NCBI GenBank assembly: GCA_947454485.1
Contig: CANGJJ010000007.1
Span: forward strand, 86,386-150,385
Length of the DNA stretch: 64,000 nt
Direction of reading: 5' to 3'
DNA from: Beijerinckiaceae bacterium
GTDB taxonomy: Bacteria; Pseudomonadota; Alphaproteobacteria; Rhizobiales; Beijerinckiaceae
Below, piece by piece: positions 1 to 64,000 of the stretch. Numbering within the stretch: position 1 is the stretch's first letter; the number at the start of each line of letters is the position of its first letter. Position numbers and translations under genes: made by a program. The notes under the pieces were generated by a model. That model was not told the origin of the DNA, ran no database searches, and saw only the letters and a list, made by a program, of their open reading frames with translations.

Positions 1-3
1 GCC

Positions 4-756
4 GTGAGCATGGCCGTGCTGCGGGTGCTGGAGGCTGAGGCTGGCCTTGATCTGTCGCGCGATGCTGCCTTTGTGGCTGGCCATTCGCTGGGCGAATATT
101 CGGCCCTTGCTGCAGCTGGCTCGATCTCGCTGGCCGACACGGCCCGCCTGCTGCGTCTGCGCGGTCAGGCCATGCAAAAGGCCGTGCCGGTAGGCGAAGG
201 CGCTATGGCGGCCATCCTTGGTCTTGAATTTGAGCCCGTGGCCGCCGTGGCGGCGCAGGCTGCCCAAGAGACCGGCGGCGTCTGTCAGGCTGCCAATGAC
301 AATGGTGGCGGTCAGGTGGTGATCTCTGGCGCCAAGGCCGCCGTTGAGCGGGCCATGGAACTGGCCAAAGCGGCTGGTGCCAAGCGCACCGTGCCCCTGC
401 CCGTCTCCGCCCCCTTCCATTGCTCCTTGATGCAGCCGGCGGCTGACGCCATGGCCGCGGCTCTGGCGGGCGTGGAAATCCGCGCGCCCAAGGCCCCGCT
501 GGTGGCCAATGTGACCGCTGGGCCAATCACCGACCCCGCCGAGATCCGCGCTCGTTTGGTCGAGCAGGTGACTGGCACTGTGCGCTGGCGCGAATGCATG
601 TCTTATATGGCAGCCCAAGGTGTTTCGACCTTCTATGAGCTGGGCGCTGGCAAGGTTCTGTCGGGTCTGGTGAAGCGCATTGCGGATACCGCCACCGGTG
701 TCTCGGTGGGCACACCTGCTGATGTGGTGACATTCAAGACGGCCCGTCAGGGCTGA
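4..756 (+). CDS. fabD: Malonyl-CoA:ACP transacylase, 5'-truncated by window start
   Basis: GHSLGEYSAL active-site motif; directly upstream of fabG-acpP-fabF. Confidence 0.95.
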   Translation: MSMAVLRVLEAEAGLDLSRDAAFVAGHSLGEYSALAAAGSISLADTARLLRLRGQAMQKAVPVGEGAMAAILGLEFEPVAAVAAQAAQETGGVCQAANDNGGGQVVISGAKAAVERAMELAKAAGAKRTVPLPVSAPFHCSLMQPAADAMAAALAGVEIRAPKAPLVANVTAGPITDPAEIRARLVEQVTGTVRWRECMSYMAAQGVSTFYELGAGKVLSGLVKRIADTATGVSVGTPADVVTFKTARQG

Positions 757-768
757 TCCTGCAAGGAG

Positions 769-1512
769 ATGGCAATGTTCGATCTGACTGGCCTCAATGC
801 TTTGGTGACAGGTGCCACCGGTGGTCTGGGCGGCGCGATGGCGCGCGCGCTCCACAAGCAAGGCGCAACCGTGACCCTGTCGGGTACGCGCCGCGAGGCG
901 CTGGAGGCTTTGGCGGGGGAATTGGGCGCGCGCGTCCATGTTCTGCCCTGCAACCTGGCCGACAAGGATGAGGTCGAGGCTCTGGTGCCTGCGGCGGAGG
1001 CCGCCATGGGCCAGCTCGATATTCTGGTCAACAATGCCGGCATCACGCGCGATGGCCTGTTTATGCGCATGAAGGATGACGACTGGGATCAGGTGCTCAA
1101 TGTCAATCTGACCTCCGCCTTCCGCCTGTCGCGCGCCGCCCTCAAAGGCATGATGAAGCGCCGCTTCGGCCGCATCATCGGCATCACCTCGGTGGTGGGC
1201 GTGACGGGCAACCCCGGTCAGGGCAATTATGCCGCCTCCAAGGCTGGCATGATCGGCATGTCGAAGTCGCTGGCGGCGGAAGTTGCCACCCGCAACATCA
1301 CGGTCAACTGCATCGCGCCCGGCTTTATCGCCAGCCCGATGACTGATGTGCTCAATGAAAAGCAAAAAGAGGCGATTCTCTCGACCATTCCGGCTGCAAG
1401 GCTCGGAGAGGGCGAGGATATCGCCGCTGCGCTGGTTTATCTGGCCTCGCGCGAGGCGGGCTATATCACCGGCCAAACCCTGCATGTGAATGGCGGAATG
1501 GCCATGATCTAA
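769..1512 (+). CDS. fabG: 3-oxoacyl-ACP reductase FabG
   Basis: SDR family: TGATGGLGGA, NNAG, YAASKAG; fab cluster context. Confidence 0.95.
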   Translation: MAMFDLTGLNALVTGATGGLGGAMARALHKQGATVTLSGTRREALEALAGELGARVHVLPCNLADKDEVEALVPAAEAAMGQLDILVNNAGITRDGLFMRMKDDDWDQVLNVNLTSAFRLSRAALKGMMKRRFGRIIGITSVVGVTGNPGQGNYAASKAGMIGMSKSLAAEVATRNITVNCIAPGFIASPMTDVLNEKQKEAILSTIPAARLGEGEDIAAALVYLASREAGYITGQTLHVNGGMAMI

Positions 1513-1529
1513 GGGGTTTTCCACCCCTT
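1511..1529 (+). other. Inverted repeat after fabG (AAGGGGT-TTTCC-ACCCCTT, no U-tract)
   Basis: 7-bp perfect stem read directly; function not determined. Confidence 0.4.
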
Positions 1530-1542
1530 GCACAAACAAGAG

Positions 1543-1575
1543 CCCGGCCGTTGCGACGCTCTCGCCTTGGCCGGG
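1543..1575 (+). other. Two-tier hairpin upstream of acpP (CCCGGCC/GGCCGGG with inner GCGA/TCGC)
   Basis: Inverted repeat read directly; lies in the fabG-acpP intergenic region. Confidence 0.45.
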
Positions 1576-1753
1576 GAAGTATGTTACCTAGCCGCTTCCC
1601 TCAGGGGGGCTTGCCATTCGCCCACGGTTGGGGTTTCACAGTGGCAGGAACGATAAACGGTTGAGACGTGGACGCCAGTCTGCGGATCGTTTCAGGCGGA
1701 TGACCGGAGGGTCATCTGGTCGAGATTTCACTAGAACGAGAACGAGGCTAAAA

Positions 1754-1993
1754 ATGAGCGATGTCGCCGAGCGCGTAAAGAAGATCGTCGTCCAGCATCT
1801 GGGCGTGGACGCGGAGAAGGTTGTCGATAACGCCGACTTCATCGATGATCTGGGCGCTGACTCGCTCGACCGCGTCGAGCTGGTTATGGCTTTCGAAGAA
1901 GAATTCGGCGTGGAAATCCCCGATGACGCAGCTGAATCGATCGTGACGGTCGGCGACGCTGTGCGCTTCGTCGAGAAGGCCAAAGCTGCCTAA
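1754..1993 (+). CDS. acpP: Acyl carrier protein AcpP
   Basis: [18 protein letters not shown]...[27 protein letters not shown]; start trimmed from the ORF-track start at 1628. Confidence 0.97.
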
Positions 1994-1999
1994 TTGGCT

Positions 2000-2017
2000 G
2001 GCCCCTTTCGAGGGGCC
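2000..2017 (+). terminator. GC-rich hairpin GGCCCC-TTTCGA-GGGGCC followed by TTT, after acpP
   Basis: Inverted repeat seen directly just after the acpP stop codon. Confidence 0.5.
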
Positions 2018-2121
2018 TTTCGCCTCTGCCGGGTGACTGGCAGAGGACATCACAAGTTTGTCGCCGGGCCGGATCATCCGGCCCTTCGCGCCTTAAGGGC
2101 TTTGTAAGTTCGGGAATTGGC

Positions 2122-3381
2122 ATGAGAAGGGTCGTCATCACCGGTCTCGGCATGGTTTCGCCGCTTGCCTGTGGCGTTGAAGAAACTTGGAAGCTTCTCC
2201 TGGCTGGGCAAAGTGGTGCTGGCCGGATCGAAGCTTTCGATGCGTCAGACCTGCCCTGCCAGATTGCCTGTATGGTTCCGCGTGGTGATGGCACGAACGG
2301 CACGTTCGATGCTGACCAGTGGATGGAGCCCAAAGAACAGCGCAAAGTCGATGACTTCATCATCTTCGCGGTTGCAGCTGCAACCCAAGCGCTCAACGAC
2401 GCCAACTGGCATCCCAAAAGCTATGAAGACCAATGCGCCACCGGCGCGTTGATTGGCTCTGGCATTGGTGGCCTTGGCGGCATCTATGAGACCTCCATTC
2501 TGCTGAAGGAGAAAGGCCCGCGCCGCGTGTCGCCTTTCTTCATTCCCGGCCGCTTGATCAATCTGTGCTCGGGCTATGTGTCCATTCAGCACGGTCTCAA
2601 AGGCCCCAATCATTCTGTCGTCACGGCCTGCTCCACCGGCGCTCATGCGATTGGTGATGCGGCGCGTCTCATTGCTTTGGGCGATGCGGATGTGATGGTG
2701 GCGGGCGGTGCCGAATCCGCCGTCAACCGCATTGGCATTGCAGGCTTTGCCGCATGCCGTGCCTTGTCGACGAGCTTCAACGACACACCCACCAAAGGCT
2801 CACGCCCCTATGACAAGGACCGCGATGGTTTCGTCATGGGTGAAGGCGCAGGCTGCGTTGTTCTGGAAGATTACGAACATGCCAAAGCGCGCGGCGCCAA
2901 GATCTATGCTGAAGTGATTGGCTATGGCCTGTCGGGCGATGCCCATCACATCACCGCGCCCTCTGAGGATGGTGATGGCGCCTTCCGCTGCATGAGCATG
3001 GCGATCAAGCGCGCAGGCATCGACACATCCGAGATCGACTATGTGAATGCGCATGGCACCTCAACGCCGCTGGGCGATGAGATTGAGCTTGGCGCGGTCA
3101 CGCGTGTGATCGGCAAGGCGGCCTCGACCGTCTCCATGTCCTCCACCAAGTCGTCAATTGGTCATTTGCTGGGCGCGGCTGGCGCTGTCGAGGCGATCTT
3201 CTCGACCTTGGCCATCCGCGACAATATTGCGCCCCCCACCCTTAATCTCGACAATCCATCTGTGGAGACCGAGATTGATCTGGTGCCGCACAAAGCGCGC
3301 AAGCGCGAGATCAATGTGGCCCTGTCGAACTCCTTCGGCTTTGGTGGGACCAATGCGTCGCTTGTCCTGCGCCGTATCTGA
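2122..3381 (+). CDS. fabF: Beta-ketoacyl-ACP synthase II
   Basis: RRVVITGLGMVSPLA, TACSTGAHA active-site Cys, NAHGTSTPLGD, SIGHLLGAAG. Confidence 0.96.
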   Translation: MRRVVITGLGMVSPLACGVEETWKLLLAGQSGAGRIEAFDASDLPCQIACMVPRGDGTNGTFDADQWMEPKEQRKVDDFIIFAVAAATQALNDANWHPKSYEDQCATGALIGSGIGGLGGIYETSILLKEKGPRRVSPFFIPGRLINLCSGYVSIQHGLKGPNHSVVTACSTGAHAIGDAARLIALGDADVMVAGGAESAVNRIGIAGFAACRALSTSFNDTPTKGSRPYDKDRDGFVMGEGAGCVVLEDYEHAKARGAKIYAEVIGYGLSGDAHHITAPSEDGDGAFRCMSMAIKRAGIDTSEIDYVNAHGTSTPLGDEIELGAVTRVIGKAASTVSMSSTKSSIGHLLGAAGAVEAIFSTLAIRDNIAPPTLNLDNPSVETEIDLVPHKARKREINVALSNSFGFGGTNASLVLRRI

Positions 3382-3485
3382 GAAGCTGCGGTAAAGTTCT
3401 CCACAGCGTGATAGCTCGCCATTTTGCCACAAAGCTGGTTAGTTTAGTCTGTGTGACACAGTCTCAGAGAGCAACGGTCTGAACG

Positions 3486-5351
3486 ATGAGCGGCCCCAAT
3501 CCGACGGACCCGTCTGCCAACCTGCCCCCGCCTGAACGCGGTGGGTTTTTCCGGCGGCATTTGCGCACGCCGCGCGAGGCTTTGCAGCCTGAAGAGGCCC
3601 CACCGCCGCCGCCGCCACCGCCACGCCCGAGCAAGCGCCGTCCGACCCTGTCGGCTGTCAGCGGCTTTCTGTCTTTCTTGCTCATCATGCTGGTTGGCGT
3701 TGTCGGGCTCTTTGCCTGGGGCCATCAGCAATTGCTGTCGCCCGGCCCGCTCACCTCCGACAAAGTGGTGCTGATTGCGCCGCGCACCGAAGTGCCGGAC
3801 ATCGTCGCGCAACTCGAGAGCGATGGCATTATCTCCAACAGCACTTTGCTCAACATCACGCTGGTGCTGGAGGGTACGCGCAGTCGCATCAAAGCGGGTG
3901 AATATCTCTTCAAGCAACAAGCAAGCCTGCGCGATGTGATCGACACACTCGTGAGTGGCAAGCAATTGCTCCATTCGATCACGATCCCCGAAGGTCTCAC
4001 CTCTGAGCAGATCGTGCAGCGTTTGCGTGAGAATGATTTGCTCGCCGGTGATGTGCGCGAAGTGCCAAAGGAAGGCACACTGCTGCCCGAAACCTATCGC
4101 GTCGCGCGCGGCATGTTGCGCAATGATCTCATCCGCAAAATGCAGGATGATCAAAAGCGCGTTCTTGATCAAATCTGGTCGCGCCGCTCGGGTGATTTGC
4201 CTTTGTCATCGCCCTATGAATTGGTGACGCTCGCCTCCATCGTTGAAAAAGAAACGGGCCGCGCGGATGAGCGCACGCGTGTGGCCGGCGTCTTTGTGAA
4301 CCGCCTCAACAAGCGCATGCGTCTGCAATCTGACCCGACCATTGTTTATGGACTGGTCGGCGGCAAAGGCACATTGGGACGCGGCATTTTGCGCAGCGAG
4401 CTTGATCGCGCGACGCCTTACAACACCTATCAGATTGATGGTCTGCCGCCTGGCCCGATTGCCAATCCCGGCCGTGCTGCCCTGGAGGCTGTCGCCAATC
4501 CTTCGCGCACGCGCGATCTTTATTTCGTCGCCGATGGCACAGGCGGTCATGCTTTTGCAGATTCGCTCGAACAGCATAATCGCAATGTGACGCGCTGGCG
4601 GCAGATTGAGCGCGACCAACGCGCAGCGCCCAATGGCACCCCCGCAATGACGCCTGTGGATCGTGTTGTGCCCGATGCGCCCGCCCTGACCGCGCCGCGT
4701 GACCAGCGCGGCGAGCTTGAAACACCAGCCCAAACTTTCGGTGCGCTCGCGCCCCGTTTTGATGTGGGTGGCAAGGGCATGATCGTTGCGACTGATCCAG
4801 CTCCGAAATTTGGCCTTGATGGCGCGCTCGACAAGAGCCTGTCGGCAAGCTTCCCCCTGCAGCGCAATGCGATGGATGGGCCGGTGGAAGGCGATGACGC
4901 GATTGACCCCAATGCCTATCCGGTCTCGCCGCAACAGCGCGCCGACCAACGCGCGCGCGCCGCGCGCAATGGCGTGTCGGCGGGGGATGATGGTTTGCCG
5001 GATTTGGGCGATCTGCGCTTGCGCGCCTCTGCTGCGCCCGCCGCTGCAGGCTCGCGCGTGCGCATCTTTGACGCCTCCGAAGGCACGGCAATTGATCCAC
5101 TGCGCAATCGCAAATGGGATCTGAACTCAGCCCATATGATCCCTGATGATATGAACCCAGCGCAGCCGGCCAAGGCCGCGCCGCGCAAACAGCAAACCAG
5201 CGTTCAGCCCAAAGCCGAAAAGCCGGAGCGCAAGCCAGCCAACCAGCAGGCCAATGCAGCCCCCAAAGCTGAGGGCAAGCCCGCGCCTGCGCCCAAGCGC
5301 CAGCCCGCCAAACCCAAGCCCGCCCCGGTTGAGGCTGAAGACGCGGACTGA
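3486..5351 (+). CDS. mltG: Endolytic transglycosylase MltG with long Pro/Ala/Lys-rich C-terminal extension
   Basis: N-terminal TM; ASIVEKETGRADERTRVAGVFVNRL, LQSDPTIVYG, PYNTYQIDGLPPGPIANPG, YFVADGTGGHAFA. Confidence 0.93.
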   Translation: MSGPNPTDPSANLPPPERGGFFRRHLRTPREALQPEEAPPPPPPPPRPSKRRPTLSAVSGFLSFLLIMLVGVVGLFAWGHQQLLSPGPLTSDKVVLIAPRTEVPDIVAQLESDGIISNSTLLNITLVLEGTRSRIKAGEYLFKQQASLRDVIDTLVSGKQLLHSITIPEGLTSEQIVQRLRENDLLAGDVREVPKEGTLLPETYRVARGMLRNDLIRKMQDDQKRVLDQIWSRRSGDLPLSSPYELVTLASIVEKETGRADERTRVAGVFVNRLNKRMRLQSDPTIVYGLVGGKGTLGRGILRSELDRATPYNTYQIDGLPPGPIANPGRAALEAVANPSRTRDLYFVADGTGGHAFADSLEQHNRNVTRWRQIERDQRAAPNGTPAMTPVDRVVPDAPALTAPRDQRGELETPAQTFGALAPRFDVGGKGMIVATDPAPKFGLDGALDKSLSASFPLQRNAMDGPVEGDDAIDPNAYPVSPQQRADQRARAARNGVSAGDDGLPDLGDLRLRASAAPAAAGSRVRIFDASEGTAIDPLRNRKWDLNSAHMIPDDMNPAQPAKAAPRKQQTSVQPKAEKPERKPANQQANAAPKAEGKPAPAPKRQPAKPKPAPVEAEDAD

Positions 5352-5413
5352 GATCGCTTGAGCCTATGGCAGTGCGCCACTATGGTGCGCCACCACGCCG
5401 AGGCAGGTGCCCA

Positions 5414-6301
5414 ATGAGTCTCAAAAGCATGACCGGTTTTGCACGCATGTCGGGCCACAGCCCGCCATGGGGCTGGGCCTGGGAGCTGAAAGCCGTCAAT
5501 GCCAAGGGGCTCGATGTGCGCCTGCGCCTGCCGCCGGGCTTCGACCGGATCGAGGCTGATGCGCGCGCCAAGATCAGCAATACACTGGCACGCGGCACGG
5601 TCTATGCGACCCTCTCAGCCCAGCGCGAGGCCGCCGCCCCGCAAGTGCGCATCAATCATGATGTGCTGGCTGCGCTTGTTGAGGCTGTGAGCCAAGTGCC
5701 GACCTCCAGCCAATTGCAGCCCGCCTCGCTTGATGGATTGTTGAATGTGCGCGGTGTGGTTGAAGTCATCGACACGCCAGATGATGAAGCCATCATCATC
5801 GCTGCTGCGCGCGATGCGCTCCATGGTCTTGAGGCTGCACTCAAAGAGATGATTGAGGCGCGCGCGCGTGAAGGTGCAGCTTTGCACACCGTCTTGAGTG
5901 AGCGCGTGACGCGCATTGCCGCTCTGACACAGGCCGCCGAAGATTGCCCCGGCCGACAGGCTGATGCTGTCAAAGCGCGGCTTGCCCGCTCACTCGAAAC
6001 TCTCACACAAGCAAGCCCCGCACTTGATCCTGCGCGTCTTCATCAAGAGGCTTTGCTGCTGGCTGCCAAGGCGGATATTCGCGAAGAGCTTGACCGTTTG
6101 AAGACCCATGTGGCGGCGGCGCGCGATCTTCTTGCCAGCGGCCAGCCCGCCGGGCGCAAGCTCGACTTTTTGGCGCAGGAGTTTGCGCGCGAAGCCAATA
6201 CCCTATGTTCAAAATCCAATGATCCTGCTCTCACCTCCATCGGCATGGAGCTGCGGGTTGAGATTGAACAACTCCGCGAGCAAGTGCAGAATATCGAATG
6301 A
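5414..6301 (+). CDS. YicC/YloC family protein
   Basis: MSLKSMTGFAR N-terminus; C-terminal KLDFLAQEFAREANTLCSKSND; ORF start trimmed from 5366. Confidence 0.92.
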   Translation: MSLKSMTGFARMSGHSPPWGWAWELKAVNAKGLDVRLRLPPGFDRIEADARAKISNTLARGTVYATLSAQREAAAPQVRINHDVLAALVEAVSQVPTSSQLQPASLDGLLNVRGVVEVIDTPDDEAIIIAAARDALHGLEAALKEMIEARAREGAALHTVLSERVTRIAALTQAAEDCPGRQADAVKARLARSLETLTQASPALDPARLHQEALLLAAKADIREELDRLKTHVAAARDLLASGQPAGRKLDFLAQEFAREANTLCSKSNDPALTSIGMELRVEIEQLREQVQNIE

Positions 6302-6972
6302 GCAGCTCACCCGCCTCCAAAGTCTCCTCGCCCTCGCCGCTCGTCACCGGACGACGCGGATTGATGTTGATCCTCTCCTCGCCCTCGGGTGCAGGCAAGA
6401 CGACGCTGACGCGCATGTTGCTGCAGGACAAGTCGATTGATCTGACTTTGTCGGTCTCTTCGACAACACGCGACCGCCGCTCCTCGGAAGTGGATGGCAT
6501 CCATTATCACTTCATCAGCAAGCCGACCTTCGAGCGCATGCGCGATGCCGACGAGTTTTTGGAATGGGCTGAGGTGCACGGCAATTTCTACGGCTCACCG
6601 CGCGGCCCTGTTGAGAGCGTTCTGAAGCAAGGGCGCGATGTGCTCTTTGACATTGACTATCAAGGCACACAACAGGTGCGCCGCAAGGCCCCTGATGATG
6701 TTGTCACGATCTTCATTCTGCCGCCGACCATGACGGAGTTGCGCTCGCGTCTCGAACGCCGCGCCGAAGATTCGCAAGACACGATCGACAAGCGCCTCGT
6801 CAATGCGCGCCACGAAATCCAGCGCTGGACGAGCTATGACTATGTGCTCGTCAATGATGATCTGCAGCAGACTTATAAACAGGTGCTGACCATTCTCGCA
6901 GCTGAGCGCCTGCGCCGCGCACGCGCGCAAGATGCCATTACCCATTTCGTGCAGGATTTGCTGCGCGAATAA
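6298..6972 (+). CDS. gmk: Guanylate kinase
   Basis: LSSPSGAGKTTLTR P-loop, SVSSTTRDRRSSEVDGIHYHF, YGSPR; overlaps yicC by 4 nt. Confidence 0.95.
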   Translation: MSSSPASKVSSPSPLVTGRRGLMLILSSPSGAGKTTLTRMLLQDKSIDLTLSVSSTTRDRRSSEVDGIHYHFISKPTFERMRDADEFLEWAEVHGNFYGSPRGPVESVLKQGRDVLFDIDYQGTQQVRRKAPDDVVTIFILPPTMTELRSRLERRAEDSQDTIDKRLVNARHEIQRWTSYDYVLVNDDLQQTYKQVLTILAAERLRRARAQDAITHFVQDLLRE

Positions 6973-8373
6973 TTAGCGATCACGCCCTGCAGCTTTGCGG
7001 TTCTGCGCACCCAGCGCTGCAATCTCGGCCACCAATGCGCTGATATGCTGATGCGTCTGCGTGGGCAAAGCTGGCACTTCCCCCTGCTGGGCGGGTGGGG
7101 CAATGGCTTTGGCAAAACCAAGCTTGGCCGCCTCCTTGATGCGCAAGGCTGAGTGAACCACCGGACGCACAGCGCCCGACAAAGCAACCTCACCAAAATA
7201 GACTGTGTCTGACGGCAAAACGGCACCCGTCAGTGACGATACAAGAGCCGCCGCCGCCGCCAGATCTGCAGCAGGCTCGCTCACACGCAAACCACCCGCC
7301 ACGCTCAAATAGACATCATGCTGGCCAAGGCGCAGACCACCATGCGCCTCCAACACGGCGATCACCATGGACAGGCGGGCGGGATCCCAACCCACAACAG
7401 CGCGGCGCGGTGTGCCAAGCGATGTTGGTGCGACCAAAGCTTGCACCTCCACCAATACGGGGCGTGTGCCTTCAATCCCTGCAAAGACCGCAGCACCCGG
7501 CGCGCTGGAGTCACGGCCGGCCAGAAAGAGCGCGGAGGGATTGGTGACCTCCGACAGGCCCTGCCCTGTCATTTCAAACACACCAATTTCATCGGTCGGG
7601 CCGAAGCGATTTTTCACCGAGCGCAGAATGCGGAAATGATGACCGCCCTCGCCTTCAAAAGACACGACCGCATCGACCATATGTTCGACAACGCGGGGAC
7701 CCGCGATCTGCCCATCTTTGGTGACATGGCCAACGAGGATCACGGCCGCATTGGTTGTCTTGGCATAACGGATCAGGGCCTGAGCTGCGCCGCGCACCTG
7801 CGTGACGGTGCCGGGGGTCGACTCAACCTGATCCGTCCACATGGTCTGGATCGAGTCGATAATCACGAGCGCGGGGGCACGCCCCTGCTGCAAAGTCGCA
7901 ACAATATCTTCAACGCTGGTTTCTGCTGCCAGCTCCACAGGCGCATCAGCCAGACCCAGACGCTCGGCGCGCAGACGCACCTGCGCCACCGCCTCTTCGC
8001 CCGAAATATAACAGACCCGATGGCCCTGCCGCGCGAGTGTGGCGCAGGCCTGAATGAGCAGGGTCGATTTGCCGATGCCCGGCTCCCCGCCCAGCAAAAT
8101 GACGGAGCCGGGAACAAAGCCCCCGCCGGTGACGCGGTCGAGCTCTTCAATCCCCGACGTGATACGCGGCGGGCTCTTGGTCTGGCCGCTCAAGCCCTCG
8201 AGCGGAAAGACGCGGCCCTTGCGAGCCTTCTGCGCGGCCTGCCCGCCAATGCCCGAGCCAGCCACTTCTTCGGAAATGGAATTCCACTCGCCGCAGGCCT
8301 CGCATTTACCCTGCCAGCGCTGGGAGACAGCGCCGCAGGCCTGACAGACGAATGTGCCGCGTCCCTTGGCCAT
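6973..8373 (-). CDS. radA: DNA repair protein RadA
   Basis: CQACG/CEACGEWNS zinc finger, GGEPGIGKSTLL, KNRFGPTDEIGVFEM. Confidence 0.96.
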   Translation of the reverse strand: MAKGRGTFVCQACGAVSQRWQGKCEACGEWNSISEEVAGSGIGGQAAQKARKGRVFPLEGLSGQTKSPPRITSGIEELDRVTGGGFVPGSVILLGGEPGIGKSTLLIQACATLARQGHRVCYISGEEAVAQVRLRAERLGLADAPVELAAETSVEDIVATLQQGRAPALVIIDSIQTMWTDQVESTPGTVTQVRGAAQALIRYAKTTNAAVILVGHVTKDGQIAGPRVVEHMVDAVVSFEGEGGHHFRILRSVKNRFGPTDEIGVFEMTGQGLSEVTNPSALFLAGRDSSAPGAAVFAGIEGTRPVLVEVQALVAPTSLGTPRRAVVGWDPARLSMVIAVLEAHGGLRLGQHDVYLSVAGGLRVSEPAADLAAAAALVSSLTGAVLPSDTVYFGEVALSGAVRPVVHSALRIKEAAKLGFAKAIAPPAQQGEVPALPTQTHQHISALVAEIAALGAQNRKAAGRDR

Positions 8374-8588
8374 CAGGCGGCCTGTGCTTGGGGCTGGACA
8401 ACCTCTGGCTCAACGGGGCGCAGATAGTTACGCAACTGGGAGAGCTGCTTCTCCAGCGAGGCCTCAGCCGCGCGCAGCTCATCAAGCGCCTCTTCCACGC
8501 AACGCGAGGCTTCATTGAAACTGGGTGCCGGGGGAAGTCGGCGGGTAAAATCCAAAACCGGGGTCTCGGTGGAAGCTTCAAAATTCAT
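8373..8588 (-). CDS. Hypothetical small protein (71 aa)
   Basis: Compact ORF between alr and radA on the same strand, abutting the radA start. Confidence 0.5.
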   Translation of the reverse strand: MNFEASTETPVLDFTRRLPPAPSFNEASRCVEEALDELRAAEASLEKQLSQLRNYLRPVEPEVVQPQAQAA

Positions 8589-8658
8589 GTCAGTCCCCCA
8601 ATCTCATTTCAGGATGGAAAGAACATAACATGAACATTCGAGCTTGGCAAGGGGTTTC

Positions 8659-9777
8659 TCACCCGCCCTTATAGATCCGGTGATAGCGGCGGCTGAGATT
8701 GGTCAAAATCTCATAGCCGATCGTGCCAGCCCGCTCGGCCATCTCATCAACGCCCCAACGGGCGTTGAGCAGTTCGACCATAGTGCCCGGCCGCACATCC
8801 CCCGCATCGGTCACATCAAGCACGGTCAGATCCATCGAGACCCGCCCCGCAAAGGGACAGAGCTTGTCATTGACCACAGCCTCGCCACCGGCGCGCTGGT
8901 CCGTCGCCATCAGATTGCGCGGCATGCCGTCGGCATAACCAACACCGATGGTCGCAAGTTTGGTTTTCCGCTTCGCGGTCCATTGCACATTATAGCCGAC
9001 GCTCTCGCCCGCCTTGATCTCGCGGATCTGCAAAACCGGCGTGCGCAAAGTCACCACACTGCGCATCGGATTTTTGGAGCCCGGTGTCGGATTGCCGCCA
9101 TAGAGCGCATAACCGGGCCGTACGAGATCGAAGAAAGGTTGCTGCGGCAAGAAGAGCGCCGAAGAATTCGCCATGCTCGCCGCCAGAGCGGGAAAAGCAC
9201 TGCGGAGTTTTTCAAAGCGCGCGATCTGCTGATCGTTCAAACCATCTTTCGGCAATTCGGACGAGACGAAATGGCTCATCAGAAGATCAACGCGGACCGT
9301 CTGCACCATGCCAGCCAGAGACAGAAGTTCATCGACCCCAAAGCCCAAACGGTTCATGCCCGTGTCGACATGAAGTGCGGCCGGCACGCTGGCGCCAATG
9401 CCACTGCCGCTCCACAGTTGCAAATCATGCAGACTGCCCAGAACCGGCTTCAGCCCATAGGAGAGATAACTCTGCAAACGCTCAACGCCCGAGAGCAGAC
9501 CATTGAGCACATAGATCTCGGCCTCAGCGCCCGTCACCGCGCGAACACGCACACCTTCGGAGACATGGGCCACGAAGAAAATTTTGCAGCCCGCATGAAA
9601 GAGAGAGCGCGCGGCCTGTTCAGTACCAATGCCATAGGCATCGGCCTTCACCACCGCCGCGCAACGCGCCGGGGCAGAGCGCGCCGCCAGCAAACGCCAG
9701 TTGGCAACGAGCGCATCAAGATCAATGATGAGTTCGGCCTGCGCTTTGGCGCGGTCGATGGGGGCAAGTCCAGCCAC
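8659..9777 (-). CDS. alr: Alanine racemase
   Basis: AVVKADAYGIG PLP-lysine motif, VDTGMNRLGF, GRVSMDLTVLDVT. Confidence 0.95.
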   Translation of the reverse strand: MAGLAPIDRAKAQAELIIDLDALVANWRLLAARSAPARCAAVVKADAYGIGTEQAARSLFHAGCKIFFVAHVSEGVRVRAVTGAEAEIYVLNGLLSGVERLQSYLSYGLKPVLGSLHDLQLWSGSGIGASVPAALHVDTGMNRLGFGVDELLSLAGMVQTVRVDLLMSHFVSSELPKDGLNDQQIARFEKLRSAFPALAASMANSSALFLPQQPFFDLVRPGYALYGGNPTPGSKNPMRSVVTLRTPVLQIREIKAGESVGYNVQWTAKRKTKLATIGVGYADGMPRNLMATDQRAGGEAVVNDKLCPFAGRVSMDLTVLDVTDAGDVRPGTMVELLNARWGVDEMAERAGTIGYEILTNLSRRYHRIYKGG

Positions 9778-11283
9778 TCACATACGCTCCGGCAAAGCGT
9801 CTTCGCGCGCAAGATTGCTGAAGCGCGTGAACTCGGCCTCGAAGGCCAGCTCCACCATGCCGGTGGGACCGTGACGCTGCTTGCCGATAATGACTTCGGC
9901 CTTGCCATGCACTTTGTCCATCGCAGTCTGCCATGCGAGATGTTCTTCGGTACCAGCCGCTGGTTGCTTAGTGTTCAAATAATATTCTTCGCGATACACA
10001 AAGATCACCACGTCGGCGTCCTGCTCGATCGAGCCTGATTCACGAAGGTCAGAGAGCTGCGGGCGCTTGTCATCACGCGCTTCGACTTGGCGAGAGAGCT
10101 GGGACAGCGCCATGATCGGCACATTGAGTTCTTTGGCGAGCGCTTTGAGACCGGTGGTGATCTCCGTCAATTCTTGCACGCGGTTATCGCCCTTGGATTT
10201 CGAACCCGACAAGAGCTGCAAATAGTCGACCACCAGAAGATCAAGCCCGCGCTGGCGCTTCAAGCGGCGCGCACGCGCGGTCAATTGGGCGATGGAGATA
10301 CCGCCCGTATGATCGACGAAAAAGGGAATCGACTGCATTTCGCGCGCAGCTTCCGAGATGCGCTGAAACTCTTGGTCGGTGATATCGCCACGGCGGATTT
10401 TGTAAGAGGGCACGGTCGACTGTTCGGCGATGATACGAGTCGCCAATTGTTCGGACGACATTTCGAGCGAGAAGAAGCCGACGATGCCGCCATTGACGGT
10501 TTCCAGTTTTCCGTCCGGCTTCATTTTCGATTCATAGGCGCGCGCAATGTTGAAAGCGATATTGGTGGCGAGCGCCGTCTTGCCCATGCCGGGACGACCC
10601 GCGACGATGATCAAGTCGGACTGCTGCAAGCCGCCCATCTTGTGATCAAGATCGCTCATGCCAGTGGAGACACCCGAGAGCTTACCCTCGCGCTCATAGG
10701 CCTTGGCCGCCATATCGAGCGCATTGGTGAGGGCCTGCGAGAAGGCATGGAAGCCGCCCTCATAGCGACCCTGTTCGGCGATCTCATAGAGGCGGCGTTC
10801 GGCCTCTTCGATTTGCTCGCGCGGCGACAAATCAACCGGCGCATCAAAAGCAGTGTTCACCACATCTTCGCCGATGGTGATCAGACGGCGGCGGGTGGCC
10901 AGATCATAAATCGCGCGGCCATAATCTTCCGCATTGATGATGGTGGTGGCCTCTGCGGCCAAGCGCGCCAGATATTGCGGCACGGTGATGCCACCCAAAT
11001 CATGGTCGCCCAAAAATGTTTTGAGCGTCACGGGGGTTGCGACTTTGCCCGCGCGGATCAGCTGCGCGCTCACTTCGAAGATGCGCCGATGCAGCTCTTC
11101 GGAAAAATGATCGGGATGCAGAAAATCCGACACGCGATCGAACGCATCATTGTTGACGAGGATCGCGCCCAGCAGCGCTTGTTCCGCCTCAATGTTGTGA
11201 GGGGGAATGCGATAGGCGGGGGCCTGCGGCTGTGATGTCGACACAAGGCCAAACCGGCCTGCTAGCTCTTCAACCTCTGCCAT
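9778..11283 (-). CDS. dnaB: Replicative DNA helicase DnaB (ORF extends to 11340)
   Basis: PPHNIEAEQALLGAIL, GRPGMGKTALA, DYLQLLSG, LSQLSRQVEARDDKRPQLSDLRESGSIEQDAD. Confidence 0.96.
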   Translation of the reverse strand: MAEVEELAGRFGLVSTSQPQAPAYRIPPHNIEAEQALLGAILVNNDAFDRVSDFLHPDHFSEELHRRIFEVSAQLIRAGKVATPVTLKTFLGDHDLGGITVPQYLARLAAEATTIINAEDYGRAIYDLATRRRLITIGEDVVNTAFDAPVDLSPREQIEEAERRLYEIAEQGRYEGGFHAFSQALTNALDMAAKAYEREGKLSGVSTGMSDLDHKMGGLQQSDLIIVAGRPGMGKTALATNIAFNIARAYESKMKPDGKLETVNGGIVGFFSLEMSSEQLATRIIAEQSTVPSYKIRRGDITDQEFQRISEAAREMQSIPFFVDHTGGISIAQLTARARRLKRQRGLDLLVVDYLQLLSGSKSKGDNRVQELTEITTGLKALAKELNVPIMALSQLSRQVEARDDKRPQLSDLRESGSIEQDADVVIFVYREEYYLNTKQPAAGTEEHLAWQTAMDKVHGKAEVIIGKQRHGPTGMVELAFEAEFTRFSNLAREDALPERM

Positions 11284-11462
11284 GATCTCGCTGACGAATA
11301 GAGTTTCTGGAACGCGGTCGCGGGCGATGATCCTAAACAATCACAGCCCCCACCGCCAAGGCTTGTGACATGCCAAGCCCTTGAGGGTGAGAGGGGCTTC
11401 GAGCTTACGCACGCGATCCACAGGGCTGAATTTATAAAAATCGCCAGCTTGACTTTGGACGC

Positions 11463-11492
11463 AAAAGAAAACGCCCGGGACGGACCCGGGCG
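11463..11492 (-). terminator. Rho-independent terminator downstream of rplI
   Basis: Minus strand CGCCCGGG-TCCGT-CCCGGGCG-TTTTCTTTTGC. Confidence 0.85.
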
Positions 11493-11521
11493 CTTCCAAT
11501 ATGCGGGCTTGGAGGCAGCGA

Positions 11522-12082
11522 TTAGTCTTCGCCGCCAGCCTCGGCCAGAGCTGCGCCGATCTCGAGGCCCAGATCGTCCATCGAGGTCTCTTCGCGGGTG
11601 GAGAGCTCTTCGCCACGTGCCTGACGCTCGGCCTCTTCGGGCGAACGGGCCACGTTGATCGAGATCTTGGCATCGACTTCAGGATGCAGATGGATCGGGA
11701 TCTGATGCAGGCCGAGGGTCTTGATCGGGGTGAACAGAGCCACCTGATCGCGCGAGATGTTGAAGCCGCCAGCGGTGATGGCCTCGGCGATGTCGCGGGT
11801 CGAGACGGAGCCGTAGAGCTGGCCGGTCTCGCCAGCCTGACGAACCATCACGAAGGTCTTGCCGTCGAGCTTCTCGGCGACCTTGGCGGCCTCGTTCTTC
11901 TGCTCGAGGTTGCGGGCCTCAAGCTGGGCGCGCTGGGCTTCGAAATGCTTCTTGTTGGCAGCATTGGCGCGCAGAGCCTTGCCCATGGGCAGAAGGAAGT
12001 TACGAGCATAGCCGTCCTTGACGCGGACGACTTCGCCCATCTGGCCGAGCTTGGGGACGCGTTGAAGCAGAATGACTTCCAT
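11522..12082 (-). CDS. rplI: 50S ribosomal protein L9
   Basis: [39 protein letters not shown]. Confidence 0.97.
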
Positions 12083-12094
12083 TGTGGTTCTCCT

Positions 12095-13090
12095 TTAGAG
12101 CTGATCGTTGGTGTTGGTGGGAGGCAGTTTCGGACGCGCCAGCAACCGCAGCTGCTCGGCAACACCCACCCCCACCAGCACGAAAAGTGGCAGGGGGAAG
12201 AGGATCAGGATCAGGCCATACAGAAGACCCAAAAGGCCCCCGCGCATGGGACGATCCCGCGTGATGCGATGCAGGCTCGCAAGACCCTGCAACATGAAAG
12301 CGGTGCCAATGGCGACCGCCGCCACCGAGCCCAGAAGGCGCGGCAAACCAGGAGCGATGCAGACAAAGAGCGCCAGCGCGAAGGCCACCAAGGCCGCCTG
12401 CGGCAGGACTGTGCTGCTGGGAATATCGGGTAAGTCACCGTGAAACAGGCCGGAAATACGCACGACCTTCATCGCGAAGAAGAGGTTCAAGGCCATGGCC
12501 AGAACGCTCCAAAAGGCCATGATTGCTGGAATGCTGGAAACGACAATCTCTGCAATATCAGAAGGTTCGTCGAATCCCTTCATCCCCTTTAGCGCATCCT
12601 TCACAAGTTCGGTGATGTCGCGCGCAGCCACATCGAAGCTGCCATAGGTGAAGCTAGCCACCCCAATCATGCCAAAGACCGCCACAATGGCGATCGCGCA
12701 GATGGTGGCGAGCAAAGTGCCGGGGGCCAGCGGATCTTCAACAATGAAGACGCGGCGCGTCACGGCAGCCAGGATCAGCGCGGGGATGGCGGAAGAGAGC
12801 AGAAAGGCGAGTGCCAGAGCGGGCTGGAAGAAGGCGCAGACTGCTGCCGCGATCATCGCGGTCAACAGGCCAAAGCGAGCGCCAAAGCCCATGGCCACAA
12901 TCATCAGGGGGAGCGGAGCCAGCATGCTCAGCCACATGCCCAGCACTGAACCCTTCACCGGCAGGATGAAGAGCAGGCCGGAGCCGAGACCGGCTCCCAG
13001 AGCAAAGAGGAGTGACTGAACCATGTACCGTGCTGTCCCGCGTGAAGCGGTTAGAGAGGGATCGCGTCCCACCCAACCAGCCCCGCTCAT
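12095..13090 (-). CDS. DUF2232-like polytopic membrane protein
   Basis: Multiple hydrophobic helices; position between rpsR and rplI, typical of Rhizobiales. Confidence 0.75.
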   Translation of the reverse strand: MSGAGWVGRDPSLTASRGTARYMVQSLLFALGAGLGSGLLFILPVKGSVLGMWLSMLAPLPLMIVAMGFGARFGLLTAMIAAAVCAFFQPALALAFLLSSAIPALILAAVTRRVFIVEDPLAPGTLLATICAIAIVAVFGMIGVASFTYGSFDVAARDITELVKDALKGMKGFDEPSDIAEIVVSSIPAIMAFWSVLAMALNLFFAMKVVRISGLFHGDLPDIPSSTVLPQAALVAFALALFVCIAPGLPRLLGSVAAVAIGTAFMLQGLASLHRITRDRPMRGGLLGLLYGLILILFPLPLFVLVGVGVAEQLRLLARPKLPPTNTNDQL

Positions 13091-13141
13091 GCGAGGCCGA
13101 GGAAGAGGCCTCCCCGGGCAGAACCCGGAGAGGCAAAGATC

Positions 13142-13381
13142 TTAGCGGATGACGTAAGGCAGCAGGCCCAGGAAGCGGGCGCGCTTGATCGCCTGGCCCA
13201 GTTCGCGCTGCTTCTTGGCGGAAACCGCCGTGATGCGCGAGGGGACAATCTTGCCACGCTCAGAGATGTAGCGCGACAGGAGGCGAACGTCCTTGTAGTC
13301 GATCTTCGGTGCACTCGGACCCGTGAAAGGGCAGGTCTTGCGGCGACGGAAGAAGGGGCGGCGTGCAGCAGTAGCGCTCAT
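13142..13381 (-). CDS. rpsR: 30S ribosomal protein S18
   Basis: [15 protein letters not shown]...[51 protein letters not shown]. Confidence 0.97.
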
Positions 13382-13824
13382 TAGAACTGGCCTCCTTCAA
13401 CGGCACCATCTTCACGGGGGCGGCGGGGACGGTCGGGACGCGGGCCACGACGATCACCACGGTCGCCGCGATCACCACGATCGCCACGCTCATCGCCATC
13501 GTCACGCTTGCGCATCATGGCCGAGGGGCCGTCTTCGTGCTCTTCAACACGCAGGGTGATGACGCGAAGAATGTCTTCGCTGATGCTCATCTGGCGTTCC
13601 ATCTCGGTGATGGCTGCCGGAGGGGCATCAATGTTCATGAGAGTGAAGTGAGCCTTGCGGTTCTTCTTGATCCGGTAGGCGAGCGACTTCACGCCCCAAT
13701 ATTCGATCTTGCCGATCTTGCCGCCATTCTGTTCGATGACAGCCTTGAATTGCTCCGTCATGGTCTCGACCTGCTGGGCCGTGACGTCCTGACGAGCAAG
13801 ATAGATGTGCTCATAGAGAGCCAT
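13381..13824 (-). CDS. rpsF: 30S ribosomal protein S6
   Basis: [20 protein letters not shown]...[27 protein letters not shown]; Asp/Arg/Gly-rich tail; start trimmed from 13947. Confidence 0.96.
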
Positions 13825-14135
13825 GATCTGCCTTTCTCTGCTACGTTGAGCCTCGGCGCGGAGCCCTTCGAGCCCGGAGAAAGGCCCGACGGAAACACAA
13901 TCGAAGGCGGAGACACCGGAAGACGGATCAGATGATCCTGCGGGCAAGAGCCCGCCTCCCGTTCAGCCTCCGGCCGAAGCTATGGCCGCGTTTCTACACA
14001 TTTCCCGGCCAGATGCAACCGTCCCCGCCCCTGCCCACTGTCACCAGCCCCTCTTGGCCCTACCATTGCCACATCCGCTCCGTTATAAGACCCCCGAGTC
14101 GCCGCGGCGAAGCGTGCGGCAGATGAGGCCCCCGA

Positions 14136-14810
14136 ATGCCCTCCTATCTCGATCTTGGACTGATCGTTGTTGTGCTTGTGTCAGCTCTGCTGGCCATGTT
14201 GCGCGGCTTTACCCGAGAAATTCTGGCCATCGGCTCATGGATTGCCGCTGCAGCGGCGGCCTATGCCTTCCACCCCATGGGCCTTCCCTTGGTGAAGCCC
14301 TATATCGCCAAGGACAGTATCGCGCTGGCCGTCACGGTCGCGGCGATCTTTCTGCTGACGCTGATCATCGTCTCGCTGATCACCGTGCGGATCTCAGACA
14401 TCATCCTTGATTCCAAGATTGGCGCACTCGACCGCTCGCTGGGCTTTGTGTTCGGCGCTGGTCGCGGCTTTCTTCTGTGCACGATTGCTTTCGTCTTCTT
14501 CGCCTTCCTCGTCCCCGAGAAATCCTATCCGACCTGGGTGCAGGATTCGAAGACGCGGCCCTTGCTGGAGGCGACCGGCAGCTCTCTGCAAGCCATGCTG
14601 CCTGACAATCTCGACCAGTCGCTGTCCAAGATGCTCAAGCGTGATCCCAAGGCTGGCAATGACGAGCCGCCTGCCGAGACCGAAGAGCGCCCCAGCGCAC
14701 CGGCACGCCCCACCCAACAGCGAAGCCAGGCACCCGCAGGACGTCCTGACAATTCGCCGCAGAGCATTGATGCCCTCTTGAATGGGCAGGCCTCTGGAAC
14801 AAGGCGTTAA
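14136..14810 (+). CDS. cvpA: CvpA family protein
   Basis: LDLGLIVVVLVSALLAMLRGFTREILAIGSWIAAA; directly upstream of purF. Confidence 0.88.
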   Translation: MPSYLDLGLIVVVLVSALLAMLRGFTREILAIGSWIAAAAAAYAFHPMGLPLVKPYIAKDSIALAVTVAAIFLLTLIIVSLITVRISDIILDSKIGALDRSLGFVFGAGRGFLLCTIAFVFFAFLVPEKSYPTWVQDSKTRPLLEATGSSLQAMLPDNLDQSLSKMLKRDPKAGNDEPPAETEERPSAPARPTQQRSQAPAGRPDNSPQSIDALLNGQASGTRR

Positions 14811-14920
14811 TAAAGCGTATAGAGCCCTGACAACCTTTGTTCGACGCATTATGTGTGAAGCGTTCGCAGCGACTCAGCGCGACACGCTAGCCAATGTCGG
14901 GACTAGCTAGAGGACTTGCG

Positions 14921-16438
14921 ATGATCCACTCCAATCGCCCTGCCCCGCGTCCTGACGAGCTCAGCGAAACCTTTGCGCCTGAACCCGAAGACCTCATCGA
15001 TCTCGACGCTGACCGCCTTCGTGAAGAATGCGGTGTCTTTGGCATCTTCGGTCATCCTGATGCAGCCGCCATTACGGCGCTTGGTCTTCATGCGCTCCAA
15101 CACCGCGGCCAAGAGGCTGCCGGCATCGTCGCCTTCGATGGCAAGCGCTTCAGCTCGGAACGCCGCCTCGGCCTCGTGGGCGATCACTTCTCCAAGCAGA
15201 GCACGATCGAGCGTCTGCCCGGCAATGCGGCCATCGGCCATGTGCGCTATTCAACCACCGGCGAGACGATCCTGCGCAATGTGCAGCCGCTCTTTGCCGA
15301 GCTCGACAGCGGTGGTTTTGCAGTTGCCCATAACGGCAATCTCACCAATGGCATTTCGCTGCGCCGCGAATTGATCAAGCAAGGTGCGATCTATCAGTCC
15401 ACCTCCGACACTGAAGTGATCTTGCATCTGGTGGCGCGCAGCCGTCGCGGTCGCATCCTCGACCGTTTCATCGAAGGTCTGCGACAGCTCGAAGGTGCTT
15501 ATTCGCTCGTTGCGGTCACCAACAAGAAACTGATCGGCGTGCGCGATCCGCTGGGCATTCGCCCGCTCGTTCTGGGCGAGCTTGATGGCCATTATATTTT
15601 CGCCTCCGAGACTTGCGCCCTCGACATCATCGGCGCGCGCTTCATTCGCGATGTTGAGAATGGCGAAGTGGTGGTGATCTCCGAAAGCGGGATCGAGTCG
15701 CACAAGCCCTTCCCGCCCCAACCGATGCGCCCCTGCATCTTCGAATATATCTATTTCGCCCGTCCCGATTCCATCGTCCATGGCCGCCCGGTCTATGACG
15801 TGCGCAAAAAAATGGGCGCACAATTGGCGCTGGAATCTGGCGTCGATGCTGATGTCATTGTGCCCGTGCCGGACTCTGGTGTTCCAGCTGCGATTGGCTA
15901 TGCAGCGCAGAGCGGCATTCCCTTCGAGCTTGGCATCATCCGCAATCACTATGTCGGGCGCACCTTCATTCAGCCCACACAATCAATCCGTGAATTGGGC
16001 GTGCGCCTGAAGCACAGCGCCAATCGCTCGGTCGTCAAGAACAAGCGCATCGTCCTCATTGACGATTCCATTGTGCGCGGCACGACCTCTGTGAAGATCG
16101 TACAGATGATGCGCGATGCTGGTGCCAAGGAGGTGCATTTCCGCATCTCCTCACCGCCCATCACCCATCCCGATTATTACGGCATCGACACGCCCAGCCG
16201 CGAGAAGCTTCTGGCCGCCACTCATTCGCTCGAAGAGATGCGCCGCTATATCGGCTGTGACTCACTCGCCTTCTTGTCGGTGGACGGTATTTACAAGGCC
16301 ATGGGTGAGACCGAGCGCAATGCTGCGCGTCCGCAATTCACCGACCATTGCTTCACCGGCGACTATCCCACCACGCTCACCGATATTTCGGGCGAGAATG
16401 CGCGCAGCCAGCTTTCGCTGCTCGCTGAGACGGCATAA
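14921..16438 (+). CDS. purF: Amidophosphoribosyltransferase (ORF opens at 14894)
   Basis: EECGVFGIFG catalytic Cys, ALQHRGQEAAGI, VLIDDSIVRGTTS PRPP loop. Confidence 0.96.
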   Translation: MIHSNRPAPRPDELSETFAPEPEDLIDLDADRLREECGVFGIFGHPDAAAITALGLHALQHRGQEAAGIVAFDGKRFSSERRLGLVGDHFSKQSTIERLPGNAAIGHVRYSTTGETILRNVQPLFAELDSGGFAVAHNGNLTNGISLRRELIKQGAIYQSTSDTEVILHLVARSRRGRILDRFIEGLRQLEGAYSLVAVTNKKLIGVRDPLGIRPLVLGELDGHYIFASETCALDIIGARFIRDVENGEVVVISESGIESHKPFPPQPMRPCIFEYIYFARPDSIVHGRPVYDVRKKMGAQLALESGVDADVIVPVPDSGVPAAIGYAAQSGIPFELGIIRNHYVGRTFIQPTQSIRELGVRLKHSANRSVVKNKRIVLIDDSIVRGTTSVKIVQMMRDAGAKEVHFRISSPPITHPDYYGIDTPSREKLLAATHSLEEMRRYIGCDSLAFLSVDGIYKAMGETERNAARPQFTDHCFTGDYPTTLTDISGENARSQLSLLAETA

Positions 16439-16447
16439 GCCAAGCAC

Positions 16448-17197
16448 ATGGCAAAGTCTCTCGAAGGTCGCATCGCAGTTGTCACCGGCGCATCGCGCGG
16501 CATTGGCCGTGCCGTCGCGCTCGAACTTGCACGCGAAGGCGCGCATGTCGTCGCGCTCGCCCGCACACAAGGTGCACTGGAAGAGCTTGACGACGAGATC
16601 CGCGCATCGGGCGGCGAGGCGACACTCGCTCCTTGCGACTTAAAAGATTTTGATGCGCTCGACCGTTTGGGCGGCGCGATTTATGAACGCTGGAAGAAGC
16701 TCGACATTGTCATCGGCAATGCAGGCATTCTGGGTCCCATCACGCCGCTCGCCCATGTTGATCCGCCGAACTGGGACAATGTGCTCGCGATTAATGTGAC
16801 CGCAAATTATCGCCTCATCCGCTCGCTGGATCCTTTGCTGCGCGCCTCTGATGCGGGCCGCGCGATTTTCATCACATCGGGTGCTGGCAACAAGGCCGTG
16901 CTGAGCGCCTATCGCGGTCCCTATGCGGTCTCCAAAGCTGCGCTGGATGCGATTGCGCGCACCTATGCGGCCGAGACCGCCAATACATCGCCTGTGAAAG
17001 TCATGCTCTCCAATCCCGGCCCGCTGCGCACCAAGATGCGCGCGGCTGTGATGCCGGGTGAAGATCCGATGACGCTGCCCACACCCGAAGACTATGCGCC
17101 CAAGATCGTGCGCATGTGCCGTCCTGATTGGGATGTGACGGGCAAGCTCTACGACTTCCCCTCAGACAGTATCAAGAGCTTCCAAGGGCCAGCCTGA
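16448..17197 (+). CDS. SDR family NAD(P)-dependent oxidoreductase
   Basis: VVTGASRGIGRAVA, NAGI, SAYRGPYAVSKAAL. Confidence 0.9.
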   Translation: MAKSLEGRIAVVTGASRGIGRAVALELAREGAHVVALARTQGALEELDDEIRASGGEATLAPCDLKDFDALDRLGGAIYERWKKLDIVIGNAGILGPITPLAHVDPPNWDNVLAINVTANYRLIRSLDPLLRASDAGRAIFITSGAGNKAVLSAYRGPYAVSKAALDAIARTYAAETANTSPVKVMLSNPGPLRTKMRAAVMPGEDPMTLPTPEDYAPKIVRMCRPDWDVTGKLYDFPSDSIKSFQGPA

Positions 17198-18622
17198 TCA
17201 GTAGATCTTGCGGCCGCCCTTATCGAAGGGGTTCTTGGAATTGCGCTTGGAGATGCGGATCGGCACGCCCTTCAAACCAAAGGTCTCACGCAGACCATTG
17301 ATGAGGAAGCGTTCATAGCTCGTAGGCAAAGCATCGAGCTGATTGCCGAACATCACAAAATGCGGCGGGCGCGCTTTGGGCTGCGTCATATAGCGAATTT
17401 TGATGCGCCAACCCGACACAGCAGGCGGCGGCGTCTTTTCGATAACAGGCGCCAACCAACGATTGAGACGGCCCGTCGAAATGCGGATGTTCCAGGTCTC
17501 GTGAACTTTGAGAATGGCATCCATCAATTTTTCAACACCGCGACCGGTCAAACCTGACACAGGCACAACAGGTGTGCCTCTGACTTGCGGCAAGAGACGA
17601 TCGGCCTCTTCGCGCAGCTCTTTCAAGCGCAGATCCTGATTGGGCACCAGATCCCATTTGTTCAACCCGATCACAAGGCCACGGCCTTCGCGCGCGACAA
17701 TGTCGACAATGGTCAGGTCCTGCTTCTCAAAGGGGATCGTTGCATCAAGCAATACAACAACCACTTCGGCAAAACGAACAGCGCGCAAAGCATCCGCTGC
17801 AGCAAGCTTCTCGAGCTTGCCCTGCACATTGGCGCGCTTGCGCAGACCCGCCGTGTCAAACATCTTCATCTTGCGTTCGCTGCCATCGCGCAGCGTCCAC
17901 TGGAATTCGACGGCGATACTGTCGCGCGTAATGCCAGCCTCGGGGCCGGTCAGCAAACGGTCAGCGCCAAGGATGCGATTGAGCAAGGTTGATTTGCCAG
18001 CATTGGGACGACCCACAACCGCCACACGCAGCGGCTTGCTGATATCAAGCTCGGTGCCATCTTCCTCTTCATCAAAGACGGGGCGCTCACCCTCTTCTTC
18101 TTCGATCTCGGCAGGCAGCGCTGTCTCTTCAGGCAGAGCCTCGCGCAGCGCATCATAAATTTCGTTGATGCCCTCGCCATGTTCGGCTGACAGAGGAATG
18201 GGCGTGCCAAGGCCAAGCGTATAGGCCTCGATGGCACCTGCATCGCCCTGTTTGCCTTCAGCCTTGTTGGCCAGAAGCATGATGGGCTTGCCAGAGCGGC
18301 GCACGAGCTGGGCGAAATAACGATCGGTCGGCACAATGCCAATGCGCGCATCGATCATGAAGAAGATCGCATCGGCTTGATCAATGGCGGCTTCTGTTTG
18401 CGCGCGCATACGGCCAGAGAGCGAGGCTTGATCGCCCTCCTCAAGGCCCGCCGTGTCGATGACGGTGAAATTGAGATCGGCAATGCGCGCCTCGCCCTCG
18501 CGACGATCACGCGTCACGCCGGGCTGATCATCCACCAGCGCGAGCTTCTTGCCGACGAGCCTGTTGAACAGGGTCGACTTGCCCACATTGGGACGACCGA
18601 TAATGGCAACGGTGAAAGTCAT
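17198..18622 (-). CDS. der: GTPase Der (EngA)
   Basis: Two GTPase domains: [12 protein letters not shown] and [13 protein letters not shown]-terminal KH-like region. Confidence 0.97.
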
Positions 18623-18654
18623 GGACCCTTAACTTCAGCAAAACTGCAGAGCAA

Positions 18655-19308
18655 TCAGCGCGACTTTGCGCCAGCCACGAGCCCCAGCAAGGTTTCAGCA
18701 CGCTGGCGCATGGCGGCGGGCGCCTGCACGTCAACAACGATCTCATCGAGCCAGCGCGCAGCCGCGTCGTAATCTTTCGCCTTCAAAGCCGCATAGCCCA
18801 GAAGCTCGCGCGCACTGTTGCGGAAGGGGGCGCCTGCTTTGGTGAGCGGCTCAAGGCGCTGCTTGATTTCAGCTGCATCCGCATCATCCAGACGCAGCAT
18901 GGCCGCACGCAGACGCGCCACATCCTGCAACAAGGCAGGGACTGTGCTGTCAGCGGCGATCACATCATAGATCGACACGGCTTTGGGAACGTCAGTGGCC
19001 GCCACCTCAGCCGCCCCGCGCAGACGCGAGAGCAGCGCATAGCCCTTGGGGCCTTGCTTGATCAGATCCTGAAAGGCGCTGTCGGCATCAGCCGGCTTGT
19101 TTTCGCGCGACAGGGCGAGCGCGGCCTCAAAGCGAGCGCCTGCGGCTTCAGCCTCAGCCCGCTGGCGGTCGGTGTAAAAGCGCCATGCGCCTGCAGCCGC
19201 AACAATGAGCACGGCGAGCGCGAGGAACAGGTTCTGGTACTTCTTCCAGAACAGCAGCGCCTGATCGCGGCGGACTTCTTCATCCACTTCGCGGAAAATA
19301 TCAGCCAT
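18655..19308 (-). CDS. YfgM-like TPR-domain protein
   Basis: MADIFREVDEEVRRDQ..., one TM (LFLALAVLIVAAAGAWRF), helical repeats; immediately upstream of der; start trimmed from 19488. Confidence 0.8.
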   Translation of the reverse strand: MADIFREVDEEVRRDQALLFWKKYQNLFLALAVLIVAAAGAWRFYTDRQRAEAEAAGARFEAALALSRENKPADADSAFQDLIKQGPKGYALLSRLRGAAEVAATDVPKAVSIYDVIAADSTVPALLQDVARLRAAMLRLDDADAAEIKQRLEPLTKAGAPFRNSARELLGYAALKAKDYDAAARWLDEIVVDVQAPAAMRQRAETLLGLVAGAKSR

Positions 19309-19574
19309 GGTCGGTGTCTTTCTGGCGGCCAATCGAATGATCCGGTCGGTTAGCACGCATAGGCCCAGAAGGCGAGACTTAGTTGAATCTGGGCGGCCAA
19401 GCTGGCCCTTTTCGGGCGCAAAGGAGCACACCAGCGCCAAATCTGAGGCCCTGAGGCCCCATTCCCAGACGAAGCCCGCTGGAGCCAACCCAGCCTCTGG
19501 GCCCCCGCCTTTTGATGGGGCGGGCCCTCACCCCCCCACCATGGGCCTGGCATCGCTCACGCAAAGCTGACGAA

Positions 19575-19700
19575 ACAGTGAGGTGATCTGAGGGAAAATT
19601 CCTGCGTAATAACCACAGGCACTCCTCCCGTTTGCCTTTGCCTTCTCCGCGCCATGGGGCTTTTCCCCCTTAGTCCCTGGCGCGGAGTTTTTCATTTTTT
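19575..19700 (+). ncRNA. Candidate sRNA with anti-SD CUCCUCCC loop and intrinsic terminator (5' end uncertain)
   Basis: Hairpin CACAGGCA-CTCCTCCCGTT-TGCCTTTG (19614-19640), then CTCCGCGCCA...TGGCGCGGAG (19645-19687) and TTTTTCATTTTTT; no plus-strand CDS it could terminate. Confidence 0.6.
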
Positions 19701-20045
19701 GACCTGCGCCGCATAGATCTCGGGCTTGAAGCCGATGATCAACTGGCCCTCCCCCTCCAGAACCGGACGCTTGATCATGCTGGGTTGCGCCACCATGAGC
19801 TTGATCGCCTTGGCCGCCGTCAGCCCCTCGCGCTCTGCCTCGGGCAATTTGCGGAAAGTGGTGCCAGCGCGGTTGAGCACCGTCTCCCAGCCCGCCTCCT
19901 TCACCCAGCCTTTCACCTTGGCCTCCGTGATCCCGGAGGCTTTATAATCGTGGAAGTCATAGGCGACGCCTTTGGCATCGAGCCAGCTGCGCGCCTTCTT
20001 CATCGTGTCACAGGCTTTGATCCCGTACAGCGTGCGATTAGCCAT
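19692..20045 (-). CDS. ArsC/Spx-family (YffB-like) thioredoxin-fold protein
   Basis: LYGIKACDTMKKARSWLDAKGVAYDFHDYKASGI; IKRPVLE. Confidence 0.88.
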   Translation of the reverse strand: MANRTLYGIKACDTMKKARSWLDAKGVAYDFHDYKASGITEAKVKGWVKEAGWETVLNRAGTTFRKLPEAEREGLTAAKAIKLMVAQPSMIKRPVLEGEGQLIIGFKPEIYAAQVKK

Positions 20046-20144
20046 GTCGAAACTCCCCTGCAGTCAGTTTGGCGGGCGCGCCCCCGATTGACCCACACAT
20101 CCATACAGCTAAGCTGACGTCGACACCAAAAATCAGCTAAGCCA

Positions 20145-20885
20145 ATGGCTTGGACATTCAAAAGAGGACGGCCTGTGATGGGCGATTATACGAATATGTC
20201 GCCTTACTACGATGTCATCATGACGTCGGGCTACTACGACTATGCTGAAATCGTCGATGATCTTTCCAGCTATGGCCCCTTCTCCAGCATTCTGGAAATC
20301 GGCTGCGGCACCGGCCTCATTCTTGAAGAACTCGGCCGCCGCGCGACCGGCGCGCAGATCAAAGGCATTGATTTGACGCAGGCCATGTTGGTTCAGGCGC
20401 AGGAGCGTTTGAGCCCCTTCCCCCAAATCAGTGTCGAAGAGCAAAATGTCGTCGAACTCAAGCTGCCGCGCAGCTATCAGGCTGCCTTCTCCTATGGCGG
20501 CGTTTGGTACTTCGTGCTCGATGGCGACAAAGAGCCGACGATGGTGAGCCATATTTCTGCGGATGCCCCCAATCGTGAAGGGCTCAAAAAGCTCGCTGCC
20601 CATATTGAACCGGGCGGCATGTTGTTGCTGGGAACGCAAGGCCCGCATTTCGATTATGAAAAGCCCGTCTCTAACGGCATGACCTATGCGCAGAAGATAG
20701 AACCGTCTGATCACGGCTTCACCAAGCACTATTATCTGATCGACGATGGCCGCAAAGTCATGGACCAGACCATCGACTATCGCACCTATTCATGGGCGCA
20801 GACGCTTGATCTGCTGGGCGCCCTCGGCTTCACCTATCAGCCGCGTGAAGGGGCCCGCAAATTTCTGGCCTTCAAAAAGGCCTGA
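20145..20885 (+). CDS. SAM-dependent methyltransferase
   Basis: ILEIGCGTGLILEELGRRATGAQIKGIDLTQAM. Confidence 0.85.
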   Translation: MAWTFKRGRPVMGDYTNMSPYYDVIMTSGYYDYAEIVDDLSSYGPFSSILEIGCGTGLILEELGRRATGAQIKGIDLTQAMLVQAQERLSPFPQISVEEQNVVELKLPRSYQAAFSYGGVWYFVLDGDKEPTMVSHISADAPNREGLKKLAAHIEPGGMLLLGTQGPHFDYEKPVSNGMTYAQKIEPSDHGFTKHYYLIDDGRKVMDQTIDYRTYSWAQTLDLLGALGFTYQPREGARKFLAFKKA

Positions 20886-20891
20886 GCGGGG

Positions 20892-21800
20892 ATGAGCCAA
20901 CCTAAAATTCTCTTCATCGGCACTGGCAATATGGGCAATCCCATTGCTGCCAATCTCATCACGGCTGGCTATGAGCTGACTTTGGCTGATCGTGATCCAG
21001 CCAAATTCGGCAATCTCCTCGCCTTGGGTGCGCGCGCTGCCACTGATCTGCTGCAAGAAGCCGCGCAAACTGATCTTGTCTTTCTCTCCCTCCCCGGCCC
21101 GCCGCAGGTTGAGCATGTCTTGTTCACGCAAGGGGTGCTGGGTGCGATGAAGCCGGGTGCTGGCTTGATCGACACAACCACAAGCTCGGTTGAACTTGCC
21201 CGCCGCATTAGTGCAGAGGCCAGCACTCGGAAGATCAATTATCTCGAAGCGCCCGTCACCAATGCGATTGATGGGGCGCGCGAAGGTCGGCTTGGTATTT
21301 TCGCCGCTGGCGACAAAGCGGTCTATGAGACCTATCTGCCGCTTTTTAACGTAATCGGTGAAAAGATTTTCCATGTTGGCCCACATGGCAATGGCGCAAC
21401 CGTGAAGCTCATCACCAATCTGCTCTGGTTTGTTCATGCCGCCGCCATTGGCGAGGGTTTGATGCTGGGTGCCAAGGCTGGCATTCCACTTGATGTGGTC
21501 GCAGCTGCCATCCAATCGAGCGCGGGCCAGTCATGGGTGAGTGACCACGACATCCCCTCCATCTTTGCCGGGCATTATGACCCCAGCTTTTCGCTTGATC
21601 TGTGCTGCAAGGATCTTGGCCTTGCGCAAGAGATTGCCAGCGAACAAGGTGTCACTTTGAAAATGGGTGCGCTGGCGCGCGAGCTTTTCGAGACGGCGCG
21701 CAAGACCTATGGCGGCGATGCGGCAGAACTCCATGTCGTGCGCCTGATCGAAGAACAAGCGGGCCTCTTGCTACGCCCGCCTCATGGTGAGCCGCTATGA
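20892..21800 (+). CDS. NAD(P)-dependent 3-hydroxyisobutyrate dehydrogenase-family oxidoreductase
   Basis: FIGTGNMGNPIAANLI, LIDTTTSSVELAR, EAPVTNAIDGAREGRLGIFAAG, GNGATVKLITNLL. Confidence 0.9.
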   Translation: MSQPKILFIGTGNMGNPIAANLITAGYELTLADRDPAKFGNLLALGARAATDLLQEAAQTDLVFLSLPGPPQVEHVLFTQGVLGAMKPGAGLIDTTTSSVELARRISAEASTRKINYLEAPVTNAIDGAREGRLGIFAAGDKAVYETYLPLFNVIGEKIFHVGPHGNGATVKLITNLLWFVHAAAIGEGLMLGAKAGIPLDVVAAAIQSSAGQSWVSDHDIPSIFAGHYDPSFSLDLCCKDLGLAQEIASEQGVTLKMGALARELFETARKTYGGDAAELHVVRLIEEQAGLLLRPPHGEPL

Positions 21801-23107
21801 CCGGACCTGAACAAAAGCGACTGCTCAGCGAGGCCTACCGCCATATGCCGCAGGGCGTGGCTGAGAATTACCGCTATTGGGGTGAAGAGCGCACAATCTT
21901 CATTGCCAGCGCCAAAGGCTGCGAGCTGACCGATTGTGATGGCAAGACCTATGTGGATTTTCGTCTCGGCTATGGTCCCATCATTCTGGGCTATCGCGAT
22001 GCGCGTGTGGACGCTGCTGTCATTGAGCAGATCACCCAAGGGGGCACGCTGTCTGGCTTCTCAACACCGCTCGACATCAAAGTGGTGCAACAAGTCAAGG
22101 CGCTCTGCCCCAACATTGAAAAGATGCGATTTGCGAATTCGGGGACCGAAGCTGTCATGGGCGCTGTGCGCACTGCGCGCGGCTTTACCAAGCGCAAACA
22201 GATTGCCATCGTCGAAGGCGCATTCCACGGCCTCTATGATGAGATGATGTGGAAGTCGGATATTGAAAGCTGGGATCCTGCGGGCACTGAAGAGCCGCGC
22301 GTCATTCCCTTTGGCGCTGGCATTCCCGATCAGAGCCGCAATCTTCTCACCATCATCCAGCTCAACAATTTTGAGCAGCTGGACCGCCTCTTTCGTGAAA
22401 AGGGCGATGATCTCGCCGCCATCGTTCTGGAACCAATTATCGGAAATGCAGGCTCGATTGCCGCAACGCCCAAATGGCTGCGCTATCTGCGGGACCTCTG
22501 TACGCAGCATGGAACGATGCTAATCATTGACGAGGTGAAGACCGGCTTTCGCGCCGCTCCGGGCGGCGCGCAGCAGATCTATGGCATCCATGCGGATCTG
22601 ACGACCTATGCCAAAGCCATGGGCAATGGCTATCCGGTCGCCGCATTCGGCGGGCGCGGTGATGTGATGGATAGTGTTGGCGCCTTCAAGGGCGGTGTTG
22701 TGCATGGTGGCACATACACCGCCAATCTGGTGGCCCTGTCTGCGGCCTCTGCCACGCTCAATATTCTGGCCTCCACAGATGCGTGGACAACCATCGATGA
22801 GGCGGGTGCAAAAATCAGAGATACTCTGGGCCGCGTCTTCACAGCCGCTGGCATCCAGCATTGCTTTGCTGGCCCGCCCGCTATGTTCGGCATTCACTTC
22901 TCAGAATTCGTGCCGATGAATTATCGCGATTGGCGCATGACGGATTCAGATCTCTATACGCGATTTGCATGGCAGCTCATTGAGCATGGCGTGATGCTGG
23001 AGCCTGACTCGCGCGAGCCTTGGTTCATCTGCGAAGCACATCAATCCGTCGATCTTGGCTGGCTGGAAGATGTCGCTACCAAAGCCATGCGCGAGGCCAA
23101 GAGCTAA
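21797..23107 (+). CDS. Class III aminotransferase (glutamate-1-semialdehyde aminomutase-like)
   Basis: NSGTEAVMGAVRTARGFT, LIIDEVKTGFR, TYAKAMGNGYPVAAFGG PLP lysine; 4-nt overlap with previous gene. Confidence 0.9.
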   Translation: MTGPEQKRLLSEAYRHMPQGVAENYRYWGEERTIFIASAKGCELTDCDGKTYVDFRLGYGPIILGYRDARVDAAVIEQITQGGTLSGFSTPLDIKVVQQVKALCPNIEKMRFANSGTEAVMGAVRTARGFTKRKQIAIVEGAFHGLYDEMMWKSDIESWDPAGTEEPRVIPFGAGIPDQSRNLLTIIQLNNFEQLDRLFREKGDDLAAIVLEPIIGNAGSIAATPKWLRYLRDLCTQHGTMLIIDEVKTGFRAAPGGAQQIYGIHADLTTYAKAMGNGYPVAAFGGRGDVMDSVGAFKGGVVHGGTYTANLVALSAASATLNILASTDAWTTIDEAGAKIRDTLGRVFTAAGIQHCFAGPPAMFGIHFSEFVPMNYRDWRMTDSDLYTRFAWQLIEHGVMLEPDSREPWFICEAHQSVDLGWLEDVATKAMREAKS

Positions 23108-23110
23108 GGC

Positions 23111-23851
23111 TCACGCTGCCAAAAGATAGAGCCCATAGACGCAGTAATAGAGCGCGAGTGTCGTCAAGATGCGATTGGCCCAGACGCGATAGATCTTGTC
23201 TGACAGACGATCAACAATAGGCTTGGCGATCAATGTGCCCAAAGCCGACATGCCAATGGCGAGCAGAGCTGTTGTCATATCCACTGTGCCAGGCTCTGCG
23301 ACAAGGCCAGCGAAATAAATCAGCTTCACCGTATGGCCGAGTACCTGGCAGACGCTCTTGGTACCCATGATCGTGCGACGGTCGAGTGAGCCACCCAGAA
23401 AGAAAGTATCAAGCATCGGGCCTGCCACACCGGTGAGCAGAATGAGCCCCGTGCAACCCACACCATAGAGCACGCATTGCACACGGCTCTCAGGATCGGG
23501 CTGAATGTCTTTGGGAACAGCGCGCATGATGAACGGCGTAAAACCCAGCAGCAAAAAGGACACGGCCTTGTCGGGCACATAGGCCGTGAGCGCCCACAGA
23601 ATGAGCGCGCTGACCGAGCCAATCGAATAAACGCCTACAATGTCCCAGCGCGTATTTTTGCGCCATATGATCGCTCGCCATACATTGGAGGCGAGCTGCG
23701 TGACGCCATGCAAAACCATCGCCGATTGCACGGGCAGCAAAATTAGCAAGACGCCAATCAGAATAATCCCGCCGGCCATCCCAAAGATGCCCGACAGGAT
23801 CGATGTCACGAGCATGGACAGACAGACGCAGGTCAGAACGAAAAGTGACAT
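23111..23851 (-). CDS. TauE/SafE-family sulfite/sulfonate exporter-like membrane protein
   Basis: Polytopic, GIFGMAGGIILIGVLL and GVAGPMLDTFFLGGSLDRRTIMGTKSVCQVLGHTVKL. Confidence 0.82.
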   Translation of the reverse strand: MSLFVLTCVCLSMLVTSILSGIFGMAGGIILIGVLLILLPVQSAMVLHGVTQLASNVWRAIIWRKNTRWDIVGVYSIGSVSALILWALTAYVPDKAVSFLLLGFTPFIMRAVPKDIQPDPESRVQCVLYGVGCTGLILLTGVAGPMLDTFFLGGSLDRRTIMGTKSVCQVLGHTVKLIYFAGLVAEPGTVDMTTALLAIGMSALGTLIAKPIVDRLSDKIYRVWANRILTTLALYYCVYGLYLLAA

Positions 23852-23884
23852 GGTTCTTCGCGTCCCCTGCGCTGTGCTTCAACC

Positions 23885-24259
23885 CTATGCGTGGCAGAAA
23901 GCGGCCAGCTTGTTGCCGTCGAGATCGCGGAAGTAAGCGGCAAAGAAAGCGCCATCACCGCGCGGTCCGGGCGCGCCCTCATCTGTCGCACCCAAAGCCA
24001 ATGCCTTGGCATGAAGCGCGCGCACTTGATCGGGGCCGGAGGCGGCCAGCGAGATCATCACACCATTGCCGACCGTTGCTGGCTTGCCGTCAAAAGGACG
24101 TAGCACTGCGAACATGGGCTTGCCCGGCTCAACACCAAAGCCAACACCATCGGGCGTGCGAAAGAAAATCGAGGCACCTAAAACCTCGCCCAGCAGGGCC
24201 TCATAAAAGGCCACGGCCTTCTCAAGCTGGTTCGTGCCGACACATGTATAGGCGATCAT
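23885..24259 (-). CDS. VOC/glyoxalase family protein
   Basis: TCVGTNQLEKAVAFYEALLG...FFAAYFRDLDGNKLAAFCH; start trimmed from 24340. Confidence 0.85.
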   Translation of the reverse strand: MIAYTCVGTNQLEKAVAFYEALLGEVLGASIFFRTPDGVGFGVEPGKPMFAVLRPFDGKPATVGNGVMISLAASGPDQVRALHAKALALGATDEGAPGPRGDGAFFAAYFRDLDGNKLAAFCHA

Positions 24260-24333
24260 GACAGGGGCCTCATGCTGACGTTCATTCCGGTACCTTTCAT
24301 TGACCACAGGACACAGTCCCATATAATGCGCCT

Positions 24334-26157
24334 GTGACATCCAAATTTCAAACCACCAACGCGCTACCCATCGTCAATATTGCAGCCTACCGGTTCGCGC
24401 CGCTGCAAGAATTGCAGGCCCTGCGCACCGAGCTGCTGGCATTCTGCAACGCGAGGCAACTTCGCGGCACAATCTTGCTGAGCACTGAGGGAATCAATCT
24501 CTTCGTGGCAGGCGATGGCGTTTCGATTGAGGCCCTCTTAGCCCGCCTGCGCGCGATCCACGGCCTCGAGCCGCTGGCCGCAAAATATAGCTACACGGCA
24601 GATCAGCCATTTCGGCGCATGCTGGTGCGAATCAAGCGCGAGATCATCGCCTTTGGAGTGCCCGGCATTGACCCAGCCCGGCGCACCTCACCCAAGATCG
24701 CCCCCTTGCAATTAAAGGCATGGCTTGATGAAGGGCGCAAAATAACTCTGCTCGATACGCGCAACGACTATGAGGTGAAGCTCGGGACTTTTGACAATGC
24801 GCTACCTGCTGGCGTCGATCATTTCCGCGACTTCCCCGCCGCTGTCGCCAAACTCCCCGAAGAGCTCAAAGACGAAACCATCGTGATGTTCTGCACGGGG
24901 GGCATTCGCTGCGAAAAAGCCGGCCCCTATATGGAGCAGCAGGGTTTTCGCAATGTGCTGCAACTCGACGGCGGCATCCTCAAATATTTCGAGGACTGTG
25001 GCGGCGCGCATTATCACGGCGACTGCTTCGTCTTCGATCAGCGCGTGGGCGTTGATCCCTCCTTGCAGATGTCAGATGCCGCCCAGTGTTTCAAATGCTT
25101 GTCTCCCCTCACCGCAGAGGAGCAACAAGACGCGCGCTATGTGCCCGGCCAATCCTGCCCTTGGTGTTACCGCACCGATGACGAGCAGGCCGCAGAGCAA
25201 CTGAAGGCGCGGAACAATGCGATGCACGCGGCGATGGATCCTCTGCCCGGCAGCCAGCCGTCCGATATTTTCCGGCCTCTTCGTGTGCCGCAGGAATGCG
25301 ATGGCCTGAGTGTGCTTGAGACCTTCTCGCGACTACTCGAACATCTCACCGCAGATTATTGGGAGGCTGAAGCCCGCGCAGGCAATCTTCTCGATTCAGA
25401 TCAGCATCTGCTCAGTGGCACCGAGATTGTGCAGGCTGGTGATCGACTGCTGCATCGCCATCCGCAGATGGTCGAGCCAGATGTGAATGGCAATATCACC
25501 GTGCTTTATGAAGACGAAGCCATGGTGGTGATCAACAAGCCCGCACCTTTGCCCATGCATGCGGGCGGGCGCTATACGCGCAACACTCTGCAGCATGCGC
25601 TCGACACCGTGTATCGCCCGCAAAAGCTGCGGCCGTCGCATCGACTTGACGCCAATACCACAGGCCTTGTCATCGCTGCGCGCAACCGTCACTTCGCGGG
25701 CCGTTTGCAGACGCAGTTTGCTGAAGGCCGCGTTGAGAAAATCTATCTCGTGCGCGTCCATGGTCATCCGGCGCAAGATGAGCTGCGCTGCGACGCGCCC
25801 ATCAGCAAAGAGGCTGGCGTCTCAGGAACGCGCGAGGTCGATGAGCAAGAGGGCGGCGAGGCCGTCACGCTCTTCAAAGTTCTCGAGCGCGCAGCCGATG
25901 GCACGAGCCTGCTCGAAGCAAGGCCGCTGACGGGCCGCACGAACCAGATCCGCATCCATTGTGCGAGCCTCGGGCATGCGGTCGTGGGGGATGCTGCCTA
26001 TCACTCGGGCGATGCAGCGCCACGGCTCACCAAAGAGATCGGCGAGCTGCCCTTATGCCTGCATGCGTGGCAGATCAGCTTTACTCATCCTGCGAGCGGT
26101 GAGGCGGTCTCTTTCACCGCAACGCCCCCTGATTGGGCAAAGCGCGATCGCAACTGA
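24334..26157 (+). CDS. Fusion protein: TrhO/YceA-type rhodanese plus RluA-family pseudouridine synthase
   Basis: N-half LLSTEGINLFVAG, MFCTGGIRCEKAGPYM, Cys-rich C..C/C..C tail; C-half HRLDANTTGLVIAAR, GRTNQIRIHCASLGHAVVGDAAYH. Confidence 0.93.
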   Translation: MTSKFQTTNALPIVNIAAYRFAPLQELQALRTELLAFCNARQLRGTILLSTEGINLFVAGDGVSIEALLARLRAIHGLEPLAAKYSYTADQPFRRMLVRIKREIIAFGVPGIDPARRTSPKIAPLQLKAWLDEGRKITLLDTRNDYEVKLGTFDNALPAGVDHFRDFPAAVAKLPEELKDETIVMFCTGGIRCEKAGPYMEQQGFRNVLQLDGGILKYFEDCGGAHYHGDCFVFDQRVGVDPSLQMSDAAQCFKCLSPLTAEEQQDARYVPGQSCPWCYRTDDEQAAEQLKARNNAMHAAMDPLPGSQPSDIFRPLRVPQECDGLSVLETFSRLLEHLTADYWEAEARAGNLLDSDQHLLSGTEIVQAGDRLLHRHPQMVEPDVNGNITVLYEDEAMVVINKPAPLPMHAGGRYTRNTLQHALDTVYRPQKLRPSHRLDANTTGLVIAARNRHFAGRLQTQFAEGRVEKIYLVRVHGHPAQDELRCDAPISKEAGVSGTREVDEQEGGEAVTLFKVLERAADGTSLLEARPLTGRTNQIRIHCASLGHAVVGDAAYHSGDAAPRLTKEIGELPLCLHAWQISFTHPASGEAVSFTATPPDWAKRDRN

Positions 26158-26163
26158 TCGCGC

Positions 26164-27765
26164 TCACTCCCACTCAATCGTGCCGGGCGGCTTCGAGGTC
26201 ACGTCATAGACAACGCGATTGATACCGCGCACTTCGTTGATGATGCGCGTTGCCGTGCGGCCGAGCACATTCATGTCGAAGGGGAAGAAGTCGGCGGTCA
26301 TGCCATCGACCGATGTCACAGCGCGCAGAGCGCAGACATGGTCATAGGTGCGGCCATCGCCCATCACGCCCACAGTGCGCACAGGGAGCAGCACGGCGAA
26401 GGCCTGCCAGATCTCGTTATAGAGGCCGGCTTTGCGGATCTCGTCGAGATAGATCACATCGGCCTGACGCAGAATGTCGAGCTTCTCGCGGCTGATCGCG
26501 CCGGGAATGCGGATCGCAAGACCGGGGCCCGGGAACGGGTGGCGACCGACGAAAGCTTCGGGCAGACCAAGCTCACGACCTAGCGCGCGCACTTCATCCT
26601 TGAAGAGTTCGCGCAACGGCTCAACGAGCTTCATATTCATGCGCTCAGGCAAACCACCGACATTGTGGTGGCTCTTGATCGTGACAGAGGGGCCGCCTGT
26701 GAAGGAGACACTCTCGATCACGTCAGGATAAAGCGTGCCCTGCGCGAGGAAGTCGGGCGCGCCGCGACCATCGCTCGCAATCTTCTTGGCCTCAGCCTCA
26801 AAGACTTCGATGAAGAGACGGCCAATCGTCTTGCGCTTGGTTTCTGGATCGCTCACGCCTTCCAGCGCGCCGATGAACATATCGCTCGCATCCACATGAA
26901 CGAGCGGAATGTTGTAAGTATCGCGGAAGAGCGTGACGACCTCTTTGGCCTCGCCCATGCGCATCAGGCCATGATCCACGAAGACGCAGGTCAAACGATC
27001 GCCAATCGCTTCGTGAATGAGCACAGCGGCCACAGCTGAATCGACACCACCCGACAGGCCGCACAAAACGCGTCCCGTGCCGACCTGTTCGCGGATCGAC
27101 TTCACAGCCTCGCCACGGAAGGCCGCCATGGTCCAATCGCGCTTGAGACCTGCGACTTTGTGCACGAAGTTCGAGATCAGCTTGGCGCCATCAGGCGTAT
27201 GCACGACTTCGAGATGGAACTGCACGGCATAATAGCGGCGCTCTTCATCGGCGATGGCCGCGAGCGGTGCATTCTCCGACATGGCAATGCGCTTGAAGCC
27301 TTGCGGCAATTGCGTCACGCGGTCGCCATGGCTCATCCAAACGGGATAACGCTTGCCGGGCTCCCACACGCCATCAAACAGAGCAGACTTTTCGGTGACT
27401 TCAAGCTCAGCGCGGCCAAATTCGCGGTGATGGCCAGCCTCGACCTTGCCGCCAAGCTGCGTGGCCATAACCTGCTCGCCATAACAAATGCCAAGCACGG
27501 GAATACCTGCTTCGAAGATCGCTTGAGGGGCGCGGGGCGAGCCCTCATCCGTCACCGAGCAAGGACCGCCCGAGAGGATCACAGCCTTTGGCTTCAGCGC
27601 CGCGAAGGCGCGTTCAGCGGACTGGAAGGGCGCGATCTCGCAATAGACGCCCGCCTCGCGCACACGCCGTGCGATGAGCTGGGTCACCTGTGAGCCAAAG
27701 TCGACAATCAGAACCTTGTCGTGATGGCTCAAAATCTCGTCGTGAATGGGGTCCGCGCCGGCCAT
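26164..27765 (-). CDS. guaA: GMP synthase (glutamine-hydrolysing; ORF opens at 27783)
   Basis: [36 protein letters not shown]-terminal [18 protein letters not shown]. Confidence 0.97.
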
Positions 27766-27856
27766 GGTCTCGTCCTTCCGCAAAGGCCCGGATTAAAGGA
27801 ACCCGCGCCCCTTCGCAATCAGAGCCGCTGATTTGGCCGGATTTTGTTGGGGAACC

Positions 27857-29149
27857 TTAGCTCTTCACCAGCACCGCCACATAGAAACCATCGGTTCCCG
27901 TGGTGCGGGGTGTCAGGCGCAGGCCAGGGCCGAAGGGCGAGGCAAAATCTGCCAGCTGGGGCATCCCTGCCTTGCGCGCCATATGGGCAGCGTCACGCGG
28001 CAAAAAGTTGGGATGGGCCTCCAAAAAGGCATTCACCCGGTCCTCATTCTCCGCCCGCAGAACCGAACAGGTAATGTAGCAAAGCGCCCCGCCCGATTTC
28101 ACATGGCGGGCGGCCTCTTCGAGCACGCGATCTTGATCCTTGATGCGCTGATCGAGTGCGCCGGGACGCATGCGCCATTTGGCATCGGGGTTGCGACGCC
28201 ATGTGCCGGTGCCGGTGCAGGGTGCATCGACGAGGACGAGATCACAGCGGCCTTCGAGATCAGCCAGTACATCTTGCTGGCCGCGCGGAGCGCGCACCTG
28301 CACATTGCGCGCAGCTGCACGCTCCAGACGAGCGAAAATCGGCATCAGGCGGCGACCGTCGCTGTCGGTCGCATAGATCTGGCCGCGATTGTCCATCATG
28401 GCGGCGAGCGCGAGGGTCTTGCCACCACCGCCTGCGCACAAATCCAGCACTTGCTGACCAGGCTGTGCGCCCGACAACAAAGTCACCAGCTGCGAGCCCT
28501 CGTCCTGCACCTCAACCAGGCCCTTCACATAGGCAGGCTCAGCCGAAAGCGCGGGGCCGCGCCCATCAGGGCCGATGGCGATGCGCAGACAGTTTGGCGC
28601 ATAGAGCGTCTCTTCAGGGTCGAGATGAGCGATCTGCTTCATCGCCTTTTCACGGTCGGCTTTGAGCACATTGATGCGCAGATCAACCGGCGCACGCTCT
28701 GCCAAGGCGCGGCCCTCGGCCACAGCATGTTCACCAAAGGCGGCGGCAAAACCCTCTGCCAGCCATTCGGGGAAATCGCCTTGGATATGGGCGGGCGCAT
28801 CATCGAGCGTGCCATTGGTCAGGCGCTCGCGCTCTGCATCTGTGAGGACGGCGGGCGCATGTTGCACACCGCTGAACAAAGCCTCGATCTCTTCGACCGA
28901 CAGGCCGCGCACCAGTTTCAAGGCACCCAGCAGAACAGCGCGCGGGCTCTCATCGCCCATCACATAGGCGCTCGAAGCCTTGCGGCGCATGGCATCGAAA
29001 ACGAGCGTGCCAATGGCGGTGCGGTCTTTGGAACCTGCAAAGCGATGCGCCCTGCCCCAATCTTTCAGGGCTTCAGCCGCAGGACGGTGCTCTCGCTCGA
29101 TGGCCTCAAGGACCTCGATGGCGGCGGAAATGCGAGCTGAAGGGATCAT
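27857..29149 (-). CDS. RsmB-like rRNA (cytosine-C5) methyltransferase
   Basis: LDLCAGGGGKTLALAA, LVDAPCTGTGTWRRNPDAKWR, YITCSVLRAEN. Confidence 0.92.
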   Translation of the reverse strand: MIPSARISAAIEVLEAIEREHRPAAEALKDWGRAHRFAGSKDRTAIGTLVFDAMRRKASSAYVMGDESPRAVLLGALKLVRGLSVEEIEALFSGVQHAPAVLTDAERERLTNGTLDDAPAHIQGDFPEWLAEGFAAAFGEHAVAEGRALAERAPVDLRINVLKADREKAMKQIAHLDPEETLYAPNCLRIAIGPDGRGPALSAEPAYVKGLVEVQDEGSQLVTLLSGAQPGQQVLDLCAGGGGKTLALAAMMDNRGQIYATDSDGRRLMPIFARLERAAARNVQVRAPRGQQDVLADLEGRCDLVLVDAPCTGTGTWRRNPDAKWRMRPGALDQRIKDQDRVLEEAARHVKSGGALCYITCSVLRAENEDRVNAFLEAHPNFLPRDAAHMARKAGMPQLADFASPFGPGLRLTPRTTGTDGFYVAVLVKS

Positions 29150-29248
29150 CCAAGCTTAGCCATATTTGGGGGATAGGAATCGGTATGGGGGGCACAAGCC
29201 CTTGGGGGACGTCCCACAGACAGCGCCCCGACGCAATGGAGTTCTAGC

Positions 29249-29407
29249 ATGTCCCGTTTTCTTCGGCCTCTTATTCTTGTCGCTTTCGCCGCTTCGCTCG
29301 CCGGTTGCGCCAGCCAACCTGCCCCCACCGCACAGGCAGATCTGACCCCGCCGCCCAAGAAGCAGCTCGACGCAAAGACCCAGCTTGAATCAGGCCGTAA
29401 ATACTGA
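29249..29407 (+). CDS. Small lipoprotein (52 aa)
   Basis: ATG...TGA translates to MSRFLRPLILVAFAASLAGCASQPAPTAQADLTPPPKKQLDAKTQLESGRKY with LAGC lipobox; below the ORF-track length cutoff. Confidence 0.65.
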   Translation: MSRFLRPLILVAFAASLAGCASQPAPTAQADLTPPPKKQLDAKTQLESGRKY

Positions 29408-29412
29408 GGCCA

Positions 29413-29444
29413 TAAAAAACGCGCCGCCCCTTGGGACGGCGCGT
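29413..29444 (-). terminator. Rho-independent terminator downstream of guaB
   Basis: Minus strand ACGCGCCG...CGGCGCGT followed by TTTTT. Confidence 0.85.
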
Positions 29445-29464
29445 CAATCATTCCAGAGCAGCGA

Positions 29465-30973
<1,509 letters not shown>

Positions 30974-31089
30974 TTAAAGCGACAGCGTGGCGGGAATCGA
31001 AACCGCACCACATGGTTGGCGAGGGCTCATAACACGCATGTGACCCGCGTCCAACAAAATGCGTCGCCACCCACCGAAAAATCGGGGCC

Positions 31090-31827
31090 TTAGTCCTCGT
31101 CGAGCTCGTGATCCTCGGGGGCGCCGCCCCGAAAACCGGTCGCCAGCACATAAAGTTCGGCCGAATGGGCGCGGCTGGCTTTGGGTTTCACATGGCGCAC
31201 ACTGGCAAAGTCACGCTTGAGGGAGGCAAGAAGCTCACCCTCCGTCCCACCTTGGAAGACCTTGGCAACGAAGAAGCCGCCGGGGGCCAGAACCTCTCTG
31301 GCAAATTGCACGGCCAGCTCCGCCAGACCCATAATCTTGAGATGGTCAGTCTTTTTATGGCCCGTCGTATTGGCCGCCATATCTGACATGACGCCATCGG
31401 CCAGACCGCCGAGCATCTCTTTGAGCCGGTCGGGCGCGTCATGGTCATTGAAATCCATGACGGTGAACTGGACGCCGGCGATCGTATCAATGTCGAGGAG
31501 ATCAATGCCGATAACCTTGCCCCTGCCGAATTCCGAGCCGACTTTCTTGGCCGCCAGCTGAGACCAGCCACCGGGAGCCGCGCCCAGATCCACGATCTTC
31601 ATGCCGGGCTTGAGGAGATTGTAGCGCTCATCCATCTCGATGAGCTTATAGGCGGCACGCGAGCGCCAGCCCTCACGCTTGGCCATAGCCACATAAGGAT
31701 CATTGAGTTGGCGCTCGAGCCATAATTTGGAGGACAGTGTGCGCTTGCCCGCCGTCTTGACCCGCACCTTGATCGAGCGGCCACCTTCGCGGCCACCACT
31801 GCCTTTGCCTGCGCCTGCGCCGCTCAT
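31090..31827 (-). CDS. rlmE: 23S rRNA 2'-O-ribose methyltransferase RlmE (FtsJ)
   Basis: [50 protein letters not shown]. Confidence 0.93.
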
Positions 31828-32861
31828 CGAGCCCCGTTCCGATCCTGAGACCAGACCCGATCCGCGCTCATGAGTTGCATCAAAATGCCCTCGCGCAAAC
31901 CACGATCTGCAATGCGAATGCGCTCAGCCGGGAAGGCTTGGCGGATCGCGTCGAAAATGGCGCAGCCTGCCAGCACCAGATCGGCGCGTTCAGGACCAAT
32001 GCAGCCATTCGCCACACGGTCGGCATAGCTCATAGCGCGCAGATGGTCTATCGCGGTCGAAACTTCGCCATCATTCATCCAGAGCCCGTCCACGCGGCGC
32101 CGGTCATAGCGCGCCAAGCCCAAATGGACGCCCGCGATGGTCGTCACCGTGCCTGATGTCCCCAACAGATGAAAACGGTTGCAGCGGCGCTCGCCTGCTG
32201 TGCGCGACAGAAATGGTGCCAGCTCACCCGCCACATGATCCACCATGCGTTGATAAAGCTGCGGGGTCACATCAAAGCCGCCGAACTTTTCGGCGATGGT
32301 GACGACACCCAATTGCAGCGACGCCCACAGGCGGACACGCCCACGCATATGTGCATCACTGATGGGCGAGGCACCAGCGCCCTGCTCATCACGCGCGAGC
32401 CAGACGATCTCAGAAGAGCCACCACCGATATCAAAGAGCACGACGCTTTCGGCTTCAGCATCGGCCAAAGCCGCGCAACCAGAGGCCGCCAGATGCGCCT
32501 CCGTCTCGCGATCAACAACCTCCAGATGCAGGCCGACCTCTTCGCGCACACGGTCGATGAAGTCCGACCCATTGAGCGCGATGCGGCACGCTTCTGTTGC
32601 AATAAGACGCGCGCGCGAGACACCGCGCTGCTCCATCTTGGAGCGACAGACATCGAGGGCTGACAAAGTGCGTTCAATCGCGGGCTGGCCAAGCCGGCCC
32701 GTCTGCGTCAGGCCTTCACCCAGACGCACGATGCGCGAGAAGGCATCAATAATACGGAAGCCTTCGCGCGATGGGCGCGCGACAAGGAGCCGGCAGTTGT
32801 TCGTGCCGAGGTCCAGAGCGGCATAGACATGACCATAGTTGGGACGGTCCTGTCCGCGCAT
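31824..32861 (-). CDS. Ppx/GppA family phosphatase (ORF opens at 33056; start uncertain)
   Basis: [42 protein letters not shown]. Confidence 0.9.
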
Positions 32862-33146
32862 ATCGGTGCCGCCCGGCGTTGCCTCGCCGGACACTTCATT
32901 GGACGACACCACGTAATCTCCACCGACCGCCACGCCAACACGGCGCCGGCCACTTGACTTGAATGTAAGCACTCGCCCCCTGCCCTGCCAAGTGAGCCAT
33001 AGGGACAAATGCCACTGGAGCCTCATAATTTCGCTTTTCTTGGGCCCCAGCGGCACAAATGGCCCGAAGATTAAGTTTACGAGGTCGATTTTTTGGGCCT
33101 AGACTAAGCGCAAGTCGGCGCATGACCGACCACGAGGGGGGCCTCC

Positions 33147-35297
33147 ATGCATCTCAAACAGATCTTTTTGTCTGGCATCGCCAGCATTGCTCTGGCCGCC
33201 AGCATGGCGGTGGGGACACAGTCTGCGCAGGCACAGCAGCCGCAGCAGCAGCGCGTTGCAATTGATGCCGACGATATTGGCGGCGTGGTGCGCGGAACCA
33301 AAGGGCCGGAGGCTGGCGTTTGGGTCATTGCCGAGACCACCGATCTGCCAACCAAATTCACCAAGATTGTCGTGACCGATGATCAGGGCCGCTATGTCAT
33401 CCCCGATCTGCCAAGCGCCAATTATCAAGTCTGGGTGCGTGGCTATGGCTTGGTGGATTCCCCCAAACTGCGTGGCAAGCCCGGACAGATGATCAATCAC
33501 ACCGCTGTTGCTGCGCCCAATGAGGCTGCGGCCGCGCATTATTATCCGGCGATCCATTGGTACACGATGATGAAGATCCCGCCAGCTTCAGCTTTCGGCG
33601 GCAAATCTGACATACCTGAAGGCATCACCCGCGATGCCTGGCTGAAGCAGATGAACAATGTCGATTGCATCGGCTGTCATCAGCTCGGCCAAGAATCGAC
33701 GCGCACCATCCCTGCGCAGTTCGGCACTTTTGAAAATGGCGAACAGGCCTGGATGCGTCGCCTGCAGTCTGGTCAGGCTGGCGAGATGATGACCAATCGC
33801 ATCGCAGGTCAATTTGGCGGGGCGCCTTATAAATATTTTGGCGATTGGACGGACCGTATCGCCAAAGGCGAATTGCCCAAGACCAAACCAACACGCCCGC
33901 AAGGCCTCGAGCGCAATGTTGTCGTCAGCGCATGGGAATGGTCGAGCCCTGACAAATATCTGCACGATCTCATTGCATCTGATCGGCGCTACCCAACCGT
34001 GAATGCCTATGGCCCGCTCTATGGCGCGCCGGAATATTCCACCGACCAGATGCCCGTGCTTGATCCCAAGACGGCCACTGCGACCACTTACAAACTGCCC
34101 GTGCAAGATCCCACCATGCCTGTATCTCTGGGGCCGGGTCATGCAGGCAGTGTGAAACCCATGGCCGCCTCTGCTTATTGGGGCGATGCAGTTTTGTGGG
34201 ATACACGCGCCAATAATCACAACTCGATGTTCGGCAAAGACGGCAAGCTGTGGCTCTCGGCCTCTGTGCGCGGCATGGCCAATCCCGACTATTGCAAAGC
34301 GGGGTCTGATCATCCTTCAGCCAAAGTCGTGACCCTCGACACCTCTGCGCGTCAGGCTGCGATGTATGATCCCAAGACGCAGAAATATGCGTTCATCAAT
34401 ACCTGCTTTGCCACGCATCATCCCCAGTTTGGTTATGATGCCGATGATACTTTGTGGTTCTCTGGTACAGGCACTGTGGCGGGCTGGGTGAACACAAAGA
34501 AGTTTCTCGAGACGGGCGATGATGTCGCCTCGCAAGGCTGGGCGCCTTTCGTGCTCGACACCAATGGCAATGGCAAACTCGATCCATTCAGCGAGATCGG
34601 CAAGCCCGCTGAGAGCGACAAAGACATGCGCATTGGCGGCGGTAATCCCTATGCCGTCATGCCCCATCCCAATGACGGATCGGTTTGGTATGCGGTGGGT
34701 GTCTTTGCCAAAGATGCAGGCTTCCTGCGCTTTGATCCCAAGACGGGCCTGTCGGAAGTTTACTACATGCCTAAGCCTGGCAACGGTATTCGCGGCGGCG
34801 ATATCGACAAGAATGGCGTCTTGTGGGGATCAGGCTCCAGCGGTCATCTGGTGAGCTTTGATCGACGCAAATGCAAAGCGCCGCTGAATGGCCCCAAAGC
34901 CACTGGCTATCATTGCCCTGAAGGCTGGTCCTTCTATCGCTATCCCGGCCCCGGCTTTGAAGGCGAGGCCAATAGCGCTGAGGCGAGCTATTACACTTGG
35001 GTCGATCAGCACAATACTCTGGGCCTTGGCGAAGACGTCCCCGTCTCGACCGCCAATCTTCAGGACGGCTTCGTCGCCTTCAAGGATGGCAAGATGGTGC
35101 TGCTGCGCATCCCCTATCCGATGGGCTTCTATGCCAAGGGTCTCGATGGTCGCATCGACGACCCCAAGGCCGGCTGGAAGGGTCGCGGACTGTGGAGTTC
35201 GAGCGGCGACCGCACACCTTGGTTGATGGAAGGTGGCAAGGGTTCTCGCCCCCGCGCGGTGCAAATTCAGGTCCGCCCAGACCCTCTCGCAAAATAG
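33147..35297 (+). CDS. Secreted protein with carboxypeptidase-regulatory-like N-domain, one CXXCH and propeller-like C-region
   Basis: Signal peptide to SAQAQQ; GGVVRGTKGPEAGVWVIAETTDL...YVIPDLPSANYQVWVRGYGL; NVDCIGCHQLGQ; repeated DGSVWY/GKLWL/DTLWFSG-type strands. Confidence 0.75.
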   Translation: MHLKQIFLSGIASIALAASMAVGTQSAQAQQPQQQRVAIDADDIGGVVRGTKGPEAGVWVIAETTDLPTKFTKIVVTDDQGRYVIPDLPSANYQVWVRGYGLVDSPKLRGKPGQMINHTAVAAPNEAAAAHYYPAIHWYTMMKIPPASAFGGKSDIPEGITRDAWLKQMNNVDCIGCHQLGQESTRTIPAQFGTFENGEQAWMRRLQSGQAGEMMTNRIAGQFGGAPYKYFGDWTDRIAKGELPKTKPTRPQGLERNVVVSAWEWSSPDKYLHDLIASDRRYPTVNAYGPLYGAPEYSTDQMPVLDPKTATATTYKLPVQDPTMPVSLGPGHAGSVKPMAASAYWGDAVLWDTRANNHNSMFGKDGKLWLSASVRGMANPDYCKAGSDHPSAKVVTLDTSARQAAMYDPKTQKYAFINTCFATHHPQFGYDADDTLWFSGTGTVAGWVNTKKFLETGDDVASQGWAPFVLDTNGNGKLDPFSEIGKPAESDKDMRIGGGNPYAVMPHPNDGSVWYAVGVFAKDAGFLRFDPKTGLSEVYYMPKPGNGIRGGDIDKNGVLWGSGSSGHLVSFDRRKCKAPLNGPKATGYHCPEGWSFYRYPGPGFEGEANSAEASYYTWVDQHNTLGLGEDVPVSTANLQDGFVAFKDGKMVLLRIPYPMGFYAKGLDGRIDDPKAGWKGRGLWSSSGDRTPWLMEGGKGSRPRAVQIQVRPDPLAK

Positions 35298-35310
35298 CCA
35301 AGCTTGTGCT

Positions 35311-35334
35311 GGTGGGGCGCAAAGATGCCCCACC
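35311..35334 (+). terminator. Possible terminator hairpin after the 33147 CDS
   Basis: GGTGGGGC-GCAAAGAT-GCCCCACC perfect 8-bp stem; weak U-tract. Confidence 0.5.
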
Positions 35335-35442
35335 GCGCCCCATTATTCTAAAAAAGCAAAGCTTTAGGCCGTCCTACCTCTAGAATCAGTTGCCCGGTCC
35401 GATACCCTTCGGCTCGTGTGAGGCTGAGGCAGGGGCGGCCTG

Positions 35443-36288
35443 ATGGCACATCCATTGTTAGTTGAGTTCGGGGACAGCCCCCCAGAAAGCTGGGACAGCG
35501 CGCGCCGCGCCGCTGCCAGCGATAAGCTATTTGCGGCCATTGCAGCTGATCGCGCCGGAACGCCGGGCGCAAAACTACAGGCTGCCGACCGCACCAAAAT
35601 GCTGCGTATCTGGCTCGACATTCGGATCTTGGAAAAGAAAGCCGAAGAGAGCGAAGCTGCCGGTGAGCCCGAGGCTACCCTCGCGCCCAAGCCCGTCGCC
35701 CGCACAAACAAGAAGGCGGAGCGAAAAAAAATCACCCTCCCCCGTCCGCAATTCAAGCGCCTGCGCGCTCTGCTGGGCATGCTGCGCAGCCTGACCATTC
35801 CCGATTATCTCTTCTTGAGCATCCTGTCTGGCCTGACGGTCGCGGTGATCTGGCTTGGCCTTCATTCGGTCGCCGAGGTCCAGCGCATAGAGAGCGTCAA
35901 AGGGGAAGCCGAGGCCCTTGTCGCATGGCTGAAAGAAACCGGAGAGAGCCGCACGAATGGCTCTTTTGAGCCTGCTGCCTGCCGCAAACAGGACGGCAGC
36001 AATTGGAATGACTGTGCGGCTGCCTTGAACGCCGAGGGCGGCCCCCTGTTTGAGCGGGTCAATCATTTCGAACCCAAGCATCCCTTGCTTCAGCGCAAAT
36101 GTGACCCAGCCAATTGGGTGACTATCGGCTCGATCATTCTCGAAAAGGGCACGCTGCAGCCCACCGGCAGCTATGCCTATGCGCCCTTCGATGGCACAGA
36201 GCTGATGAGCAAAGACTTTGTGATGCGTGTCACGGTCTGCGGACGCGGATTCCACCTGATCAAGGTGGCCTCCGAGTTGAATTTGTGA
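35443..36288 (+). CDS. Hypothetical single-TM protein with Cys-containing C-terminal domain
   Basis: 281 aa; basic segment then TM (YLFLSILSGLTVAVIWLGL); four Cys in the C-terminal part; ends 4 nt before the channel gene. Confidence 0.75.
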   Translation: MAHPLLVEFGDSPPESWDSARRAAASDKLFAAIAADRAGTPGAKLQAADRTKMLRIWLDIRILEKKAEESEAAGEPEATLAPKPVARTNKKAERKKITLPRPQFKRLRALLGMLRSLTIPDYLFLSILSGLTVAVIWLGLHSVAEVQRIESVKGEAEALVAWLKETGESRTNGSFEPAACRKQDGSNWNDCAAALNAEGGPLFERVNHFEPKHPLLQRKCDPANWVTIGSIILEKGTLQPTGSYAYAPFDGTELMSKDFVMRVTVCGRGFHLIKVASELNL

Positions 36289-36292
36289 GGCG

Positions 36293-37942
36293 GTGATGGA
36301 CAATATCGACCAGACCGCTCCGACCAGCGAGACCGCGCCCAAGCCTGTGGTGCGCACCAAACTCTGGCGCAGCTCCTTCCGCAACACGCTCTATCATTGG
36401 CTCTTTGATCCGCATGGCCGTCATAGCTATGCGCAGATCGTGGAACAATGGATCGCGGTGCTCATCATCGCCAATATCGCGATCATGCTCTTTGAGCTGA
36501 TACCCTCGATTTATGAGCCGAACAAAAAGTGGTTCCACGTCTTCGACATCTTTTCCATCATCGTCTTTACGATGGAATATTTGTTGCGCCTGTATGTGGC
36601 GCCCGAAGATCCTGAATTTGCCAAGAGCCGTTTCCCGCGCCTCAAATATGCCTTCAGCATCTTCGCGCTGATTGATCTGGCAGCTATCCTGCCTTTCTAT
36701 CTGAGCGCCTTTATCAGCATGGATCTGCGCGTTTTGCGCGTCTTGCGCTTGTTGCGCTTGCTGAAGCTGTTCCGCGTGGTCGTGCCCGCTATTCAGGAGT
36801 TTTTGGTTCTCAACAAGGGGCGTACCTTCCGACAAAAAATCCATGCGCTCATTTTCCCCTCAGAATATGGGGGCACGCTGCATCATTATTACGACCTCTT
36901 CATCGTGTTCTGGGTGCTGTTGTCGGTGCTGGCGGTCGTGCTGGAATCGGTGGAGTCGATTTACTACAATCTGGCAGTCGAATTTGTTGTGCTCGACACG
37001 CTCGCCGTTCTCGTCTTTTGCTTTGAATATAGTATGCGGCTCTATTCCTGCGTGGAGGAGCCTGCCTTCAAACATTGGCTGGGCGGCCGCTTCCGATATG
37101 CGCGCCAGCCTGTGGCAATGATCGATATTCTGGCCATCCTTCCCTTCTTCCTCGAAGTGTTGCTGCATCATCTGGTCGATCTGCGCTTCTTGCGAACCTT
37201 CCGCCTGCTGCGCTTGTTCAAGCTGACGCGCTACACCGGCTCGACAACCGCGCTTGTCAGCGTGATCAAACGCGAAATGCCCGTGATTGGCGCGGCGGCT
37301 TTCACCATGATGCTGCTGGTCATTCTGGCGGCGAGCTTTGGCTATCTTTTCGAACATGAGGCGCAGCCCGATAAATTCGAAAATATCCCAACCGCGATCT
37401 ATTGGGCGGTGATTACGCTGGCGAGCGTTGGCTATGGCGATATTTCACCCATCACGCCGATGGGCCGATTTATGACGGTGATCATGGCGCTGCTGGGTAT
37501 CGGCATTTTCGCCATTCCTGCCTCCATCCTCTCCTCGGCCTTCATGGAACAGCTGCAGTCACAGCGCCAAGAGATCGAGAACCAGCTCTCTGCCATGTTG
37601 GACGATGGCGTCTTGTCTGAAGCTGAGATGGAAGAGGTCCGCGTTCTGGCCAAGCGCCTCAATATGAGCGACCATCAGCTCAATATTTTGATCGAGAAGG
37701 CCAAACTCGCCCAATCAGAACGGGCCAAGCAGAATCTGTTCATGCCCGCGGATTTTCTGAGCGAACATCCAGAAATCGCTGCCGCGCAATTCCATATTCT
37801 GGCAGAGCAGATCAAGCGACTAGCCAATCTCGACAATGAAAAAGAGATCGGCGCGATTATCAGCCGCTCGGATCAGCTGGATGATGTGCAAAAACGGCTC
37901 TGGACGGATTTGAAAACCAAGCCTGACCCTAAGCCAGAATGA
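36293..37942 (+). CDS. Voltage-gated K+ channel-like protein with two tandem voltage-sensor domains and one pore
   Basis: S4-like DLRVLRVLRLLRLLKLFR and DLRFLRTFRLLRLFKLTR; single selectivity filter TLASVGYGD; GTG at 36293 or ATG at 36296. Confidence 0.9.
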   Translation: MMDNIDQTAPTSETAPKPVVRTKLWRSSFRNTLYHWLFDPHGRHSYAQIVEQWIAVLIIANIAIMLFELIPSIYEPNKKWFHVFDIFSIIVFTMEYLLRLYVAPEDPEFAKSRFPRLKYAFSIFALIDLAAILPFYLSAFISMDLRVLRVLRLLRLLKLFRVVVPAIQEFLVLNKGRTFRQKIHALIFPSEYGGTLHHYYDLFIVFWVLLSVLAVVLESVESIYYNLAVEFVVLDTLAVLVFCFEYSMRLYSCVEEPAFKHWLGGRFRYARQPVAMIDILAILPFFLEVLLHHLVDLRFLRTFRLLRLFKLTRYTGSTTALVSVIKREMPVIGAAAFTMMLLVILAASFGYLFEHEAQPDKFENIPTAIYWAVITLASVGYGDISPITPMGRFMTVIMALLGIGIFAIPASILSSAFMEQLQSQRQEIENQLSAMLDDGVLSEAEMEEVRVLAKRLNMSDHQLNILIEKAKLAQSERAKQNLFMPADFLSEHPEIAAAQFHILAEQIKRLANLDNEKEIGAIISRSDQLDDVQKRLWTDLKTKPDPKPE

Positions 37943-38105
37943 GCGCCAAGATCAGCGCCAAGATCCCAAGCCCAATGAGGATCGAAAAAACGAATTCGCG
38001 CTGCTCGGCCAAAGGGTCGGGCGTTTGATCAGCGTGAGGCCCGGCGCCTGGCCGGCGCCTGCGCAGCCTTTTGCTGATGACATTGAGCATGACAACGAAA
38101 TTCAT
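37929..38105 (-). CDS. Putative 58-aa single-TM protein
   Basis: MNFVVMLNVISKRLRRRRPGAGPHADQTPDPLAEQREFVFSILIGLGILALILALILA; convergent, overlaps channel 3' end by 14 nt. Confidence 0.45.
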   Translation of the reverse strand: MNFVVMLNVISKRLRRRRPGAGPHADQTPDPLAEQREFVFSILIGLGILALILALILA

Positions 38106-38419
38106 GCCCTAGCCATAGCACAGGGGGGCCGTCTTGCCAGATCGAATCATGGCAAGCAGAGTTCACAAGCGCGATCGACGTGTCGCTCGCCTGCGTTTTC
38201 CTATAGCGATCACGCGATGGTGAGGGCTGCGCCCAATGGCCTCAGCCCAAAAACCCACATTTCCCGCCCCCTCGCGCCAATATGCGCCGAGCGTGAACCC
38301 GATCAGGCACGATCATGACAAAAAATTGCTGGCCTCAGCGGTGCAGGCTTACAGCCAAGCTTGCGACTGGAGAACGCGACCGTCATACTTGTCAGTAACA
38401 AACACTAAGGGAGGATAGC

Positions 38420-39268
38420 GTGGCACTCGAGGTGATCCCGCTCAATAAATTCATCGGGGCGGAAATACGGGGGGTTGATCTGACCCAGCCCGTCTGCGAG
38501 GAGCTGCGTAAGCAACTCTATGGCCTGTGGATGGACCATATCGTCCTGCTCTTTCGCGACCAGAAGCTGACGCAAGAGCAACTCGTCGCTGCGACTGGCA
38601 ATTTTGGGCCGCTCGCCAAACTCGCCCGCAAGGCCGAGTTTCGTCCGCCCGGCTATTCAAAGCTCCTCGACAATATCATGCTGATCTCGAACATCCGCGA
38701 AAACGGCGTGCCAATTGGCGCTTTGCCCGATGGCGAGATGCATTTTCACCATGACATGATGCATGTGGAGATCCCCCACAAAGGCACCTGCCTTTATTCG
38801 GTGGAGGTTCCCTCCCATGGCGGCAATACCTGCTTTGCCAATACCTATGTCGCTTATGAGACCCTGCCTGATGACATCAAGCAGAAACTCGAAGGCAAGC
38901 AGGCCTTCCATAGCTACAATCTGGGCGAGCAGAAGCGCGGTGATGGCAAGGGAAGCCCGCAGGTCAATCAAGCCACCCATCCCGTCTTCATTCGCCATGA
39001 CGAGACTGGCCGCAAGGCTGTCTTCGTCAACCGATTGATGACCGAGGGCGTGGTGGGGATGAATGACTCTGAGTCTTATCCGCTGCTCAATCGCATCTAT
39101 GACCATTCGGAGAATCCGGAATGGATCTACGAACATGTGTGGCGTCCCAACGATCTTTTGATCTGGGATAATCGCTGTTCCATGCATGCTCGTACCGACT
39201 TTCCCGAAGGTGAGCGCCGCTTGATGCTGCGCACCACCATCGAGGGCAGCACAAGACCAGCCGGCTAA
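38420..39268 (+). CDS. TauD/TfdA-family Fe(II)/2-oxoglutarate dioxygenase
   Basis: EIRGVDLTQPV, FHHDMMH, LIWDNRCSMHARTDFPEGERRLMLRTTI. Confidence 0.9.
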   Translation: MALEVIPLNKFIGAEIRGVDLTQPVCEELRKQLYGLWMDHIVLLFRDQKLTQEQLVAATGNFGPLAKLARKAEFRPPGYSKLLDNIMLISNIRENGVPIGALPDGEMHFHHDMMHVEIPHKGTCLYSVEVPSHGGNTCFANTYVAYETLPDDIKQKLEGKQAFHSYNLGEQKRGDGKGSPQVNQATHPVFIRHDETGRKAVFVNRLMTEGVVGMNDSESYPLLNRIYDHSENPEWIYEHVWRPNDLLIWDNRCSMHARTDFPEGERRLMLRTTIEGSTRPAG

Positions 39269-39292
39269 AACATCACATCAAGTGGAGGATCT

Positions 39293-40273
39293 ATGTTCGC
39301 GAATTTGAACCGACGGGCGCTTCTGGCCGCACTTGCGGTCGCGGCCCCTTTGTTGGGAACCAGCGCTGTCGCACAACAGGCATGGCCGACACGCCCCGTG
39401 CGCCTCATCCTGCCCTTCGGCCCCGCGTCGGGTGCTGACATTGGTGCACGACTGCTTGCCGAAAAGCTGCAGCCCCTTTGGGGCCAACCGGTCGTGGTGG
39501 AGGGCAAGCCCGGCGGCGACGGCCTTCTGTCAATCAATTCTGTGGTGAATGCCAAAGATGATCACACTTTCTTCTTTGGGCCCACCAGCGCCTATGTCGT
39601 GCATCCTTATGTGCACGAAAATCTCTCCTATGATCCTGAGAAGGATCTGACGCCGATTGCTGGCGTGGCGCATGTGCAGATCGCGATTGCGGTTCCCACC
39701 AAGCTCGGCTTGAACACGCTGAAGGACTTCATCGACTACGCACGGAAAAATCAGGACAAGGTCAGCTATGGCGTTGCGCCGGGCTTTTCTGAATTCGTCT
39801 TCGATGGCTTCAAGCGTGAACAGGGCCTCAATATCCCCAAAGTGCCCTATCGTGACATCACAACCTCACCCGCCGATATTGGCGAGGGCCGTTTGCAGCT
39901 GGGCATGATGTCTTATGCTGCGATGCGCGCCACTGAAGAGCTTGGCACGATCAAAGTACTCGCCATGAACAGCGTCAAGCGCTCCGAGATTGCGCCCAAT
40001 ACGCCCTCCGTTGTCGAAGCTGGCTTCCCGAGCCTTGTGGCGAGCCCTGTGCTTGGCATGCTGGGCCATCGCGATCTGCCCCTGGCCCTGCGCCAGAAGA
40101 TTGCGCGTGACATTATTGAAGTGATGAAGGATCCGCAGATCCGCGAACGCCTCAATCTCTCGGGCCAGCCTGCAGCACCCATGAATGTCGAAGAGTTCAC
40201 CAAAGCCGTGACTGAGCAACATGCGCAGGTCGCGCGTATTGCCAAACTGCTCGATATTCCGCGCAAGAAATAA
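39293..40273 (+). CDS. Bug/TctC-family tripartite tricarboxylate transporter solute-binding protein
   Basis: Signal peptide, AWPTRPVRLILPFGPASGADIGARLLAEKL...VVVEGKPGGDGL. Confidence 0.88.
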   Translation: MFANLNRRALLAALAVAAPLLGTSAVAQQAWPTRPVRLILPFGPASGADIGARLLAEKLQPLWGQPVVVEGKPGGDGLLSINSVVNAKDDHTFFFGPTSAYVVHPYVHENLSYDPEKDLTPIAGVAHVQIAIAVPTKLGLNTLKDFIDYARKNQDKVSYGVAPGFSEFVFDGFKREQGLNIPKVPYRDITTSPADIGEGRLQLGMMSYAAMRATEELGTIKVLAMNSVKRSEIAPNTPSVVEAGFPSLVASPVLGMLGHRDLPLALRQKIARDIIEVMKDPQIRERLNLSGQPAAPMNVEEFTKAVTEQHAQVARIAKLLDIPRKK

Positions 40274-40282
40274 TCTGCCTAT

Positions 40283-40318
40283 GGCACGCCGCTGCACGGC
40301 CAGCGGCGTGCCTTTGTC
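40283..40318 (+). terminator. Hairpin terminator or processing site between SBP and hydrolase genes
   Basis: GGCACGCCGCTG-CACGGC-CAGCGGCGTGCC perfect 12-bp stem followed by TTTGTCT. Confidence 0.75.
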
Positions 40319-40339
40319 TCCATGAAAGAGAGCAAGAAA

Positions 40340-41128
40340 ATGAGTGTGGCCACACAGGGGGGCCTGTCCGTCGTTGATGTGAACGGGACAGAGATCGAGC
40401 TGATGGAAGCGGGCAAAGGCCCTTGCATCGTCTATCTGGGCTCATGTCATTGGATCGCCGATGACACAAATTTCCAAACCGCGCTTGAGCAGCATGCCCA
40501 TGTCATCACCCCACGCTTTCCCGGGATTGGCGCTGCCAAAGACAAGAACAATCTGAACAGCGTTGATGATCTGGCTTATCTCTATCTCGACCTCATCGAA
40601 AAGCGTGGCCTGAGCGATGTGACTTTGGTCGGCGCCTCTTTTGGTGGCTGGGTTGCGGCTGAAATGGCAGTGCGTCGTTCGCCTGCTTTGAAGAAGCTGG
40701 TGCTGATCAATCCGCTGGGCATCAAACTGAGTGAGCGCACAACACGCGACATCACAGATTTCTTCGGCACACCGGATGCAGACTTGCGCCGCAGGGCTTT
40801 TATGAATCCTGATGCCGCAGGACCGCAATTGCGCGACCTTGAAGATGGAGCGCTGCGCGCGCGTCTGCAGGCCCGCGAAACACTCACGCGCTTTGGCTGG
40901 TCGCCCTATATGCACCATCCACGGCTCAAGCAGCGTCTGGCGCGTATTCAACTGCCGACCCTCGTGCTGGGCGGCGCGCAGGATGAGATCACCTCACCCG
41001 GCTATGCGCGCTCTTATGCCAGCCTCGTTCCCGGCGCGCGTTTTGATGAGATCAACAATGCCCGCCACTTCGCCCATATCGAACAGGCCTCCGCTGTCGC
41101 TGAACGCGTGACGGCCTTTGCACGCTGA
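40340..41128 (+). CDS. Alpha/beta hydrolase (ORF opens at 40322)
   Basis: LVGASFGGWVAAEMA nucleophile elbow, LVLGGAQDEITSP, NARHFAHIEQ. Confidence 0.88.
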   Translation: MSVATQGGLSVVDVNGTEIELMEAGKGPCIVYLGSCHWIADDTNFQTALEQHAHVITPRFPGIGAAKDKNNLNSVDDLAYLYLDLIEKRGLSDVTLVGASFGGWVAAEMAVRRSPALKKLVLINPLGIKLSERTTRDITDFFGTPDADLRRRAFMNPDAAGPQLRDLEDGALRARLQARETLTRFGWSPYMHHPRLKQRLARIQLPTLVLGGAQDEITSPGYARSYASLVPGARFDEINNARHFAHIEQASAVAERVTAFAR

Positions 41129-41139
41129 GGACATTATCC

Positions 41140-42336
41140 ATGCGTATCTATCACTTCTCTGAAGAGCCCTATGCCGATGCGTGGTCGCCCGAGCGCGCCA
41201 GCTTGCGCGTGACCATTCCCAATGAATTATGCGAGCCTGAGCGCGCGCACGAACTCTACAATCGCTATATCGACGAATGGGTGCTCGCCGATGAGCTAGG
41301 CTTCGACATCATGCTCAATGAGCATCATGCGACCGCCACCTGCATGACCGCCTCTGCCAATCTCGTCCTTGCCATTCTGGCGCGCGTGACCAAGCGTGCG
41401 CGCTTGCTGGTGCTTGGTGTGCCGGTCTGCAACCGTCCCGACCCAGTGCGCATCGCTGAAGAAATGGCGATGATTGATGTGATCTCGGGCGGGCGTCTTG
41501 AATTTGGTATGGTCAAAGGCGTGCCTTATGAAATCGGGCCGGCCAATTCTTATCCTATCCGCATGATGGATCGCTTTTGGGAAGCGCATGATCTCATCGT
41601 CAAAGCGATGACGACCCGCGATGGTCCTTTCAATTTCGAAGGCGAGTTCTTCCATCATCGCACGGTCAATATTTGGCCGCGCCCCTATCAGCAGCCCCAT
41701 CCCCCGATCTGGTCCTCCACCTCCACACCCGCCAATGCCAAAGAGCTTGGTGCGCGTGGTTATGTGATGGGCACTTTCATGGGCGGTATCGAAGATACGA
41801 AGAAGCTCCAGAAAGCCTATGTGGAGGGTTATCGCGAAGCGGGACTCGGCCATGATGTGCCCGTGGATCGCTTTGGCTATCTCGCCATGGCCGCTGTGGC
41901 GCGCGATGGCGATGAAGCGCGCCGCCGCGCCGATATTCTGGCCGATTATTTGCGCACCAATTCGCAGGTCGCCGACCCGTTCAATCGCCCGCCGGGCTAT
42001 TTCAGTGTTGATGCGGCCTTCCGTGCTCTGCGCTCGCCTGATCCCAAAGCCTTCCGCATTCTCTACACCCCCAAGGGGCGCCCGGTGGAACTCGCGCGCG
42101 CCTCGCTCGATGATTTCATCGAATGCGGCATTACTTTCGCCGGCACACCAGACGAAGTGCATAATCAGATCTGCCATTTCGTCGACAGTGTCGGGGGTCT
42201 TGGCAATCTGCTCTTGATGCTGCAGGGCGGTGTGCTCGATCACACCGAGACAGTGGACAGTATGACGCTCTTTGCCAAAGAGGTTATGCCGCGCCTGAAA
42301 GCGCGCTATGCCACTGACTTGAAATTTGCCGCCTGA
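41140..42336 (+). CDS. LLM-class flavin-dependent (luciferase-like) oxidoreductase
   Basis: DELGFDIMLNEHHAT, RLLVLGVPVCNRPDPVRIAEEMAMIDVISGGRLEFGMVKG. Confidence 0.92.
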   Translation: MRIYHFSEEPYADAWSPERASLRVTIPNELCEPERAHELYNRYIDEWVLADELGFDIMLNEHHATATCMTASANLVLAILARVTKRARLLVLGVPVCNRPDPVRIAEEMAMIDVISGGRLEFGMVKGVPYEIGPANSYPIRMMDRFWEAHDLIVKAMTTRDGPFNFEGEFFHHRTVNIWPRPYQQPHPPIWSSTSTPANAKELGARGYVMGTFMGGIEDTKKLQKAYVEGYREAGLGHDVPVDRFGYLAMAAVARDGDEARRRADILADYLRTNSQVADPFNRPPGYFSVDAAFRALRSPDPKAFRILYTPKGRPVELARASLDDFIECGITFAGTPDEVHNQICHFVDSVGGLGNLLLMLQGGVLDHTETVDSMTLFAKEVMPRLKARYATDLKFAA

Positions 42337-42351
42337 GTGGGACGAGACCTG

Positions 42352-43956
42352 ATGAGTGGTTTGGTGTTTGACTATGTGATCGCAGGTGGCGGTTCGGCTG
42401 GCTGCGTTTTGGCTGCGCGCTTGAGTGAAGACCCCACAGTGCGGGTTCTCTTGCTGGAAGCGGGCGGGCGAGACACGGATCCGCTCATCTCCATTCCCCT
42501 TGGCATGGGCAAGATTCACGAACACCGTCTGCATGACTGGGGCTATGACACCGAACCCGAGCCCAATCTCGACAACCGCCGTCTGGAAGCGATGCGCGGC
42601 AAAGTTTTGGGCGGCTCATCTTCCATCAATGTCATGGCCTATACGCGCGGCCATTCGGGTGATTTCGATCGCTGGGCGCGTAATGGCGTCGAGGGTTGGG
42701 CCTATCGCGATGTGCTCCCCTATTTCCGCAAAGGCGAAACATGGGAAGGAGGCGAGAGCCAATGGCGCGGTGCGCATGGTCCGGTTGGAACCCAGTCTGC
42801 CAAAACCCAAGACCCGATCTTCTGGTCATGGATTGAGGCTGGCGCTCAGGCGGGTTTCCCCAAGACGGGCGATTACAATAGCGAGCAGCAAGAAGGCTTC
42901 GGTCGCGGACAATATACGATCCGCGATGGACGGCGCTCATCATCCGCGCGCGCTTATCTGCGCCCCATTCGTGACCGCAAAAATCTGACCGTTGAGACCA
43001 AAGCCCATGTGCTGCGTATTTTGACGGAAGGGAGCAAAGCCACCGGGATCGAATTTGTGCAGCATGGCTATGTGCAGCAGGTGCGCGCAGAGCGTGAGGT
43101 GATTGTCTGTGGCGGAGCGTTCAACTCGCCGCAAATTCTGATGCTCTCGGGCATCGGCCCGGCCGATCATCTCAAACAGATGGGCATTCGTCCTGTGGTG
43201 GATGCGCCCGGCGTTGGCGGCAATCTGCAAGATCATCTGGGCATCTGGATTTCGTGGCGGCGCAAAGAGCCCGGCACCTTCCATCGCCAGATGCGTTTTG
43301 ACCGCATGGCCTTTGCCATGGTGCAGGCCTATTTCACCGGCACGGGACCCGGCACTGTTGTGCCCGGCGGCTTGCATGCTTTCGTAAAAACGCAACCTGA
43401 TCTTGATGTCCCCGACATCGAATTCATGTTCCACACCGTGCCGCCGCAAACGCGGCTCTGGGTGCCGGGGCTTCGTCCTGCCTATCAAGATGGCTATGCA
43501 ATCCGCCCCACCCTGCTGCATCCGCGCAGCCGTGGCACGATCAGCCTGCGCTCATCCGATCCGCGCGACCCGATCCGTATCCAGTATAATTTCTTCACTG
43601 ACCCTGATGATCTGCCCCGTCTGCGCGAGGGCTTTCGCCGCGCGCGTGAAGTGGGCGAACAAAAAGCGATGGACCCCTATCGCCAGATGGAGGCCTCGCC
43701 GGGGCCGAATGTGCGGACCGATGATGAGATCGATGCCTTCATTCGCCGCACGGCTATGACCGCCCATCACCCCGCCGGCACCTGCCGCATGGGCAGCGAT
43801 GCCGATGCTGTGCTGGATGCTAAAATGCGCGTGAATGGGATCGAGGGGCTGCGCGTTGTCGATGCCTCTGCCATGCCCGATCTGGTGGGCGCACATATCA
43901 ACGCCTGCGTCCTGATGATGGCTGAGAAGGCTGCCGACATGATCAAGGCGGCCTGA
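42352..43956 (+). CDS. GMC-family FAD oxidoreductase (ORF opens at 42337)
   Basis: DYVIAGGGSAGCVLAARLSEDP, GKVLGGSSSINVMAYTRG, TAHHPAGTCRMG...VVDASAMPDLVGAHINACVLMMAEKAADMI. Confidence 0.94.
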   Translation: MSGLVFDYVIAGGGSAGCVLAARLSEDPTVRVLLLEAGGRDTDPLISIPLGMGKIHEHRLHDWGYDTEPEPNLDNRRLEAMRGKVLGGSSSINVMAYTRGHSGDFDRWARNGVEGWAYRDVLPYFRKGETWEGGESQWRGAHGPVGTQSAKTQDPIFWSWIEAGAQAGFPKTGDYNSEQQEGFGRGQYTIRDGRRSSSARAYLRPIRDRKNLTVETKAHVLRILTEGSKATGIEFVQHGYVQQVRAEREVIVCGGAFNSPQILMLSGIGPADHLKQMGIRPVVDAPGVGGNLQDHLGIWISWRRKEPGTFHRQMRFDRMAFAMVQAYFTGTGPGTVVPGGLHAFVKTQPDLDVPDIEFMFHTVPPQTRLWVPGLRPAYQDGYAIRPTLLHPRSRGTISLRSSDPRDPIRIQYNFFTDPDDLPRLREGFRRAREVGEQKAMDPYRQMEASPGPNVRTDDEIDAFIRRTAMTAHHPAGTCRMGSDADAVLDAKMRVNGIEGLRVVDASAMPDLVGAHINACVLMMAEKAADMIKAA

Positions 43957-44123
43957 ACAGCCGCCTATCATTTCAGGGCATCGAAACTTGCCCCACGACA
44001 TGACCGGAACTGTCACCCATCTGTGCTAGCCTCTTTGATCGTTTCAACAGATCAATTTTGAGGAGGCTTTTTGATGGTCAGTTGTTGTGCTGCGCTGCTT
44101 GTCCTGAGCTGCGCTTGCTTGTT

Positions 44124-44492
44124 TCAATCCGTGCGCAGTGCAGGCTCGTTTGGCTTGGCGGGGGTGAGACTTGCGGGCAGCGGCTTGCTGGAGCAACGCA
44201 AATGGATCTCTCTATTCCAGGCTTCGCGTTCGGCATTTTGGCTGGCATCAGCAGAGGCCGCGATGGGCAACCCAAACGGCCCCAACAAAAGACCCGTTGC
44301 CAAACCAATGGCGACGCGCGAGCCGACCCTGTCGTCATATTCGAGCGCTTTCAAACGAATATCAGCGCATTCTTTCGAATTATACTTCTTATCGGCTTGG
44401 TCCAATTGGCCGGTAAACTGTTGCGGCTTGCTGGCGCAGCCCGCGACCAAAACTCCAAGCCCCGCGCATAGGAAAAACTTCGGAAAAAACAT
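44124..44492 (-). CDS. Small lipoprotein with Gly/Ala-rich hydrophobic segment
   Basis: MFFPKFFLCAGLGVLVAGCASKPQ lipobox; GSRVAIGLATGLLLGPFGLPIAASADASQ. Confidence 0.65.
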   Translation of the reverse strand: MFFPKFFLCAGLGVLVAGCASKPQQFTGQLDQADKKYNSKECADIRLKALEYDDRVGSRVAIGLATGLLLGPFGLPIAASADASQNAEREAWNREIHLRCSSKPLPASLTPAKPNEPALRTD

Positions 44493-44748
44493 GTCTTCAC
44501 CCTCAAATGACTCACTGCCAAAGCTCTAGCTTAAGCACAGGCTGCGGCGAAGACCATTCCCCAAAAGGCGGCCAAGCCTTGGCCCGACGCGCTCAGCCAC
44601 TAGCTGCCCATTGTCAAAGCAAATGCTGCAAATACATGCTTTGTCCTTGGTGGGAGGGGTGCGAAGCTTGACAGGGTAGCTCGCCCCGTTAGCTTTCAAA
44701 CAAAGCAAATTTCCGGGGCGTCTGCGCCCGCGCACAACAGAGGGCAAG

Positions 44749-45942
44749 ATGGACAAGGTGGATGTGATTGTTGCCGGTGCTGGTCCGGTTGGATTGGTGG
44801 CTGCAAATGTATTGGCCGATGCGGGTTGCTCGGTTGTCTTGCTCGAAGTTGAAGACACATTGCCAACCAATCTGCGTGCTTCCACCTTTCAATCGGTCAC
44901 ACTCGATTTACTCGAGCCTTTCGGCGTCAACGACAAGCTCATCAATATGGGCGTCATTTCGCCCATCATGCAGTATCGCGATCGCAAGGGCTGGGTGGCC
45001 GAGTTCGATTTCGCTGTCTTGAAGAATGACACACACTATCCCTATCGTGTGCAATGCGAGCAATTCAAACTCTGCGAATTGCTGGTGGAGCGGTTAAAGA
45101 CAAAGCCGAATGCCAAGGTCATCTATTCAGCGCGCGCACAAAGCGTGACGCAAGATGATCACGGCGTTGATGTAGAGGCGCAGATCGCGGGCAAGACCGA
45201 ACATCTCAAGGGCAAATGGCTCATTGCAGCCGATGGTGGGCGCAGCCTGCTGCGCGCCTCTGTTGGCGTTAAGCTCGAAGGCTTCACCTGGCCAGAGCGC
45301 TATCTTGTCGCCAGCACCACTTTCGACTTCCCCTCGGTCATGCCGGGCCTGTCGACCGTGAGTTATTTTGCAGATCCTGACGAATGGTACTTCCTGCTCA
45401 AAGTGCCGGATATGTGGCGCTGCATGTTCCCCATCGGGGAGCATGAAAAAGATGACGTGGTCTTGTCGGATGAAGATATCCAGCGCCGCCTGCAGCGCGT
45501 TTATCCAAAGTCCACCCCCTATGACATCAAGCATCGCACCATCTATTCGGTGCATCAGCGCGTCGCGGAGCGCTATCGCGTGGGTCGCACATTTCTGGCG
45601 GGCGATGCCGCCCATCTCAACAATCCGCTCGGCGGCATGGGCATGAATGGCGGCATTCATGATGCCTTCGCCATTTCAGAGCGTTTGGCGGGTGTGCTGA
45701 CGGGCAAGCTCGGTGAAAGCGCGCTTGATGGCTATGAGCGCGAGCGTCGTCCCGTCGCGCTTCATTATGTCGACAAGATCTCGACCGCCAACAAGCGCAA
45801 TCTTGAGACCAAAGATCCTGCCGAGCAAAAAGCGTGGCGCGATTTGATGGACAAGACTGCGCGCGATCCAGAGCTTGCGCGGCAATATCTGGCGCGCGTC
45901 TCGATGATCGAGAGCATTCGCCAATCCAAAGCAGCCGCCTGA
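44749..45942 (+). CDS. FAD-dependent monooxygenase (aromatic hydroxylase-like)
   Basis: DVIVAGAGPVGLVAANVLADAG, WLIAADGGRSLLRASVG, FLAGDAAHLNNPLGGMGMNGGIHDA. Confidence 0.92.
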   Translation: MDKVDVIVAGAGPVGLVAANVLADAGCSVVLLEVEDTLPTNLRASTFQSVTLDLLEPFGVNDKLINMGVISPIMQYRDRKGWVAEFDFAVLKNDTHYPYRVQCEQFKLCELLVERLKTKPNAKVIYSARAQSVTQDDHGVDVEAQIAGKTEHLKGKWLIAADGGRSLLRASVGVKLEGFTWPERYLVASTTFDFPSVMPGLSTVSYFADPDEWYFLLKVPDMWRCMFPIGEHEKDDVVLSDEDIQRRLQRVYPKSTPYDIKHRTIYSVHQRVAERYRVGRTFLAGDAAHLNNPLGGMGMNGGIHDAFAISERLAGVLTGKLGESALDGYERERRPVALHYVDKISTANKRNLETKDPAEQKAWRDLMDKTARDPELARQYLARVSMIESIRQSKAAA

Positions 45943-45995
45943 TGATTCAAGCCGCGACGCGACAACAAGGCTGAAACAGCCAAAGGGAGATCACG

Positions 45996-46958
45996 ATGAA
46001 ATCGGGACGCTTCGCCCTTATGGGCCTCGCACTGTTCTTATCTGGCGCGCAGGCGCAGACCCTGCCCAAGCAGATCACGCTCGTTGTGCCCTATCCCCCC
46101 GGCAGCACCAGCGATCTCATTCCGCGCATGGTCGCCCCCCATCTGCAGCAGGTGTTAGGTACGACCGTCATTGTGGAAAATGTCGCGGGTGCTAATGGCG
46201 CCATTGGTGCGCAGCGCGTGGCGCGCGGCCCTGCAGATGGCAGCCAGATCTTGATGGCACCCACTGGTGTGCTTTCAGCCAATCAGTTCCTTTATACAAA
46301 CCTCTCCTATGATCCGGAGAAATCTTTTGACCCTCTGATCAATCTGGCTGGTACGCCCAATCTCATCGTGGTCAACAAAAATGTTCCGGCCAATACGATG
46401 AGCGAATTGATCAAGCTCGCTGAGGCCAAGCCCGGCACGGTGAGCTTTGGCTCAGGCGGTGTTGGCAGTACGAGCCATCTGTGCGGTGAAATGGTGAAAC
46501 TCGCCGCCAAGGGCAGCATGATCCATGTGCCCTTCCGTGGACCCGCCCCCGCCAAACAGGCTGTGCTTGCGGGCGATGTGACTTTCATCTGCGACAACTT
46601 CTCCAATGTCATCGAAGACACGAAGGAAGGTGGCTTGAAAGCCATTGCGCTCTCAGCCAAGACGCGCCATCCCCAAGCACCCAATATCCCAACCACGGCA
46701 GATCAGGGCTATCCCGCCATTGATGCAGGTATCTGGTACAGCTTTGTTGTGCCCCGTGGCACGCCTTCCGATCTCGTCAATCGACTCAACGCCGAGATCG
46801 CCAAAATTCTCGCTATGCCTGATGTGAAGCCACGTCTTGAATCGCTCGGCCTCAGCATCATCGCCGATAGTCCCGCGAGCTTCGGTACCTTCCTGAAAAG
46901 CGAAACAGCGCGCTGGAAGAAGGCCATTGAAGAGGCCAATATCAAGATCGAGCAATAA
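45996..46958 (+). CDS. Bug/TctC-family solute-binding protein
   Basis: ITLVVPYPPGSTSDLIPRMVAPHLQ...VIVENVAGANGAIGAQRVA. Confidence 0.9.
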   Translation: MKSGRFALMGLALFLSGAQAQTLPKQITLVVPYPPGSTSDLIPRMVAPHLQQVLGTTVIVENVAGANGAIGAQRVARGPADGSQILMAPTGVLSANQFLYTNLSYDPEKSFDPLINLAGTPNLIVVNKNVPANTMSELIKLAEAKPGTVSFGSGGVGSTSHLCGEMVKLAAKGSMIHVPFRGPAPAKQAVLAGDVTFICDNFSNVIEDTKEGGLKAIALSAKTRHPQAPNIPTTADQGYPAIDAGIWYSFVVPRGTPSDLVNRLNAEIAKILAMPDVKPRLESLGLSIIADSPASFGTFLKSETARWKKAIEEANIKIEQ

Positions 46959-46978
46959 GCGCTCATTCATCACGCAAC

Positions 46979-47010
46979 AGCCCCGGAGTTTTACTCCGGA
47001 GCTTTTTGTT
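46979..47010 (+). terminator. Intrinsic terminator after SBP gene
   Basis: AGCCCCGGAGT-TTT-ACTCCGGAGCT-TTTTGTT (one mismatch in stem). Confidence 0.85.
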
Positions 47011-47578
47011 AACGTGAGGCCGCATAATGCGCGAGATCGTCAAGCTCAGCATCGCTGAGCCCAAAGATCATCGCGCTCATGGATGTGTCAGCTCCCGTGC
47101 GCATATTGTCGCGATAGGCTTTGAGAGCGGCGCTGAGATAATCCACACGCTGCTTGGCGATACGTGGCACTTGCTGATCTCCAAGCAGATTTGTCCCATG
47201 GCAAGATTCGCAGCGCTTCATCGCTGCCAATTTGCTGCCACGCGCAACTTTGGCAGGATCAGGCGCCTCGCCCGTCAAGGCCGGCGGCAAGCCAGCGTAA
47301 TGGGCCGCAATTGCGATGATCTGCGCATCCTCAAGCCCCTTCACGACCTCGCTCATCGCGTCGACCTTGCGCACGCCTTCGCGCAGCAAGACGAGTTGAT
47401 TGAGAATGAAAAAATCGGGCTGTCCGGCCAGAGAGGGAATGCCCTCAAGGGCCGAATTGCCCGCCTCTCCATGACAGGCCGCGCATTGTGCAAGCCTGTT
47501 GTCCAGAGACTGCGCATGAACTGATGGCGTGCACAGAATGCAGGCCATCAGCCACAGGACAAGACAGTTCAAGCGCAT
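47009..47578 (-). CDS. Diheme class I-type cytochrome c
   Basis: Signal peptide; CAACHGE and CESCHGT heme motifs. Confidence 0.9.
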   Translation of the reverse strand: MRLNCLVLWLMACILCTPSVHAQSLDNRLAQCAACHGEAGNSALEGIPSLAGQPDFFILNQLVLLREGVRKVDAMSEVVKGLEDAQIIAIAAHYAGLPPALTGEAPDPAKVARGSKLAAMKRCESCHGTNLLGDQQVPRIAKQRVDYLSAALKAYRDNMRTGADTSMSAMIFGLSDAELDDLAHYAASR

Positions 47579-47581
47579 CGG

Positions 47582-48844
47582 TTAATTCACGCCAGCACTG
47601 CGCAGTGAATAAGTGATGCGATAGGTTGCGCCACTCGTCTCGTCAGAGACCAAGAGCGAACCATCCTTCATCTGGAACACATAAGCAGGCCGGCCGTAGA
47701 AGCTATTGGTCTTTTCATCCAGCAGACCCGTCATGAAAGGCTCGATGGTCGCCTTGCCACCATTGATGCGCGCCACAACCACATCATAGCCAAATTTCTT
47801 CTCACGATTCCACGAGCCGTGACGCGCGATGAAGGCGACATTCTGATAGCTCTTGGGGAACATCTGGCCTGTGTAGAATTTGATACCAAGGCCAGCTGAA
47901 TGAGGACCATTGAGCGCAGCAGGCATCACGACGCCCGCACAAGGATTGGGGCGCTTGATGTCGGGATCAGCAATGCCCATCGCATGGCAATAGGGGAAGC
48001 CAAAATTCGCGCCCTCCATTCCCTTGGGCAAACGGTTCAACTCATCTTCAGGCCCTTCATTGCCAGCCCAATCACGACCATTGTCCGTGAACCACAATTC
48101 TTTCGTGACAGGGTGCCAATCAAAGCCAACCGTATTGCGCACACCGCGCGCAACGATCTCCATATCGGTCCCATCAGGATTATAGCGACGGATCTGCGCA
48201 TAGATGCCGAGATTCAATTCGCAGATATTGCAGTTGGCGCCGACCTGCACATACATCTTTCCGTCAGGACCAAAGGCGACATATTTCCAATTGTGATGGA
48301 TTTCCGGAGGCAAGTTATAAGCGCTCGTCAACTCAACCGGCGTGCCGGGATTGTCGAGTTTGTCCTCGATATTGTCATAGCGATAGACTTTGTTGATGGC
48401 GAACACATAGAGCGAGCCATCTTTGAAGGCGAGGCCATTGGGCTGTGTGAGGCCCTGCAGCAAGATTTTCACCTCGCGCTTGTTATCTTTCTCTGTGATC
48501 GCATAGACGCGGCCGATCACGCGCGAGCCCATGAACATCGTGCCCTTGTCACCCTGCACCATGGTGCGGGCGCCGGGATGTCCACTCGACCAAACCTCAG
48601 CCTTGAAACCCGGCGGCAGTTTGATCTTGTCGATGGGCAATTTATCCACACTCGCCGCAATCGGGGGCACAGGATGGCCGCGCAGATTGGAGTCCTGCCC
48701 GCTCTTGGAGGGATTGGTCTTGTCCAACGGGCTCAGCCCCGTGGGGCTCGCGGGCGCTGCGGGCGCTTGCGCGAAAGACATTGTCGCAGGCATGGCCGCC
48801 AAAAGCGCGGCACAGAAAGTCGCAGTCAGAAAATGGTGACGCAT
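47582..48844 (-). CDS. PQQ-dependent sugar/L-sorbosone dehydrogenase-like
   Basis: LPPGFKAEVWSSGHPGARTMVQGDKGTMFMGSR, HHNWKYVAFGPDGKMYVQVGANCN, WHPVTKELWFTDNGRDW, GSWNREKKFGYDVV. Confidence 0.85.
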   Translation of the reverse strand: MRHHFLTATFCAALLAAMPATMSFAQAPAAPASPTGLSPLDKTNPSKSGQDSNLRGHPVPPIAASVDKLPIDKIKLPPGFKAEVWSSGHPGARTMVQGDKGTMFMGSRVIGRVYAITEKDNKREVKILLQGLTQPNGLAFKDGSLYVFAINKVYRYDNIEDKLDNPGTPVELTSAYNLPPEIHHNWKYVAFGPDGKMYVQVGANCNICELNLGIYAQIRRYNPDGTDMEIVARGVRNTVGFDWHPVTKELWFTDNGRDWAGNEGPEDELNRLPKGMEGANFGFPYCHAMGIADPDIKRPNPCAGVVMPAALNGPHSAGLGIKFYTGQMFPKSYQNVAFIARHGSWNREKKFGYDVVVARINGGKATIEPFMTGLLDEKTNSFYGRPAYVFQMKDGSLLVSDETSGATYRITYSLRSAGVN

Positions 48845-48905
48845 GAGCTTCCCCCTTTGTTAGTCCGAATTTTGCTCGGTTCTGTTTGGTCTCATCAAGA
48901 ATGGC

Positions 48906-49958
48906 TTAGGGCGCGATGGCTTTGCGGGCGCGCTCAATAATATCAGGTGGCGAGGAGAAGATCTGCTCGACAACCTCCTGCACTTTGGCCCCGCTCAATG
49001 GATCAATATTCAGCGCAGCCTTTTCGGCCTCTGCCAAAAACTCCGGATCTTTCATCGTCTTCATGAAAGCATCGCGCAAGATCGTAACACGATCAACGGG
49101 GACCTCTGCGGGAACCAGAAACATTCGACTGAAGATCTGCTGCGCCACAATCATATCTGCCACAGGCTTGTCGGCCGCAGAGAGATATTTGGAGAAATTT
49201 GGTACGCCCATTTTTGTCAATTCTGGATCATCACTGATGCCAAATTGCGCAATCACATTGAACTGCTTGTCTCTGAGCCAATGATTGCGCGCAGCTTTGA
49301 TCGTGGACCAGTCAAAGCCACACAGACCCTCCACCTCGCCGCGCTCCATCGCCAAAAACATGTCAGCCCCGCCCTGATAGCCTGACACCATCTGGAATTG
49401 GGTTTTGCTGAGCGCATTGGCCATGAGCGTATAGTCGCGGGAGGAGCCCCCTGATTGCGAGGCCCCCACGACTGACTTCATTTTCAATGCATCCGCATAG
49501 GTCTTCACTTTGGACGTATGGAACATGCCGCAGATACGCGCACCAGTTTCAGCTGTGCCAATATATTGGAAGCGCCGCGGATCAAAGCGCGGCTTCACAC
49601 TATCGAGCAAAGGCGCCATCACCGCGCCCGGAAAGATGGAACCAATGGTCGTGCCATCTTTGGGCGATTGCAGCTCCATATATTCGGCAGCCTTCATACT
49701 GCCAGCACCCGGCATATTCTGTGTAACGGTATCAGGCTTGCCGGGAATATGTTTGCCCATATGACGCGCCAAAACGCGCACATAAGTATCAAGCCCCGCC
49801 CCTGCAGTACCGCCCACAACAAAGGTAAGGCGCTTGCCCTCGTAAAAATCAGCCGCACTTGCTGGCGCTGAGACAGCACCCAAAGCCAAGCCTGCAGCAA
49901 GCGCCCAGCGCAGCATCGTTCTGTGAGATGACGCAACATTCCCTATATTGCCTGTCAT
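48906..49958 (-). CDS. Bug-like solute-binding protein
   Basis: Signal peptide; ADFYEGKRLTFVVGGTAGAGLDTYVRVLARHMGKHIPGKPDTVTQNMPGAGSMKAAEYM. Confidence 0.82.
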   Translation of the reverse strand: MTGNIGNVASSHRTMLRWALAAGLALGAVSAPASAADFYEGKRLTFVVGGTAGAGLDTYVRVLARHMGKHIPGKPDTVTQNMPGAGSMKAAEYMELQSPKDGTTIGSIFPGAVMAPLLDSVKPRFDPRRFQYIGTAETGARICGMFHTSKVKTYADALKMKSVVGASQSGGSSRDYTLMANALSKTQFQMVSGYQGGADMFLAMERGEVEGLCGFDWSTIKAARNHWLRDKQFNVIAQFGISDDPELTKMGVPNFSKYLSAADKPVADMIVAQQIFSRMFLVPAEVPVDRVTILRDAFMKTMKDPEFLAEAEKAALNIDPLSGAKVQEVVEQIFSSPPDIIERARKAIAP

Positions 49959-50021
49959 GCGTTTCCTCCTCCCCGATATGTTCCGAGGTAGATCGAGTGG
50001 GCGGGCCTTTGGCCCTGCCCT

Positions 50022-50774
50022 TTAGCTATTGCCCGGCATCATGGTCGTGCAGCCACCATCAACAAAGAGCGCTGCTCCAATGATGAAGGAGCTCTCTTCC
50101 GACAGAAGGAAAAGTGCGGCATTGGCCAGATCGCGCGGCACACCGGGACGGCCTGCCAGATTGACGACGGGGCGTGTGGGGTCAAACTCATCCTTACCAA
50201 CAGGAGAACCGATTTTGTTGGGCACAACCGCATTCACGCGGATCTTGTGATCGGCAAGCTGGATCGCCTGCGACTTTGTCAGATTCACAAGACCACCCTT
50301 GGCAGCGGTATAGGCAGTGGCGCGATTGCGGCCGAAATAGCCTGAGGTCGAGCTGACATTGACGATGCGCCCGCCTGTCTTGCCCTCGATCATTACTTTG
50401 GCAACTTCGCGCGTCAGCAAGAAAGGTGCGGTCAGCGTGATCGCCAAAACGCGGTTCCATTCAGCCGATGTGAGGCTGAACATATCTTTATTGTCCGAGA
50501 TCGCCGCATTGTTGACCAGCATGTCAATCCGGCCAAAATGCGCCTTGATCTCAGCAACGCAAGAAATGATCGCCTCTTCTGAGGAGACATCACAGCCAAA
50601 CCATTTCGCTTGACCGCCTGAGGCAACAATATCGGCAGCTACTTTTTCCCCGCGCGCCTTGTCAATATCAACGACCGCAATGGCAGCGCCATTCTCGGCA
50701 AGGAGTTTGGAGACGTCTTCACCAATGTTGCGGCCCGCGCCCGTGACGACTGCGACCTGTCCCTTAAACTTCAT
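50022..50774 (-). CDS. SDR family oxidoreductase
   Basis: VVTGAGRNIGEDVSKLLAENG, NNAA, YTAAKGGL. Confidence 0.92.
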   Translation of the reverse strand: MKFKGQVAVVTGAGRNIGEDVSKLLAENGAAIAVVDIDKARGEKVAADIVASGGQAKWFGCDVSSEEAIISCVAEIKAHFGRIDMLVNNAAISDNKDMFSLTSAEWNRVLAITLTAPFLLTREVAKVMIEGKTGGRIVNVSSTSGYFGRNRATAYTAAKGGLVNLTKSQAIQLADHKIRVNAVVPNKIGSPVGKDEFDPTRPVVNLAGRPGVPRDLANAALFLLSEESSFIIGAALFVDGGCTTMMPGNS

Positions 50775-50789
50775 GACCCACCCCTGTGC

Positions 50790-51599
50790 TTAGCTCAAAA
50801 GCTGCTTCATTTTGTCTTGGTTCATGCCCTTCATCAATTGATCGACAAGGGCAGCAAGTGGCGTTGCGCATTTGGCATCCTGTGCCAGATCAAGCGCGAC
50901 ATCCATATCCTTCTCACACCATTTGCCTGTGCTCTTACCCCAGCGCGAGAGTGACCAATTGGCGCCGCTGGAATGGGCGAGCGCGGCGATCATTTTGGGA
51001 ATATCCGCACCCACTTTCTTGGCCAGCGTCAGACATTCATAATTGGCCGACATACAGGCCCAGAGCAGCATATTGTTGATCGTCTTGGTCAGCTGGCCCA
51101 TGCCCGCCGCGCCCACATGCATCACATTCGCACCAAAGGCCTGCATCACCGGCTTTGCCTTTTCAAAAACGTTCGCCTCGCCACCGCAGAAGATGGTGAG
51201 CGTACCATTGTCAGCAGCCTCTTGGCCAAGCACGACGGGCGTATCGAGAATGCCAATGCCTTTGGCCTTGCAGATTGTCTCCAGCTGCTGGGCTGATTCA
51301 ACCGAGCAGGAACTCGCGACACAGATCACCGCGCCTTTGGGCAAAGTGTCGAGCATGCCGGATTGAACGACGACCTCTTCAACCTGCGCATCGGTTGCGA
51401 CCATGACGATAACGACCTCGGCCTTCTGGCCAAGCTCGGCGGGGGAAGAGACGATCTTCACACCGATACCTTTGGCGCGTTCATTCATCGCCGCACTGGT
51501 ATCCAGACCATAGACCTCAAAGCCTTTGGCGATCATATGGCGGGCCATTTGATAGCCCATCGCACCAAGCCCAATCACACCCGTCGTCTTCACACTCAT
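50790..51599 (-). CDS. 3-hydroxyisobutyrate dehydrogenase-family oxidoreductase (ORF opens at 51656)
   Basis: TTGVIGLGAMGYQMARHMI, CVASSCSVESAQQL, TLTIFCGGEANVFEKAKPVMQAFG, MGQLTKTINNML. Confidence 0.9.
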   Translation of the reverse strand: MSVKTTGVIGLGAMGYQMARHMIAKGFEVYGLDTSAAMNERAKGIGVKIVSSPAELGQKAEVVIVMVATDAQVEEVVVQSGMLDTLPKGAVICVASSCSVESAQQLETICKAKGIGILDTPVVLGQEAADNGTLTIFCGGEANVFEKAKPVMQAFGANVMHVGAAGMGQLTKTINNMLLWACMSANYECLTLAKKVGADIPKMIAALAHSSGANWSLSRWGKSTGKWCEKDMDVALDLAQDAKCATPLAALVDQLMKGMNQDKMKQLLS

Positions 51600-51609
51600 T
51601 GCGTCCTCC

Positions 51610-53349
51610 TCAGATCTTTTCACGCAGGAGCGCTGTGCCCTCAGCATCGAGCACAAATTTGCGCCCCTGCTGGATCAGCTTCACCCCATAATCACGCGCA
51701 GCAGCCTCACAGCTGACATAGCCCTCATTGACATCTTGCAAGACCCGCTCTGGATCGCGCTGGCGTGCCTCGCCAAGGCCGCCACCGCCGGGCGTATCAA
51801 GGCAGAACACATCCTGTGCTTTGAGGGGATAATCGGCATAGCGCGTGGGCAGGCGCTTCTCGCCCTCACGCCCAGCATTGACGACAATATCGCCCGTGCG
51901 CCCTTGCCCGCCTCCAGCCGCGCCATTGGGTGCAATCACATGTTTGGTGGAGCGAATGGAAAAGCGCGCATCCTGCAGATTGACATATTCACGCCGAATG
52001 CCGAGGCCACCCCTGAAAGTTCCCACACCACCTGAATCGCGAATAAGTTCGAAGCGCAAGACGCGGGTGGGAAATTCGCTCTCGATGATTTCGATGGGCG
52101 CTATTTTGGCATTGGATTGATTGACCGATGTGCCAGAGGCGCCATCCTTGCTGGCGCGTGCGCCGCCGCCACCACCCAAGATCTCATATTGCACATAGCT
52201 CTGGCCGGCCTTGGTGCTGCGCCCACCCAGAATGATCGAGCGGCTGCCACAACCATCAGCACGCGCCTTCTGCGGCACAATATTGGTGAGCGCTGCAAAG
52301 ACAGCCTCCACCGTCGCATGAACGGTTGGATTGTAAGTGTTGAGCGGTGCGGGAAATCGCGGATTCATCACGCTGCCATCACGCACTTTGAGTCCGAATG
52401 ATTTCATCAAGCCGCTGTTGATGAAGATATGCGGATCAACCAAAGCAATCAGGCAATAGGCAATCGCACCGCGCACCAGTGGTGGGCGAATATTGGCAGG
52501 CCCCACTGTCTGGTCATCGCTGCCGGTGAAGTCAAAAGTGATCTCATCACCCTTTTTCTCAACCACCAGATGGATCTTGACCGGCTGATTGAGACGCACA
52601 CCATCATCATCGACAAAACGCTGCGCCTCATAGCGTCCGTCATTCCACTCTGCGATGGCAGCTTTCATGCGCAGACACGCCAAAGCCAGCAAACGATCGA
52701 ACGAGGCGAGCACATGATCGCGCTGATATTTGGTGCAGAGCTCTTTGAGCCTTTGCTCACCAAGACGGCTGGAGCCCAACTGACCGCGAATATCACCCAG
52801 CACCAATTCCGGTGTGCGGCTATTGGCAGCTATAATACGCTCGATCTCACCATTACGTTCGAACCCGCGCTGATAGCGCACGGCTGGCAGATGCAGACCT
52901 TCGTTGAAGATCTCCTTCGCCTGCCCCGAGCATGATCCCGGCACAGGGCCGCCAATATCGCTCTTATGTGCAATAGAGCCACAAAAGCCGATCAGCAGAC
53001 CATCCGCAAAGACAGGTGTGATAACACACATATCAGGCGCATGGGGGCTGCCACCCTCATAAGGGTGATTGATGAGAAAGGCATCGCCCTCGGCAATATC
53101 ATCATAGGTGCGGATCACCGCCTCGCAGCAGGCGGGGAAAGAGCCGATATGCAATGGCAGAACCACATGCTGCGCGACAACATCGCCGACAGAATTCATG
53201 ATGGCGCAGGAGGCATCCTGACTTTCGCGCACAATGGTCGAATAGCCCGTGCGGAAGAGCGAATTTTGCATCTCCTGCACAATCCCATCAAGACTGGCCT
53301 TGATGATCTCGAGCTCGACGGCGCTGAGTTTGCTTGTCTGTGCGCTCAT
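51610..53349 (-). CDS. Hydantoinase B/oxoprolinase family protein (HyuB-type), copy 1
   Basis: SSLDGIVQEMQNSLFRTGYSTIVRESQDASCAI-type N-terminus, FLINHPYEGGSPHAPDMCVITPVFADG. Confidence 0.92.
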   Translation of the reverse strand: MSAQTSKLSAVELEIIKASLDGIVQEMQNSLFRTGYSTIVRESQDASCAIMNSVGDVVAQHVVLPLHIGSFPACCEAVIRTYDDIAEGDAFLINHPYEGGSPHAPDMCVITPVFADGLLIGFCGSIAHKSDIGGPVPGSCSGQAKEIFNEGLHLPAVRYQRGFERNGEIERIIAANSRTPELVLGDIRGQLGSSRLGEQRLKELCTKYQRDHVLASFDRLLALACLRMKAAIAEWNDGRYEAQRFVDDDGVRLNQPVKIHLVVEKKGDEITFDFTGSDDQTVGPANIRPPLVRGAIAYCLIALVDPHIFINSGLMKSFGLKVRDGSVMNPRFPAPLNTYNPTVHATVEAVFAALTNIVPQKARADGCGSRSIILGGRSTKAGQSYVQYEILGGGGGARASKDGASGTSVNQSNAKIAPIEIIESEFPTRVLRFELIRDSGGVGTFRGGLGIRREYVNLQDARFSIRSTKHVIAPNGAAGGGQGRTGDIVVNAGREGEKRLPTRYADYPLKAQDVFCLDTPGGGGLGEARQRDPERVLQDVNEGYVSCEAAARDYGVKLIQQGRKFVLDAEGTALLREKI

Positions 53350-53350
53350 C

Positions 53351-55414
53351 TCACACAGCTCCCATGGTGAGGATCATGTTGCGATAATCATCAATGCGCA
53401 CATGATGGCCGGGCGGTATGACCGTGGTGCAATCAAGCTGGTCGACAATGGCGGGCCCCACAAAGCTCACACCCACATCAAGCGCGTCTCTTTGATAGAC
53501 GGGGCAATCAACCATCTGACCATTGAACATTGCGGGACGATGCTCGCGGATCGCCTCAGACAGAGCTGCGCCCGTTGGCTTGAATTTCGGAAATTCGACC
53601 GGCGGCACGCGGCCAATGCCACGCAGACGGAAAGAGACAATCTCAACCGGCTCATCAGGCGCTGTATGGCCGAATAATTTGCGATGTTCTTCGTCAAAGT
53701 CACGGCGCAATTTGGCAAGATCCCCTGCCTTCAGGGGGGAGCAGGCGGGCAAGGTCATCTCATAACCCTGCCCCGCATAGCGCATATCAAGCCCATATTC
53801 GAAAGCGGTCTGATCGTCGGTGAAACTCTCCTGCGCGAGATCTTTGCGCGCTTCGCTCTCAAGATCCGCAAAGATCGTATTGACCTGCGCTTCGCTGACA
53901 TTGGCCAATTGCACCATGCGCGAGCGAATATAGTCATGTTTGACATCCGACATCACGAGGCCGAGCGCTGAATAGACACCCGGATAGAGCGGCACGATCA
54001 CACCCGCCATGCCAAGTTCTTCAGCGATACGCGCAGCATGAAGCGGGCCTGCGCCACCAAAAGCCAGCAGCATGAAGTCGCGCAAATCGTGACCGCGCAT
54101 GGTCGAGATGGCTTTGATCGCCTCCTGCATCTTCACATTGATGATGCGCACAATCCCTTCGGCGCCCTCTTCAATGGAAATGCCAAGCGGCGCAGACACA
54201 GAAGTTTCAATCGCCTTGCGGGAGGCTGCGATATCCAGCTTCATTTTGCCGCCGAGGAAATTGTCGGGGCTGAGATAGCCAAGCACCGCATTGCAATCAG
54301 TGATGGTCGGCTTGTCGCCACCACGCATATAGCAGGCCGGCCCCGGCACTGCGCCCGCGCTATGGGGACCAACAATCAACTCACCGAAGCGATCCACATG
54401 GGCGAGCGTGCCACCGCCCGCACTCACCGTATTGATGTCGATCATCGGCAAAGCAACATCGCGCCCCTCAACCTTGCCGCGATTGGAGATGGAGGGCTGA
54501 CCGTCCTTAATCAAGGCAACATCGCAAGAGGTGCCCCCCATATCGAAGGTGATGAGATTTTGAAATCCCGTCGTGGCGGTGGCGTGAACACTCGCCGTAA
54601 TCCCACCCGCAGGACCCGACAAAACCGTTGCGACGGCTTTGCGGGCGGTGGCTTCAAAATTCGCCATGCCGCCATTGGACTGCATGATATATTTTTGCGG
54701 CGTCGTGAGCCCTGCCTGCGTCAAGCGCGCATCAAGATTGGCGATATAGCGCGCCAGAATCGGTTGCAGATAGGCGTTAATGACCGTGGTGGAGAGGCGG
54801 TAATATTCCCTGATCTGCGGCACGATCTCGCTGGAGAGGGAGACGCTGCAGCCGGGGATCTCCTGCTCAATAATCTGCCGCACGCGCTGTTCATGTTGGG
54901 GCGCCAGAAATGAAAAGAGCAGGCAGACGGCGATGGATTGCACGCCCTCTTCTTTCAACTCGCGCACGGTTTTGCGCAGAGCCTCTTCATCAAGCGGCAG
55001 CAATATTTCCCCATCAAAAGCGACACGCTCGACAGCCTCACCCGTGCGGCTGGGCGGCACCAGCATTTCGGGGCGGTCATACATAATGTCGAAAATGGCA
55101 GGCCCATGGGGGCGGGACTGCTCGGCCACTTCATAAATGCCGCTAAAGCCCTTGGTCACGATGAGGCCGGTGCGCACGCCCTTGCCCTCCAGCAGGGCAT
55201 TGGTGCCTACCGTTGTGCCGTGGCAAAAATAGCGAATGTCACTTGGCGCGACGCCGCGCGAGATCAGCTCATGGACGCCAGCAAGGATCGCTCGGGACGG
55301 GTCATCCGGGGTCGAGGGAAACTTGGCAATGGAGACTTCTCGGGTCTCATCATTCACATACACGAAATCGGAAAACGTACCGCCCGTGTCGACGGTCAAA
55401 CGAAATTGCGCCAT
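53351..55414 (-). CDS. Hydantoinase/oxoprolinase family protein (HyuA-type), copy 1
   Basis: FRLTVDTGGTFSDFVYVNDET, CHGTTVGTNALLEGKG, LITFDMGGTSCDVALI. Confidence 0.93.
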   Translation of the reverse strand: MAQFRLTVDTGGTFSDFVYVNDETREVSIAKFPSTPDDPSRAILAGVHELISRGVAPSDIRYFCHGTTVGTNALLEGKGVRTGLIVTKGFSGIYEVAEQSRPHGPAIFDIMYDRPEMLVPPSRTGEAVERVAFDGEILLPLDEEALRKTVRELKEEGVQSIAVCLLFSFLAPQHEQRVRQIIEQEIPGCSVSLSSEIVPQIREYYRLSTTVINAYLQPILARYIANLDARLTQAGLTTPQKYIMQSNGGMANFEATARKAVATVLSGPAGGITASVHATATTGFQNLITFDMGGTSCDVALIKDGQPSISNRGKVEGRDVALPMIDINTVSAGGGTLAHVDRFGELIVGPHSAGAVPGPACYMRGGDKPTITDCNAVLGYLSPDNFLGGKMKLDIAASRKAIETSVSAPLGISIEEGAEGIVRIINVKMQEAIKAISTMRGHDLRDFMLLAFGGAGPLHAARIAEELGMAGVIVPLYPGVYSALGLVMSDVKHDYIRSRMVQLANVSEAQVNTIFADLESEARKDLAQESFTDDQTAFEYGLDMRYAGQGYEMTLPACSPLKAGDLAKLRRDFDEEHRKLFGHTAPDEPVEIVSFRLRGIGRVPPVEFPKFKPTGAALSEAIREHRPAMFNGQMVDCPVYQRDALDVGVSFVGPAIVDQLDCTTVIPPGHHVRIDDYRNMILTMGAV

Positions 55415-55616
55415 CTGTCGCCTGCGTTCCCTGTCCCATATGACATTTTTTTGCTTTGGCCCTTGAGGGCTACAACAGAACTTAAGCCAGCCAAGGCGTC
55501 GCGTAAACCTGCAGATTGGTTGAAAAGCTCAAGCCCCGCACGCCCCCCAGTTCTGCGCTTTACAAGCCTGGCTGCAGGGGCAATTCTGTCAGCAATAAAC
55601 ATCGGGGGAGACGTTC

Positions 55617-56597
55617 ATGCTGACGCGGCGAATGGTCAACGGTCTCGCATTCACAAGCCTTGCCTGTGGCCTCACATCTCGCGCCTTTGCGCAGCAAGGC
55701 TTCCCCAACCAGACGGTCAAAATCGTCGTACCGGCAACGGCTGGCTCAACAACCGATGCGCTCTCGCGCGTTGTGGCCGACCAGCTGGCGCGTAAATGGC
55801 AGACCAGTGTCGTGATCGAGAATGTTGCCGGCGCAGCGATGAATATTGGCGCCCGAGTCGTCGCCCGCGCACCAGCTGATGGCTATACGCTGATGATCGC
55901 GCCGCCACAGCCTTTGTCTTATGCGCATCTGCTTTATAAAAATCTCGGCTATGAGCCGATGAAATTTGCGCCCGTGACAGTGCTGGCCAAGATTCCCAAT
56001 GTGCTTGTCGCGCGCAAAGACTTCCCCGCCACAGATCTCAAGAGCTTCATCGCCTATGCCAAGGCCAATCCGGGCAAGATCAATTATGGCTCGGGCGGGC
56101 TTGGCACCACGGCCCATCTGTCGGCTGCGCAGCTTGAAGCGCTTGCTGGCATCAAGATGAACCATGTGCCTTATCGCAGCTCACAGCCCGCCATGACCGA
56201 TCTGCTGTCAGGCTCGATTGATATTTTCTTTGAGACGCTGGCAACCTCTGGTCCGCTCTATCGCGACAAAAATATCAAAGCCTTTGGCATTGCCGATTCC
56301 AAGCGCTCGGACGCGATCCCCGATGTGCCCACTATCAGCGAGGCGGGCCTGCCAGGCTATCAATCCATCACCTGGTTCGGTTTGGTCGCGCCGCCGGATA
56401 CGCCCAAGCCCATCATGGATCGTTTGAATGGGGATGTGTTGAGCATTATGAAATCACCGGAGATGGTGAAATTTCTGAATGGCTCGCAGCTGACACCTGT
56501 CGCCTCGAGTCCAGCCGACACGACCGCCTTCTTCAAGAATGAGGCTGCCCTTTGGGAGCGCGTCATTCGCGAGGCGCAGATTGAACCGCAACAATAA
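55617..56597 (+). CDS. Bug/TctC-family solute-binding protein
   Basis: FPNQTVKIVVPATAGSTTDALSRVVADQLARKW...VVIENVAGAAMNIGARVVA. Confidence 0.9.
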   Translation: MLTRRMVNGLAFTSLACGLTSRAFAQQGFPNQTVKIVVPATAGSTTDALSRVVADQLARKWQTSVVIENVAGAAMNIGARVVARAPADGYTLMIAPPQPLSYAHLLYKNLGYEPMKFAPVTVLAKIPNVLVARKDFPATDLKSFIAYAKANPGKINYGSGGLGTTAHLSAAQLEALAGIKMNHVPYRSSQPAMTDLLSGSIDIFFETLATSGPLYRDKNIKAFGIADSKRSDAIPDVPTISEAGLPGYQSITWFGLVAPPDTPKPIMDRLNGDVLSIMKSPEMVKFLNGSQLTPVASSPADTTAFFKNEAALWERVIREAQIEPQQ

Positions 56598-56621
56598 ACA
56601 AGAGCGAGAGTGAGAGCTGAT

Positions 56622-57140
56622 ATGGCTTACAGCCTAGAGGACTTCTGCAGCGCGCTAAGCCATGATCTTCAGACCCTGCCGCTGGAGAGCGCAATCCAGA
56701 ATGGCGCGCGTAATCTCACGCAGCTGCTGGCCAATCCCGCTTTCGTCTCCGCTTGGTTTGGACCTGACATGCCAACCAAGCGCGAGCTCTATCACGATGT
56801 AGCGACCGACTTTCACGTCTTCGCCCATTTGCAAAAGGCGGGCAAAGCAGGTGCGCCCCATAGTCATGGCGCCTCTTGGGCCATCTATGGCAATGCGCGC
56901 ACCTTTACGGATATGACGGAATATCGCCGCGTCAATCCATCAACCGAGCCGCACACGGTTCTGGAAGTCAGCGAGCGCTATCGCCTCATGCCCACACAGA
57001 CCCGCGCCTATGGACCCCATCTCATTCACTCGACCTCGCATCCTGAAGAGGCATGGGTCATTCGCGTCACGGGCACCAATCTTGATGTGCTGCCGCGCTT
57101 CCATTTCAAAAAGGGGCAGGATCAGCTGATTGAGGCTTGA
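56622..57140 (+). CDS. Hypothetical, cupin-like protein (ORF opens at 56610)
   Basis: HVFAHLQKAGKAGAPHSHGASWAIYGNA suggests a metal-binding cupin-like core. Confidence 0.65.
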   Translation: MAYSLEDFCSALSHDLQTLPLESAIQNGARNLTQLLANPAFVSAWFGPDMPTKRELYHDVATDFHVFAHLQKAGKAGAPHSHGASWAIYGNARTFTDMTEYRRVNPSTEPHTVLEVSERYRLMPTQTRAYGPHLIHSTSHPEEAWVIRVTGTNLDVLPRFHFKKGQDQLIEA

Positions 57141-58793
57141 TCAGACCTCTTTTCCATAGACGGCCTTGGCAGCTTCGCGGCTGACATAAAACTCATCCAC
57201 ATCACGGCGCACAGCCTCTATGTCGCGCGCTTGGGGATCGCCAAAGCCACCCCCACCTGCGCTTTGCAGCAAAAAGCGGTCGCCCGCCTTCATCTCATAG
57301 CGGCCCGATGCGCGTGTCTCGGTCTCGTCTTTGGTGCCAAGACGAATGACGAAGCGGCCACCGCCGCCATTCTGGCCGCCTTCGATTCCGCTAGGTGGAT
57401 ATTTGGCCTTGTCGAAGCGGCGGATCACCATCGCATCTTCCAGCAATTCATATTCACGCTGGAAGGATAGGCCGCCGCGCCATGTGCCTGCACCGCCAGA
57501 ATCAGGCACGATGTCAAAGCGGCGAATGCGGCAGGGATATTCGCTCTCCAAAATCTCAATCGGCGTCACATGTAGATTGCTGAGATGGGAGGCCGTGCAG
57601 CTGGCGCCATCATGCCCCTGCCCGCCGCCATAGGCTGAGCCCACGATTTCATATTGCATATTGGATTGGCCGGGCCTGCCTTTTGCCCAAGCAATCAGCA
57701 AAGCGCTCGACGAGCCACCATGCGCATTGGCGCGGGCCGGATTGAACTTCGCCATCGCTTCGAGAATGACATCCACCAGCTTCAGATTGACCTGCTGATA
57801 ATTGGAGACAGGCGCGGGAGCTGAAGCATTGGTCACAGTCTTGTCGCGGAAGATCAGCTTCACGCAATCGCGCATGCCATCATTGAAATGGAGACGCGGG
57901 CCCAGACTACCGATGAGCGAATAAAAGACGCAGGCCTCAACCATAGAGGGGCGCAGATTGATCGGTCCACGCGCTTGTGGGTCGCTGTTAGAAAAATCAA
58001 AAATCGCCAGACCATCTTTGATCGTAATGGTGACAGCCAGCTTCACCGGCTTGTCGATATCAACCCCATCATTGTCGATGAGCCCTGAGGCTGAGGACAC
58101 ACCCTCTGGCAAGCGCGCAATAGCACCGCGCAGCTCTTCAGCTGCACCATGGAGAATGGCAGCAAAAGCATCGCAGAGCACGGCGGCGGTGAAGCGCTGG
58201 CAAAGCTCCTGAACACGCTCGGCACCCATTTGTGTCACAGCAATCTGTGCGCCCATATCACCGCGCACCAAAAGCGGCTGGCGGCTATTGGCCAAAATCA
58301 ACCGCTCGATATCGGGCAAATAGCGCCCGCTGTCGCAGATCTTGATCGGCGGCACCAAGACGCCCTCGTGATACATCTCTGTGGCGTTGGCAGAGGTGGA
58401 GCCGGGATTGGTGCCACCCACATCCGCCTTATGGGCAATCGTGCCGGAGAAGGCGACGATTTTGCCATCCGCAAACACCGGCGCAACAAAGGCCATATCC
58501 GACACATGCGGCAGACCGCCTTCATAGGGATGGTTCGAGACGAAGACATCGCCTTCGTGAATATCATCGCCATAGAGGTCGAGAATACGCCCCACAAGAT
58601 AGCGATAGACCGGCGCGTGAAAGAACATGGGCGGCGCGACGATGAGGCGGCCCGTTCGATCAAGAATGACACAGGAAAAGTCCCGCGACTCGCGGATGAT
58701 GGTGGAATAGCCTGAGCGATAGAAATGATAGTGCATCTCATCGACAAGGCTCGCGATCTTGTTGCGCAAGATCTGGATCGTGATCGCATCCAT
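57141..58793 (-). CDS. HyuB-type hydantoinase/oxoprolinase subunit, copy 2 (ORF opens at 58877)
   Basis: YSTIIRESRDFSCVILDRTGRLIV, FVSNHPYEGGLPHVSDMAFVAPVFADGKIV. Confidence 0.92.
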   Translation of the reverse strand: MDAITIQILRNKIASLVDEMHYHFYRSGYSTIIRESRDFSCVILDRTGRLIVAPPMFFHAPVYRYLVGRILDLYGDDIHEGDVFVSNHPYEGGLPHVSDMAFVAPVFADGKIVAFSGTIAHKADVGGTNPGSTSANATEMYHEGVLVPPIKICDSGRYLPDIERLILANSRQPLLVRGDMGAQIAVTQMGAERVQELCQRFTAAVLCDAFAAILHGAAEELRGAIARLPEGVSSASGLIDNDGVDIDKPVKLAVTITIKDGLAIFDFSNSDPQARGPINLRPSMVEACVFYSLIGSLGPRLHFNDGMRDCVKLIFRDKTVTNASAPAPVSNYQQVNLKLVDVILEAMAKFNPARANAHGGSSSALLIAWAKGRPGQSNMQYEIVGSAYGGGQGHDGASCTASHLSNLHVTPIEILESEYPCRIRRFDIVPDSGGAGTWRGGLSFQREYELLEDAMVIRRFDKAKYPPSGIEGGQNGGGGRFVIRLGTKDETETRASGRYEMKAGDRFLLQSAGGGGFGDPQARDIEAVRRDVDEFYVSREAAKAVYGKEV

Positions 58794-58794
58794 G

Positions 58795-60885
58795 TCAGAT
58801 GCTCCCCTTTTCAAGCACAAGATTGCGGAATTGATCGACGCGCGCGCTCCAATCGGGCGGCACAATCGTGGTCGCATCGAATTGCTCGATTACACATGGC
58901 CCCGTGACGCTCACACCCACATCAAGACCATCGCGCTCATAGACCAAGCATTCATGGTGACGCGCGGCATCAAAATAAATCTGCCTCTTGCCCTTGATCG
59001 CAGCTTCACTGGCGCGCGGTGATTGAGGGGCTTGCTGGGAGGTCTGCTGATATTTGGGCACAGCGACCCGCAGGCGCAAGCGATAGCTCACAACCTCGAC
59101 AGGGCGCTCTTTGGCAGCATGTCCGTGGATCTGGGCATGGCGCTCATCAAAACGAGCGCGGGCAGCTTCAAGCGATGCAGCATCAAGCTTGCGCGCAAAC
59201 AGACCATCGAGCGGTGTGCGCAGCTCATAGCCTTGGCCCGTATAGCGCATATCAAGCTCACGCGAGAAACGCGCGTCCTTGATATCAAGCCCCTCAGCCG
59301 CGACTTCGAGACGCGCTTTGTCTTCGAGCGCTGCAAAAATCACCTCGGCATGATCAGCTGTGATCTCGTCGAGGGGCGAGAGCTCGGAGCGGATATAGTC
59401 ATGCACGACATCTGTGCAGAGCAGGCCCAATGCTGAGAAGGCACCGGGACGCGGCGGCACCAGAATGCGGCGCATATTGAGTTCTTCGGCCACAGCGGCG
59501 GCGTGGACGGCCCCCGCACCACCAAAAGGCAGCAGGGTGAAAGACGACAGATCTACACCCCGCTTCGCGGCAAAGACACGCACTTCATCAGCCATGCGCA
59601 TGTCAACAATGCGGCGAATACCCGCTGCCGCCTCCAGCACATCCATTTTGAGCGGGTCAGCAATATGTGTTTTGAGCGCCTGACGCGAGGCCTCCACATC
59701 GAGCTTTTGCGAACCGCCGAGGAAATAATCGGGATTGAGATAGCCGCACACAACATCCGCATCGGTCACAGCAGGGCGCGTTCCCCCGCGCCCGTAGCAG
59801 GCAGGTCCGGGATCAGCACCCGCACTTTGCGGCCCGACAGTGAGAAAGCCCGCACCATCAATCGCCGCAATCGAGCCGCCGCCTGCCGAGATCGTCGTCA
59901 TATCGAGGGCTGGCACATCAATCTGTCGGCGCGCAATAACGCCCTCTGTCACTTCAAGCGGAACACCGCCTTCGATGAATGCAATATCTGCACTTGTGCC
60001 GCCCATATCGAGCGTGACAAGGCCACGGTCCGCATCACCTTCTGCAAGATAAGCGCTCGCCTGCGCGCCCGCAGCAGGGCCAGAGAAAAGCGTATGCACC
60101 GTCTTGCCGCCGCTGATCGCCGCCTGAAAGGGCATGACGCCGCCATTGGACTGCATCAAAAAGCGCTGCTGCGTTGTGACGCCAACCTCATCGAGCCCCT
60201 GATTGAGATGCGTGATGTAACGCACAAGTACCGGCTCGAGATAGGCATTGAGCAAAGTCGTCGACATGCGCGGCCATTCACGCAGGCGCGGCAGAACCTC
60301 GCTGGAAATCGACACGCTGATGCCGGGCGCTTCTTCTTGAATGATGCGGCGCGTCTCTTCTTCATGACCCGGGTTCATGAAGGAGAATAGATAGCTCACC
60401 GCAATGGACTCGACACCTGCAGCCTTGAGCGCGCGGGCCGCCTTGCGCACCGCCTCCAAATCAAGCGGCGTAATGACCGCGCCTGTATAATCGGAGCGTT
60501 CAGGAATTTCGAAGGTCAGGCTTTGGGGCGCAATGGGCGTGGGCTTGGCATAAAAATAATCGAACAGATTGCCATCGCGCGCCTGCGCCTGCACCTCCTG
60601 AATAGCGCGATAGCCCTGCGTGATCAGCAAGCCGACTTTGGCGCCGCGCATCTCCAAAAGCGCATTGGTCGTGATGGTCGTGCCATGGGCGAAGAATTCG
60701 ATCTCCTCCGGCTTAATGCCGCGCGCGATGAAGCGCGTCACGCCATTGAGCACACCGAGCGCGGGATTTTTCGGGGTGCTGGAGACTTTCTCCACCATCA
60801 ACTCGCCCGTGGCGACATTCAGAATGACAAGATCTGTATGCGTGCCGCCCACATCGACGCCCAGCCGGTATTTCTGTCCGCTCAT
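58795..60885 (-). CDS. HyuA-type hydantoinase/oxoprolinase subunit, copy 2
   Basis: YRLGVDVGGTHTDLVILNVATGEL, FAHGTTITTNALLEMRGAKVG, LVTLDMGGTSADIAFI. Confidence 0.93.
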   Translation of the reverse strand: MSGQKYRLGVDVGGTHTDLVILNVATGELMVEKVSSTPKNPALGVLNGVTRFIARGIKPEEIEFFAHGTTITTNALLEMRGAKVGLLITQGYRAIQEVQAQARDGNLFDYFYAKPTPIAPQSLTFEIPERSDYTGAVITPLDLEAVRKAARALKAAGVESIAVSYLFSFMNPGHEEETRRIIQEEAPGISVSISSEVLPRLREWPRMSTTLLNAYLEPVLVRYITHLNQGLDEVGVTTQQRFLMQSNGGVMPFQAAISGGKTVHTLFSGPAAGAQASAYLAEGDADRGLVTLDMGGTSADIAFIEGGVPLEVTEGVIARRQIDVPALDMTTISAGGGSIAAIDGAGFLTVGPQSAGADPGPACYGRGGTRPAVTDADVVCGYLNPDYFLGGSQKLDVEASRQALKTHIADPLKMDVLEAAAGIRRIVDMRMADEVRVFAAKRGVDLSSFTLLPFGGAGAVHAAAVAEELNMRRILVPPRPGAFSALGLLCTDVVHDYIRSELSPLDEITADHAEVIFAALEDKARLEVAAEGLDIKDARFSRELDMRYTGQGYELRTPLDGLFARKLDAASLEAARARFDERHAQIHGHAAKERPVEVVSYRLRLRVAVPKYQQTSQQAPQSPRASEAAIKGKRQIYFDAARHHECLVYERDGLDVGVSVTGPCVIEQFDATTIVPPDWSARVDQFRNLVLEKGSI

Positions 60886-61084
60886 TCGACATATTCCTTC
60901 AGCGCCCGATGAGACATCGCGGCCGCAACAACAAATCGTGCAAGGTAGAGCCCTTGCGTGGACAATGGATCGTGGGTGTCGGCCGGGCCGAGCCGCATGA
61001 GCGTTTCCTGAGTGCAGGGTCTGTTGGCGACCCTTTCACCCCAAAAGACTAGCACCGCCCCTGAGCGAGGCCAAGGGCCAGCGC

Positions 61085-62059
61085 TCAACCGCGCGGCGTG
61101 TCTTCGCGCAGACGCGCGCAGGCATAAACAGCATCAATAGAAGGGGTCGGGATGCCGGTAATCCGGCCTAGTTCGATGATGGAGCCGACCAAGGCTTCCA
61201 GCTCGGTCGTGCGGCCGGCCTCCACATCTTGCAGCATGGAGGTCTTGTGCTCGCCCACAGCCTCAGCCCCGGCGATGCGCTTTTCAAGCGGGATGCGAAA
61301 GCGCACGCCCAGCGCCTCACCAACAGCCTGCGCCTCTTTCATCATAGAAGCTGCCAAGCCACGCGCCGCTGGATGGGTGCAAATGCCGGCCAAAGTCGCA
61401 CCGGTCAGCGCGCTGATCGGATTGAAGCTCATATTGCCCCAAAGTTTGGTCCAGATCTCACCGCGTAGATCGCTCGCCACGGGAGCTTTGAAACCCGCCT
61501 GCGTGAAAAGCTGGGAGACAGCCTCCACGCGGTCTGTGCGCTGCCCATCAAGCTCGCCCAATGAAAAGCGATTGCCCTCGACCAGATGGATAACGCCCGG
61601 CGCTGTGATCTCGGCAGCAGGATAAACGACCGAGCCCAAGACGCAATCAATCGGCAGTGAGGCCGCAATGCGCCCGCCCGGATCAACCGATTCCAGCACC
61701 TGCCCCTCATAGGCCGCGCCGAATTTATGGAAATACCACCACGGAATGCCATTCTGCATCGTCAGAAACAAGCCGCCCTTGGTGGCCAGTTGCGCGATCT
61801 CATCCACAATGGGCGTCAGTTGATGTGCTTTGACTGCGAGCACGATGAGATCTTGCGGCGGCACATCGCCAATCGCACCATAAGCATCGACGGGCGCGAC
61901 GATCTCAGGCGCTTCTGCACTTGTCAGGCGCAGACCATTGGCGGCAATGGCGCGCAAATGTTCGCCGCGCGCGACCACACTCACCTTCGCATCACTCTTG
62001 GCCAGCCGCGCGGCGACCAGCCCCCCAATAGACCCTGCGCCGATGATACAGACCTTCAT
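61085..62059 (-). CDS. Ketopantoate reductase (PanE/ApbA) family protein (ORF opens at 62077)
   Basis: KVCIIGAGSIGGLVAARLA, KAHQL, MQNGIPWW, KLWGNMSFNPISALTG. Confidence 0.9.
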   Translation of the reverse strand: MKVCIIGAGSIGGLVAARLAKSDAKVSVVARGEHLRAIAANGLRLTSAEAPEIVAPVDAYGAIGDVPPQDLIVLAVKAHQLTPIVDEIAQLATKGGLFLTMQNGIPWWYFHKFGAAYEGQVLESVDPGGRIAASLPIDCVLGSVVYPAAEITAPGVIHLVEGNRFSLGELDGQRTDRVEAVSQLFTQAGFKAPVASDLRGEIWTKLWGNMSFNPISALTGATLAGICTHPAARGLAASMMKEAQAVGEALGVRFRIPLEKRIAGAEAVGEHKTSMLQDVEAGRTTELEALVGSIIELGRITGIPTPSIDAVYACARLREDTPRG

Positions 62060-62073
62060 CCTATGCCTCGATT

Positions 62074-62922
62074 TCACCGCAAGAAGGGGATGAGTGCGTC
62101 TTCAACGAGGGCCTGCGCGTCCCAAGGCACCAGATGTTTGCAGTCAGGCGCAATCCGCACATCCAGCTTTGGGAACATCTCCTTCAGCTTCAAGGCGCGT
62201 TCATAGGCATTCGCGCGGTCATTGCGGCCATAGATCATCAACAAGGGCTGGCGCAGCTCGGTGAGGCGCGTCCAGAGCGCCGGCTTGCCGGGATCTTTGG
62301 GCACAGCGGGCAAAGCTGAGCGCGCCACGAAAGCCTCGAAATTGCGGCCTTTGCTGCGCGCGTGACGCATGGCAAGAGCCTCGTCCGTGATCAAATCATG
62401 ATGGAACAGATTGGCCTCAAGGAGCTTGCGCGTATCTTCAACAGTTGGCTCATGCGTAGCCATACGGCGCTCAAGCCTTTGCTGGGCTGCGCCCTCATTG
62501 CCCTCACGCGCCTCTTCAAGCGGCGGCAACAGGCTACCCGTGCCAAGAATGGCGAGATGGGTCACGCGCTCAGGCTGGTCGAGCGCGATTTGCGTGGCCA
62601 TGCCACCGGCCTGCGAATGGGCGACAATGGCAGCTGAACTGAGGCCGAGCGCGTCCATAAAAGCGAGCACGCTTTTGCGGCGCTGGCCCACAGAATGATC
62701 TTGCGGAATGGATGAGAGACCAAAGCCCGGCTGGTCGAAAGCAATGGCGCGAAAGCCTGCCGCAGCAAAGGCGGGAAGATTGTGCGTGAACACATCCGCC
62801 GATGAGCCCAACGAGCCGCCATGCAGAAAGATGACCGGCTTGCCAGCGCCCAGCTCGAGATAGCGCAGCTCCATCCCTCCAGTAGAGATGACAGAATCCT
62901 TGATCTGCAGTTGCGCTGACAT
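62074..62922 (-). CDS. Alpha/beta hydrolase (ORF opens at 62991)
   Basis: VIFLHGGSLGSSADVF, IVAHSQAGGMATQIA, YGRNDRANAYERAL, DCKHLVPWDAQ. Confidence 0.9.
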   Translation of the reverse strand: MSAQLQIKDSVISTGGMELRYLELGAGKPVIFLHGGSLGSSADVFTHNLPAFAAAGFRAIAFDQPGFGLSSIPQDHSVGQRRKSVLAFMDALGLSSAAIVAHSQAGGMATQIALDQPERVTHLAILGTGSLLPPLEEAREGNEGAAQQRLERRMATHEPTVEDTRKLLEANLFHHDLITDEALAMRHARSKGRNFEAFVARSALPAVPKDPGKPALWTRLTELRQPLLMIYGRNDRANAYERALKLKEMFPKLDVRIAPDCKHLVPWDAQALVEDALIPFLR

Positions 62923-63054
62923 AAGTCCCCCAAGCTGAATTCTTATGCTGCTCGAGTGCCACAGGGCGCGCGCTGTGGTCAAGCGTCGCAACCTCTTGTC
63001 CCTTCAATCTCAAGCCTCTACAAAGGGCCAAAATCTGTCCGGGGGGAGACTCGC

Positions 63055-63849
63055 ATGTTCGCCAAAATCAACCATATCGCTATCGCGAGCGACAATTACG
63101 CCGCCAATGCTCGCTTCTATATGGCGCTGTTTGGCATGAAGGCCTCGAACAATCAGCGCCCCGCCCGCGCTATGCCTGTTGGCGATGGCCAGATCGGCCT
63201 CAACAATATTCCCCGCCGCGAAGGCCGCCGCAGTGGCCTCGACCATTTTGGCTTCGAGGTCGAAAGCATGCAGCTCACCCTTGAGCGCATCGCCAAATTC
63301 GACCCCAGCTTGCAATGGGTGAAGCGCCCTTCGGTTCGCCCCAATGCAGCTGTCAGCGCGCATGATCTTGATCTGATCGTCTATGATTTGGCCGAGCGCA
63401 ATTCGGGCAAGGCACAGGACATTTTCGCGGAGAATGGCTGGGACCAGCCGCGCTATATCAATCATATCGCGCTTCGCTGCCGCAACCCTGAGCGCAGCGC
63501 CGAATTCTATTCGCAAGTCTTCGAGCTTGAAGCCTCCAAGAAAGACGGCATCTGGCGCGTCAGCGATGGCCGCGTGTCGCTCATCCTGCTCCAGTGGAGC
63601 ATGGATAATTTCATCGGCCATGATCCGATGCCTCCGCAGCTCGATCATTTCGGCTTCAAAGTCGAGAGCATTGAGGCGGTCAAGCGCGAGATGGATGAGC
63701 TGATTGGCTACAACCCCCGCTTTGTCACGCGCCCGCTCGGCTATGGCGAAGAGGGTCAGGCGCGCATGTCGCTCTTCAAACAATGCCCCGTCGGCGAGTT
63801 CCATCTGACCGATCTCGAAGGCGTCTATATCGACGTGAGCGAGCATTGA
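63055..63849 (+). CDS. VOC-family protein with two glyoxalase-like modules (ORF opens at 62956)
   Basis: INHIAIASDNYAANARFYMALFGM and INHIALRCRNPERSAEFYSQVFELE repeats; LDHFGFEVES/LDHFGFKVES. Confidence 0.9.
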   Translation: MFAKINHIAIASDNYAANARFYMALFGMKASNNQRPARAMPVGDGQIGLNNIPRREGRRSGLDHFGFEVESMQLTLERIAKFDPSLQWVKRPSVRPNAAVSAHDLDLIVYDLAERNSGKAQDIFAENGWDQPRYINHIALRCRNPERSAEFYSQVFELEASKKDGIWRVSDGRVSLILLQWSMDNFIGHDPMPPQLDHFGFKVESIEAVKREMDELIGYNPRFVTRPLGYGEEGQARMSLFKQCPVGEFHLTDLEGVYIDVSEH

Positions 63850-63857
63850 AGGAGCGT

Positions 63858-64000
63858 ATGATGCGCGCTCTCCTTGTTGCCTCTTGCGCTCTGGCACTCT
63901 CAGCCAGCCTTGCGCGCGCTGATGCGGTGTCAGATTTCTACACTGGCAAATCCGTGACCCTCATCGTCTCGACGGGGGTTGGCGGCGGTGTGGATACAAA
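63858..64000 (+). CDS. Bug-like solute-binding protein, truncated by window end
   Basis: MMRALLVASCALALSASLARADAVSDFYTGKSVTLIVSTGVGGGVDT; signal peptide plus the DFYxGKxxTxxV start also seen at 48906-49958. Confidence 0.7.
   Translation, partial: MMRALLVASCALALSASLARADAVSDFYTGKSVTLIVSTGVGGGVDT

Follow-up and report, generated by a model that had tools for sequence, protein, structure and literature searches.

A K+ channel with two tandem voltage sensors and a single pore is almost always encoded beside a membrane protein that had no name, a hint of a possible new type of voltage-sensing complex in freshwater bacteria

The ability of a voltage-sensor domain (VSD) to respond to voltage involves the charges of its S4 segment and the S2/S3 transfer centre, and in the pore a GYGD filter indicates K+. 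In the prokaryotic Kv channels with six transmembrane segments (6TM), as in the wider Kv family (Kv4, KCNQ), each pore domain has one VSD. Two-pore channels (TPC, 2 x 6TM) carry two VSDs per polypeptide, with a pore in each repeat, and Hv1 and the voltage-sensitive phosphatase possess a VSD without a pore of its own. Some Kv channels are accompanied by single-pass auxiliary subunits (Kv4-DPP6/DPP10, KCNQ1-KCNE), of which DPP6 attaches to the Kv4 sensor at S1-S2 (PMC8566240, PMC10950684).

The window analysed here is a stretch of 64,000 nucleotides from a Beijerinckiaceae bacterium (contig CANGJJ010000007.1). It contains an ORF of 549 aa at 36293-37942 on the + strand, with a GTG start at 36293 and an equally good ATG start three bases on, at 36296. 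The encoded subunit consists of a first VSD (VSD1), a second VSD (VSD2), a single K+ pore with the filter TLASVGYGD and a cytoplasmic helical tail. A sequence-only reading had proposed two consecutive full voltage sensors and one pore in one subunit, and this was confirmed by Pfam, by AlphaFold2 and by conservation across 56 proteins. The helices and the filter that it quoted are all present in the translation, and neither Pfam nor AlphaFold2 places a pore between VSD1 and VSD2, in agreement with its claim that only the second block is followed by one. It was silent on a partner gene located 4 bases upstream of the channel gene. The features of the locus are as follows.

35443..36288, + strand: partner gene, 281 aa, directly upstream of the channel gene
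36293..37942, + strand: tandem-VSD K+ channel gene, 549 aa (548 aa with ATG 36296)
36425..36784, + strand: VSD1, residues 45-164, with invariant or near-invariant residues in 56 homologues and pLDDT ~86-97; key residues S1 E68, S2 F92/E95/R99, S3 D128, S4 R146-R149-R152-R155-K158-R161; mean pairwise identity 57%
36785..36880, + strand: linker from S4 of VSD1 to the pre-S1 helix of VSD2, residues 165-196; mean pairwise identity 60%
36881..37240, + strand: VSD2, residues 197-316, with conserved residues in 56 homologues; key residues E218, F242/E245/R249, D278, S4 R298-R301-R304-R307-K310-R313; mean pairwise identity 63%
37241..37552, + strand: S4-S5 linker, S5, pore helix, filter and S6, residues 317-420 (Ion_trans_2); mean pairwise identity 77%
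37553..37939, + strand: cytoplasmic helical tail, residues 421-549, TerB-like in some members; mean pairwise identity 37%

Pfam recognizes Ion_trans in two stretches of the channel protein, plus Ion_trans_2. In a search of the window's own genome, block 1 matched positions 2-112 of the Ion_trans model (57.8 bits), which is the sensor part only, and block 2 matched positions 1-238 (111 bits), the whole 6TM unit. Aligned with each other over 96 aa, the blocks share 44% identity (E 6e-20), and block 1 on its own matched solved sensors in the PDB, from Kv4, KCNQ2 and a bacterial Nav channel (4bgn). An AlphaFold2 monomer model, for which the window and locus sequences were aligned in 56 rows, has a mean pLDDT of 82.8 (∼86-97 per ten-residue block in VSD1), and its helices fit S1-S4 in both blocks. 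Block 1 is thus predicted to be a four-helix VSD; a different topology would have refuted the sequence-only reading. The pore region of the model is weaker (pLDDT 53-70), as could be expected for the monomer of a putative tetrameric pore. The best Foldseek matches of the model are Kv4, KCNQ and Kv1 channels, and no 10-TM channel is among the matches listed.

In the alignment of 56 tandem-VSD proteins, the S1 acid, the F/E/R of S2, the D of S3 and the basic residues of S4 are invariant in both VSDs, the only exceptions being a gap at R155 in two proteins and an R-to-K change at R313 in three. The pore is the most conserved segment and its filter (residues 375-383) is nearly fixed. The linker between the VSDs has the consensus PAxxEFxxLNxGRTFRQKxHALVFPSxYGG, with P165, A166, N174, R180, A185 and G194 invariant. 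The tail evolves fast; TerB (PF05099) was matched in 12 of the 56 members (best E 1.6e-4) at a position that fits the tail, and a weak DjlA match covers residues 425-480. Because the tandem-VSD pattern is conserved across these 56 proteins, a chance origin can be excluded.

The order VSD1-VSD2-pore-tail was found at 91 loci, window included. A search across Alphaproteobacteria had been proposed for this architecture; it does recur, but mostly in Betaproteobacteria. Seventy-four of the loci are labelled as Betaproteobacteria (Limnohabitans, Polynucleobacter and other Burkholderiales), ten as the window's own genus and two as Beijerinckiaceae bins, the rest being unlabelled or doubtful. By name alone, many records point to lakes and ponds. 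The genome surveys were confined to Pseudomonadota. In an even sample of this phylum, the full tandem protein is present in two of 399 genomes, the window's and one other, and among 398 genomes from the order of that second genome three hold the full form and a fourth only a form without VSD1. The tandem-VSD channel is rare overall and recurrent in certain groups. An assembly or frameshift artefact was rejected, the architecture being identical at 91 loci in many assemblies. Triple or quadruple VSDs were also rejected, the tblastn spans of ∼2000-2300 bp corresponding to separate adjacent 6TM channel genes. Bins labelled Thermoflexus hugenholtzii (L092) and Bordetella parapertussis (L095) contain tandem channels that resemble those of Betaproteobacteria, and are probably mislabelled or misbinned metagenome contigs. 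A previous characterization of the architecture would also have counted against the sequence-only reading; nothing relevant on tandem or double VSD channels was found in the open-access literature, most subscription papers and preprints not being covered, and within that scope the architecture is undescribed.

In a tree of 130 VSDs, all VSD1s of tandem proteins, including those of the divergent tandems L157 and L158, form one branch (99/100), and a second branch holds the VSD2s (95/94 when the divergent pair is left out). This makes a single origin of the tandem architecture likely, and it would be the simplest reading. VSD1 and VSD2 group together only weakly (81/79), so that an internal duplication as the source of VSD1 is favoured by the sequences but not shown. 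A fusion with the adjacent 6TM channels of unusual filter described below was rejected, since the VSDs of those channels make up a separate branch (98/93) among single-VSD channels, away from VSD1. Paralogues without VSD1 exist in genomes G439, G768, G676 and G824. The one from G439 (L160, 7544-8761) has only VSD2, pore and tail, and retains the linker; together with L172 (946-2160) and L173 (1444-2631), it starts at the conserved VSD1-VSD2 linker. Because the divergent tandems branch outside L160, with only moderate support (91/68), L160 has probably lost VSD1. The divergent tandems themselves (L157, 6762-8330; L158, 5924-7570; L169, 4884-6359) have neither an adjacent partner nor a recognizable tail. 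A divergent tandem of Gemmobacter aquarius, a freshwater isolate, is plasmid-borne and annotated merely as 'ion transporter'; it has lost some basic residues from both S4 segments.

With the end of the partner gene at 36288 and the channel start at 36293 or 36296, we infer that the two are probably translated together. The partner protein has a basic N-terminal segment, one predicted transmembrane segment (122-140), a long helix and a small beta domain with conserved cysteines C180, C191, C220 and C266. No variation occurs at W188, C191, C220 or G229, and hardly any at C180 and C266. From its charge and cysteines, the N-terminus would be cytoplasmic and the four-cysteine domain periplasmic. 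The structure model is confident (pLDDT 90.6), and no PDB fold matched it (Foldseek, E<=0.001). No Pfam family matches the protein encoded in the window, and an hmmsearch of the PDB gave no matches. A pilin-like fold, suggested by the long helix and the beta sheet, was not supported by Foldseek.

The partner lies directly upstream of the tandem gene at 84 of the 91 loci. Of the other seven loci, four lie on contigs that begin with the tandem gene, two offer <800 bp of sequence ahead of it, and the last (L091) comes from a genome that encodes the partner elsewhere. Among 61 relatives, the partner is present in exactly the 12 with a tandem channel (in G006, the channel occurs in fragments only). 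It was also detected in both tandem genomes of the phylum sample, in addition to a weak match in G417 (E 7e-6), in all 18 of the further genomes behind tandem loci that were examined, and in G439, G768 and G648. It was not found in G676, which holds only a VSD1-less channel (one genome, 91% complete). No partner adjoins the second copies L159 and L071 (6908-8122) or the three divergent tandems, and in G005, G018 and G032 it adjoins another channel copy. In the surveyed genomes, the presence of the partner tracks the VSD1-bearing channel almost exactly. A distance correlation (mirrortree) of the partner with the channel domains did not single out VSD1 as the partner contact.

Just upstream of the partner, the window encodes a 716-aa protein (33147-35297) whose match to a carboxypeptidase-regulatory-like domain is weak and under the cut-off, and which has a CxxCH motif (CIGCH) of haem-binding type; it was not found beside the tandem gene elsewhere. 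Downstream of the tandem gene, 13 Burkholderiales-type loci (L035, L043-L046, L048, L057, L059, L071, L073, L096, L099, L105) have one or two short 6TM channels bearing the filters TITSGYGN and TI(I/V)SGWGN. These are often paired, have an intact S4 and are co-oriented with the tandem gene (e.g. L044, 6638-8463). A similar pair (TISTGYGN, TIVGGWGN) occurs in G704 and G758 without a detected tandem (related pairs without a tandem gene: L175, L176), and the pair can therefore be considered a separate module. Another group of 6TM channels, with the filter LTTTGYGD (L071, 5581-6660; L096, 8519-9607; L163, 4576-5772; L164, 5389-6675), is found in some tandem-holding genomes, sometimes beside the tandem on the opposite strand.

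We consider it fairly probable that the protein is the pore subunit of a voltage-gated K+ channel with a 4TM+6TM layout, probably a tetramer that would hold eight VSDs. In this view the pore is driven by VSD2, gating is tuned by VSD1 as an additional sensor, and the partner is an auxiliary subunit. K+ selectivity and voltage gating are inferred from the filter and S4. Four subunits would form a homotetramer around one K+ pore. VSD2 would act as the canonical sensor, coupled to the pore via its own S4-S5 linker, and VSD1 as a second working sensor placed outside VSD2, a position that is assumed in the absence of a multimer model. As S4 of VSD1 leads through the conserved linker into the pre-S1 helix of VSD2, movement of VSD1 could bias VSD2 and change the voltage range, steepness or kinetics of gating. 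The upstream single-pass protein would probably serve the VSD1-bearing form as an auxiliary subunit, with its site of action or sensing in the periplasm, although its binding to the channel is likewise inferred. A likely physiological role, also an inference, would be the control of K+ flux and membrane potential.

The main alternative concerns VSD1. It might be mainly a docking or assembly module for the partner or a neighbouring channel, its voltage response being irrelevant to gating. The tracking of VSD1-bearing channels by the partner fits this proposal, and the conserved partner gene lends indirect support to the extra VSD as a docking site, a use that had been entertained from the sequence. 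Moreover, no partner adjoins the VSD1-less L160 or occurs in the examined stretches around L172 and L173, and eukaryotic single-pass auxiliary subunits bind VSDs directly, as DPP6 does on Kv4. However, the divergent tandems retain VSD1 without a nearby partner gene, and keeping all gating charges and countercharges of VSD1 exceeds the need of docking, which leaves this explanation unlikely to our mind. VSD1 as a working sensor is favoured because a mere anchor would be expected to lose its gating charges, yet they are kept.

The same charges bear on the idea that VSD1 is itself an ion pathway, carrying an Hv-like proton or leak current beside the K+ pore. In Hv channels, as well as in Kv VSDs that are truncated or mutated, protons or cations can pass through the sensor domain (PMC12332018), and VSD1 has the invariant S1 acid E68. 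However, this acid is equally invariant in VSD2 (E218) and the charge patterns are alike, so that nothing sets VSD1 apart as Hv-like; among solved structures it matched Kv4, KCNQ2 and a bacterial Nav channel, and not Hv. We hold such a current to be very improbable. It is also hard to believe that VSD1 is no more than a passive leftover of duplication, without a specific role, in an otherwise ordinary Kv channel. The linker-keeping paralogues of G439, G768, G676 and G824 indicate that VSD1 can be lost, but VSD1 and its charges are retained at 91 loci against few losses, mostly in second copies.

The channel offers a natural, conserved case for asking if a voltage sensor can act on a pore by way of another one, and what purpose additional sensors serve. 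These questions are normally addressed with engineered channels. Full tandems, linker-keeping VSD1-less paralogues, partner-less divergent tandems and 6TM relatives provide built-in controls, and the existence of homologues from named strains (Limnohabitans sp. T6-20 and 2KL-17, Polynucleobacter hallstattensis MWH-Hall10) makes the second-sensor question testable. The conserved single-pass partner would be a candidate bacterial Kv auxiliary subunit. A more far-reaching proposal, which we advance only tentatively, is that of an undescribed prokaryotic K+ channel complex, the bacterial form of an alpha-beta Kv complex. In it, a second, non-pore-coupled ring of VSDs in an eight-sensor tetramer would provide a voltage input of its own, and a dedicated auxiliary subunit, single-pass, periplasmic and with a new fold, would hold this ring.

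Compared with known systems, the channel shares with prokaryotic 6TM Kv channels and the wider Kv family the VSD-pore unit, the GYGD filter and the S4 RxxR repeats, and its best PDB sequence and fold matches are KCNQ4 and Kv4. It has the sequence features of the voltage-gated K+ channel family (VIC superfamily), namely an S4 basic repeat with S2/S3 countercharges, here in both VSDs, and a pore made of S5, pore helix, K+ filter and S6; the tetramer and the K+-selective voltage-gated current that also mark this family are inferred. It departs from the usual, though not obligatory, ratio of one VSD per pore domain, and is in this respect a variant architecture, with a conserved VSD1-VSD2 linker and a partner gene in addition. 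Two VSDs per polypeptide are also found in TPC; however, block 1 runs straight into VSD2 without S5-pore-S6, which does not meet the definition of TPC. VSD1 lacks its own pore like the VSD of Hv1 or the voltage-sensitive phosphatase, but its chain goes on into another VSD and a K+ pore, whereas an Hv proton channel has no pore domain in the protein. Like the subunits of Kv4-DPP6/DPP10 and KCNQ1-KCNE, the partner is predicted to be single-pass, and its predicted orientation is that of DPP6, with a cytosolic N-terminus and an extracytoplasmic C-terminal domain (PMC8566240, PMC10950684). No sequence or fold homology to DPP6/KCNE-like subunits was detected (Pfam, Foldseek at E<=0.001, PDB hmmsearch), and the likeness in topology is one of analogy. 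The auxiliary role proposed for the partner rests on gene pairing and co-occurrence and not on demonstrated binding. As far as the open-access literature allows this to be judged, we are dealing with a Kv variant accompanied by a possibly new family of putative auxiliary subunits.
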